IMG/VR virus record: IMGVR_UViG_3300042922_000854
Span: 1-43,135 of that record
Length of the DNA stretch: 43,135 nucleotides
Direction: 5' to 3' (one strand)
Source: a virus
Both the position numbers and the translations under genes were made by a program. Positions 1 through 43,135 of the stretch are shown here, one piece after another. Position 1 is the stretch's first letter; every line of letters begins with the position of its first letter. Below the pieces are notes generated by a model. That model was given only the letters and a program-made list of their open reading frames with translations. It did no database searches and had not been told where the DNA came from.

Positions 1-34
1 GTCAGTTCGTAACCAAACTGACTTATTTTTGTTT
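1..34 (+). terminator. Hairpin with T-rich tail; possible terminator or attP core
   Basis: The arms GTCAGTT (1-7) and AACTGAC (16-22) flank an 8-base spacer, and a T-rich tail follows (23-34). Read as RNA this is a plausible rho-independent terminator for rightward transcription. Read as DNA, 7-bp inverted arms around an 8-bp spacer also suit a tyrosine-recombinase crossover core. It lies between the two groups of integrase arm-like repeats. The sequence alone does not decide between the two. Confidence 0.45.
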
Positions 35-75
35 GGAGTTAGTAATTTCAATGCCTGTACGAATCGAAAATCGGA

Positions 76-97
76 TTTTTCTAATAAACTTCTAATG
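76..97. repeat. Integrase arm-type repeats (two units)
   Basis: Two 11-bp units at 76-86 and 87-97 resemble the TTCTTCTAATA units tandemly repeated four times at 42865-42908. The first differs at one position; the second is AACTTCTAATG. They overlap the 3' end of the integrase gene. Groups of arm sites on both sides of a core are typical of lambda- and Tn916-type attachment sites. Confidence 0.5.
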
Positions 98-1210
98 ACC
101 TTCAATTTTCTTGAAAAATGTCTCTTCTATATTATCAGCCAAGTTCTGCTTCATATTCTCAGTTACATGCTGATAAATCTGTTGAGTTGTGGAGATCTTG
201 GCATGGCCTAGCATAGCCGATACAGTTTTTATATCTATGCTGCCATCCTCAAGCATAAGCGTGGCAAAGCTATGTCGCAGATCATGGAATCTGATATGCG
301 GAAGTCCAATTTCATCTAATATCTTTACAAACTGAGTATAAAGGCTCTTTGGAGTGTACGGTTTTCCGAGACTGTTCCAACACAAATAATCTTCTTTATT
401 AAAATCAGGGTTAGGCATACGGTTTATGCGCAGCTGGCGCAGATGTTTGTCTAACTCTTTTCTTGTTGTTTGAGGAAGCTTAAACTGTCTTGTTCGCTCT
501 GTCTTTGTACTTTTTAAATTACCTTTCCTATCCATAGACTGCCCAATTCTAAGATAGCCTTCCTTGGATGAGTAATCAATGATTTTAAGCGCAGATATTT
601 CCCCTTGCCGAGCTCCTGTGGTTATAGCCAAGAGCATAGGCATGTAATATCGCTTATCCTTTATATAATTAAAAAATATTTTGCATTGGTCTATATCCCA
701 TACCTGCATCTGTTTCTTGTTCACCTTTGGAAGTTCGATGTCGGTGCTTGGATCATACTGTATTAATCTCCACTTCTTAGCTTGCTTCAATGCATTGGAG
801 AGTACAATATAATGCTGCTTGATTGTCCGTGGAGCTTTTTCTTCTGACTCAAGCTTTGAGATATATTTTTGTATTAGAAGCGGGCTCACCTTATCAATTT
901 TATAGTGAGAAAAGTATGGATTTATCGAATTCTTAATAATGCTTTTGTATCTCTGAATTGTATTATATTCTAATTTCTTCTCAGCCTGCTTCATATATTC
1001 GTCTAGAAGATCATACATGGTCATGTTCTTTGGATCTGCATAAAGACCTGTTTCTATTTCATATTGCTTTTTAGTCAGCTCTTTCTCTGCTTGCTTTTGG
1101 GTATTGGACTCTACACAAGGTATCCACTTTTGCTTCTTGTTGCCTTCCTCATCCATCATGTATATGATCATGTACCATTTATTTCCCTTCTTGGTTACGC
1201 TGCCGTTCAT
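92..1210 (-). CDS. int: Tyrosine-family phage integrase
   Basis: This 372-aa site-specific recombinase would integrate and, with a helper, excise the phage. It has an N-terminal arm-binding region (about residues 1-55), a SAM-like core-binding domain (about 62-155) and a C-terminal catalytic domain. The visible catalytic set is R201 (TGARQGE), H309 and R312 (HDLRH), H336 (LGHAKIS) and the nucleophile Y346 (QQIYQH). The ATG at 1208-1210 is preferred because an AGGAGGTG lies upstream; a TTG nine bases earlier is too close to that site. The gene's 3' end runs into the putative attP, the usual arrangement for phages. A small gene overlaps its start by 32 bp, and a LexA box lies upstream of both. 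Confidence 0.95.
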
Positions 1211-1367
1211 TATTATCAAACACCTCCTGATTCAATTTTACGTCAGAATCAGTGGTATTAGTGGAGGTATATTGTTCCATGTCGGATATACCGACCGGTA
1301 TATTTTGGAATATTATAACTCCATTACGCTTTATCTGTAGTACACCACAAGGTATTTCATGCAACAA
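1179..1367 (-). CDS. Small unknown protein upstream of integrase (excisionase candidate)
   Basis: This is an open frame of 62 codons immediately before and overlapping int. The TTG at 1365-1367 is chosen because GAGGGGGTG lies eight bases upstream; an in-frame ATG at 1431-1433 would give 84 aa but has no good ribosome site and would run through the SOS box. The product has no domain I recognise. Its first half is hydrophobic and beta-prone ([17 protein letters not shown]) and its tail is polar. Position and co-transcription suggest an excisionase or directionality factor, but it lacks an obvious winged-helix motif. That role is inference. Confidence 0.5.
1281..1303. promoter_or_regulatory. 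Overlapping palindromes, possible operator (copy 1)
   Basis: Positions 1282-1294 read TCGGATATACCGA, and an overlapping near-perfect palindrome, ATATACCGACCGGTATAT, spans 1286-1303. A sister of the first motif occurs at 1535-1547 in the opposite orientation. Both lie around the start of the int operon. The function is unknown; a binding site for an excision or lysogeny regulator is possible. Confidence 0.35.
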
Positions 1368-1395
1368 TATATTGCACCCCCTCATAAAAAATAAT

Positions 1396-1409
1396 CGAAC
1401 ATGTGTTCG
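1396..1409. promoter_or_regulatory. LexA (SOS) box of the integrase operon
   Basis: CGAACATGTGTTCG carries perfect CGAAC and GTTCG half sites separated by four bases. It matches the Bacillus/Clostridium LexA (DinR) consensus CGAACRNRYGTTCG at every position. It lies 29 bases upstream of the TTG of the small gene that precedes int, so host LexA would repress that gene and the integrase until DNA damage. I could not place a convincing -35/-10 pair around it. Confidence 0.85.
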
Positions 1410-1433
1410 CATTTTGTTCTTTAATTTTATCAT

Positions 1434-1598
1434 CTTTTAGTAAATATTACTACAGTATAATTCTCATATTGTTAATTTACTAATATGAATTCTATTATTA
1501 AATCTCTTTTCCTTTCAGTAGTTTCAAGTTCTGTTCGGTACATCCGACAATTAGCCATAAATCGTAAGACTTTATTCGACAAATTTCTCATTTTGTAT
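1434..1598. other. AT-rich intergenic region upstream of the int operon
   Basis: No convincing gene was seen here. It should hold the leftward promoter of the small gene and int; TATACT on the minus strand near 1455 is one weak -10 candidate. The second TCGGATGTACCGA palindrome (minus strand, 1535-1547) also lies inside. Confidence 0.5.
1535..1547. promoter_or_regulatory. Palindromic motif TCGGATGTACCGA (copy 2)
   Basis: Read on the minus strand this is TCGGATGTACCGA, one base different from the motif at 1282-1294. The two copies face each other about 250 bp apart across the start of the int operon. Confidence 0.35.
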
Positions 1599-1637
1599 AA
1601 AAAAAAGATGGGTCTACTCATAAGAATAAATCCATCT
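1599..1637 (-). terminator. Rho-independent terminator of the repressor-HIRAN operon
   Basis: On the minus strand an AGATGG...CCATCT stem (1606-1637, extendable to 8 bp with one G-T pair) is followed by eight T residues (1606 down to 1599). It overlaps the stop codon of the HIRAN gene and would isolate the immunity operon from int. Confidence 0.75.
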
Positions 1638-2139
1638 AAATATTTTGTACCTTTTTTCGCATTTCATATCTAGCTATCTCAATAATGCATCCAATGGTTG
1701 GCTTATTAAATGTACCGCCTGTAAACTCTTTTATTTTCGCTAATACGGTTCCACCATTTTGCAGCCGCCCAAATATATCATTTTTAATAATAAAATCTTC
1801 AGGCAAGAATCCTATATCATCACCGTTCACCCTTTTTATGATAACTGATTTAGGATAATTGTCCATAGGATAAGGAGTTAATATAACTATTTCTCCAATA
1901 TTACAAGTCTTAATTATCTTTTGTCTGCTTTTACCTAGTTCGCTTGTATGACTAACACCGGCAACTCTAGTGTCATAAATACGAAGAAGTTTATTTCCTA
2001 GTGCGTCTCGCTCTGGGAATGAGTATTCGAGTTCATCTTCGATAGGAAGAACATTGGTTTCGGACACAAGTTCATCGGGCAAAGTCTCATTAGCTTGATT
2101 TCCAATTAAAAGTGATACTAATTTATTAAGTATTCCCAC
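1636..2139 (-). CDS. HIRAN-domain protein of the immunity operon
   Basis: This 167-aa protein has a C-terminal HIRAN-like domain (about residues 58-150). The marks are VAGVSHTSELGKSRQ, a CNIGEIVILTPYPMDNYP segment and GDDIGFLPEDF, the usual G-x-x-I-G-[YF]-L-P turn. In HLTF-type enzymes HIRAN binds 3' ends of single-stranded DNA; stand-alone bacterial copies are poorly understood. The N-terminal 55 residues begin with a short hydrophobic helix and then an acidic linker. The GTG at 2137-2139 is used because AAGGAG lies eight bases upstream; a GTG three codons earlier overlaps that site. It follows the repressor by 32 bases, so it is made in the lysogen and may link immunity to DNA damage. That link is inference. 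Confidence 0.7.
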   Translation of the reverse strand: MGILNKLVSLLIGNQANETLPDELVSETNVLPIEDELEYSFPERDALGNKLLRIYDTRVAGVSHTSELGKSRQKIIKTCNIGEIVILTPYPMDNYPKSVIIKRVNGDDIGFLPEDFIIKNDIFGRLQNGGTVLAKIKEFTGGTFNKPTIGCIIEIARYEMRKKVQNI

Positions 2140-2171
2140 ACAGATCACTCCTTAATAATGATGAATTATAA

Positions 2172-2552
2172 CTATTTTTTAAACTTGCTAAAATCCATAC
2201 CCATGTCCTTAAGCTGCTCCAACAGATCAATAACCTGTTCATGCGTTAATCCATCTGGATATGCCTTTTTATCAAGTGTAAATTCATATTCATCACCATT
2301 TATCTTATGAGTAGCTAAATATGCATCTTTAGTGTCAACTCTTCCAAGTAAATAATCAAGTGACACATCAAAATAATCAGCAAATGCTACCAATGCATCT
2401 ATTTCAGGAATCCGTTTATCATTTTCATATTGAGAAATGGCAGACTTTGAAAAATTATAATTATGTTTTTTATTAAAATTGTTTGCTAACTCTTCTTGGT
2501 TCATATTACTTGCCAGTCTCAGCTGCTTAAATCTTTGTCCAAAAGTAGGCAT
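2172..2552 (-). CDS. CI-like XRE-family repressor without a peptidase domain
   Basis: The 126-aa lysogeny repressor has an N-terminal XRE helix-turn-helix (residues 4-66; FGQRFKQLR, SKSAISQYENDKR and the family end VSLDYLLG). The C-terminal half (about 70-126) has no S24/LexA-type Ser-Lys protease, so it cannot be self-cleaved by RecA the way lambda CI is. The ribosome site AGGAGTG precedes the ATG. It is divergent from a Cro-like gene across a 186-bp region rich in GTTAAC motifs, which are its likely operators. Induction would need an antirepressor, a protease or a partner such as the downstream HIRAN protein. Confidence 0.9.
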   Translation of the reverse strand: MPTFGQRFKQLRLASNMNQEELANNFNKKHNYNFSKSAISQYENDKRIPEIDALVAFADYFDVSLDYLLGRVDTKDAYLATHKINGDEYEFTLDKKAYPDGLTHEQVIDLLEQLKDMGMDFSKFKK

Positions 2553-2586
2553 AAACTCACTCCTTTACATAGATAGAGATATATAT

Positions 2587-2624
2587 ATTATATAATAAGT
2601 TAACAAGAATAAAATATAGTTAAC
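2587..2624 (-). promoter_or_regulatory. Leftward repressor promoter with GTTAAC operators
   Basis: A minus-strand TATAAT (2587-2592) lies near two GTTAAC sites at 2599-2604 and 2619-2624, about 20 bp apart. The spacing suits repressor autoregulation of its own promoter. The -35 element is weak. Confidence 0.55.
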
Positions 2625-2664
2625 AGCAATGTAATAAATAATTAAAAAATAGTACAAAATAAGC

Positions 2665-2694
2665 TTGACAGTTTCGTTTGTGTTAACTTATAAT
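2665..2694 (+). promoter_or_regulatory. Rightward early promoter (PR)
   Basis: A consensus -35 TTGACA (2665-2670) and -10 TATAAT (2689-2694) are separated by 18 bp. A repressor operator arm lies inside the spacer, so bound repressor would block RNA polymerase and silence the early operon starting at the Cro-like gene. Confidence 0.88.
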
Positions 2695-2717
2695 AAATAT
2701 GTAGAAGTTAACACAAA
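2677..2717. promoter_or_regulatory. Main operator: 13-bp inverted repeat
   Basis: The arms TTTGTGTTAACTT (2677-2689) and AAGTTAACACAAA (2705-2717) are perfect inverted copies, each centred on GTTAAC. They straddle the -10 of the rightward promoter. Further GTTAAC sites lie at 2599, 2619 and 2940. This is the expected target of the CI-like and Cro-like proteins. Confidence 0.8.
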
Positions 2718-2738
2718 TAGAACTAAGGAGGTAAAATA

Positions 2739-2939
2739 ATGGCTAAAAAAAATCTGAAGTTAAAAGAACTTAGACAAAAGGATAAAGTCACACAAAATGA
2801 AGTAGCACAATTGCTAGGTATTTCAAAGCCTGCATACAATCAAAAAGAAAATGGGAAGAGATCTTTCACTGTTAAAGAATGCAAAAAAATTTCTGATCTC
2901 TTTGGCGAACCAATTGAAGTAATTTTTTTTGCAGAATAA
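2739..2939 (+). CDS. Cro-like XRE-family regulator
   Basis: This 66-aa single-domain helix-turn-helix protein is the first gene under the rightward promoter. Typical marks are LKELRQKDKVTQNEVAQLLG, the recognition helix KPAYNQKENGKR and the closing IEVIFF. It starts with ATG after AAGGAGG. By position and size it should compete with the repressor for the GTTAAC operators and favour lytic growth. Another GTTAAC motif overlaps its stop codon (2940-2945). Confidence 0.88.
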   Translation: MAKKNLKLKELRQKDKVTQNEVAQLLGISKPAYNQKENGKRSFTVKECKKISDLFGEPIEVIFFAE

Positions 2940-3025
2940 GTTAACGCGAACAGAACCAACTGAATATAGTATTCCTCAAAAGTAAATTTACATGATGGAA
3001 TAAATTTCAATGGAGGTTACCGGAT

Positions 3026-3229
3026 GTGAAATTGAAAATTTCAGAAATTCGGATGAGGAGACATTGGAATCAGAGCAGACTAGCAAAAGAAAGTGGAATC
3101 GCACGCAGTTACATAAGTGAATTAGAAAGAGGCTTATATGACCCAAACTTAAAGACAATATGTAAGCTATGCAAAGCTCTAGGCTGCACACCCAATGATT
3201 TGATTGATTGTGATGAATGTGAGGATTAG
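3026..3229 (+). CDS. Second small XRE-family regulator
   Basis: A 67-aa stand-alone HTH protein with residues such as RMRRHWNQSRLAKESGI and SYISELERGLYDP, ending in an acidic DCDECED tail. The GTG start has a GGAGG eight bases upstream. It resembles the host-type XRE regulators often found just after cro in Firmicutes phages. The DNA target is not visible; it could modulate the early promoter or host genes. Confidence 0.82.
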   Translation: MKLKISEIRMRRHWNQSRLAKESGIARSYISELERGLYDPNLKTICKLCKALGCTPNDLIDCDECED

Positions 3230-3261
3230 TAAAGGGGATCTCTTCTAAGGAAGATGATTTG

Positions 3262-3747
3262 ATGAACTATATTGTAGAAATAAATGCTTTTCATGATTGG
3301 CTCGAAACAAACCCTATGTCTGAACATGCACGGTTGCTTTGGTTCATGCTGATGCATATCAACAACAAAGCAGGTTGGCAACGAGAGTTTACAGTAGCCA
3401 TATCAGCCCTTGAATTCAAATCGGGAATGAGCAAAAAGACCATCGAGAGAGCACGCAATGAGCTGGCTCAAAAAGGAAGGATAACTTGGAATTCACGCTC
3501 CGGGAATCAGTCAGCAGTGTACCGCCTTGTGAGTCTGATAGACGCACAATGTGTCTCACAAACTGTCCCGCAAGTTGTCTCACAAGTTGTCGTGCAGACA
3601 GGCCCTATTAATAAACTAAACAAAACTAAACAATATAATAAGCCTGCAGCAAGACCTAGCTTTAGTAATTTTAAGGGCAGACAATATGATGCAGATAGGC
3701 TTGAAGAGATTCTTATAGCAAGGAGTAGGAATGAACTTAATAATTAG
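3262..3747 (+). CDS. Winged-helix replication-type protein (replisome-organiser N-terminus-like)
   Basis: This 161-aa protein has a helical, winged-helix-like N-terminus (about residues 10-95). The pattern HARLLWFMLMHINNKAGW, then SALEFKSGMSKKTIERARNELAQKGRI, then a Y-R-L strand is that of phage replisome-organiser/DnaD-type N-termini. The remainder is a low-complexity, Gln/Asn/Lys-rich linker. A full DnaD C-terminal domain is not evident and the protein is shorter than classic replisome organisers. The ATG at 3262 is preferred over the adjacent TTG. A role in origin recognition or helicase loading is inference; the phage also has an HUH Rep. Confidence 0.65.
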   Translation: MNYIVEINAFHDWLETNPMSEHARLLWFMLMHINNKAGWQREFTVAISALEFKSGMSKKTIERARNELAQKGRITWNSRSGNQSAVYRLVSLIDAQCVSQTVPQVVSQVVVQTGPINKLNKTKQYNKPAARPSFSNFKGRQYDADRLEEILIARSRNELNN

Positions 3748-3791
3748 GGTCAAGGCTTGGATAAAAATGTGACTTAGAAGGAGGTTTTAAA

Positions 3792-4217
3792 ATGAGTGAA
3801 CTTTTTGAAAACTTAACCAAAACGGAATATGTGATTGACCAGAGCGGTATTAAGATTCCACATAGTGATTTTGACCGCCCAACAGATTATTATGATAAGT
3901 TGCGCGACAAAACATACACAGGCGATGAGTATGTTAGCATGTGTGCATTTAAGGATAAAAGTACCGCTTTGTATGATAAGCGATGGAAATCAGCGAAAGC
4001 AGTAATAGACCTAATAGCATCCGAAATTGACATAGACCCGGAAAAGTGCGGGTTAAACTTGTACGCGCTTGACCAAAGGTGCGGAGAGTTTGAATCACCA
4101 TTAGTTAATAAAATACGTGAGTGGTTTGATAAATCCGGGGAAAAAGTTAAGTTGAAGAAACGGATATCAGAACTGGAGGCTCAGATTAATATGCTGCAGA
4201 CCTTACTTAAAGGATAA
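3792..4217 (+). CDS. Phage protein of unknown function with C-terminal coiled coil
   Basis: A 141-aa soluble acidic protein with an AAGGAGG ribosome site. The N-terminal two thirds shows no domain I recognise (conserved-looking HSDFDRPTDYYDKLRDKTYTG). The last 30 residues (KLKKRISELEAQINMLQTLL) form a short leucine-rich coiled coil, suggesting dimerisation. It is part of the early operon. Confidence 0.7.
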   Translation: MSELFENLTKTEYVIDQSGIKIPHSDFDRPTDYYDKLRDKTYTGDEYVSMCAFKDKSTALYDKRWKSAKAVIDLIASEIDIDPEKCGLNLYALDQRCGEFESPLVNKIREWFDKSGEKVKLKKRISELEAQINMLQTLLKG

Positions 4218-4254
4218 AAATGGTGCGCATCACAAGATTTTTAGGAGGGATATT

Positions 4255-4446
4255 GTGGCAGATAAAAGGCAGAATGTAATTTGTGCAGGAGAAGATGGCA
4301 TTTGCTTGTTTTGCGATATAGGGGAGTCATTAGAAGATGCTGATTTTTGTGAGTTTGACAGTCTGAGAACTGAAGATGGTTGCCCGGGGTTTACATGTAA
4401 TGAGCAATGCAGACTTTGCCCAAGTGATTGTGAGTTCTTGGGATAG
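4255..4446 (+). CDS. Cysteine-rich small protein
   Basis: A 63-aa acidic protein with about ten cysteines, including C-x2-C (CLFC), C-x3-C and C-x2-C-x3-C clusters, probably binding zinc or an iron-sulfur cluster. The GTG start has AGGAGGG upstream. I do not recognise the family. It resembles the cysteine-rich tail fused to the DUF4406 protein at 10560. Confidence 0.65.
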   Translation: MADKRQNVICAGEDGICLFCDIGESLEDADFCEFDSLRTEDGCPGFTCNEQCRLCPSDCEFLG

Positions 4447-4481
4447 GCACATCACAAAAATAAAGAGCAGGAGGTGAAGCC

Positions 4482-4757
4482 ATGGAAGAAAAGAGACTTG
4501 CATACAGACCATCAGAAGCTGCACAGATGATTGGTGTTGATAAGCAGACACTAACAAACTGGCTAAATAAAGGAATAATAAAAGGTTGTAAGATAGAGGG
4601 CTGCTGGGTAATCAACATCAATGAGATTAATAGGGTTATAGGTATAGAAAATAACAGGCCTGTACTAAGAGATATTAACTCAGAATACAGAAAGTGGTTC
4701 GCAGGACTCAATGAAAAAGACAAACTAACAGAGATAGACAGACTACTACATAGTTAA
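4482..4757 (+). CDS. Excisionase/MerR-type helix-turn-helix protein
   Basis: This 91-aa protein has an N-terminal HTH_17 domain (residues 5-58): YRPSEAAQMIGVDKQTLTNWLNKGII, then a wing with GCWVININEINRVI. Such domains occur in excisionases, MerR-type regulators and small plasmid proteins. The last 30 residues are helical and charged. It has a GGAGGTG ribosome site. It is an alternative excisionase candidate to the small gene beside int, although its early-operon position fits a regulator equally well. Confidence 0.75.
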   Translation: MEEKRLAYRPSEAAQMIGVDKQTLTNWLNKGIIKGCKIEGCWVININEINRVIGIENNRPVLRDINSEYRKWFAGLNEKDKLTEIDRLLHS

Positions 4758-4758
4758 C

Positions 4759-4872
4759 ATTATCCTCAGAAAGTACGAACCATCCTGTGTGTTCTGTGGA
4801 CAAGCTAACGACATCATAGTTCACAAGGGTAAGAACAGCTGCAGCATCTGTAGATCTGAAATGAAAAAATAG
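4759..4872 (+). CDS. Possible 37-aa zinc-ribbon protein with a non-AUG start
   Basis: Codons 4759-4872 give a sensible zinc ribbon: C-V-F-C, 17 residues, then C-S-I-C, with a basic end. The frame has no ATG, GTG or TTG between the upstream in-frame stop (4735) and the first cysteine, so an ATT at 4759-4761 (or ATA at 4750) would have to initiate. It overlaps the upstream gene's stop region, so translation by coupling is conceivable. The alternative is a decayed gene that lost its start. Confidence 0.4.
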   Translation: MILRKYEPSCVFCGQANDIIVHKGKNSCSICRSEMKK

Positions 4873-4891
4873 GAGATGAGGTGAAAAACTG

Positions 4892-5104
4892 ATGAAAAAA
4901 TTCAGGCTCATAAATAGGACAACCATTCCATACATAAAAGCTTTTGTTTTGGGTCTTTTGATTTTACCTATAGCTTTTAAAGCAGCTTCCCTGGAGCGGG
5001 GATATCACGCAGCTGGTGGAGAACTGCTAATCCCTTTCTTGTTCATTCTTATTCAGGCTCTGGCAAATGAAATTAAAACCTTTGTAAAAGAGGTGGTAAG
5101 GTGA
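4892..5104 (+). CDS. Small two-helix membrane protein
   Basis: A 70-aa protein with two predicted membrane segments (about residues 15-33 and 44-60), a basic N-terminus and a short amphipathic end. Its GGAGATGAGGTG region supplies a ribosome site. Its stop overlaps the next gene (GTGA), so the two are coupled. I do not recognise the family. Confidence 0.65.
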   Translation: MKKFRLINRTTIPYIKAFVLGLLILPIAFKAASLERGYHAAGGELLIPFLFILIQALANEIKTFVKEVVR

Positions 5105-5256
5105 AGCACGGGAAGCGGCCAAGAGTAAAACAGAAAATATTTATCGAAAGCCATAAGCTGGATCCTGATAATTGGTTGGTTGTTAAGGATACTCCGGACA
5201 TCATGGAAATAGTAAATCGGAAGTCCAGTAGAAGAAAGATATTAAATAAAAAGTAA
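5101..5256 (+). CDS. DUF6906-like small phage protein
   Basis: This 51-aa basic protein begins MKHGKRPRVKQK and continues with LDPDNWLVVKDTPDIMEIV. That is the common phage pattern of a KHGKRP start, then a D-N-W-L-V-V-K motif, and a basic end (DUF6906 as I recall it). It is found in many Firmicutes phages and its function is unknown. The GTG start overlaps the upstream stop. Confidence 0.75.
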   Translation: MKHGKRPRVKQKIFIESHKLDPDNWLVVKDTPDIMEIVNRKSSRRKILNKK

Positions 5257-5268
5257 GGAGGTGTTAGA

Positions 5269-5382
5269 TTGTATATTTGTCCAGAATGCGGAGCACATCT
5301 TGATCCAGGAGAAAAGTGCGATTGTGACGAGGGAGCTGAGATTGCTGTACAGGATACGCTTTCCATTGATAACGAAAAATAG
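5269..5382 (+). CDS. Small zinc-ribbon protein
   Basis: A 37-aa protein with CPECG followed by CDCD, that is C-x2-C then C-x-C, then an acidic tail. The TTG start has an AAGGAGG seven bases upstream. This type of mini zinc ribbon is frequent in Firmicutes phages. Its partner or nucleic-acid target is unknown. Confidence 0.65.
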   Translation: MYICPECGAHLDPGEKCDCDEGAEIAVQDTLSIDNEK

Positions 5383-5418
5383 GATGTTTTTATAGAATGC
5401 ATAAATAGGAGGTTGAAG

Positions 5419-5814
5419 ATGAGTCTTGTTATAGAGTTACAAGAAGCTCAAGAAAAACTTAAAGAGTTTATTGATGAAAGTGGTTGGACCATAGAAATGA
5501 ACAAAGACAGTTACCCAATTACTTTTACTTTTACCAATGGGCAAACATCAATGTTTGCTGATGCAGAGGAGCTGCCAGAGATTAAGTTTATATTCAAATC
5601 TGAAATACAGTATGTATTGAATATTCCTGATGATATGAGAGTTGATGAGAAGTTCTTCAATAAGCTGAAAACCTTAAGTAAAGAAGTTCATAGGCTATAT
5701 CTATTACATTGGTTCAGTGAGAAAGACAAGCGTTATAGCCTTAGCTGGAAGCCAATGTTCAAGACTATCAACGGAGATCACGTTGGACTGTTGAAGAAAA
5801 CTTACAGGCCATAG
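5419..5814 (+). CDS. Phage protein of unknown function
   Basis: A 131-aa soluble protein, probably alpha/beta, with no domain I recognise. The ATG at 5419 is chosen because AGGAGG ends six bases upstream; a TTG two codons earlier overlaps that spacing. Visible features are an N-terminal amphipathic helix (QEAQEKLKEFIDES) and a basic C-terminus. It is the last gene before the hairpin-rich gap in front of Rep. Confidence 0.6.
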   Translation: MSLVIELQEAQEKLKEFIDESGWTIEMNKDSYPITFTFTNGQTSMFADAEELPEIKFIFKSEIQYVLNIPDDMRVDEKFFNKLKTLSKEVHRLYLLHWFSEKDKRYSLSWKPMFKTINGDHVGLLKKTYRP

Positions 5815-6071
5815 GAGGGGTAATATGGCGCGGGATCAAGCTAAGGGTAAATGAAAAGCACCTTGTATCTACCAAATACAAGGTGCTTATGACTAAAGAC
5901 TTTGGATAAAACTGTTATAAATCCTAATAAAAGCATAGCAGTTTTACGGCATAAAGTCAATCAAAATACGCTGTATTTGAGCGTATTGCGGGCTTGTAAT
6001 GGGTATTAATTTATCAACGTAATGATACATTTAACCCTTAAATATTAAAAGCAAGGGGGAATGAAAATAGT
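5815..6071 (+). other. Hairpin-rich region upstream of Rep (candidate double-strand origin)
   Basis: These 257 bp carry no substantial gene. Three inverted repeats follow each other: 13-bp arms at 5856-5868/5876-5888; nested arms GACTTT 5898-5903/5953-5958 around AAAACTG 5908-5914/5939-5945; and 8-bp arms AATACGCT 5965-5972/AGCGTATT 5980-5987 with loop GTATTTG. Rolling-circle initiators usually nick in or near such a hairpin close to their own gene. A nine-residue reading frame (ATG 5825 to TGA 5854) with a strong AGGAGGGG precedes the first hairpin and could be a leader peptide. Origin function is inference. Confidence 0.5.
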
Positions 6072-7001
6072 ATGCCGTTTAGCAGTGAAATATATTTAGA
6101 TATTTTTGATAAAGCATTTGAAGATGGTAAAGAAGAAAAATTTGAAAATTTAAGAAGCAAGGATATTTTTACATATAGGGTCAAAACAATTAAATCTGGA
6201 AAGATGCTTGAAAGTGAAATTTATCCATTATGGAAAAACAGAAGTGAAGCAACCAGGGCAAAAAAAGAAATAGAATCTCGCAAGGTCCAAAAAAACCTAA
6301 ACGATAAAAATGCCAAGAAAAATATTATCAGGAAAATCAATACCAATTTCACAGATGAAGATTTAGCAATTGACCTTACCTATAAAGGATCTCCTCCGGA
6401 TGAAGAGCAGGCAAGAAAGGATATACAAAATTACATACGCAGGGTAAGAGAGTATCGCCGAAAAAATGGATTGCCTGAGCTAAAGTACATATATGTCATT
6501 GAATTTGATACTGATGGGAAAAAAAAGAGAGTTCACCATCATATGCTGATGAATTCAATGGATAGGGATGTAGCGGAAAAACTTTGGGGAAAGGGGTATG
6601 CAAATGCCCGCCGGCTGCAGCCTAATGAATTCGGATTAGAAGGCATTGCCAGATACATCACCAAGGACCCAAAAGGTACCAAACGATGGTGTGCTAGTAG
6701 AAATTTGCAAGAACCCAAAATTACAATAGCAGATCACAAAATCACGAAGCGGCAGGCCGAAAAAATAGCCAAGAATCAGAATGATGCAGCTGCCATCTTT
6801 GAAAAAATCTATAAAGGCTATAAGTTCAACGACATAAATGTGAAATATAGCGATTATGTCTCAGGTGCTTACCTATATGCAAGGATGAGGGTGAATGAAG
6901 CGGCAGAAAGCAATAAAAGGAAGAAGCAGGAGCGGAATCCGGCAAAAGGGGGGAAGGACAGATATGAAGCTAAAGCCTTGTATATGGACAAGCTGCCCTG
7001 A
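6072..7001 (+). CDS. rep: HUH-family rolling-circle replication initiator
   Basis: This 309-aa protein has the HUH endonuclease signatures in order. A motif 1 strand (AIDLTYKG, about 99-106) is followed by an H-H-H metal-binding motif at 155-157 (RVHHHMLMN) and a single catalytic tyrosine Y195 in RYITKDP, with K198 in the Y-x2-K arrangement. This matches the REP_ORF2-G2P group seen in Firmicutes phages and plasmids. It would nick one strand at the origin and start rolling-circle replication. The first 90 residues are charged and helical and the C-terminus is basic. Start ATG follows an AGGGGGAA. Its 3' end overlaps the next small gene by 38 bp. It could also act on an oriT, since HUH Reps and relaxases are related. 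Confidence 0.85.
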   Translation: MPFSSEIYLDIFDKAFEDGKEEKFENLRSKDIFTYRVKTIKSGKMLESEIYPLWKNRSEATRAKKEIESRKVQKNLNDKNAKKNIIRKINTNFTDEDLAIDLTYKGSPPDEEQARKDIQNYIRRVREYRRKNGLPELKYIYVIEFDTDGKKKRVHHHMLMNSMDRDVAEKLWGKGYANARRLQPNEFGLEGIARYITKDPKGTKRWCASRNLQEPKITIADHKITKRQAEKIAKNQNDAAAIFEKIYKGYKFNDINVKYSDYVSGAYLYARMRVNEAAESNKRKKQERNPAKGGKDRYEAKALYMDKLP

Positions 7002-7089
7002 TAACTGGCAGGGGCTTTGTTCTAAGAAATGCGAGTATAGGAAGGTAGACGATGATAACGAAAAGCAAGTAAAGGAGTTGATCCCATGA
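6964..7089 (+). CDS. Small cysteine-rich protein overlapping rep
   Basis: A 41-aa protein with four cysteines (KPCIWTSC then GLCSKKC), a likely single zinc site, and an acidic tail. The ATG at 6964 follows a GGGGGGAAGG ribosome site within the end of rep and overlaps it in another frame. Its stop overlaps the next ATG (ATGA), giving a tight coupled cluster. Function unknown. Confidence 0.65.
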   Translation: MKLKPCIWTSCPDNWQGLCSKKCEYRKVDDDNEKQVKELIP

Positions 7090-7325
7090 AGAATACACTG
7101 ACTGATTTAAATAACTATCTGTTTGAGTCATTGGAAAGGCTTTTAGATGAGGATATGAGTGAAGAACAGATGCAAAAGGAAATTACCAGAAGCCAAGCGG
7201 TAACGGCTGTAGCGGAAACTATCATACAAAATGGTGAACTTGCACTTAAGACTATGAAGCATCTCAATGAATATGGAATAGAGACTCCTAAAGGATCTAT
7301 TCCACCGATGCTAGAGGCAAAGTAA
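7086..7325 (+). CDS. Conserved small phage protein
   Basis: A 79-aa acidic, mostly helical protein (LNNYLFESLERLLDED, then AVTAVAETIIQNGELALK). From memory this type sits immediately before an HNH gene in many Firmicutes phages; its function is unknown. It overlaps both neighbours by 1 to 4 bases, so the cysteine-rich protein, this gene and the HNH nuclease form one translation unit. Confidence 0.7.
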   Translation: MKNTLTDLNNYLFESLERLLDEDMSEEQMQKEITRSQAVTAVAETIIQNGELALKTMKHLNEYGIETPKGSIPPMLEAK

Positions 7326-8104
7326 TGAAGAAATACTCGAAAGAAGTAAAGGACTTTATAGAAGAAAATGTTTTAGGAACAACGACTAAGGAATTGATTA
7401 AGCAAGTAAATGCAAAATTTGGAACAGACTTTACAGAATCGGAAATGAAGTCCTATAAATCAAACAATAATCTTAAAAGCGGAACTCCGTTAGGATTACC
7501 TGCGGGAAGACCAACAGAGTTATATCCTGAAGAAGTAAAGAGGTTTATTGCAGAGAATCACACCGGCATAGGACCTAAAAATATGGCAGAATTGCTGAAT
7601 AAGACTTTCAATAAGAACTATACTACGGCACAGATGAAGTCATATTACAGCAACCACAACATTAATAGCGGTTTATCTGGGTACTTTTCTAAAGGGCACA
7701 CGCCACAGAACAAAGGCCAAAAGGGATATCATGCACCAGGGAGCGAAAAGGGATGGTTCAAAAAAGGGAATATACCAGTAAATCACAAGCCGGTAGGGAG
7801 CGAGCGCGTAGATGTTGATGGATATACTCTCATCAAGACGGCTGAACCGAATGTTTGGACGCTAAAACACAAGGTAATCTGGGAAGAAAAGAACGGTAAT
7901 GTTCCGAAGGGGTATGTCCTTACATTTCTTGATGGAAACAAAGGTAATATAACACTAGAAAACATTGCCCTTATAACTATGGCTGAATCATTGGAAATGA
8001 CACGATCGAATTTGAGAAGTGATAATCCTGAATTCACAAAGACAGGGATTCTTATAGCAAAAGTAAAGGCAGCTGGTAGAAAATGTACAAAAAAAGCAAA
8101 ATGA
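7325..8104 (+). CDS. HNH endonuclease with two N-terminal HTH-like repeats
   Basis: A 259-aa protein. Residues about 5-50 and 69-115 are two related copies: EVKDFIEEN...SEMKSYKSNNNLKSG and EVKRFIAEN...AQMKSYYSNHNINSG, probable DNA-binding helices. The C-terminal half is an HNH_3-type nuclease: VDGYTLIKT, then LKHKVIWEEKNGNVPKGY, with the downstream DGNKGNITLENI segment carrying the N and last catalytic positions. It could be a mobile homing-type nuclease or a resident phage nuclease. It starts by TAATG overlap with the upstream gene. Confidence 0.85.
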   Translation: MKKYSKEVKDFIEENVLGTTTKELIKQVNAKFGTDFTESEMKSYKSNNNLKSGTPLGLPAGRPTELYPEEVKRFIAENHTGIGPKNMAELLNKTFNKNYTTAQMKSYYSNHNINSGLSGYFSKGHTPQNKGQKGYHAPGSEKGWFKKGNIPVNHKPVGSERVDVDGYTLIKTAEPNVWTLKHKVIWEEKNGNVPKGYVLTFLDGNKGNITLENIALITMAESLEMTRSNLRSDNPEFTKTGILIAKVKAAGRKCTKKAK

Positions 8105-8164
8105 CAGTCTGAACAAAATGAATAACAGCACAGAATTAAAAATAATTTTTGAAGGGAGAAAAAT

Positions 8165-9508
8165 ATGATACAAAATATTGAAATATCAAGAATTCATCCC
8201 CACTATGATAATCCTCGAAGAGACCTCGGAGACCTTACTGAGCTTGCAGAGAGTATTAAAAATAGTGGGATTTTGCAAAATCTAACAGTAGTACCGTGGT
8301 TCTCAAAAATCACAGGGGTTGGTGCTGATGATCCTAAGCAGCAGGAAGAAATGGGATATATAGTTGTTATTGGCCACCGTCGCCTCGCAGCTGCAAAGCT
8401 TGCCGGACTAACAGAGGTACCATGCGCTATATCAAGCATGAACTTACGTGAACAAGTTGCAACAATGCTGCTTGAGAATATGCAGCGTAGCGATCTGACT
8501 GTATGGGAACAGGCGCAGGGATTCCAAATGATGCTTGACCTGGGCGAAACAGTTGTTGATATTTCAACAAAAACAGGCTTCTCCGAAACTACAGTGCGCC
8601 GAAGAATGAAGCTACTGGAGCTGGATGGAGATAAATTTAAGAAGTCAGTTGAACGCGGAGCCACCTTAATGGATTTCGTTGAACTGGATAAGATAAATGA
8701 TCTTTCCCTGAGAAACAAAGTCCTTGATAAGATAGGTACTCCAAATTTCAAGTGGGAGCTGCAGCAGGCTATTGATAAAGAAAAGAATGAAAAAAATAAG
8801 GCCATAATAGTTGCCGAGCTACAGAAATTTGCGAAAGAAATCAAAAGTGGTAATGGATTAATATGGGTCAAATGCTATCATACCTCACAGGTTCCTGATA
8901 TAACTGCACCAGATGACGCTGAAACTGTAAAATATTTCTTTCAAGTATCGGAATATGGCAGTATCACCTTATATAAGAAGTCAGAGAACAATGAAAGCCC
9001 AGCTCCGGGTAGTTCAGTACAGGATGAGAAACAAAAAGAATTTAGAGAGCGACGTGCTGCTTTGGAAGAGATATCAAAACGAGCCTATCAGCTCAGGAGC
9101 AATTACATTAAAGAAATATCAAATACTAAGGCAAAAAAGAATATGGGCTTAATCATTGAGTATTTCTTGCGCACCATGGTGTATGAAGATTACTACAATT
9201 GCGATTATGAGGAATTTACTAAATTTCTTGATATTGAGATTAATGAAGACGAGGAATGGAGCTATGACGATATTGCAGAACGTGTCACAGCACAGCCTGA
9301 GCGTCATATGCTTGTCGCAACCTACTTAATGCTTGATTCTGAAAGAGAATATTATTATAACTGGAGCAATCAACATCTAGCCAATGAGACGCTAAACATG
9401 GTATATGATTTTCTAGAAAAGCTAGGATATGAGACATCTGAAGAAGAGCTTGCACTGCGCAACGGTACACACGAGCTGTTTCAAAGTGCAAATGGAGATG
9501 TTGCATAA
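8165..9508 (+). CDS. ParB/Spo0J-family CTPase-type DNA-binding protein
   Basis: A 447-aa protein with a ParB N-terminal domain. Visible marks are an early P-R-R-D-L segment, the nucleotide motif GHRR (70-73; GERR in most ParBs), ENMQRSDLT (104-112; the ENxxR motif) and a helix-turn-helix at about 130-152 ending TVRRRMKLL. In ParB the first two motifs form the CTP pocket of a DNA clamp. No ParA ATPase is nearby. The C-terminal 220 residues are acidic and unassigned. It could centre-bind a parS-like site for partition, or regulate transcription or replication, as ParB relatives in phages do. Confidence 0.85.
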   Translation: MIQNIEISRIHPHYDNPRRDLGDLTELAESIKNSGILQNLTVVPWFSKITGVGADDPKQQEEMGYIVVIGHRRLAAAKLAGLTEVPCAISSMNLREQVATMLLENMQRSDLTVWEQAQGFQMMLDLGETVVDISTKTGFSETTVRRRMKLLELDGDKFKKSVERGATLMDFVELDKINDLSLRNKVLDKIGTPNFKWELQQAIDKEKNEKNKAIIVAELQKFAKEIKSGNGLIWVKCYHTSQVPDITAPDDAETVKYFFQVSEYGSITLYKKSENNESPAPGSSVQDEKQKEFRERRAALEEISKRAYQLRSNYIKEISNTKAKKNMGLIIEYFLRTMVYEDYYNCDYEEFTKFLDIEINEDEEWSYDDIAERVTAQPERHMLVATYLMLDSEREYYYNWSNQHLANETLNMVYDFLEKLGYETSEEELALRNGTHELFQSANGDVA

Positions 9509-9545
9509 ACACAAGATTGATGTAAACTAGGAGGATTAAAGCATA

Positions 9546-10532
9546 ATGATAGGTTTAATAGATGTAGATGGAAAACTTCCTAATCTTGCATTGATGAAAA
9601 TCAGCAGCTTTTATAAATCCCTTGGGGAGCGGGTTGAGTTTGTAAAGCAGGGTGCTAAGTACACGAAGATATACGCCAGCTGTTTATTTTCATGGAATAG
9701 ACATGAGTGTGAAAGGATTCTAAGTGTATATCCGGAAGCGGAAATCGGTGGCACTGGTTGGGACCTGAATAAAACACTTCCAGATGAAATTGAAAGCTGC
9801 CGGCCGGATTATGAACTTTATACAATTGAGGATATATTGCCGAGAATAAAAGGCGGAATAGCATCGAAGGAAAGCAAAATTAAAAAGGCAGAAATAATTA
9901 TTAATGCAGGAATGGGATTTACATCAAGAGGATGTGTGAGAAACTGTGGATTCTGCTTTGTGCCTCCTAAGGAAGGACAGTTTCATCAGGTATCTAGTAT
10001 AGGAGAGCTGTTAAATTCAAAGAGTGATGTTTTAATATTGATGGATAACAACCTCACTGCTGATCCAAATGTACTGGACAAGCTTAAGGAGATAAAGGAA
10101 CGAAACTTAATAGTTGATATTACTCAAGGGATTGATGTGAGGTTACTTACTCCAGAGATTGCAAAAGCATTATCTGAGATAAAACATTTGAGAAGCGTCC
10201 ACTATGCATGGGATTTAATGGGTTACGAAAAGCAGGTAATGGAAGGAATCAAAATATTATCGCAGCATGTCAAGCTATATAAGCATCTCTGCATGATGCT
10301 GACCGGTTACAACACAAATTTCGAAGAAGACATGTACCGGTTCAGAAAGCTTGTAGAGCTTGGGGTAAAACCTTATGTAATGCCATATAACAAGACTTAC
10401 CCGACAAAAAAACATCATTGCTTTGCAGGCTGGGTGAATAGTAGAAAACATACGATATGCAGTTTTGAAGAGTTTGAACCATGGGTTAAAGCTCAATCTA
10501 ATTCAGGTCAAATTAGTATGTTATTAGACTAA
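9546..10532 (+). CDS. Radical SAM protein with N-terminal cobalamin-binding-like region
   Basis: A 328-aa enzyme with the [4Fe-4S] radical-SAM motif C130-x3-C134-x2-C137 (SRGCVRNCGFCFVP). The N-terminal 100 residues have a B12-binding-like alpha/beta pattern (LIDVDGKLPNLALMKIS...) without a clear cobalamin DxHxxG. Strands and helices after the cluster fit a partial TIM barrel. The substrate is unknown. Radical-SAM enzymes in phages have been linked to base or cofactor modification. It follows ParB by 37 bases with an AGGAGG, and another radical-SAM-like gene lies at 11794. Confidence 0.83.
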   Translation: MIGLIDVDGKLPNLALMKISSFYKSLGERVEFVKQGAKYTKIYASCLFSWNRHECERILSVYPEAEIGGTGWDLNKTLPDEIESCRPDYELYTIEDILPRIKGGIASKESKIKKAEIIINAGMGFTSRGCVRNCGFCFVPPKEGQFHQVSSIGELLNSKSDVLILMDNNLTADPNVLDKLKEIKERNLIVDITQGIDVRLLTPEIAKALSEIKHLRSVHYAWDLMGYEKQVMEGIKILSQHVKLYKHLCMMLTGYNTNFEEDMYRFRKLVELGVKPYVMPYNKTYPTKKHHCFAGWVNSRKHTICSFEEFEPWVKAQSNSGQISMLLD

Positions 10533-10559
10533 GCAGAAATTATTTGAAGGGAGAAAAGC

Positions 10560-11006
10560 ATGAAGATATATATTGCCGGTAAAATTACGGACAACCCTAA
10601 TTTTAAAGAAGAGTTTGCGGAAGCGGAAAAAACCATTAAGGCTGAAGGGCATACAGTTATGAATCCCGCTATTCTACCTCCGGGATTCGAACACCATGAG
10701 TATATGGAAATCTGTTATTCAATGATTAACATATGTGATGCTATAGCACTACTTCCTAATTGGGAAGATAGCAAAGGCGCGAAAATGGAAGAAGCTTATG
10801 CAAAGCTTAATACAAAGCAGATCTATTTCTATAACCCAATGGAACAAACCTTAAAAAGCTCTTTAGACTGTAAAGGAGATTGCACAGAATGCGGTATATA
10901 TGGAGAACGCTGCTGCAGAGAATGTGAAGATAAATATAAATGTCCTATAAAATGTCAGTTTCTAAAGAATGAACTGGGGGAGCCTCATTTATATGAGGAT
11001 AAATAA
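10560..11006 (+). CDS. DUF4406 protein with fused cysteine-rich tail
   Basis: A 148-aa protein. Residues 1-95 match DUF4406, a nucleoside 2-deoxyribosyltransferase-like fold: MKIYIAGKITDNP at the start, MNPAILPPGFEHHEYMEIC, then CDAIALLPNWEDSKGAKMEEAYA. The remaining 50 residues hold about ten cysteines in C-x3-C-x2-C style clusters, probably zinc- or iron-sulfur-binding. This fusion is unusual for the family. A role in nucleotide metabolism is suggested by the fold only. It overlaps the DUF1064 gene. Confidence 0.8.
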   Translation: MKIYIAGKITDNPNFKEEFAEAEKTIKAEGHTVMNPAILPPGFEHHEYMEICYSMINICDAIALLPNWEDSKGAKMEEAYAKLNTKQIYFYNPMEQTLKSSLDCKGDCTECGIYGERCCRECEDKYKCPIKCQFLKNELGEPHLYEDK

Positions 11007-11388
11007 CATAAGTGAACTGCCTGAGCACCTAAGAAAGCAGGTAGAGCAACAGATAGGACCTGTTAAAAAGAAAAGCAAACATAACAATGTAAAAACCTTA
11101 GTAGGTGATGAGCTGCTGGATAGCGGGAGAGAAGCTGTGAGGTATGGTGAGCTTCTTCTCCTGCATCAAGTAGATGAAATAACAGCTCTACAGCGGCAAG
11201 TATGGTTTCTATTGGAGCCAAAGAGTGATAAAAACAATGCAACCTATTACATAGCAGACTTTGTATATTTCGATTGTAGGCTTAAAGAATGGATTGTAGA
11301 GGATGCGAAAGGCTATAGAGATCAAGTTTACATCAACAAGAAAAAAGCTATGTATAACAAGTATGGTATCGATATAAAAGAAGTATAG
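10993..11388 (+). CDS. DUF1064 nuclease-like protein
   Basis: A 131-aa protein of the DUF1064 type, related to PD-(D/E)XK nucleases. The catalytic-looking residues are in ADFVYF and the E-D-A-K-G strand (WIVEDAKG), followed by the K/Y-rich helix INKKKAMYNKYG. The ATG at 10993 follows GGGGGAG and lies inside the end of the DUF4406 gene. DUF1064 genes sit in recombination/replication modules of Firmicutes phages, sometimes in place of RusA resolvases. A Holliday-junction or branched-DNA role is inference. Confidence 0.82.
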   Translation: MRINNISELPEHLRKQVEQQIGPVKKKSKHNNVKTLVGDELLDSGREAVRYGELLLLHQVDEITALQRQVWFLLEPKSDKNNATYYIADFVYFDCRLKEWIVEDAKGYRDQVYINKKKAMYNKYGIDIKEV

Positions 11389-11399
11389 GAGGTCGAATT

Positions 11400-11780
11400 A
11401 TGAATAATTACATATCAAGAGAAAAGTTAATAAATATAATCCTTATGATGGTGATAGTAGCAATGTTGTTTGTAATAGCAATACTGCTTATGCAAAATGA
11501 AAATCTGGAATTGCAAGCAGTCAATGAAGAGGAACAAGTAGAAGCACCGAAGATTGTTTTCGGGAAATATACGCTTATTCATTATCCTAACAGTGGCTGG
11601 ACTAATGCAATCTATATAACAGAATACTATAAAATTGGACAAGACCTATATTACAAAGAAAAAGGAAGTACAGTATTTAAGCCGATTTGGTTCCCTAATA
11701 TACTGCCAGTAGATGGATGGATAGAGGAAGAGCAGCTTGCTGACTATGGCTATTGGATATCCGAGATGGATTTTGATTAA
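11400..11780 (+). CDS. Membrane-anchored protein of unknown function
   Basis: A 126-aa protein with one N-terminal membrane segment (about residues 10-31, IILMMVIVAMLFVIAILL) and an acidic, aromatic-rich outer domain (IYITEYYKIGQDLYYKEKG). It is probably anchored with the domain outside the cell. AGGAGG precedes the ATG. An early-expressed surface protein could take part in superinfection exclusion, but nothing in the sequence proves this. Confidence 0.65.
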   Translation: MNNYISREKLINIILMMVIVAMLFVIAILLMQNENLELQAVNEEEQVEAPKIVFGKYTLIHYPNSGWTNAIYITEYYKIGQDLYYKEKGSTVFKPIWFPNILPVDGWIEEEQLADYGYWISEMDFD

Positions 11781-11793
11781 GGCGGTGGAGTGA

Positions 11794-12603
11794 ATGAATA
11801 AGAGCAAGATTGAATGGTGTGATTATACCTGGAATCCTGTTACCGGCTGTTTACATGGTTGCAAATATTGTTATGCAGAAAGGATTGCAAATAGGTTTGC
11901 TTCCAAAGTCTACACAAAAAACAAAAACAATTTTGCAATAGATTTAAAATCTGACTTACACATACCATATAAATCTAACGAAGGAAAAATTGAACCGTAT
12001 CCAGCGGGTTTTCAACCGACATTCCATCGGTATAGACTTGATGAACCAAAGCAAAAGACTAAACCTTCAAGGATATTTGTTAGCAGTATGGGTGATCTAT
12101 TCGGGGAATGGGTGCCTGAGGATTGGATAAAACAAGTATTTGAAACAGTAAAACAGTGTCCGCAGCACACATTCATGTTTCTAACAAAGAATCCGAAGAG
12201 ATACTTGGCATTATTAGCTACTTACGGAAGCGGCTTTTTTCCAACAAATGCTCTATATGGAGCTTCTGCAGATTCTAAGGACATGCTATATGCAGCAAGA
12301 AATGTGTTTTATGATATTGTGGATCACAATGACGAATGGGGAAGCAATATAAAGACTTTCTATTCTATAGAACCACTGCTTGAAGATATGGAGGATGAGT
12401 TTAAATATGATCATCTAAAGGGACAACCTTTCGACTGGTGTGATTGGGTTATAGTAGGAGCTCAGACAGGACTAGGAGCAGTAGCACCAAAAGCGGAATG
12501 GGTACAACACATCATTGATGCATGCAGACATGAAGGAGTGCCAGTATTTCTAAAAAACAATTTGAACTGGCCAGAGCAAATACAAGAGTATCCTGAAGAG
12601 TAA
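11794..12603 (+). CDS. DUF5131 (phage Gp37/Gp68 family) radical-SAM-like protein
   Basis: A 269-aa protein that opens with the family hallmark KIEWCDYTWNPVTGC and a radical-SAM C19-x3-C23-x2-C26 motif (CLHGCKYCYAER). Further family marks are RIFVSSMGDLFGEWVP, HTFMFLTKNPKRY and DWVIVGAQTG. These genes are common in phages and mobile elements and have no established substrate. It is the second radical-SAM-type enzyme within 2.3 kb; the spacing with ParB, DUF4406 and DUF1064 suggests one early transcript. Confidence 0.88.
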   Translation: MNKSKIEWCDYTWNPVTGCLHGCKYCYAERIANRFASKVYTKNKNNFAIDLKSDLHIPYKSNEGKIEPYPAGFQPTFHRYRLDEPKQKTKPSRIFVSSMGDLFGEWVPEDWIKQVFETVKQCPQHTFMFLTKNPKRYLALLATYGSGFFPTNALYGASADSKDMLYAARNVFYDIVDHNDEWGSNIKTFYSIEPLLEDMEDEFKYDHLKGQPFDWCDWVIVGAQTGLGAVAPKAEWVQHIIDACRHEGVPVFLKNNLNWPEQIQEYPEE

Positions 12604-12645
12604 CATAAAACGAATTAAATGTGAATTAGAGAAAGGGTGAGAGTA

Positions 12646-12786
12646 ATGGCAAGATGGTGTAATCATTATAACTGTTGGTGTAGTGACGCAAAGGATATTA
12701 CTGACGGCATGGGTGATTGCGATTATATTTGTACTGGTTGCATAGAGAGTGAGGAAGTAACAGCGAGGTGTGATCATGAAATATAA
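12646..12786 (+). CDS. Small cysteine-rich protein
   Basis: A 46-aa protein with seven cysteines (WCNHYNCWC, GDCDYICTGC, RCDH) and two or more histidines, a likely zinc binder. The ATG follows GAGAAAGGGTGAGAGTA. It overlaps the next gene by 11 bases. Unrecognised family. Confidence 0.6.
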   Translation: MARWCNHYNCWCSDAKDITDGMGDCDYICTGCIESEEVTARCDHEI

Positions 12787-13036
12787 ACCAGAAGATTATA
12801 GTATAAGCGATACTGGGTTTTACGGTCTTGATGATGGGAACATCGAGCATTATGAAGAAAAGTTAGTGAAATGTCGTAAGCCACATAAGTGTATGGCAGG
12901 GTGTGAGAAGGAAATTCCCGTAGGGGAATATGCCATTAGAGAATCAGGATTCATGGATGGAGTGCCTGTATCATCATATACTTGCACAGATTGTATGGAT
13001 AAGTGGCTTGATGAAATTTTAGCCAATGAAGAATAA
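12776..13036 (+). CDS. Zinc-finger-like small phage protein
   Basis: An 86-aa acidic protein with two zinc-ligand groups: VKCRKPHKCMAGCEKEIPVGE, then YTCTDCMDKWL. The pattern resembles phage proteins that pair C-x-x-x-H/C with a distal C-x2-C. The ATG at 12776 follows GAGGTG; a GTG two codons earlier overlaps that ribosome site. Function unknown. Confidence 0.65.
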   Translation: MKYKPEDYSISDTGFYGLDDGNIEHYEEKLVKCRKPHKCMAGCEKEIPVGEYAIRESGFMDGVPVSSYTCTDCMDKWLDEILANEE

Positions 13037-13075
13037 GTCGCATTTCATGATCACTGTGGCAAGGAGGCGGCAAAG

Positions 13076-13333
13076 ATGGCACACATAGAGACATGGTATC
13101 GCTGCCCTGTTTGTAACCAAGCATACGGAAGTCAAGGAGAAGCTATCGATTGCAGAAATGCTCATCTTATTGTGTCTGAAAGGTGGGCGGTTGGTAAAGG
13201 TGGTAAAGCGGTACGGATAAATGATAATTGCTCTATAAATGGGTACGGTGGTATAAACTGGGCGCTGAAAGAAGCCGACATGAGCGACTTGGTGGAAGTC
13301 CGTAAGCTGCAGTTGAAGGAGCGTAACTCATAG
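13076..13333 (+). CDS. C2H2-like zinc-finger small protein
   Basis: An 85-aa protein starting YRCPVCNQAYGSQGEAIDCRNAH: C-x2-C, 12 residues, then C-x3-H, a single zinc finger. The rest carries glycine-rich turns (GKGGKAVRIND, NGYGGINWAL). AAGGAGG precedes the ATG. It could bind nucleic acid or protein; no family is recognised. Confidence 0.65.
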   Translation: MAHIETWYRCPVCNQAYGSQGEAIDCRNAHLIVSERWAVGKGGKAVRINDNCSINGYGGINWALKEADMSDLVEVRKLQLKERNS

Positions 13334-13367
13334 TTTGAATAAAATATGTAATGAAAGGATGATTAGA

Positions 13368-13535
13368 ATGTCAGATAAAAAAGTATGTCCTTGGTGCAAT
13401 ATGAACATCGAAGAAGGTCAAGAAACAGTTACAAATGGCGGTGGAGACCAAACAGGAGGAATTGTTGAGGATTGGCACAAGAATTGTTTTGATGCATCAG
13501 AGGAACATGAACGAGACAATGGCTTACGCAGTTAG
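13368..13535 (+). CDS. Small zinc-binding protein
   Basis: A 55-aa protein with CPWCN and a later W-H-x3-C, a compact zinc site, plus a glycine-rich middle (NGGGDQTGG). The ATG at 13368 follows AAAGGATG; a TTG eleven codons earlier has no ribosome site. Function unknown. Confidence 0.6.
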   Translation: MSDKKVCPWCNMNIEEGQETVTNGGGDQTGGIVEDWHKNCFDASEEHERDNGLRS

Positions 13536-13572
13536 TTGCACATAACAATAATTATGTGAGGGGAGTAAACCT

Positions 13573-13755
13573 ATGATTGATGAGGATCTTAGGCAAAGGA
13601 TGGAAGCGGCATATCTGCATGGCAATAAAAAGCTTGCTCTGGAATTAAGTCAAGAACTTGATGAGCAAGTGGCTAAGGAACAAAATAGAAAGCTTTTGAA
13701 AGGTATGCAGCGATCTAGCCAAATAGATGTCTTAATAAGTAAAGAACAGTATTAA
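13573..13755 (+). CDS. Spo0E-like protein (candidate Spo0A~P phosphatase)
   Basis: This 60-aa protein aligns in register with the Spo0E family. The first helix begins IDEDLRQRMEAAYLHG and the second helix carries the family signature S-Q-E-L-D (LALELSQELDEQV), 24 residues after the IDE, as against 25 in Bacillus Spo0E. Spo0E proteins dephosphorylate the sporulation regulator Spo0A~P, with the SQELD motif contacting its acidic pocket. A phage copy could delay sporulation of its host. The ribosome site is GAGGGGAG. The motif match is short, so the assignment is tentative. Confidence 0.55.
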   Translation: MIDEDLRQRMEAAYLHGNKKLALELSQELDEQVAKEQNRKLLKGMQRSSQIDVLISKEQY

Positions 13756-13782
13756 CCAATATATAAGTTAGGGGGTATCTTT

Positions 13783-14043
13783 ATGAGTCCTGATGTAAAG
13801 AAATTAGTTGTACAAGCAGTGGTACAATACCTAAATGGAGATATAGAATTATTCAGAAAGTGGACAGCTCAGGCATATAAGGAATATAGGAAGCGGCAAT
13901 ATGAGGATCGTCTCCATGCTTCTGTGGCGGAGATACTTAAAGCAAAGGGAGTAAATGTTTCCGCTACTATATTGAGAGGTAGAAGGGGGCGAAAACCTTG
14001 GCAAAGCAATATGCAGATGCCGCATTCTATGAATCAAAATTAA
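13783..14043 (+). CDS. Phage protein of unknown function, basic C-terminus
   Basis: An 86-aa protein, helical for the first 55 residues (KKLVVQAVVQYLNGDIELF, RKWTAQAYKEYRKRQYEDR) with a basic end containing RGRRGRKPW. Strongly basic tails of this kind usually contact nucleic acid. It follows a GGGGGTAT ribosome site and overlaps the J-domain gene by 46 bases. Confidence 0.6.
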   Translation: MSPDVKKLVVQAVVQYLNGDIELFRKWTAQAYKEYRKRQYEDRLHASVAEILKAKGVNVSATILRGRRGRKPWQSNMQMPHSMNQN

Positions 14044-14498
14044 AGAAGGTAATGGAGCGCTTCAATATCAAAGATTATAACTATGACTGGGGAAGGCATG
14101 GAGCTTGGATTGAGTTTCGGTACAAAGGAGATCTTTATAGATTCGACCATAGTGTGGAGAAAGCAAAATCAAGAGGAGTTAATCTCTCCTATGGCTCTGA
14201 TGCGTTTGCACAAATTGTTCTGGCTCTTGAAGATTTAGCAAGGATGGTGGAGCGAGGTATATACGACCTACAAACATGGGTAAGCGGAATGAAGTACCTT
14301 CCTCCGGTCATAGAAGTACCAAGCTTTTTCAAACTCCTTGGCTTTGAAACTATACCGGCTTCTGAAGAAGATATTAAAACAAGATACCGAACATTAGCAA
14401 AGCAGCTGCATCCCGACGGTGGGGGAGAAAGTGATGACTTTATAAATTTAACTAAAGCAGCAGAAGAAGCAGTAAAATATTTGAAGGCAATAGAATAA
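13998..14498 (+). CDS. J-domain (DnaJ-like) phage co-chaperone
   Basis: This 166-aa protein has a C-terminal J-domain (about residues 108-165). The marks are SFFKLLGFETIPASEEDIKTRYRTLAKQLHPDGGG, with the essential H-P-D at 138-140, then helix 3 FINLTKAAEEAVKYL. The N-terminal 105 residues contain a separate region (WGRHGAWIEFRYKGDLYRFDHS). J-proteins stimulate DnaK-type Hsp70 ATPase, so this could recruit host DnaK to phage replication or assembly complexes. The TTG start follows GGGGGCGAA. No phage DnaK is present. Confidence 0.83.
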   Translation: MAKQYADAAFYESKLKKVMERFNIKDYNYDWGRHGAWIEFRYKGDLYRFDHSVEKAKSRGVNLSYGSDAFAQIVLALEDLARMVERGIYDLQTWVSGMKYLPPVIEVPSFFKLLGFETIPASEEDIKTRYRTLAKQLHPDGGGESDDFINLTKAAEEAVKYLKAIE

Positions 14499-14513
14499 GT
14501 GAGGTGAAGGCTA

Positions 14514-14792
14514 TTGGATTGTCCATATTGCAAAACAGAAATGTTTGAGCATAAAGATCATAGCACTTGTCCTGCGTGTTTTACTGAGGTATGGCCTGGT
14601 GAGATACAGAAGGAGCGTGAAGAATATAATACAAAGAGAAAAAGAGAATTATATAGTTTAGCAGCTCAGGCTACAGCATTGAATTCAAAGACTCCATTGC
14701 CTCCTGGAGAACCAACATACAAAGGCGGTTCAAAGAGTGGGAAGAGAAGGAAGAAGAAACCTAAAAGAGACAGATTTGAAGCATTTCAGTAA
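14514..14792 (+). CDS. Zinc-ribbon protein with basic tail
   Basis: A 92-aa protein with MDCPYCKTEM and DHSTCPACF at the N-terminus (C-x2-C twice, a zinc ribbon) and a lysine/arginine-rich C-terminus (KSGKRRKKKPKRDRF). The combination suggests nucleic-acid binding. The TTG start follows GAGGTGAAGG. It is the last gene of the early operon, just upstream of a promoter and terminator cassette. Confidence 0.65.
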   Translation: MDCPYCKTEMFEHKDHSTCPACFTEVWPGEIQKEREEYNTKRKRELYSLAAQATALNSKTPLPPGEPTYKGGSKSGKRRKKKPKRDRFEAFQ

Positions 14793-14805
14793 ATAAAAAT
14801 AATCC

Positions 14806-14834
14806 TTGAAATTGGACAAACAATATATTATGAT
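14806..14834 (+). promoter_or_regulatory. Strong sigma-A-type promoter at the early/late boundary
   Basis: A -35 TTGAAA (14806-14811) and -10 TATGAT (14829-14834) are separated by 17 bp. Transcription would begin near 14841 and run into the late module. A dyad and a terminator follow within 70 bases. Confidence 0.65.
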
Positions 14835-14846
14835 TAGTTCATAGAG

Positions 14847-14866
14847 GTGTATCCATATGGATGCAC
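14847..14866. promoter_or_regulatory. 20-bp dyad just after the promoter start
   Basis: Two 10-bp arms, GTGTATCCAT and ATGGATGCAC, are inverted with one mismatch. The dyad lies about 6 to 25 bases after the predicted start point. It could be an operator or the 5' hairpin of a short RNA. Confidence 0.5.
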
Positions 14867-14881
14867 TACATAATACATAAA

Positions 14882-14909
14882 AACGCTCGAATTGCTCGGG
14901 CGTTTTTTT
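14882..14909 (+). terminator. Rho-independent terminator
   Basis: The stem AACGCTCGA/TCGGGCGTT (14882-14890, 14896-14904; one G-T pair) with a 5-base loop is followed by seven T residues. It ends early transcription and would also stop the promoter at 14806 unless antitermination occurs. Confidence 0.85.
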
Positions 14910-14941
14910 ATTGCTATTTTTAAGTAAGGAGAGTGATAATC

Positions 14942-15157
14942 TTGAAGGAAATAAAAGTGTTTGTCAATTTGAATGATGATAATAAAGTTTTGACAATTGA
15001 GCCGGTGAATAAAGCTACTGGTAAGACTGCTGATATGAAGGTAATGACTGCAAGGTTACTCACTCAGTCTGAAATAGATAGAGAGACAGAAGAGCTGATG
15101 CAGGAAGGTATTCATACATATAGACGTGAGCATGGCAGAGTAAAGCAGACCAAGTAG
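14942..15157 (+). CDS. Small phage protein of unknown function
   Basis: A 71-aa protein of mixed beta and helix (IKVFVNLNDDNKVLTIEPVN, then a charged helix). The TTG at 14942 has AAGGAGAG eight bases upstream; a GTG three codons earlier overlaps that site. It is the first gene after the terminator and precedes the packaging genes. Unrecognised family. Confidence 0.6.
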   Translation: MKEIKVFVNLNDDNKVLTIEPVNKATGKTADMKVMTARLLTQSEIDRETEELMQEGIHTYRREHGRVKQTK

Positions 15158-15182
15158 TACAGTAATTAAAGGAGCTAGCTAA

Positions 15183-15281
15183 ATGAATAACTATAAATAC
15201 TATAAATGTTTTAAGTGCATTTGGGGTAAATGGACTGGAAGCAAGTTCTATTGTCCATTCTTTAAATGCTTTAGGAGTTGA
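15183..15281 (+). CDS. 32-aa cysteine-rich miniprotein
   Basis: A very short but well-formed gene: an AAAGGAG ribosome site, ATG start, and a product with CFKC and CPFFKC cysteine pairs among aromatic and basic residues (YKYYKCFKCIWGKW). It probably binds one zinc ion. Its stop lies five bases before the HNH start. Confidence 0.6.
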   Translation: MNNYKYYKCFKCIWGKWTGSKFYCPFFKCFRS

Positions 15282-15285
15282 TAAC

Positions 15286-15672
15286 ATGCCAACGAGAGCA
15301 AAGAAGCCGTGTGCTTATCAAGGATGTGCATCACTTGTAGATGGTAGCGAAAGATACTGTGAGAAGCATAGGAAGAAGGTCCAGCAGCAAGTTGATGAGC
15401 ACCGAGGTTCTGCTAATGATAGAGGCTATACATACAGATGGAGAAAGTATTCATTGTGGTTCTTGAGACAGCCTGAGAATGTTATGTGTAAGCTGCAACT
15501 AGATGGATGTACTAAACTATCTGAATGTGTGGATCATATAGATCCACCGAACGGAGCGGATGATCCTAGGTTCTGGGATACTGACAATCATCAAGGTGCA
15601 TGTATACATTGCAATTCAGTGAAAGGACATAGAAAGATGGAGGGTACCCCTAGGGGGGGTGTATATCTCTAG
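15286..15672 (+). CDS. HNH endonuclease of the packaging module
   Basis: A 128-aa protein with an N-terminal zinc site (CAYQGC, then YCEKH) and an HNH nuclease core: CVDHIDPPNG for the first H, DNHQGACIHC for the N-H segment, and NSVKGHRK. HNH proteins next to the small terminase are required with terminase for cos cleavage in HK97-type phages. The candidate cos region follows at once. Confidence 0.92.
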   Translation: MPTRAKKPCAYQGCASLVDGSERYCEKHRKKVQQQVDEHRGSANDRGYTYRWRKYSLWFLRQPENVMCKLQLDGCTKLSECVDHIDPPNGADDPRFWDTDNHQGACIHCNSVKGHRKMEGTPRGGVYL

Positions 15673-15751
15673 TCCTAGTCTTACCGCGACCAAGCGCCTA
15701 ATGTTTTGCATAAAAAGTTCCCTTTATGAGATTTTTTTGGAGGTGAGAGCC
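15645..15751. other. Candidate cos (packaging) region
   Basis: Between the HNH and small terminase genes lies an unusually G/C-rich stretch: a GGTACC palindrome followed by C and G runs at about 15645-15660, then a CGCGACCAAGCGCC segment (about 15686-15699). Similar short GC islands mark cos in HNH/P27-terminase phages. The cut position cannot be set from sequence alone. Confidence 0.5.
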
Positions 15752-16321
15752 TTGGGGAGAAATGCACAAAATATAGACCTGTTAGTTGCGAAAGGAAACA
15801 AGCATTTTACCAAGGCAGAAATTGAAGCAAGAAAAGAAGCTGAGGTAAAGCTTGGCAAGAAGGATCTAAAGAAAATCAAGCCTCCAACGTATGTTGTTAA
15901 CAATTTAGTTGCATACGAGAAGTGGAAAAGCTTGATGAAGGATTATACAGAAGCAGCAAAAAATAATATAGAAATATTGACTTCTACAGACGTTGAGATA
16001 CTAGCAAAATACTGTACAACATATTCTGAGTATCTTTCACTTATAGACCGGCGCAATAGAGTGGATGAGATAGATTTTGTAATGGTTAATTATCCGAGTA
16101 AAGAAAGTGCAAAGATAAGAGGAGAAAAACGCAAGAGTTTAAATGAGGTATACCGGCTAGATCAGGTGATTAAGATTGAGACAGCTATAAATAAAAAACA
16201 TGACCTGCTTATTAAGCTTGAAGATAGATTGTTCTTAAATCCTTTAGCTAAAGTAAAAAACGTGCCTAAAGCTGCAAAAGAGAAGCCTAAAAACCCAATG
16301 GAAGCGAAGTTTGGCATATGA
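15752..16321 (+). CDS. terS: Terminase small subunit, P27 family
   Basis: A 189-aa DNA-recognition subunit of the packaging motor. The family signature GNKHFTKAEIEARKEAEVKLG appears near the N-terminus, followed by helices spanning TDVEILAKYCTTYSEYL. The C-terminus is basic (AKEKPKNPMEAKFG). The TTG at 15752 has GGAGGTG upstream; the open frame extends 93 bases further but that part lies in the cos region and has no ribosome site. Its stop overlaps the terL start (ATGA). Confidence 0.92.
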   Translation: MGRNAQNIDLLVAKGNKHFTKAEIEARKEAEVKLGKKDLKKIKPPTYVVNNLVAYEKWKSLMKDYTEAAKNNIEILTSTDVEILAKYCTTYSEYLSLIDRRNRVDEIDFVMVNYPSKESAKIRGEKRKSLNEVYRLDQVIKIETAINKKHDLLIKLEDRLFLNPLAKVKNVPKAAKEKPKNPMEAKFGI

Positions 16322-18054
16322 GTATACTACAGGATATTATTCAATACTCTGAAGATGTTATTTCAGGCAAACAGATAGCATGTGTAAAGCATGTATGGGC
16401 ATGTAAAAGGCTAATAAAGGACTTAGAAAAACAAGGTACAAAAGATTTTCCATGGGTATTTGATGAAGAAAAGGCACAAAAGTTCATCGATTGGATGGGA
16501 TTTTTCAAGCATACTAAGGGTCCATTAACAGGCCAGTACAAGATAGCTGAGCCGATAGAGAAGTTTATATTTGGTCAAATATATGGCTGGGTTCATATGA
16601 ATACCGGTTATCGTAGGTTTAGAAAAGGGTACTGGCAAGTAGGTAGAAAGAATGCGAAATCTCAAGACTTGGCCATACAGGCACTTTATGAAATATCTGC
16701 ATTTGGTGAACCTTATGCTGAAGCTTATATTGCTGCTACAAAGAAGGATCAGACAAGATATGTATGGGGAGAAGCGGACCTTATAAGCAAAGGTTGCGAA
16801 TATCTCAAAGGCAAAATATTTACAAAATTTTATCAACCACTATCGACGACAGCAATACTGCATCCGAAGAGTGGTTCTTTTTTCGCCCGGATGAGCAAGG
16901 ATGATAAGAAAAAGGGTGACGGAAGCAATCCACAATTTGGAGCTCTTGATGAGTATCATGCTCATGACACTGCTGAGTTTTATGACGTGCTTACATCGGG
17001 TATGAAGACAAGAAAGCAGCCTTTATTGATGATAATAACGACTGCCGGCTTTGAATTAAACAATCCATGCTACAAGGATGAATATAAGTATGTATCTGAT
17101 ATATTGAATCCTGACTCTGAAATAGAGAATGATAGATATCTTGTAATGATAAACGAACTTGACATGGACGAAGAAGGTAACTTAATCGACGATATCAGAG
17201 ATGAAAGAAACTGGGAAAAGCCAAATCCAATAGTAGTAAAGACCTCAGAAGGTTTAGAGGCTATAAGAGATGAGCTGCAAGTTGCTCTTGATAAGCCAGA
17301 TAAGATGCGTGATTTTCTCACCAAGACAATGAATGTTTGGGTAAATCAAAGAGCAGCCGGCTACATGAATCTTGGTAAGTGGAAACAATGCGGAATTAAG
17401 CAGAAAGATCTATTTGAACTTATTAAAGGTCTGGAAGTAACTATTGGCTTTGACTTGTCAGCTAAAATTGACTTAACGAGTACAGGCTTTGAGATTCCTT
17501 TACCTGATGGTAGGATCGCAATACTATCTCATTCATTTATGCCTGAGGCTACGCTATTTACTAAAATGAAATCTGATAAGGTCCCTTATGACAGATGGGC
17601 AAAAGAAGACTGGATAACAATTACCCCTGGCGCATCAGTTGATTATAAGTTCATGATGGATTACGTTAAAAAGTTTGTTGAAAAGCATGGATTGATAGTA
17701 AAAGAATTGTGTTTTGATAGATACTTAGCAGAGCGGTTGATGCCTGAGCTGAGCGAAGAAGGTTATGAAGTAATAGATATACCACAGGGAATACCGACAC
17801 TAGGAGAGCCTACCAAAGACTTTAGAGACCAGACCTATGATGGCAAGATTGTTCATGAGAATAATCCAGTGTTAAATTGGGCTATGGGCAATGCGGTAGT
17901 CAGAAAAGACCATAATGATAACATTATGCTCGATAAATCAAAGTCAACTGAAAGAATTGACCCGGTTGCATCACTGATGAATTCTCATGTTAGAGTATGG
18001 CTCAAAAAGGACAATACATCAGTTTACGAAGAAAGAGGGGTGAGAGGCGGTTGA
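16318..18054 (+). CDS. terL: Terminase large subunit
   Basis: A 578-aa packaging ATPase and nuclease (Terminase_1 type). The ATPase domain shows a Walker A-like GRKNAKSQ (109-116) and Walker B FGALDEYHAH (about 208-217), with the coupling motif ITTAG further on. The nuclease domain has its acidic strand at TIGFDLSAKIDLT and later acidic residues near CFDRY and the DPVASLMNSH end. Length and order are normal for HK97-like phages. It overlaps terS by four bases and the next small gene by four. Confidence 0.95.
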   Translation: MSILQDIIQYSEDVISGKQIACVKHVWACKRLIKDLEKQGTKDFPWVFDEEKAQKFIDWMGFFKHTKGPLTGQYKIAEPIEKFIFGQIYGWVHMNTGYRRFRKGYWQVGRKNAKSQDLAIQALYEISAFGEPYAEAYIAATKKDQTRYVWGEADLISKGCEYLKGKIFTKFYQPLSTTAILHPKSGSFFARMSKDDKKKGDGSNPQFGALDEYHAHDTAEFYDVLTSGMKTRKQPLLMIITTAGFELNNPCYKDEYKYVSDILNPDSEIENDRYLVMINELDMDEEGNLIDDIRDERNWEKPNPIVVKTSEGLEAIRDELQVALDKPDKMRDFLTKTMNVWVNQRAAGYMNLGKWKQCGIKQKDLFELIKGLEVTIGFDLSAKIDLTSTGFEIPLPDGRIAILSHSFMPEATLFTKMKSDKVPYDRWAKEDWITITPGASVDYKFMMDYVKKFVEKHGLIVKELCFDRYLAERLMPELSEEGYEVIDIPQGIPTLGEPTKDFRDQTYDGKIVHENNPVLNWAMGNAVVRKDHNDNIMLDKSKSTERIDPVASLMNSHVRVWLKKDNTSVYEERGVRGG

Positions 18055-18218
18055 AGAAATTAAGAATAACAGAAGCGAACATAAGAGAAATATTACTATT
18101 AATAGGCTTTGCATCTTTAATGAAAGGTATGTGGATGATATATCAGCCAGCTATGTGGTTAATTGGAGGTATTATACTCATATGGTTTGGCTTCCCTGGG
18201 AAAGGGGTGACGCGATAA
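18051..18218 (+). CDS. Small membrane protein between terminase and portal
   Basis: A 55-aa protein with two hydrophobic segments (about residues 12-26 and 29-46, IREILLLIGFASLMKGM and AMWLIGGIILIWFGF). Such mini membrane proteins (DUF1056-like) sit at this place in many Firmicutes siphophages; their role is unknown. The TTG overlaps the terL stop (TTGA). Confidence 0.6.
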   Translation: MKKLRITEANIREILLLIGFASLMKGMWMIYQPAMWLIGGIILIWFGFPGKGVTR

Positions 18219-19466
18219 ATGGGATTACTAAGTAACATGTTAGAAAAACGTATGACATCCACACTCTCTAAGCCTGAGAGATGGCTAATTGATATGTTTG
18301 GAGGTGGTGAAAGCAAATCTGGAGCAATAGTAAATACCGATACAGCAATAAAAGTGATTGCTGTATTTGCATGTGTAAGGCTCATTAGCGAGACAATTGC
18401 ATCAATAAGACCTAAGTTGCATCGTAAGCTAAAGCGTGGGAAAGAAGATGCTCAAGATGAAAACCTATACCACATCTTGTACTACTTGCCTAATCCGGAA
18501 ATGACTGCGTTTGAATTCTGGCAAACAATGATGTTCTATGCGTTACTCTATAAAAATGGTGGACTTGCTGAGATTGTTAGGGATAACAGTGGTGAAGTAA
18601 TTGAGTTGTGGCCAATACCTCCCTGGTGCTGGACTCAGGACAGGAATCCAAATACAAAAGAACTGATGTATAGAATTCATGCTCCGGATAAGCAGTATAT
18701 ATTATATCCGGAAGATGTATTCCACTTAAAAGGCTTTACATTCAATGGAATTGAGAGTTTTGACCCTGTGGAGTTGTTCAAAGAGGCTGCAGGCTTAACT
18801 TTAGCGGCAGAAGAATATGCTTCTAGGTATTTCAGTAATGGCACGAATGCTGGTGGTATAGTTGAATATGACGGTAAAATGACAGATACTGCATTTGACA
18901 GATATAAAAAATCCATGAGAGAAGAATATGCCGGGCTTGGTAAGAGCAATAGGCTTATTTTTTTGGAGCAAGGTGCAAAATTCACCAAAATTACAACTCC
19001 TCCAAATGAATCACAATTTATTGAGACTAGGCAGCACCAAGTAGTAGAAATTGCAAGGTTTTTCAATGTTCAACCTGACATGATTATGGATTTCTTGAGA
19101 GCTACATTTAGCAATATTGAACATGCGAGTTTGCGGTATATCATGTTTACCATTGATCCATGGGCAGAGAAGATTGAACTTGCAATATATAAAGATTTGA
19201 TACTGCCCAATAAGCGCAAAAAGCTATATGCGAAGTTTAACTTCAACAAACTTTTACGAGCTGATTTCAAGACTAGAATGGAAGGCTACCATTGGATGAT
19301 ACAAGATGGCGTATACAGTCCTAATGATGTTCTTGAGCTGGAAGATAAGAACCCAATTCCAGGACCAGAAGGGGATAGGCATTACCTCAATGGTAATATG
19401 GTACCGCTAGAAATGGCTGGAACGCATTTAACAAAAATCGATGATAAGGGAGGTGGAAATAAGTGA
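18219..19466 (+). CDS. Portal protein, HK97 family
   Basis: A 415-aa portal that forms the dodecameric DNA gate of the capsid. Family marks include TDTAIKVIAVFACVRLISE near the N-terminus, the LYKNGGLAEIVRD segment, HLKGFTFNGIESFDPV and QFIETRQHQVVEIARFFNVQPDM. It is placed between terminase and protease as expected and overlaps the protease start by four bases. Confidence 0.95.
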   Translation: MGLLSNMLEKRMTSTLSKPERWLIDMFGGGESKSGAIVNTDTAIKVIAVFACVRLISETIASIRPKLHRKLKRGKEDAQDENLYHILYYLPNPEMTAFEFWQTMMFYALLYKNGGLAEIVRDNSGEVIELWPIPPWCWTQDRNPNTKELMYRIHAPDKQYILYPEDVFHLKGFTFNGIESFDPVELFKEAAGLTLAAEEYASRYFSNGTNAGGIVEYDGKMTDTAFDRYKKSMREEYAGLGKSNRLIFLEQGAKFTKITTPPNESQFIETRQHQVVEIARFFNVQPDMIMDFLRATFSNIEHASLRYIMFTIDPWAEKIELAIYKDLILPNKRKKLYAKFNFNKLLRADFKTRMEGYHWMIQDGVYSPNDVLELEDKNPIPGPEGDRHYLNGNMVPLEMAGTHLTKIDDKGGGNK

Positions 19467-20104
19467 AAAAAGTAGATTTCAATGAAAAGGAAATCAGAGC
19501 CATAGCAACTAGCAATTTTGAAATCAGAGAAAAAGAAGATGGGAAAAAGTTTATAGAAGGCTATGCGATTGAATGGGAGCAGTTATCCATTCCACTTGGA
19601 TACTGGACTAAATTTCGCGAGAAGTTTAGAAAAGGCGCTTTTAGTGAATATCTTAGTGCCACTGATTCTGACACAAAATTTCTTGTTGGTCACAATATCA
19701 ATATCGTTCTCGGAAGATGCAAGAATAATACTCTTGAGCTTAAAGAGGATGATAAGGGGCTATGGTTTAGCTTAGATTTGCCAAATACAACACAAGGCAA
19801 TGACACTCACGAATCAGTCAAACGAGGCGATGTCGATAAAATCTCAGTAGGTTTTAAGATGATTAGTCAAGAATGGGATGAGACTGATGAAACAAATATT
19901 GTGAGAACAGTAACGAAAGCAAATCTGCCTGAAATTTCACTTACAGCATGGCCTGCATATGAGCAGACAAGTGCAAGTGCAAGAAGCATCGATGATGCCT
20001 ATAAAGAATTCAAAGAATCACATGCCGACAAAAGAACGGCTAATGATAAATCCTTAGTAATCAATCTAAGGAGAAAAAAATTAAACCTAATATCAAAACT
20101 ATAA
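19463..20104 (+). CDS. Prohead protease, S78 (HK97) family
   Basis: A 213-aa capsid-maturation serine protease. The probable catalytic histidine is in VGHNIN and the serine in DKISVGF, as in the HK97 gp4 fold. FIEGYAIEWEQLS and LPEISLTAWPAYEQT are family-typical. It would cleave the scaffold-like N-terminus of the capsid protein. The GTG start overlaps the portal stop. Confidence 0.93.
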   Translation: MKKVDFNEKEIRAIATSNFEIREKEDGKKFIEGYAIEWEQLSIPLGYWTKFREKFRKGAFSEYLSATDSDTKFLVGHNINIVLGRCKNNTLELKEDDKGLWFSLDLPNTTQGNDTHESVKRGDVDKISVGFKMISQEWDETDETNIVRTVTKANLPEISLTAWPAYEQTSASARSIDDAYKEFKESHADKRTANDKSLVINLRRKKLNLISKL

Positions 20105-20122
20105 AACGGAGGTAGTGAAATC

Positions 20123-21358
20123 ATGAAAAACATATTAGAGCTAAGGCAGCAAAGAGCAAAGCTGGTTGCTGAGTCAAGAGCAATACTTGATAAGGCAGAA
20201 GTGGAGAAAAGAGAACTAACAGCAGAAGATGAAACACAGTATCAGAGAATGGATGCAGAAATTGATAAGCTCACCAAAGACATAGACAAGGAAGAAAAGC
20301 TACAGGCTAGAGAAAGAGAGCTTGGTGAGGTTGAAGCAAGAACAAAAAGACCTGCAGATGGCAAACCTGATGCTGAAAACAGAGACAACCCTAGAGGAAC
20401 AGAAGAATACAGAGCAGCCTTTGAAAAGTTCTTGAGAAATGGATCCAATTCACTTAGTGAAAGTGAAAAACGTGCAATGCAGGTTGATTCTGACACTGGC
20501 GGCGGTTATCTATTAACTCCACAGCAATTCGTCAATGAGTTCCTGATGGGACTTGACAGTGAAGTTGTAATCCGTGGCCTTGCAAGAAAATTCACATTAA
20601 CAACAGCTGGAAGCTTAGGTGTGCCTACACTCGATGTAGACTTGGATGACGCAGAATGGACTCCAGAGCTAAAAACTGGTGCTGCTACTGAAGTTAGTGT
20701 TGGAAAGAGAGAGCTTAAGACACACCAACTTACTAAGAGAGCTTTGATATCCAATGCATTAATCAGAAAGACTGGTGGGAAAATCGAAACACTTGTCAGA
20801 GAAAGACTACAATACAAATTTGGAGTATCTGAAGAAAAGGCATTCATGACTGGCGATGGAAATGAAAAGCCGCTTGGTTTGTTTACAGCTTCAGATAAAG
20901 GTATAGGCACAGCTAGAGACATTGCTACAGGCAGCGCAACTGGATTTACTGGTGATGGTCTGATTGATGCAAGATACAGCATCAAAGAAGGCTATATTAA
21001 AGATCCATCCACTCGATGGTTATTCCACAGGGATGCAATAAAGCTTATCAGAAAGTTAAAGAATGCAGTTGATGGTCAGTATATTTGGCAGCCTGGAATC
21101 ACTGGTGGTGCACCTGACAGAATACTGGAAATCCCTTATATAACTTCTGATTTCTGCCCAAACACATTCACCAACGGTTTATATGCAGGTATCCTTGGAT
21201 GCTTTAAGTATTACTGGATAGCTGATGCACTAGATATGCAGATCCAAAGACTTGTTGAGCTTTATGCTGAAACAAACCAGACTGGTTTTATTGGTAGAGC
21301 AGAAGTAGACGGAATGCCTGTGCTTGCAGAAGCATTTACAAGAGTAAAGTGCGGTTAA
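20123..21358 (+). CDS. Major capsid protein, HK97 fold
   Basis: A 411-aa protein. Residues 1 to about 115 form a charged coiled-coil delta domain (LRQQRAKLVAESRAILDKAE and so on) that acts as internal scaffold and is expected to be removed by the S78 protease. The mature part begins near DTGGGYLLTPQQ and carries typical HK97 motifs (LTKRALISNALIRKTGG, EEKAFMTGDGNEKPLGLF). The ribosome site GGAGG precedes the ATG and a terminator follows. Confidence 0.95.
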   Translation: MKNILELRQQRAKLVAESRAILDKAEVEKRELTAEDETQYQRMDAEIDKLTKDIDKEEKLQARERELGEVEARTKRPADGKPDAENRDNPRGTEEYRAAFEKFLRNGSNSLSESEKRAMQVDSDTGGGYLLTPQQFVNEFLMGLDSEVVIRGLARKFTLTTAGSLGVPTLDVDLDDAEWTPELKTGAATEVSVGKRELKTHQLTKRALISNALIRKTGGKIETLVRERLQYKFGVSEEKAFMTGDGNEKPLGLFTASDKGIGTARDIATGSATGFTGDGLIDARYSIKEGYIKDPSTRWLFHRDAIKLIRKLKNAVDGQYIWQPGITGGAPDRILEIPYITSDFCPNTFTNGLYAGILGCFKYYWIADALDMQIQRLVELYAETNQTGFIGRAEVDGMPVLAEAFTRVKCG

Positions 21359-21367
21359 TAGATAATT

Positions 21368-21393
21368 AAGGAGGACTAAAAACCCTCCTTTTT
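21368..21393 (+). terminator. Terminator after the capsid gene
   Basis: The stem AAGGAGG/CCTCCTT (21368-21374, 21384-21390) has a 9-base loop and a T-rich tail. It probably sets relative transcript levels of capsid and downstream genes. Confidence 0.7.
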
Positions 21394-21436
21394 CCCTTAA
21401 AATTATCAATAAATAATTAAAATGGAGGTACAAATC

Positions 21437-21862
21437 ATGAATCTAAGCAAAAATGTTAAGATAACAAAAATAAAAGCAGGAGCGGCTTCTGCTACAACTG
21501 AAGTAGTGTCCGATGCTGTAGACATGCAAGGATATGAAGGCGTTGTATTTTTTACTACAATAGCCACAGCTAACGCAGGAAACTATCTTAAGGCACAACA
21601 AGCAGCTGTATCAGCAATGACTAATGCTGTAGACCTTGCACAAAAGAAAATTGTTGCTGCAGCTGATGCATCTGTTGTTTGGCTTGACATTTACAAGCCT
21701 ACTAAGAGATACTTGACAGCAAACATTGTTAGAGGTGCTGCAACAATAACTGGGGATATATACGCTATACAGTATAGCGGTAACAAATTCCCAGAAAGCA
21801 ATCTTGAAGCAAATAAACTGATAGGCGAATTGCTTATTAGTCCGGAAGAAAAAGCAATTTAA
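21437..21862 (+). CDS. Probable capsid accessory (decoration-type) protein
   Basis: A 141-aa Ala/Thr/Val-rich beta-type protein directly after the capsid gene. The position and segments such as DMQGYEGVVFFTTIATANAG and YLTANIVRGAATITGDIYAIQY resemble head decoration proteins or head fibres. The ATG at 21437 uses the GGAGG at 21424; the ATG at 21422 overlaps that site. Confidence 0.65.
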   Translation: MNLSKNVKITKIKAGAASATTEVVSDAVDMQGYEGVVFFTTIATANAGNYLKAQQAAVSAMTNAVDLAQKKIVAAADASVVWLDIYKPTKRYLTANIVRGAATITGDIYAIQYSGNKFPESNLEANKLIGELLISPEEKAI

Positions 21863-21869
21863 TAATAAC

Positions 21870-21885
21870 GGGGCAGAAATGCCCC
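21870..21885 (+). terminator. GGGGCA-GAAA-TGCCCC hairpin, copy 1
   Basis: A perfect 6-bp GC stem with a GAAA loop, followed by a weak T run. The identical 16 bases recur at 24576-24591. It is probably a weak terminator or RNA-stabilising hairpin. The next bases (TCCTTAAGGAGG) can pair with the ribosome site of the following gene. Confidence 0.6.
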
Positions 21886-21904
21886 TCCTTAAGGAGGAGT
21901 TACC

Positions 21905-22318
21905 TTGATTAAGATAAAAATGCTAACTACTTCAGCAGGACCTGAAGGGTGTATTATGGCGGGAACTATATACGATGAGGAAGAAGCCAAAGCGAAAGAG
22001 CTTGTAAATGGTTTTTATGCTGTGTATGTAGACGATTCCGAGAAAGTCATTAAGAGAACGAATAGCCAGGACGACAAGTCAGAGCTAAAACATGTCGGTG
22101 GTGGTTATTATGAGCTACCTAATGGTGAAAAAATAAAAGGTAAGGAAGCTGCTCTCGAAGCTTTAAAAGCACTTGAAGAACAAAAGGCTCTCGAGGAACA
22201 AAAGGCTCTCGAGGAACAAAAGGCTCTCGAAGCTTTGGAAGGCGGGGAGGGAAATGATACTAAGATTAATAACAGCGCCAACGACGGAACCGGTGACAAT
22301 TCAGGATCAAGCGACTAA
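21905..22318 (+). CDS. Head-module protein with LEEQKA tandem repeats
   Basis: A 137-aa acidic protein. The first 60 residues look like a small folded domain (KIKMLTTSAGPEGCIMAGTIY). A helical stretch follows, encoded by three tandem 18-bp units (22172-22225, each giving LEEQKA), then a Gly/Ser/Asn/Asp-rich tail. The TTG start has a GGAGG upstream. Its end overlaps the connector gene by 65 bases. Function unknown; it is possibly an accessory head protein. Confidence 0.6.
   Translation: MIKIKMLTTSAGPEGCIMAGTIYDEEEAKAKELVNGFYAVYVDDSEKVIKRTNSQDDKSELKHVGGGYYELPNGEKIKGKEAALEALKALEEQKALEEQKALEEQKALEALEGGEGNDTKINNSANDGTGDNSGSSD
22172..22225 (+). repeat. Three tandem 18-bp units (LEEQKA)
   Basis: The units at 22172-22189, 22190-22207 and 22208-22225 share CTnGAnGAACAAAAGGCT, the last two being identical. 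Repeat-number change would lengthen or shorten a helix in steps of six residues without a frameshift. Confidence 0.85.
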
Positions 22319-22814
22319 GGAATATATGAGACTTGATGGTTCAGAAAGCGACAACAACATAGCAAAGCTGCTAAGAACTGCAAGAGAAGCGGCAGAAAGC
22401 TTTCAGAATCGAGCTTATCTCACGCAAACTTGGGAATTAAGCTTTGATACCTTCCCTGCAATGCCACTTGAAATGCCGAAACCACCGTTGCAAAGCCTTG
22501 TATCCGTCAAACTTTATAATGCAGATGGTGCTGAGGTAAGTATGGACATAACTGATTTTATAGTTGATACCGACTCAGAACCAGGGCGGATAACCTTCAA
22601 AAGCGGGAAAACATGGCCTTCAATCACTCTTAGAGAGATTAATGCTGTGAAATTCCAATTTAAAGCAGGGTATACAGATGCAAGCAAGGTTCCTGAATTA
22701 GTAAAGACTGCTATCTTAGTGTATGCAGATCATAGATACGAGAATCCGGATGGTGATGATGTTCCGGAAGCATTTTACACTCTGCTATGGACTAACCGAA
22801 TAGTACCAGTCTAG
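22254..22814 (+). CDS. Head-tail connector (gp6-like adaptor)
   Basis: A 186-aa helical adaptor that would bind under the portal. Marks are DQATKEYMRLDGSESDNNIAKLLRTAREAAESFQNRAYL and PPLQSLVSVKLYNADG, with VPELVKTAILVYADHRYEN near the end, typical of phage connector proteins. The ATG at 22254 follows GGGGAGGG; a longer frame upstream is antisense to nothing but merely out of frame with the preceding gene's repeats. Confidence 0.85.
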   Translation: MILRLITAPTTEPVTIQDQATKEYMRLDGSESDNNIAKLLRTAREAAESFQNRAYLTQTWELSFDTFPAMPLEMPKPPLQSLVSVKLYNADGAEVSMDITDFIVDTDSEPGRITFKSGKTWPSITLREINAVKFQFKAGYTDASKVPELVKTAILVYADHRYENPDGDDVPEAFYTLLWTNRIVPV

Positions 22815-22825
22815 GAGGTGCTGCC

Positions 22826-23170
22826 ATGAAAACAAAGACAGGTAGATATGACCGCAGGGTAACACTCATATATCCATCGGGAACGAAAGTAGTTGATGGT
22901 GTTGAAATAATAAATTATGTAGATGGTACCACTGTTTGGGCAGCATTTGATGTGAGGCCTCCTAAAGGACAGGCATTTAGACAAGCTGAGACTGAGCATG
23001 TATCCTTGACCCGATGGATTAAAATAAGGTATTTAGCCGGCATAACATCAAAATGGAGAGTGAGATATTCTGGTAACGGAGTCAATACAGTATATGAAAT
23101 TGTATCTCCACCAATTGATGAGGAAATGATGCATCGTGATTTATATCTTGAAATCAAGGTGGTGGAGTAG
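22826..23170 (+). CDS. Head closure / head-tail joining protein
   Basis: A 114-aa beta-rich protein of the SPP1 gp16-like joining family: it begins TGRYDRRVTLIYPS and contains TVWAAFDVRPPKGQAF and IKIRYLAGITSKWRVRY, the usual spaced strands. It would close the connector channel. It lies next to the tail-completion genes as in other HK97-type siphophages. Confidence 0.85.
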   Translation: MKTKTGRYDRRVTLIYPSGTKVVDGVEIINYVDGTTVWAAFDVRPPKGQAFRQAETEHVSLTRWIKIRYLAGITSKWRVRYSGNGVNTVYEIVSPPIDEEMMHRDLYLEIKVVE

Positions 23171-23614
23171 ATGGCGATAAAGCTTAGATCAGGAATAAGG
23201 CTTGAAGGTGAAGAGCAAATTGCTAAGAATCTAAAAGGCTTTATAACTGAAACTGAATCAGCTGCAGGAAATATACTTGAAGAAGGTGCTGAGATACTAA
23301 AGAAAGAAGCGCAAGGGAGAGCGCCTGGTCCTACTGGGCGAAAATCTGGCAAGTATCCTCATCCGCCGGGCACACTGCAAGATAGCATTGATATAGGCTG
23401 GGTATACCACGGTAAGGGCAAAGTAGGTATAAAGGTAGGCATAGCTGAAAATGAATATTTCAAACAAGAAGATAAATTTTATGCTAGATTTGTTGAGTTT
23501 GGTACGAAAAAGATGCTTGCACAGCCTTTCATGAGACCAACATTGGTAACAAGCCGTGCTAAAGTACGTAAGCTTATAATAGAAAGCTTAAAGAAGGAGC
23601 TGGGGTTTGAATGA
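23171..23614 (+). CDS. Tail completion protein, HK97-gp10 type
   Basis: A 147-aa protein of the HK97 gp10 family. Marks are LEGEEQIAKNLKGF, AEILKKEAQGRAPGPTGRKSG, YPHPPGTLQDSI and the closing FYARFVEFGTKKMLAQPFMRP. It follows the head-closure gene without a gap and overlaps the next gene by four bases. Confidence 0.9.
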   Translation: MAIKLRSGIRLEGEEQIAKNLKGFITETESAAGNILEEGAEILKKEAQGRAPGPTGRKSGKYPHPPGTLQDSIDIGWVYHGKGKVGIKVGIAENEYFKQEDKFYARFVEFGTKKMLAQPFMRPTLVTSRAKVRKLIIESLKKELGFE

Positions 23615-23964
23615 TAAATAAAATTGATGAAGTAATAAATGCACTAAAAGCTGATGCAACCTTAACAAACCTCGTAAATAAGCGAGTATACTGGCTCACA
23701 TCTGCGAACTCAACAACACCATATATCACACTATTTGAAGTCACAAACTCTGAAGCGGAATCCGCAGACGATGAAGAATATGCAGATGACATCGAAATAC
23801 AAGTTGATGTGTGGAGCAAAGGCTCAACGATACCAATTGCAAAGCAGGTTCAAAAGGTCATGAGAGGATTAGGCTTCACTCATGATGCCGCACCAGATGA
23901 ATGGCTGGAAGACACAAAAATTTATCACAAACCTTTAAGGTTTTCAATATTACAAGAGGTCTAA
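23611..23964 (+). CDS. Tail terminator-type protein (DUF3168-like)
   Basis: A 117-aa protein with an N-terminal helix (INKIDEVINALKADATL), VYWLTSANSTTPYITLFEV and a C-terminal beta half (YADDIEIQVDVWSKGS). The order head closure, gp10, this protein, tail tube identifies it as the tail-terminator ring of siphophages. Confidence 0.82.
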   Translation: MINKIDEVINALKADATLTNLVNKRVYWLTSANSTTPYITLFEVTNSEAESADDEEYADDIEIQVDVWSKGSTIPIAKQVQKVMRGLGFTHDAAPDEWLEDTKIYHKPLRFSILQEV

Positions 23965-23985
23965 CACCTGCGAAGGTGTTTTTTT
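23963..23985 (+). terminator. Terminator before the tail-tube gene
   Basis: The stem AACACCT/AGGTGTT (23963-23969, 23974-23980) has a GCGA loop and a run of seven T residues. It overlaps the preceding stop codon. Confidence 0.85.
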
Positions 23986-24014
23986 ATTACTTAAAATAAG
24001 GAGGTAAACAAACC

Positions 24015-24569
24015 ATGGCAAAAGCAGCTAAAGGCTTTAAAATTAGAGGCATATTCCCGGTAACTAAAAATGATGCAACAGGTTACACCAACGGTGCAAA
24101 AATAGCTGTATCCGGGGCACAGTCTTTCACAGCTGCACCTGAAGTTACAGAATGGAAGATCAATGCTGACGACGGCATATTTGATTCAGGTTCTGACTTC
24201 AACGGTGTAAAAGCTACACTGACGCTTGCTCAATGTCCACTTACTCTAAAAGAATATTTTGAGGGTGGTGAATATGACGAAGTAACAGGCGTATATACCT
24301 ACAAGTCAATTTCACAGGCGCCAGAAATTGCAATGGCATTCCAAGTATTACAGTCTGATGGTACTTGGTTAATGGTTCAGTTGCTATCAATGAAAGCAAC
24401 TAGCTTTAAGGCAGACTACAAGACAAAGGGTGAATCTGGAGACATATCTCCTGTTACTATTGAACTTTCCATACAAAACAGAATCGTTGATAATGTAGTA
24501 AAACTTGAGAAAGAAGCGGCAAATGAAGCAGCGCTTACTTGGTTGGATACAATAGTAGCTGCAGCATAA
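24015..24569 (+). CDS. Major tail (tube) protein
   Basis: A 184-aa protein of the phi13-like tail-tube type. Marks are GFKIRGIFPVTKNDATGY near the start, ATLTLAQCPLTLKEYFEGGEYD, and KATSFKADYKTKGESGD with an immunoglobulin-free end. The tube forms by stacking hexamers around the tape measure. It has its own strong GGAGG and is set between two hairpins, which fits high expression. Confidence 0.9.
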   Translation: MAKAAKGFKIRGIFPVTKNDATGYTNGAKIAVSGAQSFTAAPEVTEWKINADDGIFDSGSDFNGVKATLTLAQCPLTLKEYFEGGEYDEVTGVYTYKSISQAPEIAMAFQVLQSDGTWLMVQLLSMKATSFKADYKTKGESGDISPVTIELSIQNRIVDNVVKLEKEAANEAALTWLDTIVAAA

Positions 24570-24575
24570 ATCAGT

Positions 24576-24605
24576 GGGGCAGAAATGCCCCTTCTATTAT
24601 TTTTG
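24576..24605 (+). terminator. Terminator after the tail-tube gene (hairpin copy 2)
   Basis: The same GGGGCAGAAATGCCCC hairpin as at 21870, here followed by a T-rich tail (TTCTATTATTTTT). Confidence 0.7.
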
Positions 24606-24627
24606 AATACGAGAAAGGAATGAGAAT

Positions 24628-25095
24628 ATGAATATGAAAGTCGATTTTAATAAAAATGGAATGACTTTAAACTTCGAGAAAGTTCCGAGATTTATTTATA
24701 TAAACGAAGAAGGCAATGGAGTAGGACAGGTTTATCTTGATGGGGTTCGAAAGAAAGGCTTGCAGAAGGTTAAATTTGAAGCCCAAACAAAAGATAAAGT
24801 CGGATGCCATCCCTTAAAATATAAAATCCAATATGTTGAACCAGAAACAAAAGGAGAGCCACAGTACATTGGCAACATGCAGGATGGACTTTCTGTGTCT
24901 ATAAAAATAACAGACTTGGAAGTATTTGAAAGACTTATGGAGTGGGCAAAAGGGGTCCTATCAGATGAGAGGATACCCAAGGAGCCTAGAGAGGAATTCT
25001 TTCAGCGCTTAAACGAAGTAATAAACCATGAAACTATCACAATGCACTATGGAGATGGTAAAAAGATTACAGTAATTACGGAGGGAATAAAATGA
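24628..25095 (+). CDS. Tail-module protein of unknown function
   Basis: A 155-aa protein, mainly beta in the first two thirds (GVGQVYLDGVRKKGLQKVKFEAQTKDK) then helical. It lies between the tube protein and the tail chaperone and ends overlapping the chaperone start (ATGA). It is present in addition to the usual G and T genes. I do not recognise the family. Confidence 0.65.
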   Translation: MNMKVDFNKNGMTLNFEKVPRFIYINEEGNGVGQVYLDGVRKKGLQKVKFEAQTKDKVGCHPLKYKIQYVEPETKGEPQYIGNMQDGLSVSIKITDLEVFERLMEWAKGVLSDERIPKEPREEFFQRLNEVINHETITMHYGDGKKITVITEGIK

Positions 25096-25550
25096 GATTA
25101 GATAGTATATTTAAAAAAAATAAAGATGCTGCGCCATTATCAATTCCACAAGCGAAGACCGTTCATGGTGTTGAAATAAGAAAACTGCCAAATGGTGCTT
25201 ATATAAAAGCATTAAATGCAATTCAGGATATGCCAGAAGTAATATTGAAGGGCTGCTTCCCTGGAATGGATCCAGACGACATACTAGAAGAGTTTAAAAA
25301 TATTTCTGTAGATATGATTCCTGTATTGGCAGGAAAGTTACTCGCTAATGTGCCGGAACAGTTCTTGAAATTCCTTTCCGAGCTTACCGAGATCCCATAT
25401 GAAAAATTGATGAATGAACTTACTCCCAAAGAGACTATGGACGTACTGGATGCAATGTGGGAGCTTAATGATTTAACGGATTTTTTCAAGAAGTTAAAAG
25501 GGAAGGTGATGGGGAGCAAGAAGATACAGGAAATGATGTACAACAAATAA
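25092..25550 (+). CDS. Tail assembly chaperone, short form (gpG-like)
   Basis: A 152-aa helical protein located just before the tape measure, the position of lambda gpG and its Firmicutes equivalents. Segments include KTVHGVEIRKLPNGAYIKALNAI and LPN-type turns. It would coat the tape measure during tail assembly. Near its end codons 131-132 (TTT TTC) form part of a slippery heptamer that can shift ribosomes into the -1 frame to make a longer G-T protein. Confidence 0.82.
   Translation: MRLDSIFKKNKDAAPLSIPQAKTVHGVEIRKLPNGAYIKALNAIQDMPEVILKGCFPGMDPDDILEEFKNISVDMIPVLAGKLLANVPEQFLKFLSELTEIPYEKLMNELTPKETMDVLDAMWELNDLTDFFKKLKGKVMGSKKIQEMMYNK
25481..25487 (+). promoter_or_regulatory. Programmed -1 ribosomal frameshift site
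   Basis: T TTT TTC in the frame of the upstream gene fits X XXY YYZ. From here the -1 frame is open from 25472 to 25837, giving a 248-aa G-T fusion. The later frame has no good start of its own. This mirrors lambda G/GT and many Firmicutes tail chaperones. Confidence 0.75.
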
Positions 25551-25837
25551 ACAAGTGCAGGTATTGCGACACACCAATAAATCATGATGAACTGTACTGT
25601 TCTGATAAATGCAAAAAAGAGCACATGTTAAATAAACAATATTGGCTGCAGGACATAATCAATATTGCTCGAGAAATGGGTATCAGCAAAAAAGAATTCA
25701 TGGAGGATTATTATCCAGCTGAAACCTATGCAATATTCAAAAGGCAGGCAGCTATAAACAAACGCAGAGAAGAAGAATCAAAGCTTCCGCCAAAAGAGAA
25801 AACGGAGGAAGTGTATTGGAATCAGATGGGGATATAA
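25487..25837 (+). CDS. Tail assembly chaperone extension (T part, made by -1 frameshift)
   Basis: This 116-codon extension begins after the slippery site. It includes a zinc-ribbon-like block, KCRYC then YCSDKC (C-x2-C, 10 residues, C-x3-C), followed by a helical part (YWLQDIINIAREMGISKKEFMEDYYPAETY). An ATG at 25625 exists but has no ribosome site and would miss the zinc block. T-domains bind the tape measure C-terminus and recruit tail-tube subunits. A zinc site in the T part is uncommon. Confidence 0.72.
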   Translation, partial: QEVKREGDGEQEDTGNDVQQINKCRYCDTPINHDELYCSDKCKKEHMLNKQYWLQDIINIAREMGISKKEFMEDYYPAETYAIFKRQAAINKRREEESKLPPKEKTEEVYWNQMGI

Positions 25838-25864
25838 AATACACCTCTGAAAGAAGGTGAAATA

Positions 25865-28800
25865 ATGGCAAAAGCAACAAAACTAGGTGATTTACTTATT
25901 GGGATACAGCTTCAGACGAAAGCGCTAGAACAGGGTTTGAATGAAGTCAAGAAACAACTCAATAAGCATGGAAGTGACGTAAGGAAAACCGGAGCTGATT
26001 ATGAAAAGTTAGCAATAGTGGCCGGGGTTGCATTCTATAAAATCGTTGATTCAATTTCAAAGGGAGTAGATGCCTATAATAAATTTAATAGCGCTTCAGT
26101 AGGGCTAAAAAGTGTCGTGCAAGGTACTGGCCAAGACTTCAAACAAGCACAGAAATTTATTGATCAGTATATTCAAGATGGTTTAATTCCTGCAGCAAAT
26201 GCTATGACTGCATATAAGAATCTTGCTTCCAGGGGATATGGCCAAGACCAGATTATAGAGACTATGAACAGGTTAAAAGATTCAGCTGCATTTGGTAGGC
26301 AGGCAAGTTTGACAATGGGAGAAGCAGTGCAAAGTGCAACGGAAGGTTTGAAAAACGAAAATTCAATCTTAGTCGATAATGCCGGTGTAACAAAGAATGT
26401 TAGTAAGATGTGGGAAGAGTATGCTGCAACTGTTGGGAAAACAGTTAATGAGCTTTCTAAAGCTGAAAAGATACAAGCTGAATATCTTGGAATAATGAAA
26501 GAGACTCGGTTCCAAATTGGTGACGCTGCAAAGTACTCAAAGGAATTCGCTGGAGCTCAAGCGCAGAATGCAGCTGCAACATTGAAGCTTTCGCAAGCAT
26601 ACGGGCAATCATTGGCACCTATATTAAGAGAAATGTACGCAATTATGACTCCCTTGATACAAAGTATTACATCGTTTGTTCAGGAAAATGAAACGCTTGT
26701 AGGTACCTCGACAATGGTCATCGCGGCAGCGCTAGGAATGATAACAATATTTACATCTTTAAGAGCAGCTTCCTTGCTATTAGGTCCTGCTATTGCCGGG
26801 TTAAAAGTAGCGCTGGCTGGGCTGCTTGCACACCCTGTTATATTGACGCTTGCTGCTTTAGCTGCTGTCATAGGATATGTAGTAGTTAAAAATCAACAGG
26901 CAAAGAGAGCAACTGAAGAATATAATGCTGCACTTGCAGAGCATAACAGGCTTATAAAAGAAGGTGTATCAGATGCGCAGGTCGCAGGGGAGCAGGAAAA
27001 GATAGATAAGCTGAAAGAGCTGTCGAAGCAATATGATGAAGCCACAGCCAAATATAATGAATATATAGCTGCTTCAAAGGACATTCCTGCTTCTTCAAGG
27101 CAAGCTGCTATAAAATACAACTCAGAAAACCAAGCTCAGATAAGAGAATACACAAAAGATATTGCTAATCTTAAAGCTGAAATGAAAGCCTATGGTGCAA
27201 CAGAAGAAACTGTTGCCAAGATAATTGCGGAGAAGGAAGCGGCTCTTAAAAAGGCGCAGCAAGCAACCACGGAAGAGCTGAATAGTGCAGCAAGGGATAT
27301 TGCACAAAAGCGTGTAGATATAATCACAACAGAAGCTCTCATTAATACCTATAAAAACGCAGCTAAGGGCTCAAATGAATGGAAAGATGCACAACAGAAA
27401 TTAGCAGATCAGTTTCCTCAGTTTTCTACAGCTTCAGGCATCATAATCGATGCCATTGAAGCAATAACCAAAACAGAGAATGACAATGTAGCAAATGAGT
27501 GGAAGAACCTGCAGGACAAAGTTAAGATAGCTGCTGCAGAAATTCAGTTGGAATCTGAAAAGAAGAGGGCTAAGCTTGCAGCTCTTGAAGCCTCAAGAGA
27601 CGCAATGATTGAGAATGAAGTCATGTCTACAGTGTTCTTGAATAAACTTACGAAAATAACTGCTGCAATAGCAGCGCAAAGAGCATTGCTGGACGGTGAC
27701 ATGAGTGCTTTGGATGCATTGAATGCTCTGGCAAAGTCCACGGTGAATGATATAACGGGTATCAAGCCTGTGGATTTAGGTAAGTACACATCATCCTATG
27801 AAAACAAAGCTATGAATAGCGCGTTGAAGGTCATGGAGCATAAAAAACGTATGGATCAGCTAACCTTAGAAGATGAAGTAGCAACCCTCGATTCGATACT
27901 TAAGAAGCATGCCAGGACCGCAGACGAAAAGATGGAGTTAGAGGAACGGCTATATGAGGCGAAAAAAGCTCTCTTGGAGAAGGAGAAAAAGGATAATGAA
28001 GATTATCTTGATTCTCTGGAACAAAACATAAGAGATAGAACAGATGCTTCTTTCAATTGGGTCGATGATAAAAAGGCTTACGGTGACCTTTCGGGAGCTG
28101 AAGAGATTGCAGCTTATGAGCGTATGATAAAATATCACAAAGAATATCTCGATGAGCGCATGAAGGATTCGAAATTAGAAAAGGCAGAAAAGGATAGGTT
28201 ATATGCATCTGAGCTAGTCACTATTAAGGACCTTGAACGAAAAATATTTGAGGTTAAGAAGTCTGCTGTTGAACAATCTGTAAATGATTATATCGATAGA
28301 AAGCGTAAGCAGTATGATTGGGAAGAAGAGCAAGAGAGAGATGCACTCAATCAAAAACTAGCAGCCCTCGACAAGGAATACGCTGCAAAGGAAAGCAAAC
28401 TCAGAGCCAAGGATAGGAAAGAAGAGCTTAATAGTCTATATGCAGAAGAGAAAAAGTATCTTAATGCGGCAACTGAAGAAGGTAAAAATAGGCTTAAGCA
28501 GATTCAAGATGATATTAAGCGGCTGAATCGTGAAGGCGAAAAAGACAGAATGGAAGAAGAAAAGGCAAGCAGAGAAGAGGCTATTAAAAAAGAGATTAAA
28601 GACAATCAAGAGAAATACAAGACTCTTAAGGATAGTCTTGACACTTCTCAAAAGGAAATGCTTGCAGCGGCATCTGAATTTGCTAAAGAATCAGATACAT
28701 TAATGACAGATGCTACAAATAGTTTTGGAGATTCACTCCTCAGAATGTTTAAGTTATTTGATACAAATAATGACAGCCTGATGAAGCAAGGCCTTGATAA

Positions 28801-29029
28801 ATTGAGAAGCTTTGCAGCGGAATACTCCAAGATAATGAATAGTTTGCAACTGGATCCCTCTAAGCTCTTCACTGGCAATAACATAGGAACTCCAGCGGCA
28901 GCAGGAGCGGGAGGAAACAATTATATTGTAAATGATTATGGCGCTAAAATAATTAACAGCAAAGATGAGGCTATCGACTATACACAAGAATTATTTGATA
29001 CTGCTAAGAATCTGACGAGGGGGAAGTGA
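25865..29029 (+). CDS. Tape measure protein
   Basis: A 1054-aa protein that sets tail length; at about 1.5 Angstrom per residue the tail would be near 158 nm. The first 280 residues are Ala/Gln/Lys-rich helices. Hydrophobic membrane segments lie at about 278-345 (ALGMITIFTSL, LGPAIAGLKVALAGLLA, ILTLAALAAVIGYVVV), as in other tape measures that reach the host membrane. Long charged coiled coils follow (residues 345-1000). There is no lytic domain that I can see. AGGTGAAATA precedes the ATG. Confidence 0.95.
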   Translation: MAKATKLGDLLIGIQLQTKALEQGLNEVKKQLNKHGSDVRKTGADYEKLAIVAGVAFYKIVDSISKGVDAYNKFNSASVGLKSVVQGTGQDFKQAQKFIDQYIQDGLIPAANAMTAYKNLASRGYGQDQIIETMNRLKDSAAFGRQASLTMGEAVQSATEGLKNENSILVDNAGVTKNVSKMWEEYAATVGKTVNELSKAEKIQAEYLGIMKETRFQIGDAAKYSKEFAGAQAQNAAATLKLSQAYGQSLAPILREMYAIMTPLIQSITSFVQENETLVGTSTMVIAAALGMITIFTSLRAASLLLGPAIAGLKVALAGLLAHPVILTLAALAAVIGYVVVKNQQAKRATEEYNAALAEHNRLIKEGVSDAQVAGEQEKIDKLKELSKQYDEATAKYNEYIAASKDIPASSRQAAIKYNSENQAQIREYTKDIANLKAEMKAYGATEETVAKIIAEKEAALKKAQQATTEELNSAARDIAQKRVDIITTEALINTYKNAAKGSNEWKDAQQKLADQFPQFSTASGIIIDAIEAITKTENDNVANEWKNLQDKVKIAAAEIQLESEKKRAKLAALEASRDAMIENEVMSTVFLNKLTKITAAIAAQRALLDGDMSALDALNALAKSTVNDITGIKPVDLGKYTSSYENKAMNSALKVMEHKKRMDQLTLEDEVATLDSILKKHARTADEKMELEERLYEAKKALLEKEKKDNEDYLDSLEQNIRDRTDASFNWVDDKKAYGDLSGAEEIAAYERMIKYHKEYLDERMKDSKLEKAEKDRLYASELVTIKDLERKIFEVKKSAVEQSVNDYIDRKRKQYDWEEEQERDALNQKLAALDKEYAAKESKLRAKDRKEELNSLYAEEKKYLNAATEEGKNRLKQIQDDIKRLNREGEKDRMEEEKASREEAIKKEIKDNQEKYKTLKDSLDTSQKEMLAAASEFAKESDTLMTDATNSFGDSLLRMFKLFDTNNDSLMKQGLDKLRSFAAEYSKIMNSLQLDPSKLFTGNNIGTPAAAGAGGNNYIVNDYGAKIINSKDEAIDYTQELFDTAKNLTRGK

Positions 29030-29036
29030 TGGTTAC

Positions 29037-29747
29037 ATGAAAAACTACGGAGTAAAATTCAATGGTTTGCATTCGTATCATGACCTCGACCTCATTATGG
29101 TCAGTAAAAATCGTCCTATCCTTCCTGAACCCAAGATTATTGTAGAAGATCTCTCCGGTATGGATGGTGAGTATGATTACAGTGCTGTTAATCCGGATGG
29201 AGAGATAAAATATAAACCACGACCACATGATATAGAATTTACTATACGTGAGCGAGATCCAAGAAAGCTAAGGATTAAAGCAAACAAAATTGCAGCATGG
29301 TTAGCCTGTGGAGAACAGACGCTAATATATGATGATGAAGCTGATAAGTATTATCTGGCCAAGGTAGTAAATAAGTTAGACTTGGAAAATCAAATAGTAA
29401 GCATTAAAAGGTTTACAGTGCAATTTCGCTGTAGACCTTTTAAATTTGGTTTGTACTTAGAGGGTGCAGATGTATGGGATACATTTAATTTTGAAGAAGA
29501 TGTAGCACAGGAGGTTGAATTTGATGTTGTTGGAAGTTCTGCAGTGACAATCATAAATGTTGGCAGAAAGATATCTCCTATAATTAACGCAAGTGCAAAC
29601 ATGACAATTGAAATTGGTGCAATCACATACAATTTAGTTCCGGGTGATAACAAGTTTTATGATTTAAAGCTCCAGACCGGAGACAATCAAATCACAATTA
29701 CCGGCACAGGACACATTAAATTTCTATTTAGAAAGGAGTTGTTATAA
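29037..29747 (+). CDS. Distal tail protein (Dit)
   Basis: A 236-aa siphovirus distal tail hub. The N-terminus follows the family: MKNYGVKFNGLHSYHDLDLIMVSKNRP, then GMDGEYDYSAV and IEFTIRERDPRKLRIKANKIAAWL. The C-terminal half is a galectin-like beta domain (VVGSSAVTIINVGRKISPIINASANM). It overlaps the next start by one base. Confidence 0.92.
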   Translation: MKNYGVKFNGLHSYHDLDLIMVSKNRPILPEPKIIVEDLSGMDGEYDYSAVNPDGEIKYKPRPHDIEFTIRERDPRKLRIKANKIAAWLACGEQTLIYDDEADKYYLAKVVNKLDLENQIVSIKRFTVQFRCRPFKFGLYLEGADVWDTFNFEEDVAQEVEFDVVGSSAVTIINVGRKISPIINASANMTIEIGAITYNLVPGDNKFYDLKLQTGDNQITITGTGHIKFLFRKELL

Positions 29748-32005
29748 TGGCTAATATAGCAAGCATAGTCGCTCTTATAAGAGACGCTATACTCGGTAAG
29801 GACGTAAGAGAAGCCCTGGCATCGGGTATAGAAACTATAAATACAGAAGTAGAGAATACAACTCAAAGACAGACCACACTTGAAACTAATATGGCAGTTG
29901 TAGAAGCAAATGAAGTTGTGCGGATTGATAATGAGTTAGGTAGAGTTGAAGCTGAGGATCAGCGAGTAAGTGAAGTTGATGCAATTGTAGCAGCATATGA
30001 TGCCGCAACTAAAGCCAATCTTTCTGTGGAAGTCAGCAATGCAAGAACAAGCACAGTAAAAAATAAAGCATTTGGCGTCCTAGATGACAGGCTAGAAGAA
30101 ATCGAGCAGGATCATAAGACGCATTTGGCTGAAAGTGCACAGGAAATTAATTTGCTTAATTCACAAATGACCGTGGTATCTAATGATATAATCGATATTC
30201 AAGCAGAAATAATAAGTAATTATACATCGCTTGATACAAAAATAGATGCACAAGCAAGTGGTTCACCAAAAGGAGTGTATCCAACGTTAGCTGACCTTGA
30301 AACAGCTTATCCAACGGGCAACACAAATATTTATATTGTTTCTGCAGACGGACATTGGTATTATTGGAGTGGTATGGCTTGGAGCGATGGAGGACAGTAT
30401 CAAGCGGTTCTATCATCTTTTGCTAATAAGCTGAACAACAGTGATGCAGCAGCAAATATAACAACAACATCCGCGAACTCAAATATTCATATAAATGGTT
30501 TAGGTTTATGGTTTATCTATTCTGGATATTCGGCGTCTTATCAAATAATACCAGCCGTCGCAGGGCATATATATTATGCTAGAGTTAAAATAACAACCGA
30601 TTCCATTGGAAAATTACAAAATAAGTTTAGGCTTTATTATTCAGATGGTACGTATACCGAGTCTGGCATATCTACGATACCGATAAATGGAATATCCTCG
30701 CAACTTATTACAGCAACAAAAACACTTAATGCAAATATAACAATACGTACAGCCACAATTATTGGGTTAGTGACAAGAGTAAATCAAATGGTTGTAGATT
30801 TAACAGATTTATTTGGTATTGGAAACGAACCGAGTTTAACAGAATTTGAAGAATTATTAAATAATTTTCCTAACGCATGGTTTGACTCATCAAACGATAT
30901 TAACTTTATACAATCTGTTTTGCTTAACACTTTTTTATCATCTAAAAATGACATAGTTGAACAGAATACATTATTAATTCAACAGTCTTATTTGCCTAGT
31001 CAAGTACTAAAGACTATATCTAGGAATACAGACAAACTCATTTTATGGTACGACATTGATAAGAAAATAGTTTATGCAGTTGATAGCGATTTGGTGGTTA
31101 CAGACAGAATTCAACTTTATGCGAGTGATGATTACGGTATAACTTGGGAAAATGTATTCACGGCAAACGCAGGAATAAGACGATTTTATACACTTGAGAG
31201 TGGTTATCATATACTCAACACAACAAGTTCAAGGCTTCAAAGAGTAGCACCTGATTTTAATGGTTATGCTGATTGGGTTGGCGACACTGTTACCTCTTGC
31301 TTAAATTCGGCATTAGGATTTGCAGAACATGACGGAGTAATTTTGTATGCTGAATATGGTAATACAGTGGGAACAAATTACCGAATTTTAAAATCTATAG
31401 ATGATGGTGTGACTTGGACAGTTGCCAATGATGGCACAACAATATTTCATTGGCATTCTATACAAGTAGACCCATACACAGGTTATTTTTGGGCATGTTC
31501 TGGAGATTCAGAAGACGATTGCAAAATTATGTGTTCTGAGGATGGCGGTGCAACTTGGGTAACAAAGACATCGGGTTTGCAAAGTGATAGAGCTGTGGGT
31601 TTGGTATTCTACGAAAATGAGGTTATTTGGGCTATGGATACTGCTGGAACAAAACCCTATATTATGAAAGCTAATAAAGCAAATTTTGTGCCTGTCCAGA
31701 TTGGAGAAGTACCATATGGTGCTACTACTCTAGGTGTATCAAAAACAATAGATGGCTTAACATTTGGATGGTCTAGAGTGGAAGAAAACAGTTCACAAAG
31801 AGAGTCTTGCGTGTTATGGGTAACAAATGGAATAACAATTAAAGAGATACAAAAATTTGCGATTAAGCCTGAGAATGTTATAAACACAGTAACTGTTGGA
31901 TTTACAGATGCTACTATGATTGACGATGAAAATAAATGGTTTGGTAATGCTGCTGGAACAGTATTAGACGGATTACTTGGGTTTGTTTTACCATTAGGTA
32001 TTTAA
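29747..32005 (+). CDS. Tail fibre / receptor-binding protein with Asp-box propeller
   Basis: A 752-aa adsorption protein. Residues 1-170 are helical and BppU-like, with VVEANEVVRIDNELGRVEAEDQRV. A collar-type module follows (GVYPTLADLETAYPTGNTN to WYYWSGMAWSDGGQY, about 182-222). A jelly-roll-like part ends in VDLTDLFGIGNEPSLTEFE (about 348-368). The C-terminal 340 residues have three Asp-box repeats (SDDYGITW about 459, SIDDGVTW about 549, SEDGGATW about 597), the sign of a sialidase-type beta-propeller. No sialidase catalytic set is evident, so sugar binding is more likely than cleavage. The 30400-32000 part is noticeably AT-rich. It lies between Dit and Tal, not after Tal. Confidence 0.82.
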   Translation: MANIASIVALIRDAILGKDVREALASGIETINTEVENTTQRQTTLETNMAVVEANEVVRIDNELGRVEAEDQRVSEVDAIVAAYDAATKANLSVEVSNARTSTVKNKAFGVLDDRLEEIEQDHKTHLAESAQEINLLNSQMTVVSNDIIDIQAEIISNYTSLDTKIDAQASGSPKGVYPTLADLETAYPTGNTNIYIVSADGHWYYWSGMAWSDGGQYQAVLSSFANKLNNSDAAANITTTSANSNIHINGLGLWFIYSGYSASYQIIPAVAGHIYYARVKITTDSIGKLQNKFRLYYSDGTYTESGISTIPINGISSQLITATKTLNANITIRTATIIGLVTRVNQMVVDLTDLFGIGNEPSLTEFEELLNNFPNAWFDSSNDINFIQSVLLNTFLSSKNDIVEQNTLLIQQSYLPSQVLKTISRNTDKLILWYDIDKKIVYAVDSDLVVTDRIQLYASDDYGITWENVFTANAGIRRFYTLESGYHILNTTSSRLQRVAPDFNGYADWVGDTVTSCLNSALGFAEHDGVILYAEYGNTVGTNYRILKSIDDGVTWTVANDGTTIFHWHSIQVDPYTGYFWACSGDSEDDCKIMCSEDGGATWVTKTSGLQSDRAVGLVFYENEVIWAMDTAGTKPYIMKANKANFVPVQIGEVPYGATTLGVSKTIDGLTFGWSRVEENSSQRESCVLWVTNGITIKEIQKFAIKPENVINTVTVGFTDATMIDDENKWFGNAAGTVLDGLLGFVLPLGI

Positions 32006-32048
32006 TGCATATTAGGAAAATTTAGCGTCACAAAGGAAGTGATAAAGC

Positions 32049-33767
32049 TTGTTAAAAGTATATGGTAGATTCGAAGCGGCATTTACATCCAACGGCATAG
32101 CCGTTCTGGAGAATGCCAGCGATATCAAAATAAAAGAGGTAATTAATGGAGAGTATACACTCTCCTTTGTTTTGCCCCGAAATGACCCGAAGTGGCAGTA
32201 CATAAAAGCAGAGAACTTTGTAAAGGCATACCATGCAAGCCAAAAGAAAGACCAGATATTCCGCATAAGGTCCTTTGACGAGATAAGAGATGAGCAGGGC
32301 AAAGTCACAAGCAATATCCAATGCGAACATGCTTACTATGATGCGGCAGATAGCAAACATATCCCAATAGTTGAGCTCATAGGTCAGACTCCAACACAAG
32401 TATTGCAGTATGCTTTCTCTGGAACAAGATTCACAATAGGCACGGTGGAGATAACCACTCCCACAGACATATTCCTGAGTAAAGCAAATCCAGCTCAGAT
32501 AGTAACAAAACTCATTGAGAATGTCGGCGGTGAGCTCATCAAAGACAACTGGACAATCAACCTGGTTACAAAACGAGGAAGTGACACAGGAGGTCAATTC
32601 CGATTCGGCAAGAACATTAAATCACTGAAGCGGAATACAGATGGCACCGGTATTGTGACAAGGCTGTACCCCTACGGAAAGGATGGTATGCAGATAGATT
32701 CAGTAAATAGTGGTGTTGCATACCTCAACAGTCCTCTAATCAATGATTATGACCGCCCACATGTTGGATATACCGACTATAAAGACATTGAGGATCCGCA
32801 AGAACTCAAAGATGCAGGATTAGCTGAGTGGAGCACATCAGAGAAAGACGGCATAGATAAACCGAGAGTGACTTACAATGTGGAGATCGTGGAGCTGTGC
32901 AAACTAAAAGAGTTTGGAGACGAAGAAGCTTTCGCTATTGGAGATACCAATCGCATAATTGATCCAGGCATCGATGCAGACACCCAGCAAAGAATCATTG
33001 AGTATGTAGAGTATCCATATGAGCCAAAGCGGTCCAGCGTGGGATTAGGCAACTATGAGACGAAGCTCTACAGCAAATATACTACAGCAGGAATGCTTGT
33101 AGGCTTTATGGAGTCGGAGAGAGCTGTTGATAGAGTTATAACATCAGAAGGACGACTGAACCCTGGATGGTTTGAAAACATCAAAACAAAGCTTTCAACA
33201 TTGTTTAATGGTGGACTTAAGAAAGCCGTCATGCATCAATACGGTGATATATGGGTTGATGATCCGGATAATCCTACAAAAGCAATGGGCATTCTCGCAG
33301 ATGGCTTTGCAATAGCAAACAGCAAAAAAGCAAATGGAGATTGGGACTGGAAGACTTTCGGAACAGCTGATGGATTTGTAGCCGATTTGATTGTAGCTGG
33401 AATATTAAAAGCAGTAAGAATTGAGGGCTGCACAATAATTGGTAGCACGTTTAAAACAAGTGAGATTGGAAAAAGACTTGAATTATTAGGAAATAAACTA
33501 GTGGTTTATAACGCTGACAATGAAATAAATGGAGTATATATCGATGCTGACAACTTAACATCTCAATTAGATTTATATGAAGCGGGTGTGCGGGTAGCTA
33601 CACTATTTCACGATGGCTTTGGTAAAATAACCTTGGCAGCACTGGGCAATAGGACACTAGAACTATCTGGATATAATATAGAATTTGATGGTAATGTATC
33701 ACGTCTTGAGGAAAGTGGGTATGCGACAAAGCAATGGGTAATTGATAATTTTGCACCCAAAATATAA
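32049..33767 (+). CDS. Tail-associated protein (Tal / tail spike base)
   Basis: A 572-aa protein of the Firmicutes Tal/prophage-endopeptidase-tail family. It begins with MLKVYGRFEAAFTSNGIAVL, ASDIKIKEVINGEYTLSFVLPRND and KAYHASQKKDQIFRIRSFDE. The first 330 residues would form the trimeric hub below Dit. The C-terminal region (SEIGKRLELLGNKLVVYNADNEI) is a beta-structured stem. No peptidase domain is clear. The TTG start follows GGAAGTG. A hairpin at 33768 ends the gene. Confidence 0.87.
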   Translation: MLKVYGRFEAAFTSNGIAVLENASDIKIKEVINGEYTLSFVLPRNDPKWQYIKAENFVKAYHASQKKDQIFRIRSFDEIRDEQGKVTSNIQCEHAYYDAADSKHIPIVELIGQTPTQVLQYAFSGTRFTIGTVEITTPTDIFLSKANPAQIVTKLIENVGGELIKDNWTINLVTKRGSDTGGQFRFGKNIKSLKRNTDGTGIVTRLYPYGKDGMQIDSVNSGVAYLNSPLINDYDRPHVGYTDYKDIEDPQELKDAGLAEWSTSEKDGIDKPRVTYNVEIVELCKLKEFGDEEAFAIGDTNRIIDPGIDADTQQRIIEYVEYPYEPKRSSVGLGNYETKLYSKYTTAGMLVGFMESERAVDRVITSEGRLNPGWFENIKTKLSTLFNGGLKKAVMHQYGDIWVDDPDNPTKAMGILADGFAIANSKKANGDWDWKTFGTADGFVADLIVAGILKAVRIEGCTIIGSTFKTSEIGKRLELLGNKLVVYNADNEINGVYIDADNLTSQLDLYEAGVRVATLFHDGFGKITLAALGNRTLELSGYNIEFDGNVSRLEESGYATKQWVIDNFAPKI

Positions 33768-33786
33768 GGGGAGTAAATTACTCCCC
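33768..33786 (-). terminator. Perfect 9-bp hairpin between convergent tail and moron genes
   Basis: GGGGAGTAA and TTACTCCCC are inverted around one base. On the minus strand it is followed by TTATATTTT and would terminate the moron gene; in the plus direction it is a weaker terminator. It overlaps the moron stop codon. Confidence 0.75.
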
Positions 33787-34368
33787 TAGTATCTCATTAA
33801 ATAACTTAACATTATAATACGGTTTTCCAACCGAATCTAAAAAATGGTTTCCAGATATTTTTAGGTCTGCTAGTACAATATTATTATCCTTTGCGAATGT
33901 TGTTACATTCGTCTTTACATCTATGAACTTAGATTTAATCCCAAAGTGTGCAAATAAATCACTTAATGATAAATAAGTATTTCCATTGTACTTAACAGCT
34001 CCGTTACAACCCTTATAATCAATTACTTCGGCGCTAACTGGAAGTCCGGTATCTAAATCATATTCTATTGCTGCAGTTGTACTCATTTGTACACTTGCTA
34101 GATTTGAAGTAACTTCAGCCTGGCCAAGTTCAGCGTTCCAATTTACATTAAGTCCTGCTTTTTCTAATATACCTCTAAAAGGAGCGTAGGTATTACCTTT
34201 GTAATTTAGGATAGGCAGCTCTTCACTGATGTACTCAGATCCATTAACCATAACCTTGTAGTCAGCTTTATAGCAAAGAAACTCTTCGATAGCTGCGCTT
34301 GCTGGTATTATTGAAAACAGCATTGCACCGACTAGAAAGCCAATGACAAAATGTTTATATTTCTTCAT
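33778..34368 (-). CDS. Secreted stalk/copper amine oxidase N-domain-like protein (moron)
   Basis: A 196-aa protein on the strand opposite to all late genes. Residues 1-26 are a signal peptide (HFVIGFLVGAMLFSIIPASA). The mature part has a stalk / copper amine oxidase N-terminal-like domain: VMVNGSEYISEELPILNYKGNTYAPFRGILEKAGL, then NWNAELGQAEV. This fold is common on clostridial cell surfaces. Its own promoter (TATAAT on the minus strand near 34400) and flanking terminators mark it as a moron, probably expressed in lysogens and exported. Lysogenic conversion or surface masking is possible but unproven. Confidence 0.78.
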   Translation of the reverse strand: MKKYKHFVIGFLVGAMLFSIIPASAAIEEFLCYKADYKVMVNGSEYISEELPILNYKGNTYAPFRGILEKAGLNVNWNAELGQAEVTSNLASVQMSTTAAIEYDLDTGLPVSAEVIDYKGCNGAVKYNGNTYLSLSDLFAHFGIKSKFIDVKTNVTTFAKDNNIVLADLKISGNHFLDSVGKPYYNVKLFNEILGE

Positions 34369-34449
34369 ATAAAAACCTCCAAACTATATATTTATGCTTT
34401 TAATATCATTATATACCTCTTTGGAATAAATATACAGCAACTATTTTCC
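34369..34449 (-). promoter_or_regulatory. Promoter region of the moron gene
   Basis: On the minus strand a TATAAT (near 34403-34408) is followed by a GGAGG six to eight bases before the ATG at 34368. The -35 is weak. The gene is thus independent of the late operon. Confidence 0.5.
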
Positions 34450-34470
34450 GCGCCTTGGTAGGCGCTTTTA
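34450..34470 (+). terminator. Terminator ahead of the lysis genes
   Basis: The stem GCGCCT/AGGCGC (34450-34455, 34460-34465) has a TGGT loop and a TTTTATT tail on the plus strand. It would stop transcripts coming from Tal. Confidence 0.8.
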
Positions 34471-34499
34471 TTATGACAAAATATGAAAGAAGGTGCGAC

Positions 34500-35018
34500 A
34501 TGAATGAATTTCAACATTTCGTTCGCCAACTGTGGGATAATGTAAGCCCTATTCTGGCATGCATTTGGGCATTTTTCTTCTGGATGATGTTTCCGGATGC
34601 AGCATACATACCAGCAGCCATAGCTGTAGGTATAGCTATTGGATTGGATCTCTTCACAAAGCTATATGCATTGGCCAGAAAAAACGGGGGGTATCTAAAA
34701 GCAATAGATAAACACATTATCAAATCAGATACCTTATGGCGAAAAACAAGTATCAAGCTTTATTCCTATCTTGTAATCTTCATCCTGGCGGGGCTATCAG
34801 CCAGAGTGACCCCGTTAGAAATCGTAGGCGTAGGGGTTGCTACATTTGCCTACTCCGTAATATTCATCCGGGAGCTGCAAAGCAATGCAGAAAATCTAAT
34901 AGAGGCTGGAGCTGATTGGCTCAGGCCTTTTCTATCGTGGACAAAACAAAAGGAAAAAGACATTTATGTACAAGCAGGCATTGCGCCTGAACAAAAAAAT
35001 GAAAATATGGAGGGATAA
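34500..35018 (+). CDS. Holin, phage holin family 4-like
   Basis: A 172-aa membrane protein with about three hydrophobic segments (VSPILACIWAFFFWMMF, YIPAAIAVGIAIGLDLF, SYLVIFILAGLSARV). The DLFTKLYALARKNG and RELQSNAENLIEAG segments are typical of the holin_4/toxin-secretion family. It would open the membrane at lysis. The ATG at 34500 follows GAAGGTG; a longer frame to 34455 lacks a site. It precedes a second holin and the endolysin. Confidence 0.85.
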   Translation: MNEFQHFVRQLWDNVSPILACIWAFFFWMMFPDAAYIPAAIAVGIAIGLDLFTKLYALARKNGGYLKAIDKHIIKSDTLWRKTSIKLYSYLVIFILAGLSARVTPLEIVGVGVATFAYSVIFIRELQSNAENLIEAGADWLRPFLSWTKQKEKDIYVQAGIAPEQKNENMEG

Positions 35019-35021
35019 ATC

Positions 35022-35393
35022 ATGTTTAACATTCAAGAGATCATATGGTTCCTTATGATTGCAGTAATTATCATTTTGGGTATGGTACTTACGTATGGCA
35101 AGTTCATTGCACCACGAATTGGGAAGCCACTTCCTGAAAGCATAATGAAGACGGCAGAATCTTGCGCACTGCAGGCCGTTCTTTATATCGAGCAAAATTA
35201 TATGCAAGGTGCCTCTGATGAAGCAAGGAGAGAAGCGGCGAGAGAAAAGTTAAAGCTCCTTTTATCAGCAGAAAAAATAAGCATATCTGATGCTGTGATG
35301 GATATTTTGATTGACGCATCGGTGGCTTACATGAACATTGTATTGCTTGGAAGGTCAGATAAATACATAAAGGATGTGAAGCTTAATGAATAA
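35022..35393 (+). CDS. Phage holin, LLH family
   Basis: A 123-aa protein with one N-terminal membrane segment (IIWFLMIAVIIILGMVLTY) and a charged helical domain (AREAAREKLKLLLSAEKISISDAVMDILIDASVAYM), the standard LLH layout. It probably works with the preceding holin. Its end overlaps the endolysin start by eight bases. Confidence 0.85.
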   Translation: MFNIQEIIWFLMIAVIIILGMVLTYGKFIAPRIGKPLPESIMKTAESCALQAVLYIEQNYMQGASDEARREAAREKLKLLLSAEKISISDAVMDILIDASVAYMNIVLLGRSDKYIKDVKLNE

Positions 35394-36102
35394 GAAGCCT
35401 TTATATTACAAGCAATCAGATCCTAAGTGGGGGAAAATACCCTATACAATTGATGGCGACAAAAATGAAACAATAGGAGCATCCGGATGCGGACCCACAT
35501 GTGCAGCGATGATAATAGCTAGTGTTAAAAACCCTGCGATAACTCCGGTGGAAATGTGCAAATTGGCTATAGAGCTGAAAGACAGAACCGCAAACAATGG
35601 TACTGAGTGGGAGTTCTTTGGCAAGGTAGCAGCTAAGTATGGAATACAGTTCAAACAATCTGGGCACACCCAGGAAGCTATAGAAGCTTTAAAACAAGGT
35701 GCTTATGTTATCTGCAGCATGAAGCCAGGCAAATTTACAAGAGGCGGACATTACATACTTGCATGGGATTTCAAAGACAACAACTTGTTAGTGCATGACC
35801 CTGCTAGTACCTTGCAGGCACGTACCTACGGTGATATTAAAACCTTTGAAACTCAATGTAAACAGTACTTCATATTCTATGTAGGGCAAAAGATTGAGAA
35901 CCCGACACTGAAAAGGGGTATGAATAACGGGTATGTCAAAAACCTGCAGGTGGCACTCAATAAATATGGTTATAAGCTTTCGGTAGACGGTGACTTTGGG
36001 GCAAAGACGGAGGGAGCTGTAAGAGATTTTCAGCGCTCTAAGGGACTTATTGCTGATGGCATTGTAGGACCTAAAACATGGAATAGACTTTATGAGGTGT
36101 AG
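35386..36102 (+). CDS. Endolysin: C39-like peptidase with peptidoglycan-binding domain
   Basis: A 238-aa lysis enzyme. Residues 1-150 are a C39-type (papain-like) peptidase: C35 in GASGCGPTC, H122 in RGGHYILAW and D138 in VHDP form the likely triad. Residues 165-236 are a PG_binding_1 domain (YVKNLQVALNKYGYKLSVDGDFG, then VRDFQRSKGLIADGIVGPKTW). It would cut peptide cross-links of the wall. C39-like catalytic domains are less common in endolysins than amidase or glycosidase types. It overlaps the LLH holin and ends at a strong terminator. Confidence 0.9.
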   Translation: MNKKPLYYKQSDPKWGKIPYTIDGDKNETIGASGCGPTCAAMIIASVKNPAITPVEMCKLAIELKDRTANNGTEWEFFGKVAAKYGIQFKQSGHTQEAIEALKQGAYVICSMKPGKFTRGGHYILAWDFKDNNLLVHDPASTLQARTYGDIKTFETQCKQYFIFYVGQKIENPTLKRGMNNGYVKNLQVALNKYGYKLSVDGDFGAKTEGAVRDFQRSKGLIADGIVGPKTWNRLYEV

Positions 36103-36122
36103 CTTCGGCTGCACCTTTTTTT
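36095..36122 (+). terminator. Strong terminator closing the late operon
   Basis: The stem AGGTGTAGC/GCTGCACCT (36095-36103, 36108-36116, one T-G pair) has a TTCG loop and seven T residues. It begins inside the endolysin stop region. Confidence 0.92.
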
Positions 36123-36309
36123 ATTTTATACAGCATATAGTGCAATAAAAAATTATCCATGCTATATCAAGTGGGTTTACTTTTACTCTGTACTAGTGTA
36201 AAATTCAATTATATTTTGGATTAAACTGTAAAATAATTATTATGATTAACTTTGCATATAATAGTTTTGTAATAATTCTCAGTTATAAATATGAAAGGGA
36301 GGGGTAGCT
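36123..36309 (+). promoter_or_regulatory. Promoter region of the accessory pair
   Basis: This is an AT-rich 187-bp gap with no gene. It offers TTGGAT-16-TATTAT (about 36215-36242) and a TATAAT at 36257-36262. The following gene has a GGGAGGGG ribosome site. The pair is probably transcribed on its own, for example in the lysogen. Confidence 0.5.
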
Positions 36310-37260
36310 GTGGACGATAAGGAACGAAAATTTACCTTAAAATTAGAAAGTAAAGAACACAAAGGCGATAGAGTTCCAGTGAAAGTGTTAGTCAAGACAT
36401 TAGATGGCATACAAAAAGCAGTTTATGAACTTGGCAACTATAGGCTCAACAGAGATTCTACTCCTGGACCAAAACCTTTTGATCTAGAGAAGGACTGTGA
36501 GTTATATTTTGTTAAAGCTGAACAAGGTAGTGTGTTAGCGACTGTTGCTTTCCCAGAACGAGGCTATGATTTGGTTCCTAATTTACCAGATATGACTGAT
36601 TATGTATATAACGATATGAAAAATGTTCTAACTAGCATTGCGAGTAAAAATAGAGCATTGTTCAAGGATACAGTGAAAGATCAAAGAGCAAGAAAAAGAA
36701 TAATGAATAGCCTAGCGCCTGTTTTACCATCTGATAAAAATAAGTACGATTTATTATTTACATTCGACGATGGTAAGAAGCTGCAAAGAATAGAAAGACC
36801 AAAGTCGGATGAAATAAATGAATTTATTGATTTTGTTGAACTAATAGATGCTTCGCAGGATGACGACCTTATTGAGATAAAGGCTCTTTGTAAAGCAATA
36901 GTTAATGAAAATGGAAAGGTAGAGGTTAGAGAAGTTCTAGAATTTGAACTGCTGGATGATTTGAAACCTTATATCATTGAAAAAATCGAAGTTAATAATA
37001 AGATATTTGTTTTATCACAAGAAATAGTGTGTCCGGTAACAAGGGAAGAGGATTACATTATTATTGAGTATGAACCGCTGGGAATTGAGTCATACGCTAA
37101 AACACGTGATGCAGCAATTAACTCGTTTAACGAAGAATTTGCCATTTTATATCGCGTGTATTTATTAGAGGAGAATGAAAACTTAACCCAGGATGCCTTA
37201 AAGATCAAAGAACGGTTATATGAATTAATTGATGGGGTTCAACAGAGGATAGAGATGTAA
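36310..37260 (+). CDS. Unknown 316-aa protein paired with a HicA-like toxin
   Basis: A 316-aa soluble, charged protein with no domain I recognise. It is alpha/beta throughout: beta segments such as FVKAEQGSVLATVAF and EEDYIIIEYEPLGIESYA, and a long helical end from KTRDAAINSFNEEFAILYRVYLL. It has a GTG start after GGGAGGGG. It stands 18 bases upstream of a HicA-like gene, with its own promoter and shared terminator. It may be the antitoxin or sensor of a toxin-antitoxin or phage-defence pair. It is much larger than HicB antitoxins. Role unknown. Confidence 0.6.
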   Translation: MDDKERKFTLKLESKEHKGDRVPVKVLVKTLDGIQKAVYELGNYRLNRDSTPGPKPFDLEKDCELYFVKAEQGSVLATVAFPERGYDLVPNLPDMTDYVYNDMKNVLTSIASKNRALFKDTVKDQRARKRIMNSLAPVLPSDKNKYDLLFTFDDGKKLQRIERPKSDEINEFIDFVELIDASQDDDLIEIKALCKAIVNENGKVEVREVLEFELLDDLKPYIIEKIEVNNKIFVLSQEIVCPVTREEDYIIIEYEPLGIESYAKTRDAAINSFNEEFAILYRVYLLEENENLTQDALKIKERLYELIDGVQQRIEM

Positions 37261-37278
37261 GAGTGGAGGTACGTTAAC

Positions 37279-37566
37279 TTGAATACTGCAAAGACAAAGG
37301 ATATTAGAGCAAGTTTAAATAAAAAGGGATTTATTGAAGAAGAAGATAGAGACCACCGTTATTTCTTCTTAACAATCAATAATAAAAAAACAAGTATACG
37401 TACCAAACTTAGCCATGGTGACTCCGAAATAGATTCTTTTTTAATTGGGAAGATGGCGAAGCAGACAGGTTTGACAAATAAAGAGTTTGAAGACTTAATA
37501 AAATGTCCTTTAACTAAGGATGAATATATAAAGTTATTATTGGAAAGAGGGAAGGTTGTAATTTAG
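37279..37566 (+). CDS. HicA-like mRNA interferase-type protein
   Basis: A 95-aa protein of the dsRBD-like HicA group common in archaea and clostridia. The marks are RASLNKKGFIEEEDRDHRYF with H26 at the active-site position, then KKTSIRTKLSHGDSEID, and KMAKQTGLTNKEFEDLIKCPLTKDEY. HicA proteins cleave mRNA and arrest growth unless neutralised. The usual HicB partner is absent; the 316-aa protein upstream takes its place. The TTG start follows GTGGAGG. A terminator follows. Confidence 0.75.
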   Translation: MNTAKTKDIRASLNKKGFIEEEDRDHRYFFLTINNKKTSIRTKLSHGDSEIDSFLIGKMAKQTGLTNKEFEDLIKCPLTKDEYIKLLLERGKVVI

Positions 37567-37591
37567 CTGGCTGCAAAGCCAGTTATTTTTT
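37565..37591 (+). terminator. Terminator of the HicA-like pair
   Basis: The stem CTGGCT/AGCCAG (37567-37572, 37577-37582), extendable by A-T and G-T pairs, has a GCAA loop and a TTATTTTTT tail. Confidence 0.85.
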
Positions 37592-37601
37592 ACTTCCAAT
37601 A

Positions 37602-37615
37602 CGAACATATGTTTG
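37602..37615. promoter_or_regulatory. Second LexA (SOS) box, overlapping a promoter
   Basis: CGAACATATGTTTG matches the Gram-positive LexA consensus with one changed base in the last half site, a change also seen in known host boxes. It lies directly upstream of a TATAAT at 37617-37622, in the spacer of the promoter of the next gene. LexA bound here would block that promoter. Confidence 0.75.
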
Positions 37616-37649
37616 CTATAATATACTAAAAAGTTCATGGAGGGATAAC

Positions 37650-37931
37650 ATGGCTGGCAATAAATATCCAGTAGAGTGCATAGCAACGTTTGATCCAAAA
37701 GGCGGTATCAGACCTAATAGAGTTAAATTCGAAGATGAAGAAGGAGTCCATGTTATAAAGGTTGATAAGATTATTGAACAAGATGTGAAGAATACCTTTG
37801 GCACAATGAATGGCAATCAAAATAAAGCTTATACATTTAAGTGCGAGTCTGTAATAGATAAAATGCTAATTTCTTTCAGGCTACAGTATGATCAGCAATC
37901 ATGTAAATGGCATATGCTTAAGGTGGTTTAA
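37650..37931 (+). CDS. SOS-controlled small protein of unknown function
   Basis: A 93-aa beta-rich basic protein. The layout KYPVECIATFDPKGGIRPNRVKFEDEEG, then VIKVDKIIEQDV, then YTFKCESVIDKMLISFRLQYDQQSCKW resembles small clostridial proteins encoded in LexA-controlled cassettes near Y-family polymerases, whose function is unknown. That family link is from memory and moderate. It has a GGAGGG ribosome site and a LexA-blocked promoter, so it should be made after DNA damage. No polymerase lies beside it here. Confidence 0.6.
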   Translation: MAGNKYPVECIATFDPKGGIRPNRVKFEDEEGVHVIKVDKIIEQDVKNTFGTMNGNQNKAYTFKCESVIDKMLISFRLQYDQQSCKWHMLKVV

Positions 37932-37971
37932 ATTAGAATGACCATGCATATATATTACTGAGGTGATATGC

Positions 37972-38184
37972 ATGAATGAGGACGATGCAAGAAAAATTGC
38001 CAAGGCATTTTTCGATGAACAAGAAGAACGAGATCGTATAGCTAAAGAACGCGAGAAGGCTGAAGAAGCAAGAAAGCAAAAATCAAGAACGAGAGCAGAG
38101 GCACTAAAGATTATCATCTTAGTAGTCGGTATTTATGTTATATGGCAAGCTATGAAACCAATATTAGAGTTTGCCGGTTGGTGA
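37972..38184 (+). CDS. Small membrane-anchored protein
   Basis: A 70-aa protein. The N-terminal 45 residues form a strongly charged helix (AKAFFDEQEERDRIAKEREKAEEARK) and a single membrane segment follows at about 46-63 (IIILVVGIYVIWQAMKPIL). The ATG follows GAGGTGATATGC; a GTG three codons earlier overlaps that site. Co-transcription with the SOS gene is likely. Function unknown. Confidence 0.6.
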   Translation: MNEDDARKIAKAFFDEQEERDRIAKEREKAEEARKQKSRTRAEALKIIILVVGIYVIWQAMKPILEFAGW

Positions 38185-38213
38185 AAAAGGAATTTCCACA
38201 TCTTCATAGAATA

Positions 38214-38238
38214 CTCATCATAAAATACTAATGATGAG
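38214..38238. promoter_or_regulatory. Inverted repeat overlapping a ribosome site
   Basis: CTCATCAT (38214-38221) and ATGATGAG (38231-38238) are perfect 8-bp arms with a 9-base loop. The second arm carries part of the GAGGTG used by the XRE gene at 38247. It could be an autorepressor operator or a translational hairpin. Confidence 0.5.
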
Positions 38239-38246
38239 GTGATTCT

Positions 38247-38447
38247 GTGGGAATAAGGAATAGACTTAAAGAAATCCGAATGAAAGAATATATGTTGAGC
38301 CAGAAAGAATTTGCTGAAATTCTTGGTGTGCTACCCGATAACTACAGTAGAATTGAAAATAACAAAACACAGTTATCACTGGAAAGAGCTATATTGATTG
38401 CTAAAAAGCTTAATAAGAAGGTTGAAGATATATTTGAGGTTGAATGA
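38247..38447 (+). CDS. Small XRE-family regulator of the plasmid region
   Basis: A 66-aa stand-alone HTH protein (RNRLKEIRMKEYMLSQKEFAEILGV, PDNYSRIENNKTQLSLERAI, closing KKVEDIFEVE). GTG start. It lies just before the parM operon and behind an inverted repeat at 38214, so it may autoregulate and may also control partition genes. A terminator follows. Confidence 0.8.
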   Translation: MGIRNRLKEIRMKEYMLSQKEFAEILGVLPDNYSRIENNKTQLSLERAILIAKKLNKKVEDIFEVE

Positions 38448-38457
38448 CCTCTTTTTT
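38436..38457 (+). terminator. Short terminator after the XRE gene
   Basis: GAGGT/ACCTC (38436-38440, 38447-38451), 6-base loop, six T residues. The stem is short, so termination may be partial. Confidence 0.6.
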
Positions 38458-38600
38458 ATTTGCTTATTTAATGTATTATTATAAATTTTTATTTTATGGA
38501 CATACATAAATATATAGAACTATTAATAAATATATACAAATATCACCTAAATCAAAAGCAAAGAGTATAAACAAATTTATAAAAGGGGGTAAAAGTATAT
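38458..38600 (+). promoter_or_regulatory. Upstream region of parM (promoter and possible centromere)
   Basis: A 143-bp AT-rich stretch. A 27-base block (38458-38484) is nearly the same as one at 42979-43004. Two direct ATAAATATATA repeats lie at 38506-38516 and 38526-38536, 20 bp apart, as expected for ParR-binding sites of a parC centromere. GGGGG near 38586 supplies the parM ribosome site. Centromere function is inference. Confidence 0.5.
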
Positions 38601-39491
38601 ATGATTATTGGAGTAGACCTAGGTTACGGCTACACAAAGACCTCGGAAGGTATTGTTTTTCCTTCGAGAATCAGTACTCAGGAAACTATTTTAGAGGAAG
38701 GAAATATGCTGATTCTCGATAATAAGGCTTATACAGTAGGAGAAGGTAATGTAGAAGTAGATTTAAACAGAATTAACAAGGAACTTACAAGAGTATGCCT
38801 AATTGAAGCTCTAGCAAAGTCGAGTAATCAGAATGATTTTCAAGTTGTTGCCGGCTTACCTTTAGGACTTTTTAGCTCACAAAAGAATCTAATGAAACAA
38901 ATGCTTTTGAGCAACAGATATGTTGAATTTGAGAGTAACAAACAAAAGAGAGCAATCGCCATTACCAAAGCAGAGGTATTCCCTCAGTGTCTTGGGGCTC
39001 ACTATTCGCTCCCGGCTGCAGATGATACGGAAGACAGAATTTATATTGACATAGGCGGGCGTACAGTTATTATAGCACTCTTACAGGTGGTTAACGGCAA
39101 AAGGAAAGTTACACAGCACTCCACTATATATGAAGGAACTCTTACATTATTTTCAAAGATTGTAGCAGCAATCAATTCCAAGTATGAAACCCTATTTGAG
39201 ATAGAGGATGGCGAGAGGATCCTTAAGAATGGTCTTAGCATTTATGGAGAGAAGCGGGATATAGGCTTTATAAGAAACATTATAGAAGAGCACACAGATA
39301 AGATAATGAAGGAGCTGCTGCTTAAATATCCGGTAAAGACTGCGAAAGTAACGCTAGCCGGTGGCGGTGCTTATGTATTGAAACAATTATTTGATAAGAG
39401 AATACCTGGAACCACAATAATACCAAATGCACAGTTTGCAAATGCAAATGGTTTTAAGAGGATAGGAGTGAGTTTATGGCAAAGGTATTAG
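38601..39491 (+). CDS. parM: ParM/StbA-like actin-type partition ATPase
   Basis: A 296-aa actin-family protein. The marks in order are phosphate-1 loop GVDLGYGYTK (4-13), phosphate-2 loop YIDIGGRTVI (148-157), and the adenosine motif TLAGGGAYVL (251-260). It would polymerise in ATP-dependent filaments that push plasmid copies apart. It overlaps the parR-like gene by 16 bases, the expected operon. Its presence on a phage genome argues for a plasmid-like prophage state. The family is close to the clostridial and Bacillus ParM/AlfA group, not to MreB. Confidence 0.88.
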   Translation: MIIGVDLGYGYTKTSEGIVFPSRISTQETILEEGNMLILDNKAYTVGEGNVEVDLNRINKELTRVCLIEALAKSSNQNDFQVVAGLPLGLFSSQKNLMKQMLLSNRYVEFESNKQKRAIAITKAEVFPQCLGAHYSLPAADDTEDRIYIDIGGRTVIIALLQVVNGKRKVTQHSTIYEGTLTLFSKIVAAINSKYETLFEIEDGERILKNGLSIYGEKRDIGFIRNIIEEHTDKIMKELLLKYPVKTAKVTLAGGGAYVLKQLFDKRIPGTTIIPNAQFANANGFKRIGVSLWQRY

Positions 39492-39673
39492 TTAGCTTTA
39501 AACAAAAGGAGCAAGATCTATTCAATAAAGTATCAGAACAAGGAGATAAAAGTAATTTTATGAAAGATGCTCTTAAGTTCTATCTTAAGCATAAAGACCA
39601 AAAAAATAATATTACCCCAGCTGTAACTGAGGTAAAGAGTGAGGAAATCATTGATATCCTTGAAAGCCTATAG
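39476..39673 (+). CDS. parR: ParR-like small DNA-binding protein
   Basis: A 65-aa protein whose first 40 residues fit a ribbon-helix-helix: strand VLVSFKQKEQDLF, then KSNFMKDALKFYLKHK. The end is acidic (EEIIDILESL), a likely actin-binding tail. Size, overlap with parM and fold match ParR adaptors, which bind the centromere and the filament tip. The ATG lies inside parM with an AGGAG. Confidence 0.75.
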   Translation: MAKVLVSFKQKEQDLFNKVSEQGDKSNFMKDALKFYLKHKDQKNNITPAVTEVKSEEIIDILESL

Positions 39674-39685
39674 TATGCCCATGGC

Positions 39686-39738
39686 CGCGTATACTGCAGC
39701 TCCAGCGTGCAAGCCCGCTTGTGCTACGCAATATAGCG
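39686..39738. other. GC-rich structured segment (oriT, RNA or centromere candidate)
   Basis: About 53 bases near 58 percent GC sit in an AT-rich gap. Nested arms: CGCGTATA (39686-39693) against TATAGCG (39732-39738) with one bulge, GCGT/ACGC (39705-39708, 39726-39729) and CAAGC/GCTTG (39710-39714, 39717-39721). It could be a nick region for the HUH protein, a centromere or a small RNA. No test is possible from sequence alone. Confidence 0.4.
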
Positions 39739-39782
39739 TATGATTAAAATTTTCAAATTATGCTAGTACATCTCAAATAATT

Positions 39783-39860
39783 CTAATGATAAGCCAATTC
39801 TACAAGATAAAGCACTCCTGAAGCTGCTATGCAGCAACCGCCAAATATTAAAAATCCCAT
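39783..39860 (-). CDS. 25-aa hydrophobic peptide on the minus strand
   Basis: A short frame with a very good ribosome site (GAGGTG, five bases from ATG at 39858-39860). The product has a hydrophobic core (FLIFGGCCIAASGVLYLV) and a polar end, and would span the membrane once. A minus TATAAT near 39886 could be its -10. The shape fits a type I toxin or a regulatory membrane peptide. A chance frame cannot be excluded. Confidence 0.4.
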   Translation of the reverse strand: MGFLIFGGCCIAASGVLYLVELAYH

Positions 39861-39902
39861 AATATCACCTCAAATATATTATTTATTATAAGGAGGGTTT
39901 TT

Positions 39903-40184
39903 ATGTATAAAAAAATATTAGTGTTCCTGCTAATTGCTATATTTATATTAACAACAACTGTTAGTGCTGCCAGTGGAGATGCTGACTTCTGGAAGCTCCT
40001 AGCTGCATTTAGAAAAGGTTTGTTTTGGGTAGGGGTATTCTCTAGCATATACGGATTATACCTGCAGATGCTGAAGCGTGACGATATGGGTAAGAAAATT
40101 GTTATTACCTGTGTGTTGACCTATATTGCAAGCTATGTAGTACCGAATGTATTCGTAATGATTGATCAGACTTTTGGGAAGTAG
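39903..40184 (+). CDS. VirB2/TrbC-like small membrane protein
   Basis: A 93-aa protein. Residues 1-23 are a signal peptide (ILVFLLIAIFILTTTVSAAS). After a short polar part come two membrane segments (about 40-55 and 66-85) joined by a basic loop KRDDMGKK. That is the layout of VirB2/TrbC pilins and of related small subunits in Gram-positive transfer systems. It has an AAGGAGGG site and leads a three-gene block with the ATPase at 40467. The sequence match is by layout only. Confidence 0.55.
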   Translation: MYKKILVFLLIAIFILTTTVSAASGDADFWKLLAAFRKGLFWVGVFSSIYGLYLQMLKRDDMGKKIVITCVLTYIASYVVPNVFVMIDQTFGK

Positions 40185-40192
40185 GTGGAGAT

Positions 40193-40465
40193 ATGTGGGA
40201 TTTATTAGATAACCTCAAAAAGTTCAATGAGACCACACAGGAGTACTTTGATATCATAAAGACGGTATATCATTATATTACCCATCCTAAGGAACTGCTG
40301 ATTTGGTTATGGAGTACTGCAGTTGATCTGAGTTTTTATGTTTGCTTATCTATATTTTGTATCTGCCTGGTGCTTCATCTTCTAGGTGTAAAAAAAGCAA
40401 GGTTATATGCTCAGATGTCTTTCTTCATATATCTGACTATCATGATATTTAATAAGGTGATGTAG
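40193..40465 (+). CDS. Two-helix membrane protein of the secretion-like block
   Basis: A 90-aa protein with a polar helical N-terminus (LLDNLKKFNETTQEYFDIIKTVY) and two membrane segments (about 43-63 and 70-88). It sits between the VirB2-like protein and the ATPase, so it is likely a membrane partner of that ATPase. It could replace a VirB3- or PrgH-type subunit. Family not recognised. Confidence 0.6.
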   Translation: MWDLLDNLKKFNETTQEYFDIIKTVYHYITHPKELLIWLWSTAVDLSFYVCLSIFCICLVLHLLGVKKARLYAQMSFFIYLTIMIFNKVM

Positions 40466-40466
40466 C

Positions 40467-42785
40467 ATGAAGTGGATGAAAGCAAGTGAATTCTTCAAAA
40501 TCTACAATCCAAAGTACAGCATACTGAAGATTATTCCAGATACCTCAATAAGGAATTATGACAGCGAAAATATAGCAAGAGTTATCTGTAATATGTATAA
40601 CCTTCCTATTGATAGACTAAAGTTTAAAAGCCATCAACTCACCTATAGGCTACCGAATAAAACCGCATTCTTCATTGACATAAGCCTAAAGGAAGTTAGC
40701 TTCTACATCATCACTCCGGAAGAATTTGAGAAACTGGTCATTGAGAAATGTAGCGGCACTTGGCCAAAAGCAACTATCCAAAGAGTAGGTCTAGTGTCGA
40801 TGTTCTCCAGCAAGGCCGTCAAGCATGAACTAGTGTATAGGAAGGAAGATGCACTAAGCCTAAAGGTGGATAAAAAGAGCAATGAGCCGCTGAACAGTAT
40901 ATTGAATGTAATTGACATCATGGAGCAGGATGACAGGGTAGGGGTGTTATACAACTTCATGCCGGGCAATCAAGGCTCCTGGTATAATAAGCATCGTGAC
41001 ACCATGGAGAGAATTAAGAAGAATACTCCTGTCGATAAACAAAAGCTCAATATAGGATATATGCTGATGTACCTGATTGATGAGATTATGAAAATATTCA
41101 TTATGACTTTTGAAGAGATGGCCAACTTTATAGGTGATGGCAAGAACATAACTGAAGGTCGTAAAGATGAAGGACCTGGCATGCAACTCTATAAAATGCT
41201 TTCCACAACAACACTCCGGAAGGCTGACAGAAATATTCTAGATGCACAGTTGTTGGTGATCAGTGAGAGTCAGAACGAAACAAGAGCTAAGAACAATGCT
41301 ATAGCTGTATGCGAGAGTTATAAAACCATTTCAGAAGATAATAGCCTTTCTTATAGACCTACACTTTGTAGTTTTGATTATGAGAGCTTTAAAATCAAAG
41401 GTATAACTACTAACATAATCAGTACTGAAGAAGCTGCTAACTTAATTCAAATACCTGGAAGAACATTATTACAGCAGCACCCCAACATTGAGAAAGTGGA
41501 TGTGCTTGAATGCCCAATACCAGAGGAAATAAGTAACGGGTATATATCCTTAGGGAGTGCACCATACAAAGGGCAAGAATATCCCACTTTTCTTCCGGAT
41601 GAATACAACCTTGGGAATTTACCTCTAACGATCGTAGGTCCTCCGGGGAGCGGGAAAACCACTTATATTGCAAACTATGTTAAGTATGTAAGAAAACGTA
41701 AAGAGGCAGTAGTACTAATTGATTTTATAAAAAACTGTGAGCTATCAGAGGATATTGAAAAGATAATTCCAAAACAAGATCTAATAATAATTGACTGTTC
41801 AAACGAAGAACAATTGCAAGGAATGGGCTACAACGAAATTAAGCGTACTGGTAAAAGCGATTTTGAAAAGCTAAAGGCTGCCAATCTTATGGCTGAGCAG
41901 ACGCTTGCTTTGGTTGATAGCATCAACAACGAAGGGCTTCCACTTACATCAAAGATGCGCAGGTATTTATCTGCTGCATGCAATGTGGCTTTTCTATTTG
42001 ATATTAATATAAAATCTGCAATAATGTGCTTGCAGGATTACAGGAAAAGAGAAGAATATATTAAAGCAATACCAGAATCAATGAGAGCCCTCTTAGATGA
42101 GGAGATAGGAGCGTTAGAAGAACTCAACGAATATACACTTACAAAGGATCCTGACTCGAAAGAAGTTCTATCAGCGCTAACCGGTACTAGGGATAGTAAG
42201 ATTGATGGGATATTAGATCGTATAAATCTCATTCGAGAGAATATTTATTTAAAATACATGTACAGCAAAAGCTGTTCTAGCAATATTGATTTTGTTCAGG
42301 CCATGGAGCAAGGGAAAGTAATACTTATCAAAATGCCAGAGGATACCTTCGGCAGCAAGATGGTCAAGAACGTACTGGTGACATACTTCTGCAGCAAGAC
42401 TATTCTTTCAACCAAGATTAGGGGGGCAATGCATAAACAGCCTTCACGTTGCCACGAAATAATTGACGAACTATATCAAGCGCCGACTGCAGCTCGCTTG
42501 ATTAAGGAAACTATCAATCAGGTGCGGAAGTTTGGCAAGAAATATGTATTTAGCTGCCACTATCTGAATCAGATTGGTACTTTAAAAGAAGAGCTCAAAA
42601 GCGGCAACAGCTCATATATGCTACTCCATGGAAGCGACAAAACAATATATAAGGAGCTGGAAGATGAGCTGAAGCCTTATGATGTTGAGGACCTTCTAAA
42701 CTTAAAGAGATTTACTTCGCTAAACCTTATCAAGTACCAAAAGGGATATGCAAAGTTCATTAGCAAGCTTCCTGCACCGGTATAA
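40467..42785 (+). CDS. VirD4/HerA-superfamily DNA-translocation ATPase
   Basis: A 772-aa P-loop ATPase. Walker A is GPPGSGKTT (391-399) and the following strand VLIDFIKNC fits the fold. Walker B is HEIIDELYQAP with D667/E668, and a sensor segment VRKFGKKYVFSCHYLNQI follows, as in VirD4/TraG/VirB4 and HerA motors. The first 380 residues are unassigned and probably dock a partner. No strong N-terminal membrane anchor is seen; the two small membrane proteins upstream could supply it. Such enzymes pump DNA or protein through type IV secretion channels. It is unexpected in a tailed phage, where terminase already packages DNA. It starts at ATG after AAGGTGATG and ends before a strong terminator. 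Confidence 0.75.
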   Translation: MKWMKASEFFKIYNPKYSILKIIPDTSIRNYDSENIARVICNMYNLPIDRLKFKSHQLTYRLPNKTAFFIDISLKEVSFYIITPEEFEKLVIEKCSGTWPKATIQRVGLVSMFSSKAVKHELVYRKEDALSLKVDKKSNEPLNSILNVIDIMEQDDRVGVLYNFMPGNQGSWYNKHRDTMERIKKNTPVDKQKLNIGYMLMYLIDEIMKIFIMTFEEMANFIGDGKNITEGRKDEGPGMQLYKMLSTTTLRKADRNILDAQLLVISESQNETRAKNNAIAVCESYKTISEDNSLSYRPTLCSFDYESFKIKGITTNIISTEEAANLIQIPGRTLLQQHPNIEKVDVLECPIPEEISNGYISLGSAPYKGQEYPTFLPDEYNLGNLPLTIVGPPGSGKTTYIANYVKYVRKRKEAVVLIDFIKNCELSEDIEKIIPKQDLIIIDCSNEEQLQGMGYNEIKRTGKSDFEKLKAANLMAEQTLALVDSINNEGLPLTSKMRRYLSAACNVAFLFDINIKSAIMCLQDYRKREEYIKAIPESMRALLDEEIGALEELNEYTLTKDPDSKEVLSALTGTRDSKIDGILDRINLIRENIYLKYMYSKSCSSNIDFVQAMEQGKVILIKMPEDTFGSKMVKNVLVTYFCSKTILSTKIRGAMHKQPSRCHEIIDELYQAPTAARLIKETINQVRKFGKKYVFSCHYLNQIGTLKEELKSGNSSYMLLHGSDKTIYKELEDELKPYDVEDLLNLKRFTSLNLIKYQKGYAKFISKLPAPV

Positions 42786-42823
42786 TTTCTAATAAACTCA
42801 AAGAATTATCAAAAATAATGAAT

Positions 42824-42852
42824 AAAGGAGAAGCGTTGAAACTTCTCCTTTT
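42824..42852 (+). terminator. Terminator of the secretion-like operon
   Basis: The stem AAAGGAGAAG/CTTCTCCTTT (42824-42833, 42842-42851) has an 8-base loop and a short T run. Confidence 0.85.
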
Positions 42853-42864
42853 GCATGCCTTTAA

Positions 42865-42908
42865 TTCTTCTAATATTCTTCTAATAAACTTCTAATATTC
42901 TTCTAATA
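42865..42908. repeat. Four tandem 11-bp integrase arm-like repeats
   Basis: The units at 42865, 42876, 42887 and 42898 read TTCTTCTAATA, TTCTTCTAATA, AACTTCTAATA and TTCTTCTAATA. Two related units lie on the other side of the core at 76-97 (43084-43105). One more partial copy (TTTCTAATAAAC) begins at 42787. Confidence 0.85.
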
Positions 42909-42978
42909 AATTAACCATATTTATATATATGCCAATTTGCACCAACAAGCGGTAAGCCTTGAAATTACTCTTTTCTTT

Positions 42979-43004
42979 ATTGCTTATTTATGCTATTATT
43001 ATAG
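42979..43004 (+). promoter_or_regulatory. Promoter-like block shared with the parM upstream region
   Basis: ATTGCTTATTTATGCTATTATTATAG differs from 38458-38484 by a few bases. It has TATTAT/TATAGT -10-like elements but no standard -35 spacing. Transcripts from here would meet the hairpin at 43009 at once. Confidence 0.35.
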
Positions 43005-43008
43005 TCAT

Positions 43009-43135
43009 GTCAGTTCGTAACCAAACTGACTTATTTTTGTTTGGAGTTAGTAATTTCAATGCCTGTACGAATCGAAAATCGGATTTTTCTAATAAACTTC
43101 TAATGACCTTCAATTTTCTTGAAAAATGTCTCTTC
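43009..43135. repeat. Terminal direct repeat, copy 2 (circular overlap)
   Basis: Exact copy of 1-127. See the first copy for its meaning. Confidence 0.93.

What the first reader, a model, noticed from the sequence alone, without database searches (positions are those of the whole stretch)
39903..42785. Conjugation-like block (VirB2-like protein, membrane partner, VirD4/HerA ATPase) on a tailed phage
A 772-aa ATPase with clear Walker A (391-399) and Walker B (D667/E668) follows two small membrane proteins, one with the signal-peptide, two-helix and basic-loop layout of VirB2/TrbC. It sits beside ParMR and on the same genome as an HUH nuclease. A phage with its own terminase does not need a second DNA pump. 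Possible roles: plasmid-state transfer between cells, protein export, or DNA anchoring for partition. This is the best candidate for a new system here.
Basis: partly seen in the sequence, partly recalled or inferred. Interest (0 to 1): 0.85.

Follow-up and report, generated by a model that had tools for sequence, protein, structure and literature searches.

The report
Phage-borne stripped-down conjugation machine
Many viruses of Gram-positive bacteria, including the laboratory phages SPP1 and SPO1, carry a conserved three-gene set (a pilus-type protein, a small membrane protein and a DNA-pump-type ATPase) that looks like a stripped-down bacterial mating machine, and nobody knows what it does for the phage.

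Summary
At 39903-42785 a circular tailed-phage contig carries a VirB2-like protein, a small membrane protein and a 772-aa T4SS/HerA-type ATPase, next to ParM and a small basic protein. It is no remnant: dN/dS is 0.02-0.14 against close relatives. The block recurs in 106 non-redundant phage or prophage loci; the VirB2-like gene is upstream of the ATPase in 101. Carriers include SPP1 (genes 31.1-31.2-32), SPO1 and phage G. VirB2-like members match TrbC/VirB2 and T4SS_pilin Pfam models; the partner never does, but is fused to an M23 peptidoglycan peptidase in about a fifth of loci. The three proteins co-diverge (r 0.7-0.8); the nearby endolysin does not (r 0.15). The ATPase motor is closest to VirD4 by profile, the whole fold to VirB4. 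Phage G adds VirB6-like and true VirB4 proteins beside the family ATPase. ParM is optional. Best reading: a T4SS-derived, envelope-spanning pilus/translocation machine, most likely moving phage DNA; the substrate is unproven. A 2018 SPP1 paper had proposed a 'translocon' for these genes, so the locus is not wholly new; the pilin, peptidase fusions, breadth and phage G context appear unreported in the papers searched here.

The parts
39903..40184 (+). VirB2/TrbC-like pilin precursor ('B2'), 93 aa: leader 1-22 (39903-39968) ending VSA|A, then a two-helix hairpin
   Evidence: AF2 pLDDT 83; Ala at -1 in 81/88, Ala/Val at -3 in 80/88, mature length median 76 aa; TrbC PF04956 in 14/88 homologues, best E 6e-7; the window copy itself has no significant TrbC hit
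40193..40465 (+). Partner membrane protein, 90 aa, C-terminal 2-TM domain; in relatives fused to an M23 peptidoglycan peptidase
   Evidence: M23 in 16/67 homologues, best 9e-34; not in the window copy
40467..42785 (+). T4SS/HerA-superfamily ATPase, 772 aa (phrog_5156, E 9e-100, function unknown); no transmembrane helix found
   Evidence: AF2 pLDDT 89.9; Foldseek: TrwK/VirB4 7.7e-14, TrwB 8.9e-10, HerA 4e-9; hhalign motor: VirD4 > HerA > VirB4 >> FtsK
40467..41591 (+). N-terminal domain of the ATPase (residues 1-375), VirB4-like only by fold
   Evidence: VirB4 alignments run about 880-900 columns, TrwB about 430; no sequence-level match to any T4SS ATPase
41637..41660 (+). Walker A GPPGSGKT (residues 391-398)
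42465..42470 (+). Walker B D667-E668
   Evidence: E668 invariant
39476..39673 (+). Small basic protein, putative ribbon-helix-helix/ParR-like DNA binder (SPP1 gene 31 equivalent)
   Evidence: in 82/106 loci; in 45/61 loci without ParM; phrog_18533, unknown function; RHH fold not confirmed by Pfam
38601..39491 (+). ParM/Alp-type actin homologue; optional neighbour
   Evidence: PF17989 2.7e-21; 33/94 loci
6072..7001 (+). HUH rolling-circle replication initiator; possible source of nicked or single-stranded DNA, link to the module untested
   Evidence: REP_ORF2-G2P 2.1e-12; phrog_3584 5.9e-78
92..1219 (-). Tyrosine integrase, adjacent to the ATPase across the circular junction of the contig

Best explanation
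The block is a phage-adopted, stripped-down derivative of a conjugation (type IV secretion) apparatus that works at the cell envelope. Shown here by sequence: a VirB2-class pilin precursor, a co-diverging small membrane partner (often fused to a peptidoglycan peptidase) and a T4SS-superfamily ATPase form one conserved unit. Inferred: Sec and signal peptidase place the pilin as a membrane hairpin; the partner anchors the soluble ATPase and, with its M23 domain or a separate hydrolase, opens the wall; the ATPase extracts or assembles pilin and pumps substrate. Most likely substrate (inferred, weaker): phage DNA presented by the small basic DNA-binding-like protein and, in some phages, by a nicking Rep/Replic_Relax protein, allowing direct passage of the phage genome to a touching cell. 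My probabilities: T4SS-derived envelope machine about 0.85; DNA as the exported substrate about 0.45.
For: B2 upstream of the ATPase in 101/106 loci; B2 and partner are the nearest conserved genes in an unbiased neighbour clustering. TrbC/VirB2 and T4SS_pilin hits in B2, none in the partner control. Leader about 56 aa, mature about 76 aa, near-invariant signal-peptidase site. ATPase fold VirB4/TrwB/HerA, motor profile VirD4 98.6%. M23 fused on either side of the partner's 2-TM domain. Distance-matrix correlation ATPase-B2 0.79, ATPase-partner 0.71, ATPase-endolysin 0.15. Phage G: pilin gp150 (above Pfam cut-off), TrbL/VirB6 gp153, VirB4 gp155 (CD1110, 3e-51), family ATPase gp156. SPO1 places a Replic_Relax protein (PF13814, 2.9e-12) directly after the ATPase. 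Purifying selection.
Against: The window has no recognisable VirB6, VirB8 or relaxase; a three-gene set is smaller than any T4SS I know to move DNA, and even Ced/Ted keep a VirB6-like channel. The window B2 and partner have no significant family hit of their own. Foldseek on the B2 model alone is uninformative. SPP1 gene 32 is dispensable for phage multiplication. I found no experimental evidence of transfer.
Confidence: 0.5

Rival explanations
1. A pilus or surface-appendage builder only: B2 makes a filament, the ATPase powers pilin extraction as VirB4 does, and no DNA moves. The appendage would pull cells together or block competing phages.
For: Pilin plus VirB4-like fold and no recognisable channel subunit; M23 to pass the wall; the slot after the lysis genes suits an accessory gene.
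Against: The motor is closest to VirD4, the DNA-coupling type, not VirB4; phage G keeps a separate true VirB4 beside the family ATPase; a basic DNA-binding-like protein is linked in 82/106 loci.
Confidence: 0.2
2. A membrane effector or exporter that alters the infected cell (superinfection exclusion or protein export), using T4SS parts without intercellular traffic.
For: Early transcription unit and dispensability in SPP1 (PMC6316719); accessory-gene position.
Against: No candidate protein substrate is linked to the block; signal-peptide pilin and wall hydrolase point outward.
Confidence: 0.15
3. A DNA import apparatus like archaeal Ced/Ted: pilin and VirB4/HerA ATPase take up DNA.
For: Ced/Ted show that T4SS-derived pilin plus ATPase systems can import DNA, and TedC has a predicted cleaved signal peptide (PMC9905601).
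Against: No CedA/VirB6-like channel in the ordinary loci; the benefit to a lytic phage is unclear.
Confidence: 0.08
4. DNA anchoring or partition: the ATPase and membrane proteins tether phage DNA for ParMR-based segregation.
For: ParM and a putative ParR lie directly upstream in the window; ParM is near the block in 33/94 loci; ATPase-ParM distance correlation 0.62.
Against: 61/94 loci have no ParM; the block occurs in lytic SPP1/SPO1 and in prophages on 0.7-1.0 Mb contigs, two of them with ParM; partition does not need a pilin or a wall peptidase.
Confidence: 0.06
5. Non-functional remnant of a conjugative element.
For: Several T4SS subunits are missing.
Against: dN/dS 0.02-0.14 for the three genes against close relatives; the block recurs in over 100 loci.
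Confidence: 0.01

Closest known systems
SPP1 gp31 / gp31.1 / gp31.2 / gp32 (Viruses 2018, PMC6316719)
   Same: Same genes in the same order; locus L136 matches SPP1 in length and gene coordinates. The authors proposed that gp32 with gp31.1/31.2 could build a 'trans-membrane translocon' and noted synteny with GBK2.
   Different: The passages read do not name a pilin or peptidase fusions, nor the breadth (SPO1, phage G, clostridial prophages); function and substrate were left open.
VirB/VirD4-type type IV secretion systems (R388 Trw; Gram-positive ICEs, CD1110/CD1115)
   Same: VirB2-class pilin, VirB4/VirD4 superfamily ATPase, wall hydrolase, small membrane subunit beside the ATPase.
   Different: No VirB6, VirB8 or relaxase in ordinary loci; one ATPase with mixed VirB4/VirD4 character. 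Gram-positive T4SS classes are stated to lack VirB2 pilins (PMC12102498).
Ced/Ted DNA-import systems of archaea (PMC9905601)
   Same: Reduced, T4SS-derived set with a two-helix pilin and a VirB4/HerA-type ATPase.
   Different: Ced/Ted keep a VirB6-like channel (CedA/TedA), are described as domesticated T4SS derivatives of archaeal cells, and import DNA.
Tyrovirus gp11-18 region (PMC9703825)
   Same: ParM, an RHH-like gene, a T4SS protein and a replication-relaxation protein in one region, as in SPO1.
   Different: Interpreted there as possibly transferred from a conjugative plasmid; pilin and partner not named in the passage read.

Membership tests
Type IV secretion system (whole apparatus) | VirB4 and/or VirD4-type ATPase | tested here: met
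   Superfamily met by fold, hhalign and Pfam TrwB_AAD_bind; exact subfamily mixed
Type IV secretion system (whole apparatus) | VirB2-class pilin (where a pilus is made) | tested here: met
   TrbC/VirB2 in 14/88 and T4SS_pilin in 8/88 homologues, none in 67 partner controls; phage G gp150 above cut-off. Met at family level, not by the window copy alone
Type IV secretion system (whole apparatus) | VirB6/VirB8 channel subunits | tested here: not met
   Unbiased clustering finds no such recurring gene; a VirB6-like protein was found only in phage G, TrbL gp153
Type IV secretion system (whole apparatus) | Cell-wall hydrolase (VirB1 role) | tested here: inconclusive
   M23 fused to the partner in 16/67 homologues; not in the window copy
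Type IV secretion system (whole apparatus) | Relaxase with oriT | tested here: inconclusive
   Window has a rolling-circle HUH Rep, not a known relaxase; SPO1 has Replic_Relax; no oriT search was made
VirD4/T4CP coupling proteins | RecA-like motor of the VirD4/TrwB type | tested here: met
   hhalign VirD4 98.6%, score 138, against VirB4 107 and HerA 111
VirD4/T4CP coupling proteins | N-terminal transmembrane anchor | tested here: not met
   No TM in the window ATPase by hydropathy; Walker A at residue 391, versus about 135-190 in most of the VirD4 set
VirB4 family | VirB4 N-terminal domain | tested here: inconclusive
   Whole-chain Foldseek to TrwK/VirB4, top 11 hits, but no sequence-level match and no PF03135 hit in 40 members
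FtsK/SpoIIIE | FtsK-type motor | tested here: not met
   hhalign probability 38-52% over only 45 columns
Ced/Ted DNA import | CedA/VirB6-like polytopic channel | tested here: not met
ParMRC partition | Actin-like ParM | tested here: met
ParMRC partition | RHH adaptor ParR and centromere repeats | tested here: inconclusive
   Small basic neighbour without RHH Pfam support; only two 18-nt repeats upstream of parM
T4SS function | Contact-dependent DNA or protein transfer | not testable with these tools
   Needs a mating-type assay

The most novel reading that the evidence does not exclude
Tailed phages of Gram-positive bacteria build a conjugation-type pilus and pump on the infected cell and send their genome straight into a neighbouring cell without a virion, a second, receptor-independent route of phage spread, with a single ATPase doing the work of both VirB4 and VirD4.
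Probability: 0.25. Interest if true: 0.95.

Novelty: new variant of a known kind. Interest (0 to 1): 0.76.

Why it matters
The block sits in model phages studied for decades (SPP1, SPO1, phage G), so its function can be tested now in Bacillus subtilis. Gram-positive conjugation systems are said to lack VirB2 pilins (PMC12102498), so a pilin in their phages is unexpected. If the machine moves DNA, some tailed phages would have a virion-independent way to spread, and phage and conjugative lifestyles would overlap in one genome. If it only makes a pilus or excludes rivals, it is still a widespread unstudied phage function.

Tried and rejected
A virB2-virB3-virB4 colinear reading was my first hypothesis: gene order and whole-chain fold agree, but the motor profile and the phage G context (a true VirB4 beside the family ATPase) point to VirD4, so I left it as a hybrid. 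The partner is not called VirB3: no VirB3 Pfam hit in 67 homologues. An early partner count (86/94) came from an HMM that had drifted into B2 (118 shared hits); the clean count is 73/106. Foldseek on the B2 model gave nothing with E below 0.001, as expected for a short helical hairpin; the B2 profile's top PDB hit is 'Pilin' 9moq at E 0.2, which is not significant. RHH assignment of the small basic protein failed in Pfam. Centromere-like repeats near parM are weak. The alignment of all ATPases was too diverse for locus searching, so subgroups were used. No paper on SPO1 gp27.4 was found. PADLOC gives only a motor-level match to mad8, not a defence system.

Full report
WHAT IS THERE. The contig is circular: its ends share 99 bp and the window ends share 127 bp, so the ATPase (ends 42785) lies next to the integrase (92-1219, minus strand). 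The element is a tailed phage with terminase, portal, capsid, tail, holin and endolysin genes and an HUH rolling-circle Rep. A second contig of the same assembly carries another copy, ATPase 90% identical. The genome (88% complete) has no PF02534 VirD4 match and no CD1110 VirB4 match at the thresholds used, so the block is not an obvious complement to a resident conjugation system.

IT IS A CONSERVED, SELECTED UNIT. The ATPase is phrog_5156 (E 9e-100), annotated only as unknown function. Homologues occur in 53 records of the phage collection, including SPO1 gp27.4, phage G gp156, D6E, GBK2 and several B. subtilis siphophages. Scans of viral and genome contigs gave clostridial and other Firmicute prophages. 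I collected 142 loci, 106 after removing near-duplicates. A B2-like gene lies upstream in 101/106, or 91/94 with enough upstream sequence. The partner was found with a clean profile in 73/106, the small basic protein in 82/106 and ParM in 35/106. Unbiased clustering of neighbours finds partner and B2 as the genes fixed next to the ATPase; HTH regulators, endolysin, ParM, the small basic protein and integrase follow at looser positions. Distance-matrix correlations with the ATPase are 0.79 for B2, 0.71 for partner, 0.41 for the small basic protein and about 0.15 for the nearby endolysin, so the three genes travel together while neighbours are exchanged. dN/dS against close relatives is 0.05-0.14 (B2), 0.06-0.09 (partner) and about 0.02 (ATPase, with dS near saturation).

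THE PILIN. Across 88 homologues, Ala is at the predicted -1 position in 81 and Ala/Val at -3 in 80; the leader is about 56 aa and the mature part about 76 aa, with a mostly basic loop, which from general knowledge is the VirB2/TraA layout. Pfam TrbC/VirB2 matches 14/88 (best 6e-7) and T4SS_pilin 8/88 (best 2e-6). The partner, also a small two-TM protein, gives no such hit in 67 sequences, so the hits are not just hydrophobicity. The window copy itself is too divergent for a direct hit; its assignment rests on homology to those members. B2 and partner profiles show a weak mutual similarity (hhalign 39.6%), noted but not relied on.

THE PARTNER. In 16/67 homologues the partner carries an M23 peptidoglycan peptidase (best 9e-34), N-terminal to the two-TM domain in most and C-terminal in L077, L088 and L109. 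A motif scan found 19/106 loci with such an ORF just upstream of the ATPase, against 3 such ORFs elsewhere in the same loci. In vB_BboS-125 and an Alicyclobacillus plasmid an M23 protein sits directly before the ATPase. Two fusion topologies suggest a functional tie to the cell wall.

THE ATPASE. The AF2 model has pLDDT 89.9. Foldseek against PDB lists R388 TrwK/VirB4 in ranks 1-11 (best 7.7e-14, aligned over nearly the whole chain), then TrwB/VirD4 (8.9e-10, motor only) and HerA. Superposition quality is modest (TM about 0.3, rmsd about 14 A for VirB4), so domain arrangement differs. Profile comparison of the motor instead ranks VirD4 first (score 138 for the full profile), then HerA 111 and VirB4 107, with FtsK poor; the N-terminal domain has no sequence-level match to any. 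NCBIfam for phage G gp156 also prefers TraD/CD1115 VirD4 models. I therefore describe it as a T4SS ATPase with a VirD4-like motor in a VirB4-like overall architecture, and do not file it in either family.

PHAGE G CONTEXT. In phage G the family ATPase gp156 follows gp155, a VirB4 of the CD1110 type (3e-51, below that model's own cut-off because gp155 is short), with gp153 TrbL/VirB6-like (1.8e-11) and gp150 a T4SS pilin above the Pfam cut-off. Only phage G has this extended set among the phage records searched; other gp155 hits are partial, mostly on unannotated faecal contigs. This supports a T4SS origin for the small block.

MECHANISM. Shown by sequence: pilin-class precursor, wall-peptidase link, T4SS motor, conserved unit. 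From established knowledge of T4SSs: VirB4-type ATPases drive pilin extraction and VirD4-type ATPases couple DNA. Inferred: a membrane-anchored pump with a pilus or short conduit, most likely serving phage DNA. Against partition: ParM is absent from 61/94 loci and the block is in lytic phages and in prophages on large contigs. Against remnant: selection and conservation.

PRIOR WORK. SPP1 genes 31.1, 31.2 and 32 were suggested to form a trans-membrane translocon; they lie in an early transcription unit (PE5), and 31.2/32 are non-essential because the SPP1invmir inversion disrupts 31.2 and leaves 32 promoterless (PMC6316719). Tyrovirus gp11-18 was noted as plasmid-like (PMC9703825). A 2025 T4SS review has no hit for 'bacteriophage', 'phage-encoded' or 'prophage' (PMC12857230), and another 2025 paper states that Gram-positive T4SS classes lack VirB2 homologues (PMC12102498). 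I found no functional study, within the open-access library searched.

VERDICT. Real, widespread, T4SS-derived and unstudied; new variant of a known kind. The DNA-transfer reading is plausible but untested.

Noticed in passing
L027 936-7301 (Bacillus phage G gp150-gp156): Phage G carries a fuller T4SS-like cluster: T4SS_pilin gp150, TrbL/VirB6-like gp153, VirB4 CD1110-type gp155 and the family ATPase gp156.
   Followed up: partly
L025 7639-8463 (SPO1 gp27.3): A Replic_Relax (PF13814, 2.9e-12) protein directly follows the SPO1 ATPase; a replication-relaxation gene also follows the T4SS gene in tyroviruses (PMC9703825).
   Followed up: partly
L025 2406-2852 (SPO1 gp29.1): SPO1's pilin-like gene lies upstream of ParM instead of next to the ATPase, with a weak T4SS_pilin match (E 0.022).
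   Followed up: partly
window 42864-42921: About four 11-bp tandem repeats (ATTCTTCTAAT) between the ATPase and the integrase; possible integrase arm sites or DNA-binding sites. Not seen in the tandem-repeat scan of L013.
   Followed up: no
window 8165-9508: ParB-N domain protein (PF02195 7e-13) on the same phage, besides ParM.
   Followed up: no
window 33778-34368 (minus strand): Copper amine oxidase N-terminal domain protein (PF07833 1.7e-11) encoded against the late genes, next to the lysis cassette.
   Followed up: no
window 9546-10532: Radical-SAM-like protein (PF04055, below cut-off) on the phage.
   Followed up: no
L151 (G000:C18): A second related element in the same assembly carries the block at 84-90% protein identity.
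   Followed up: partly
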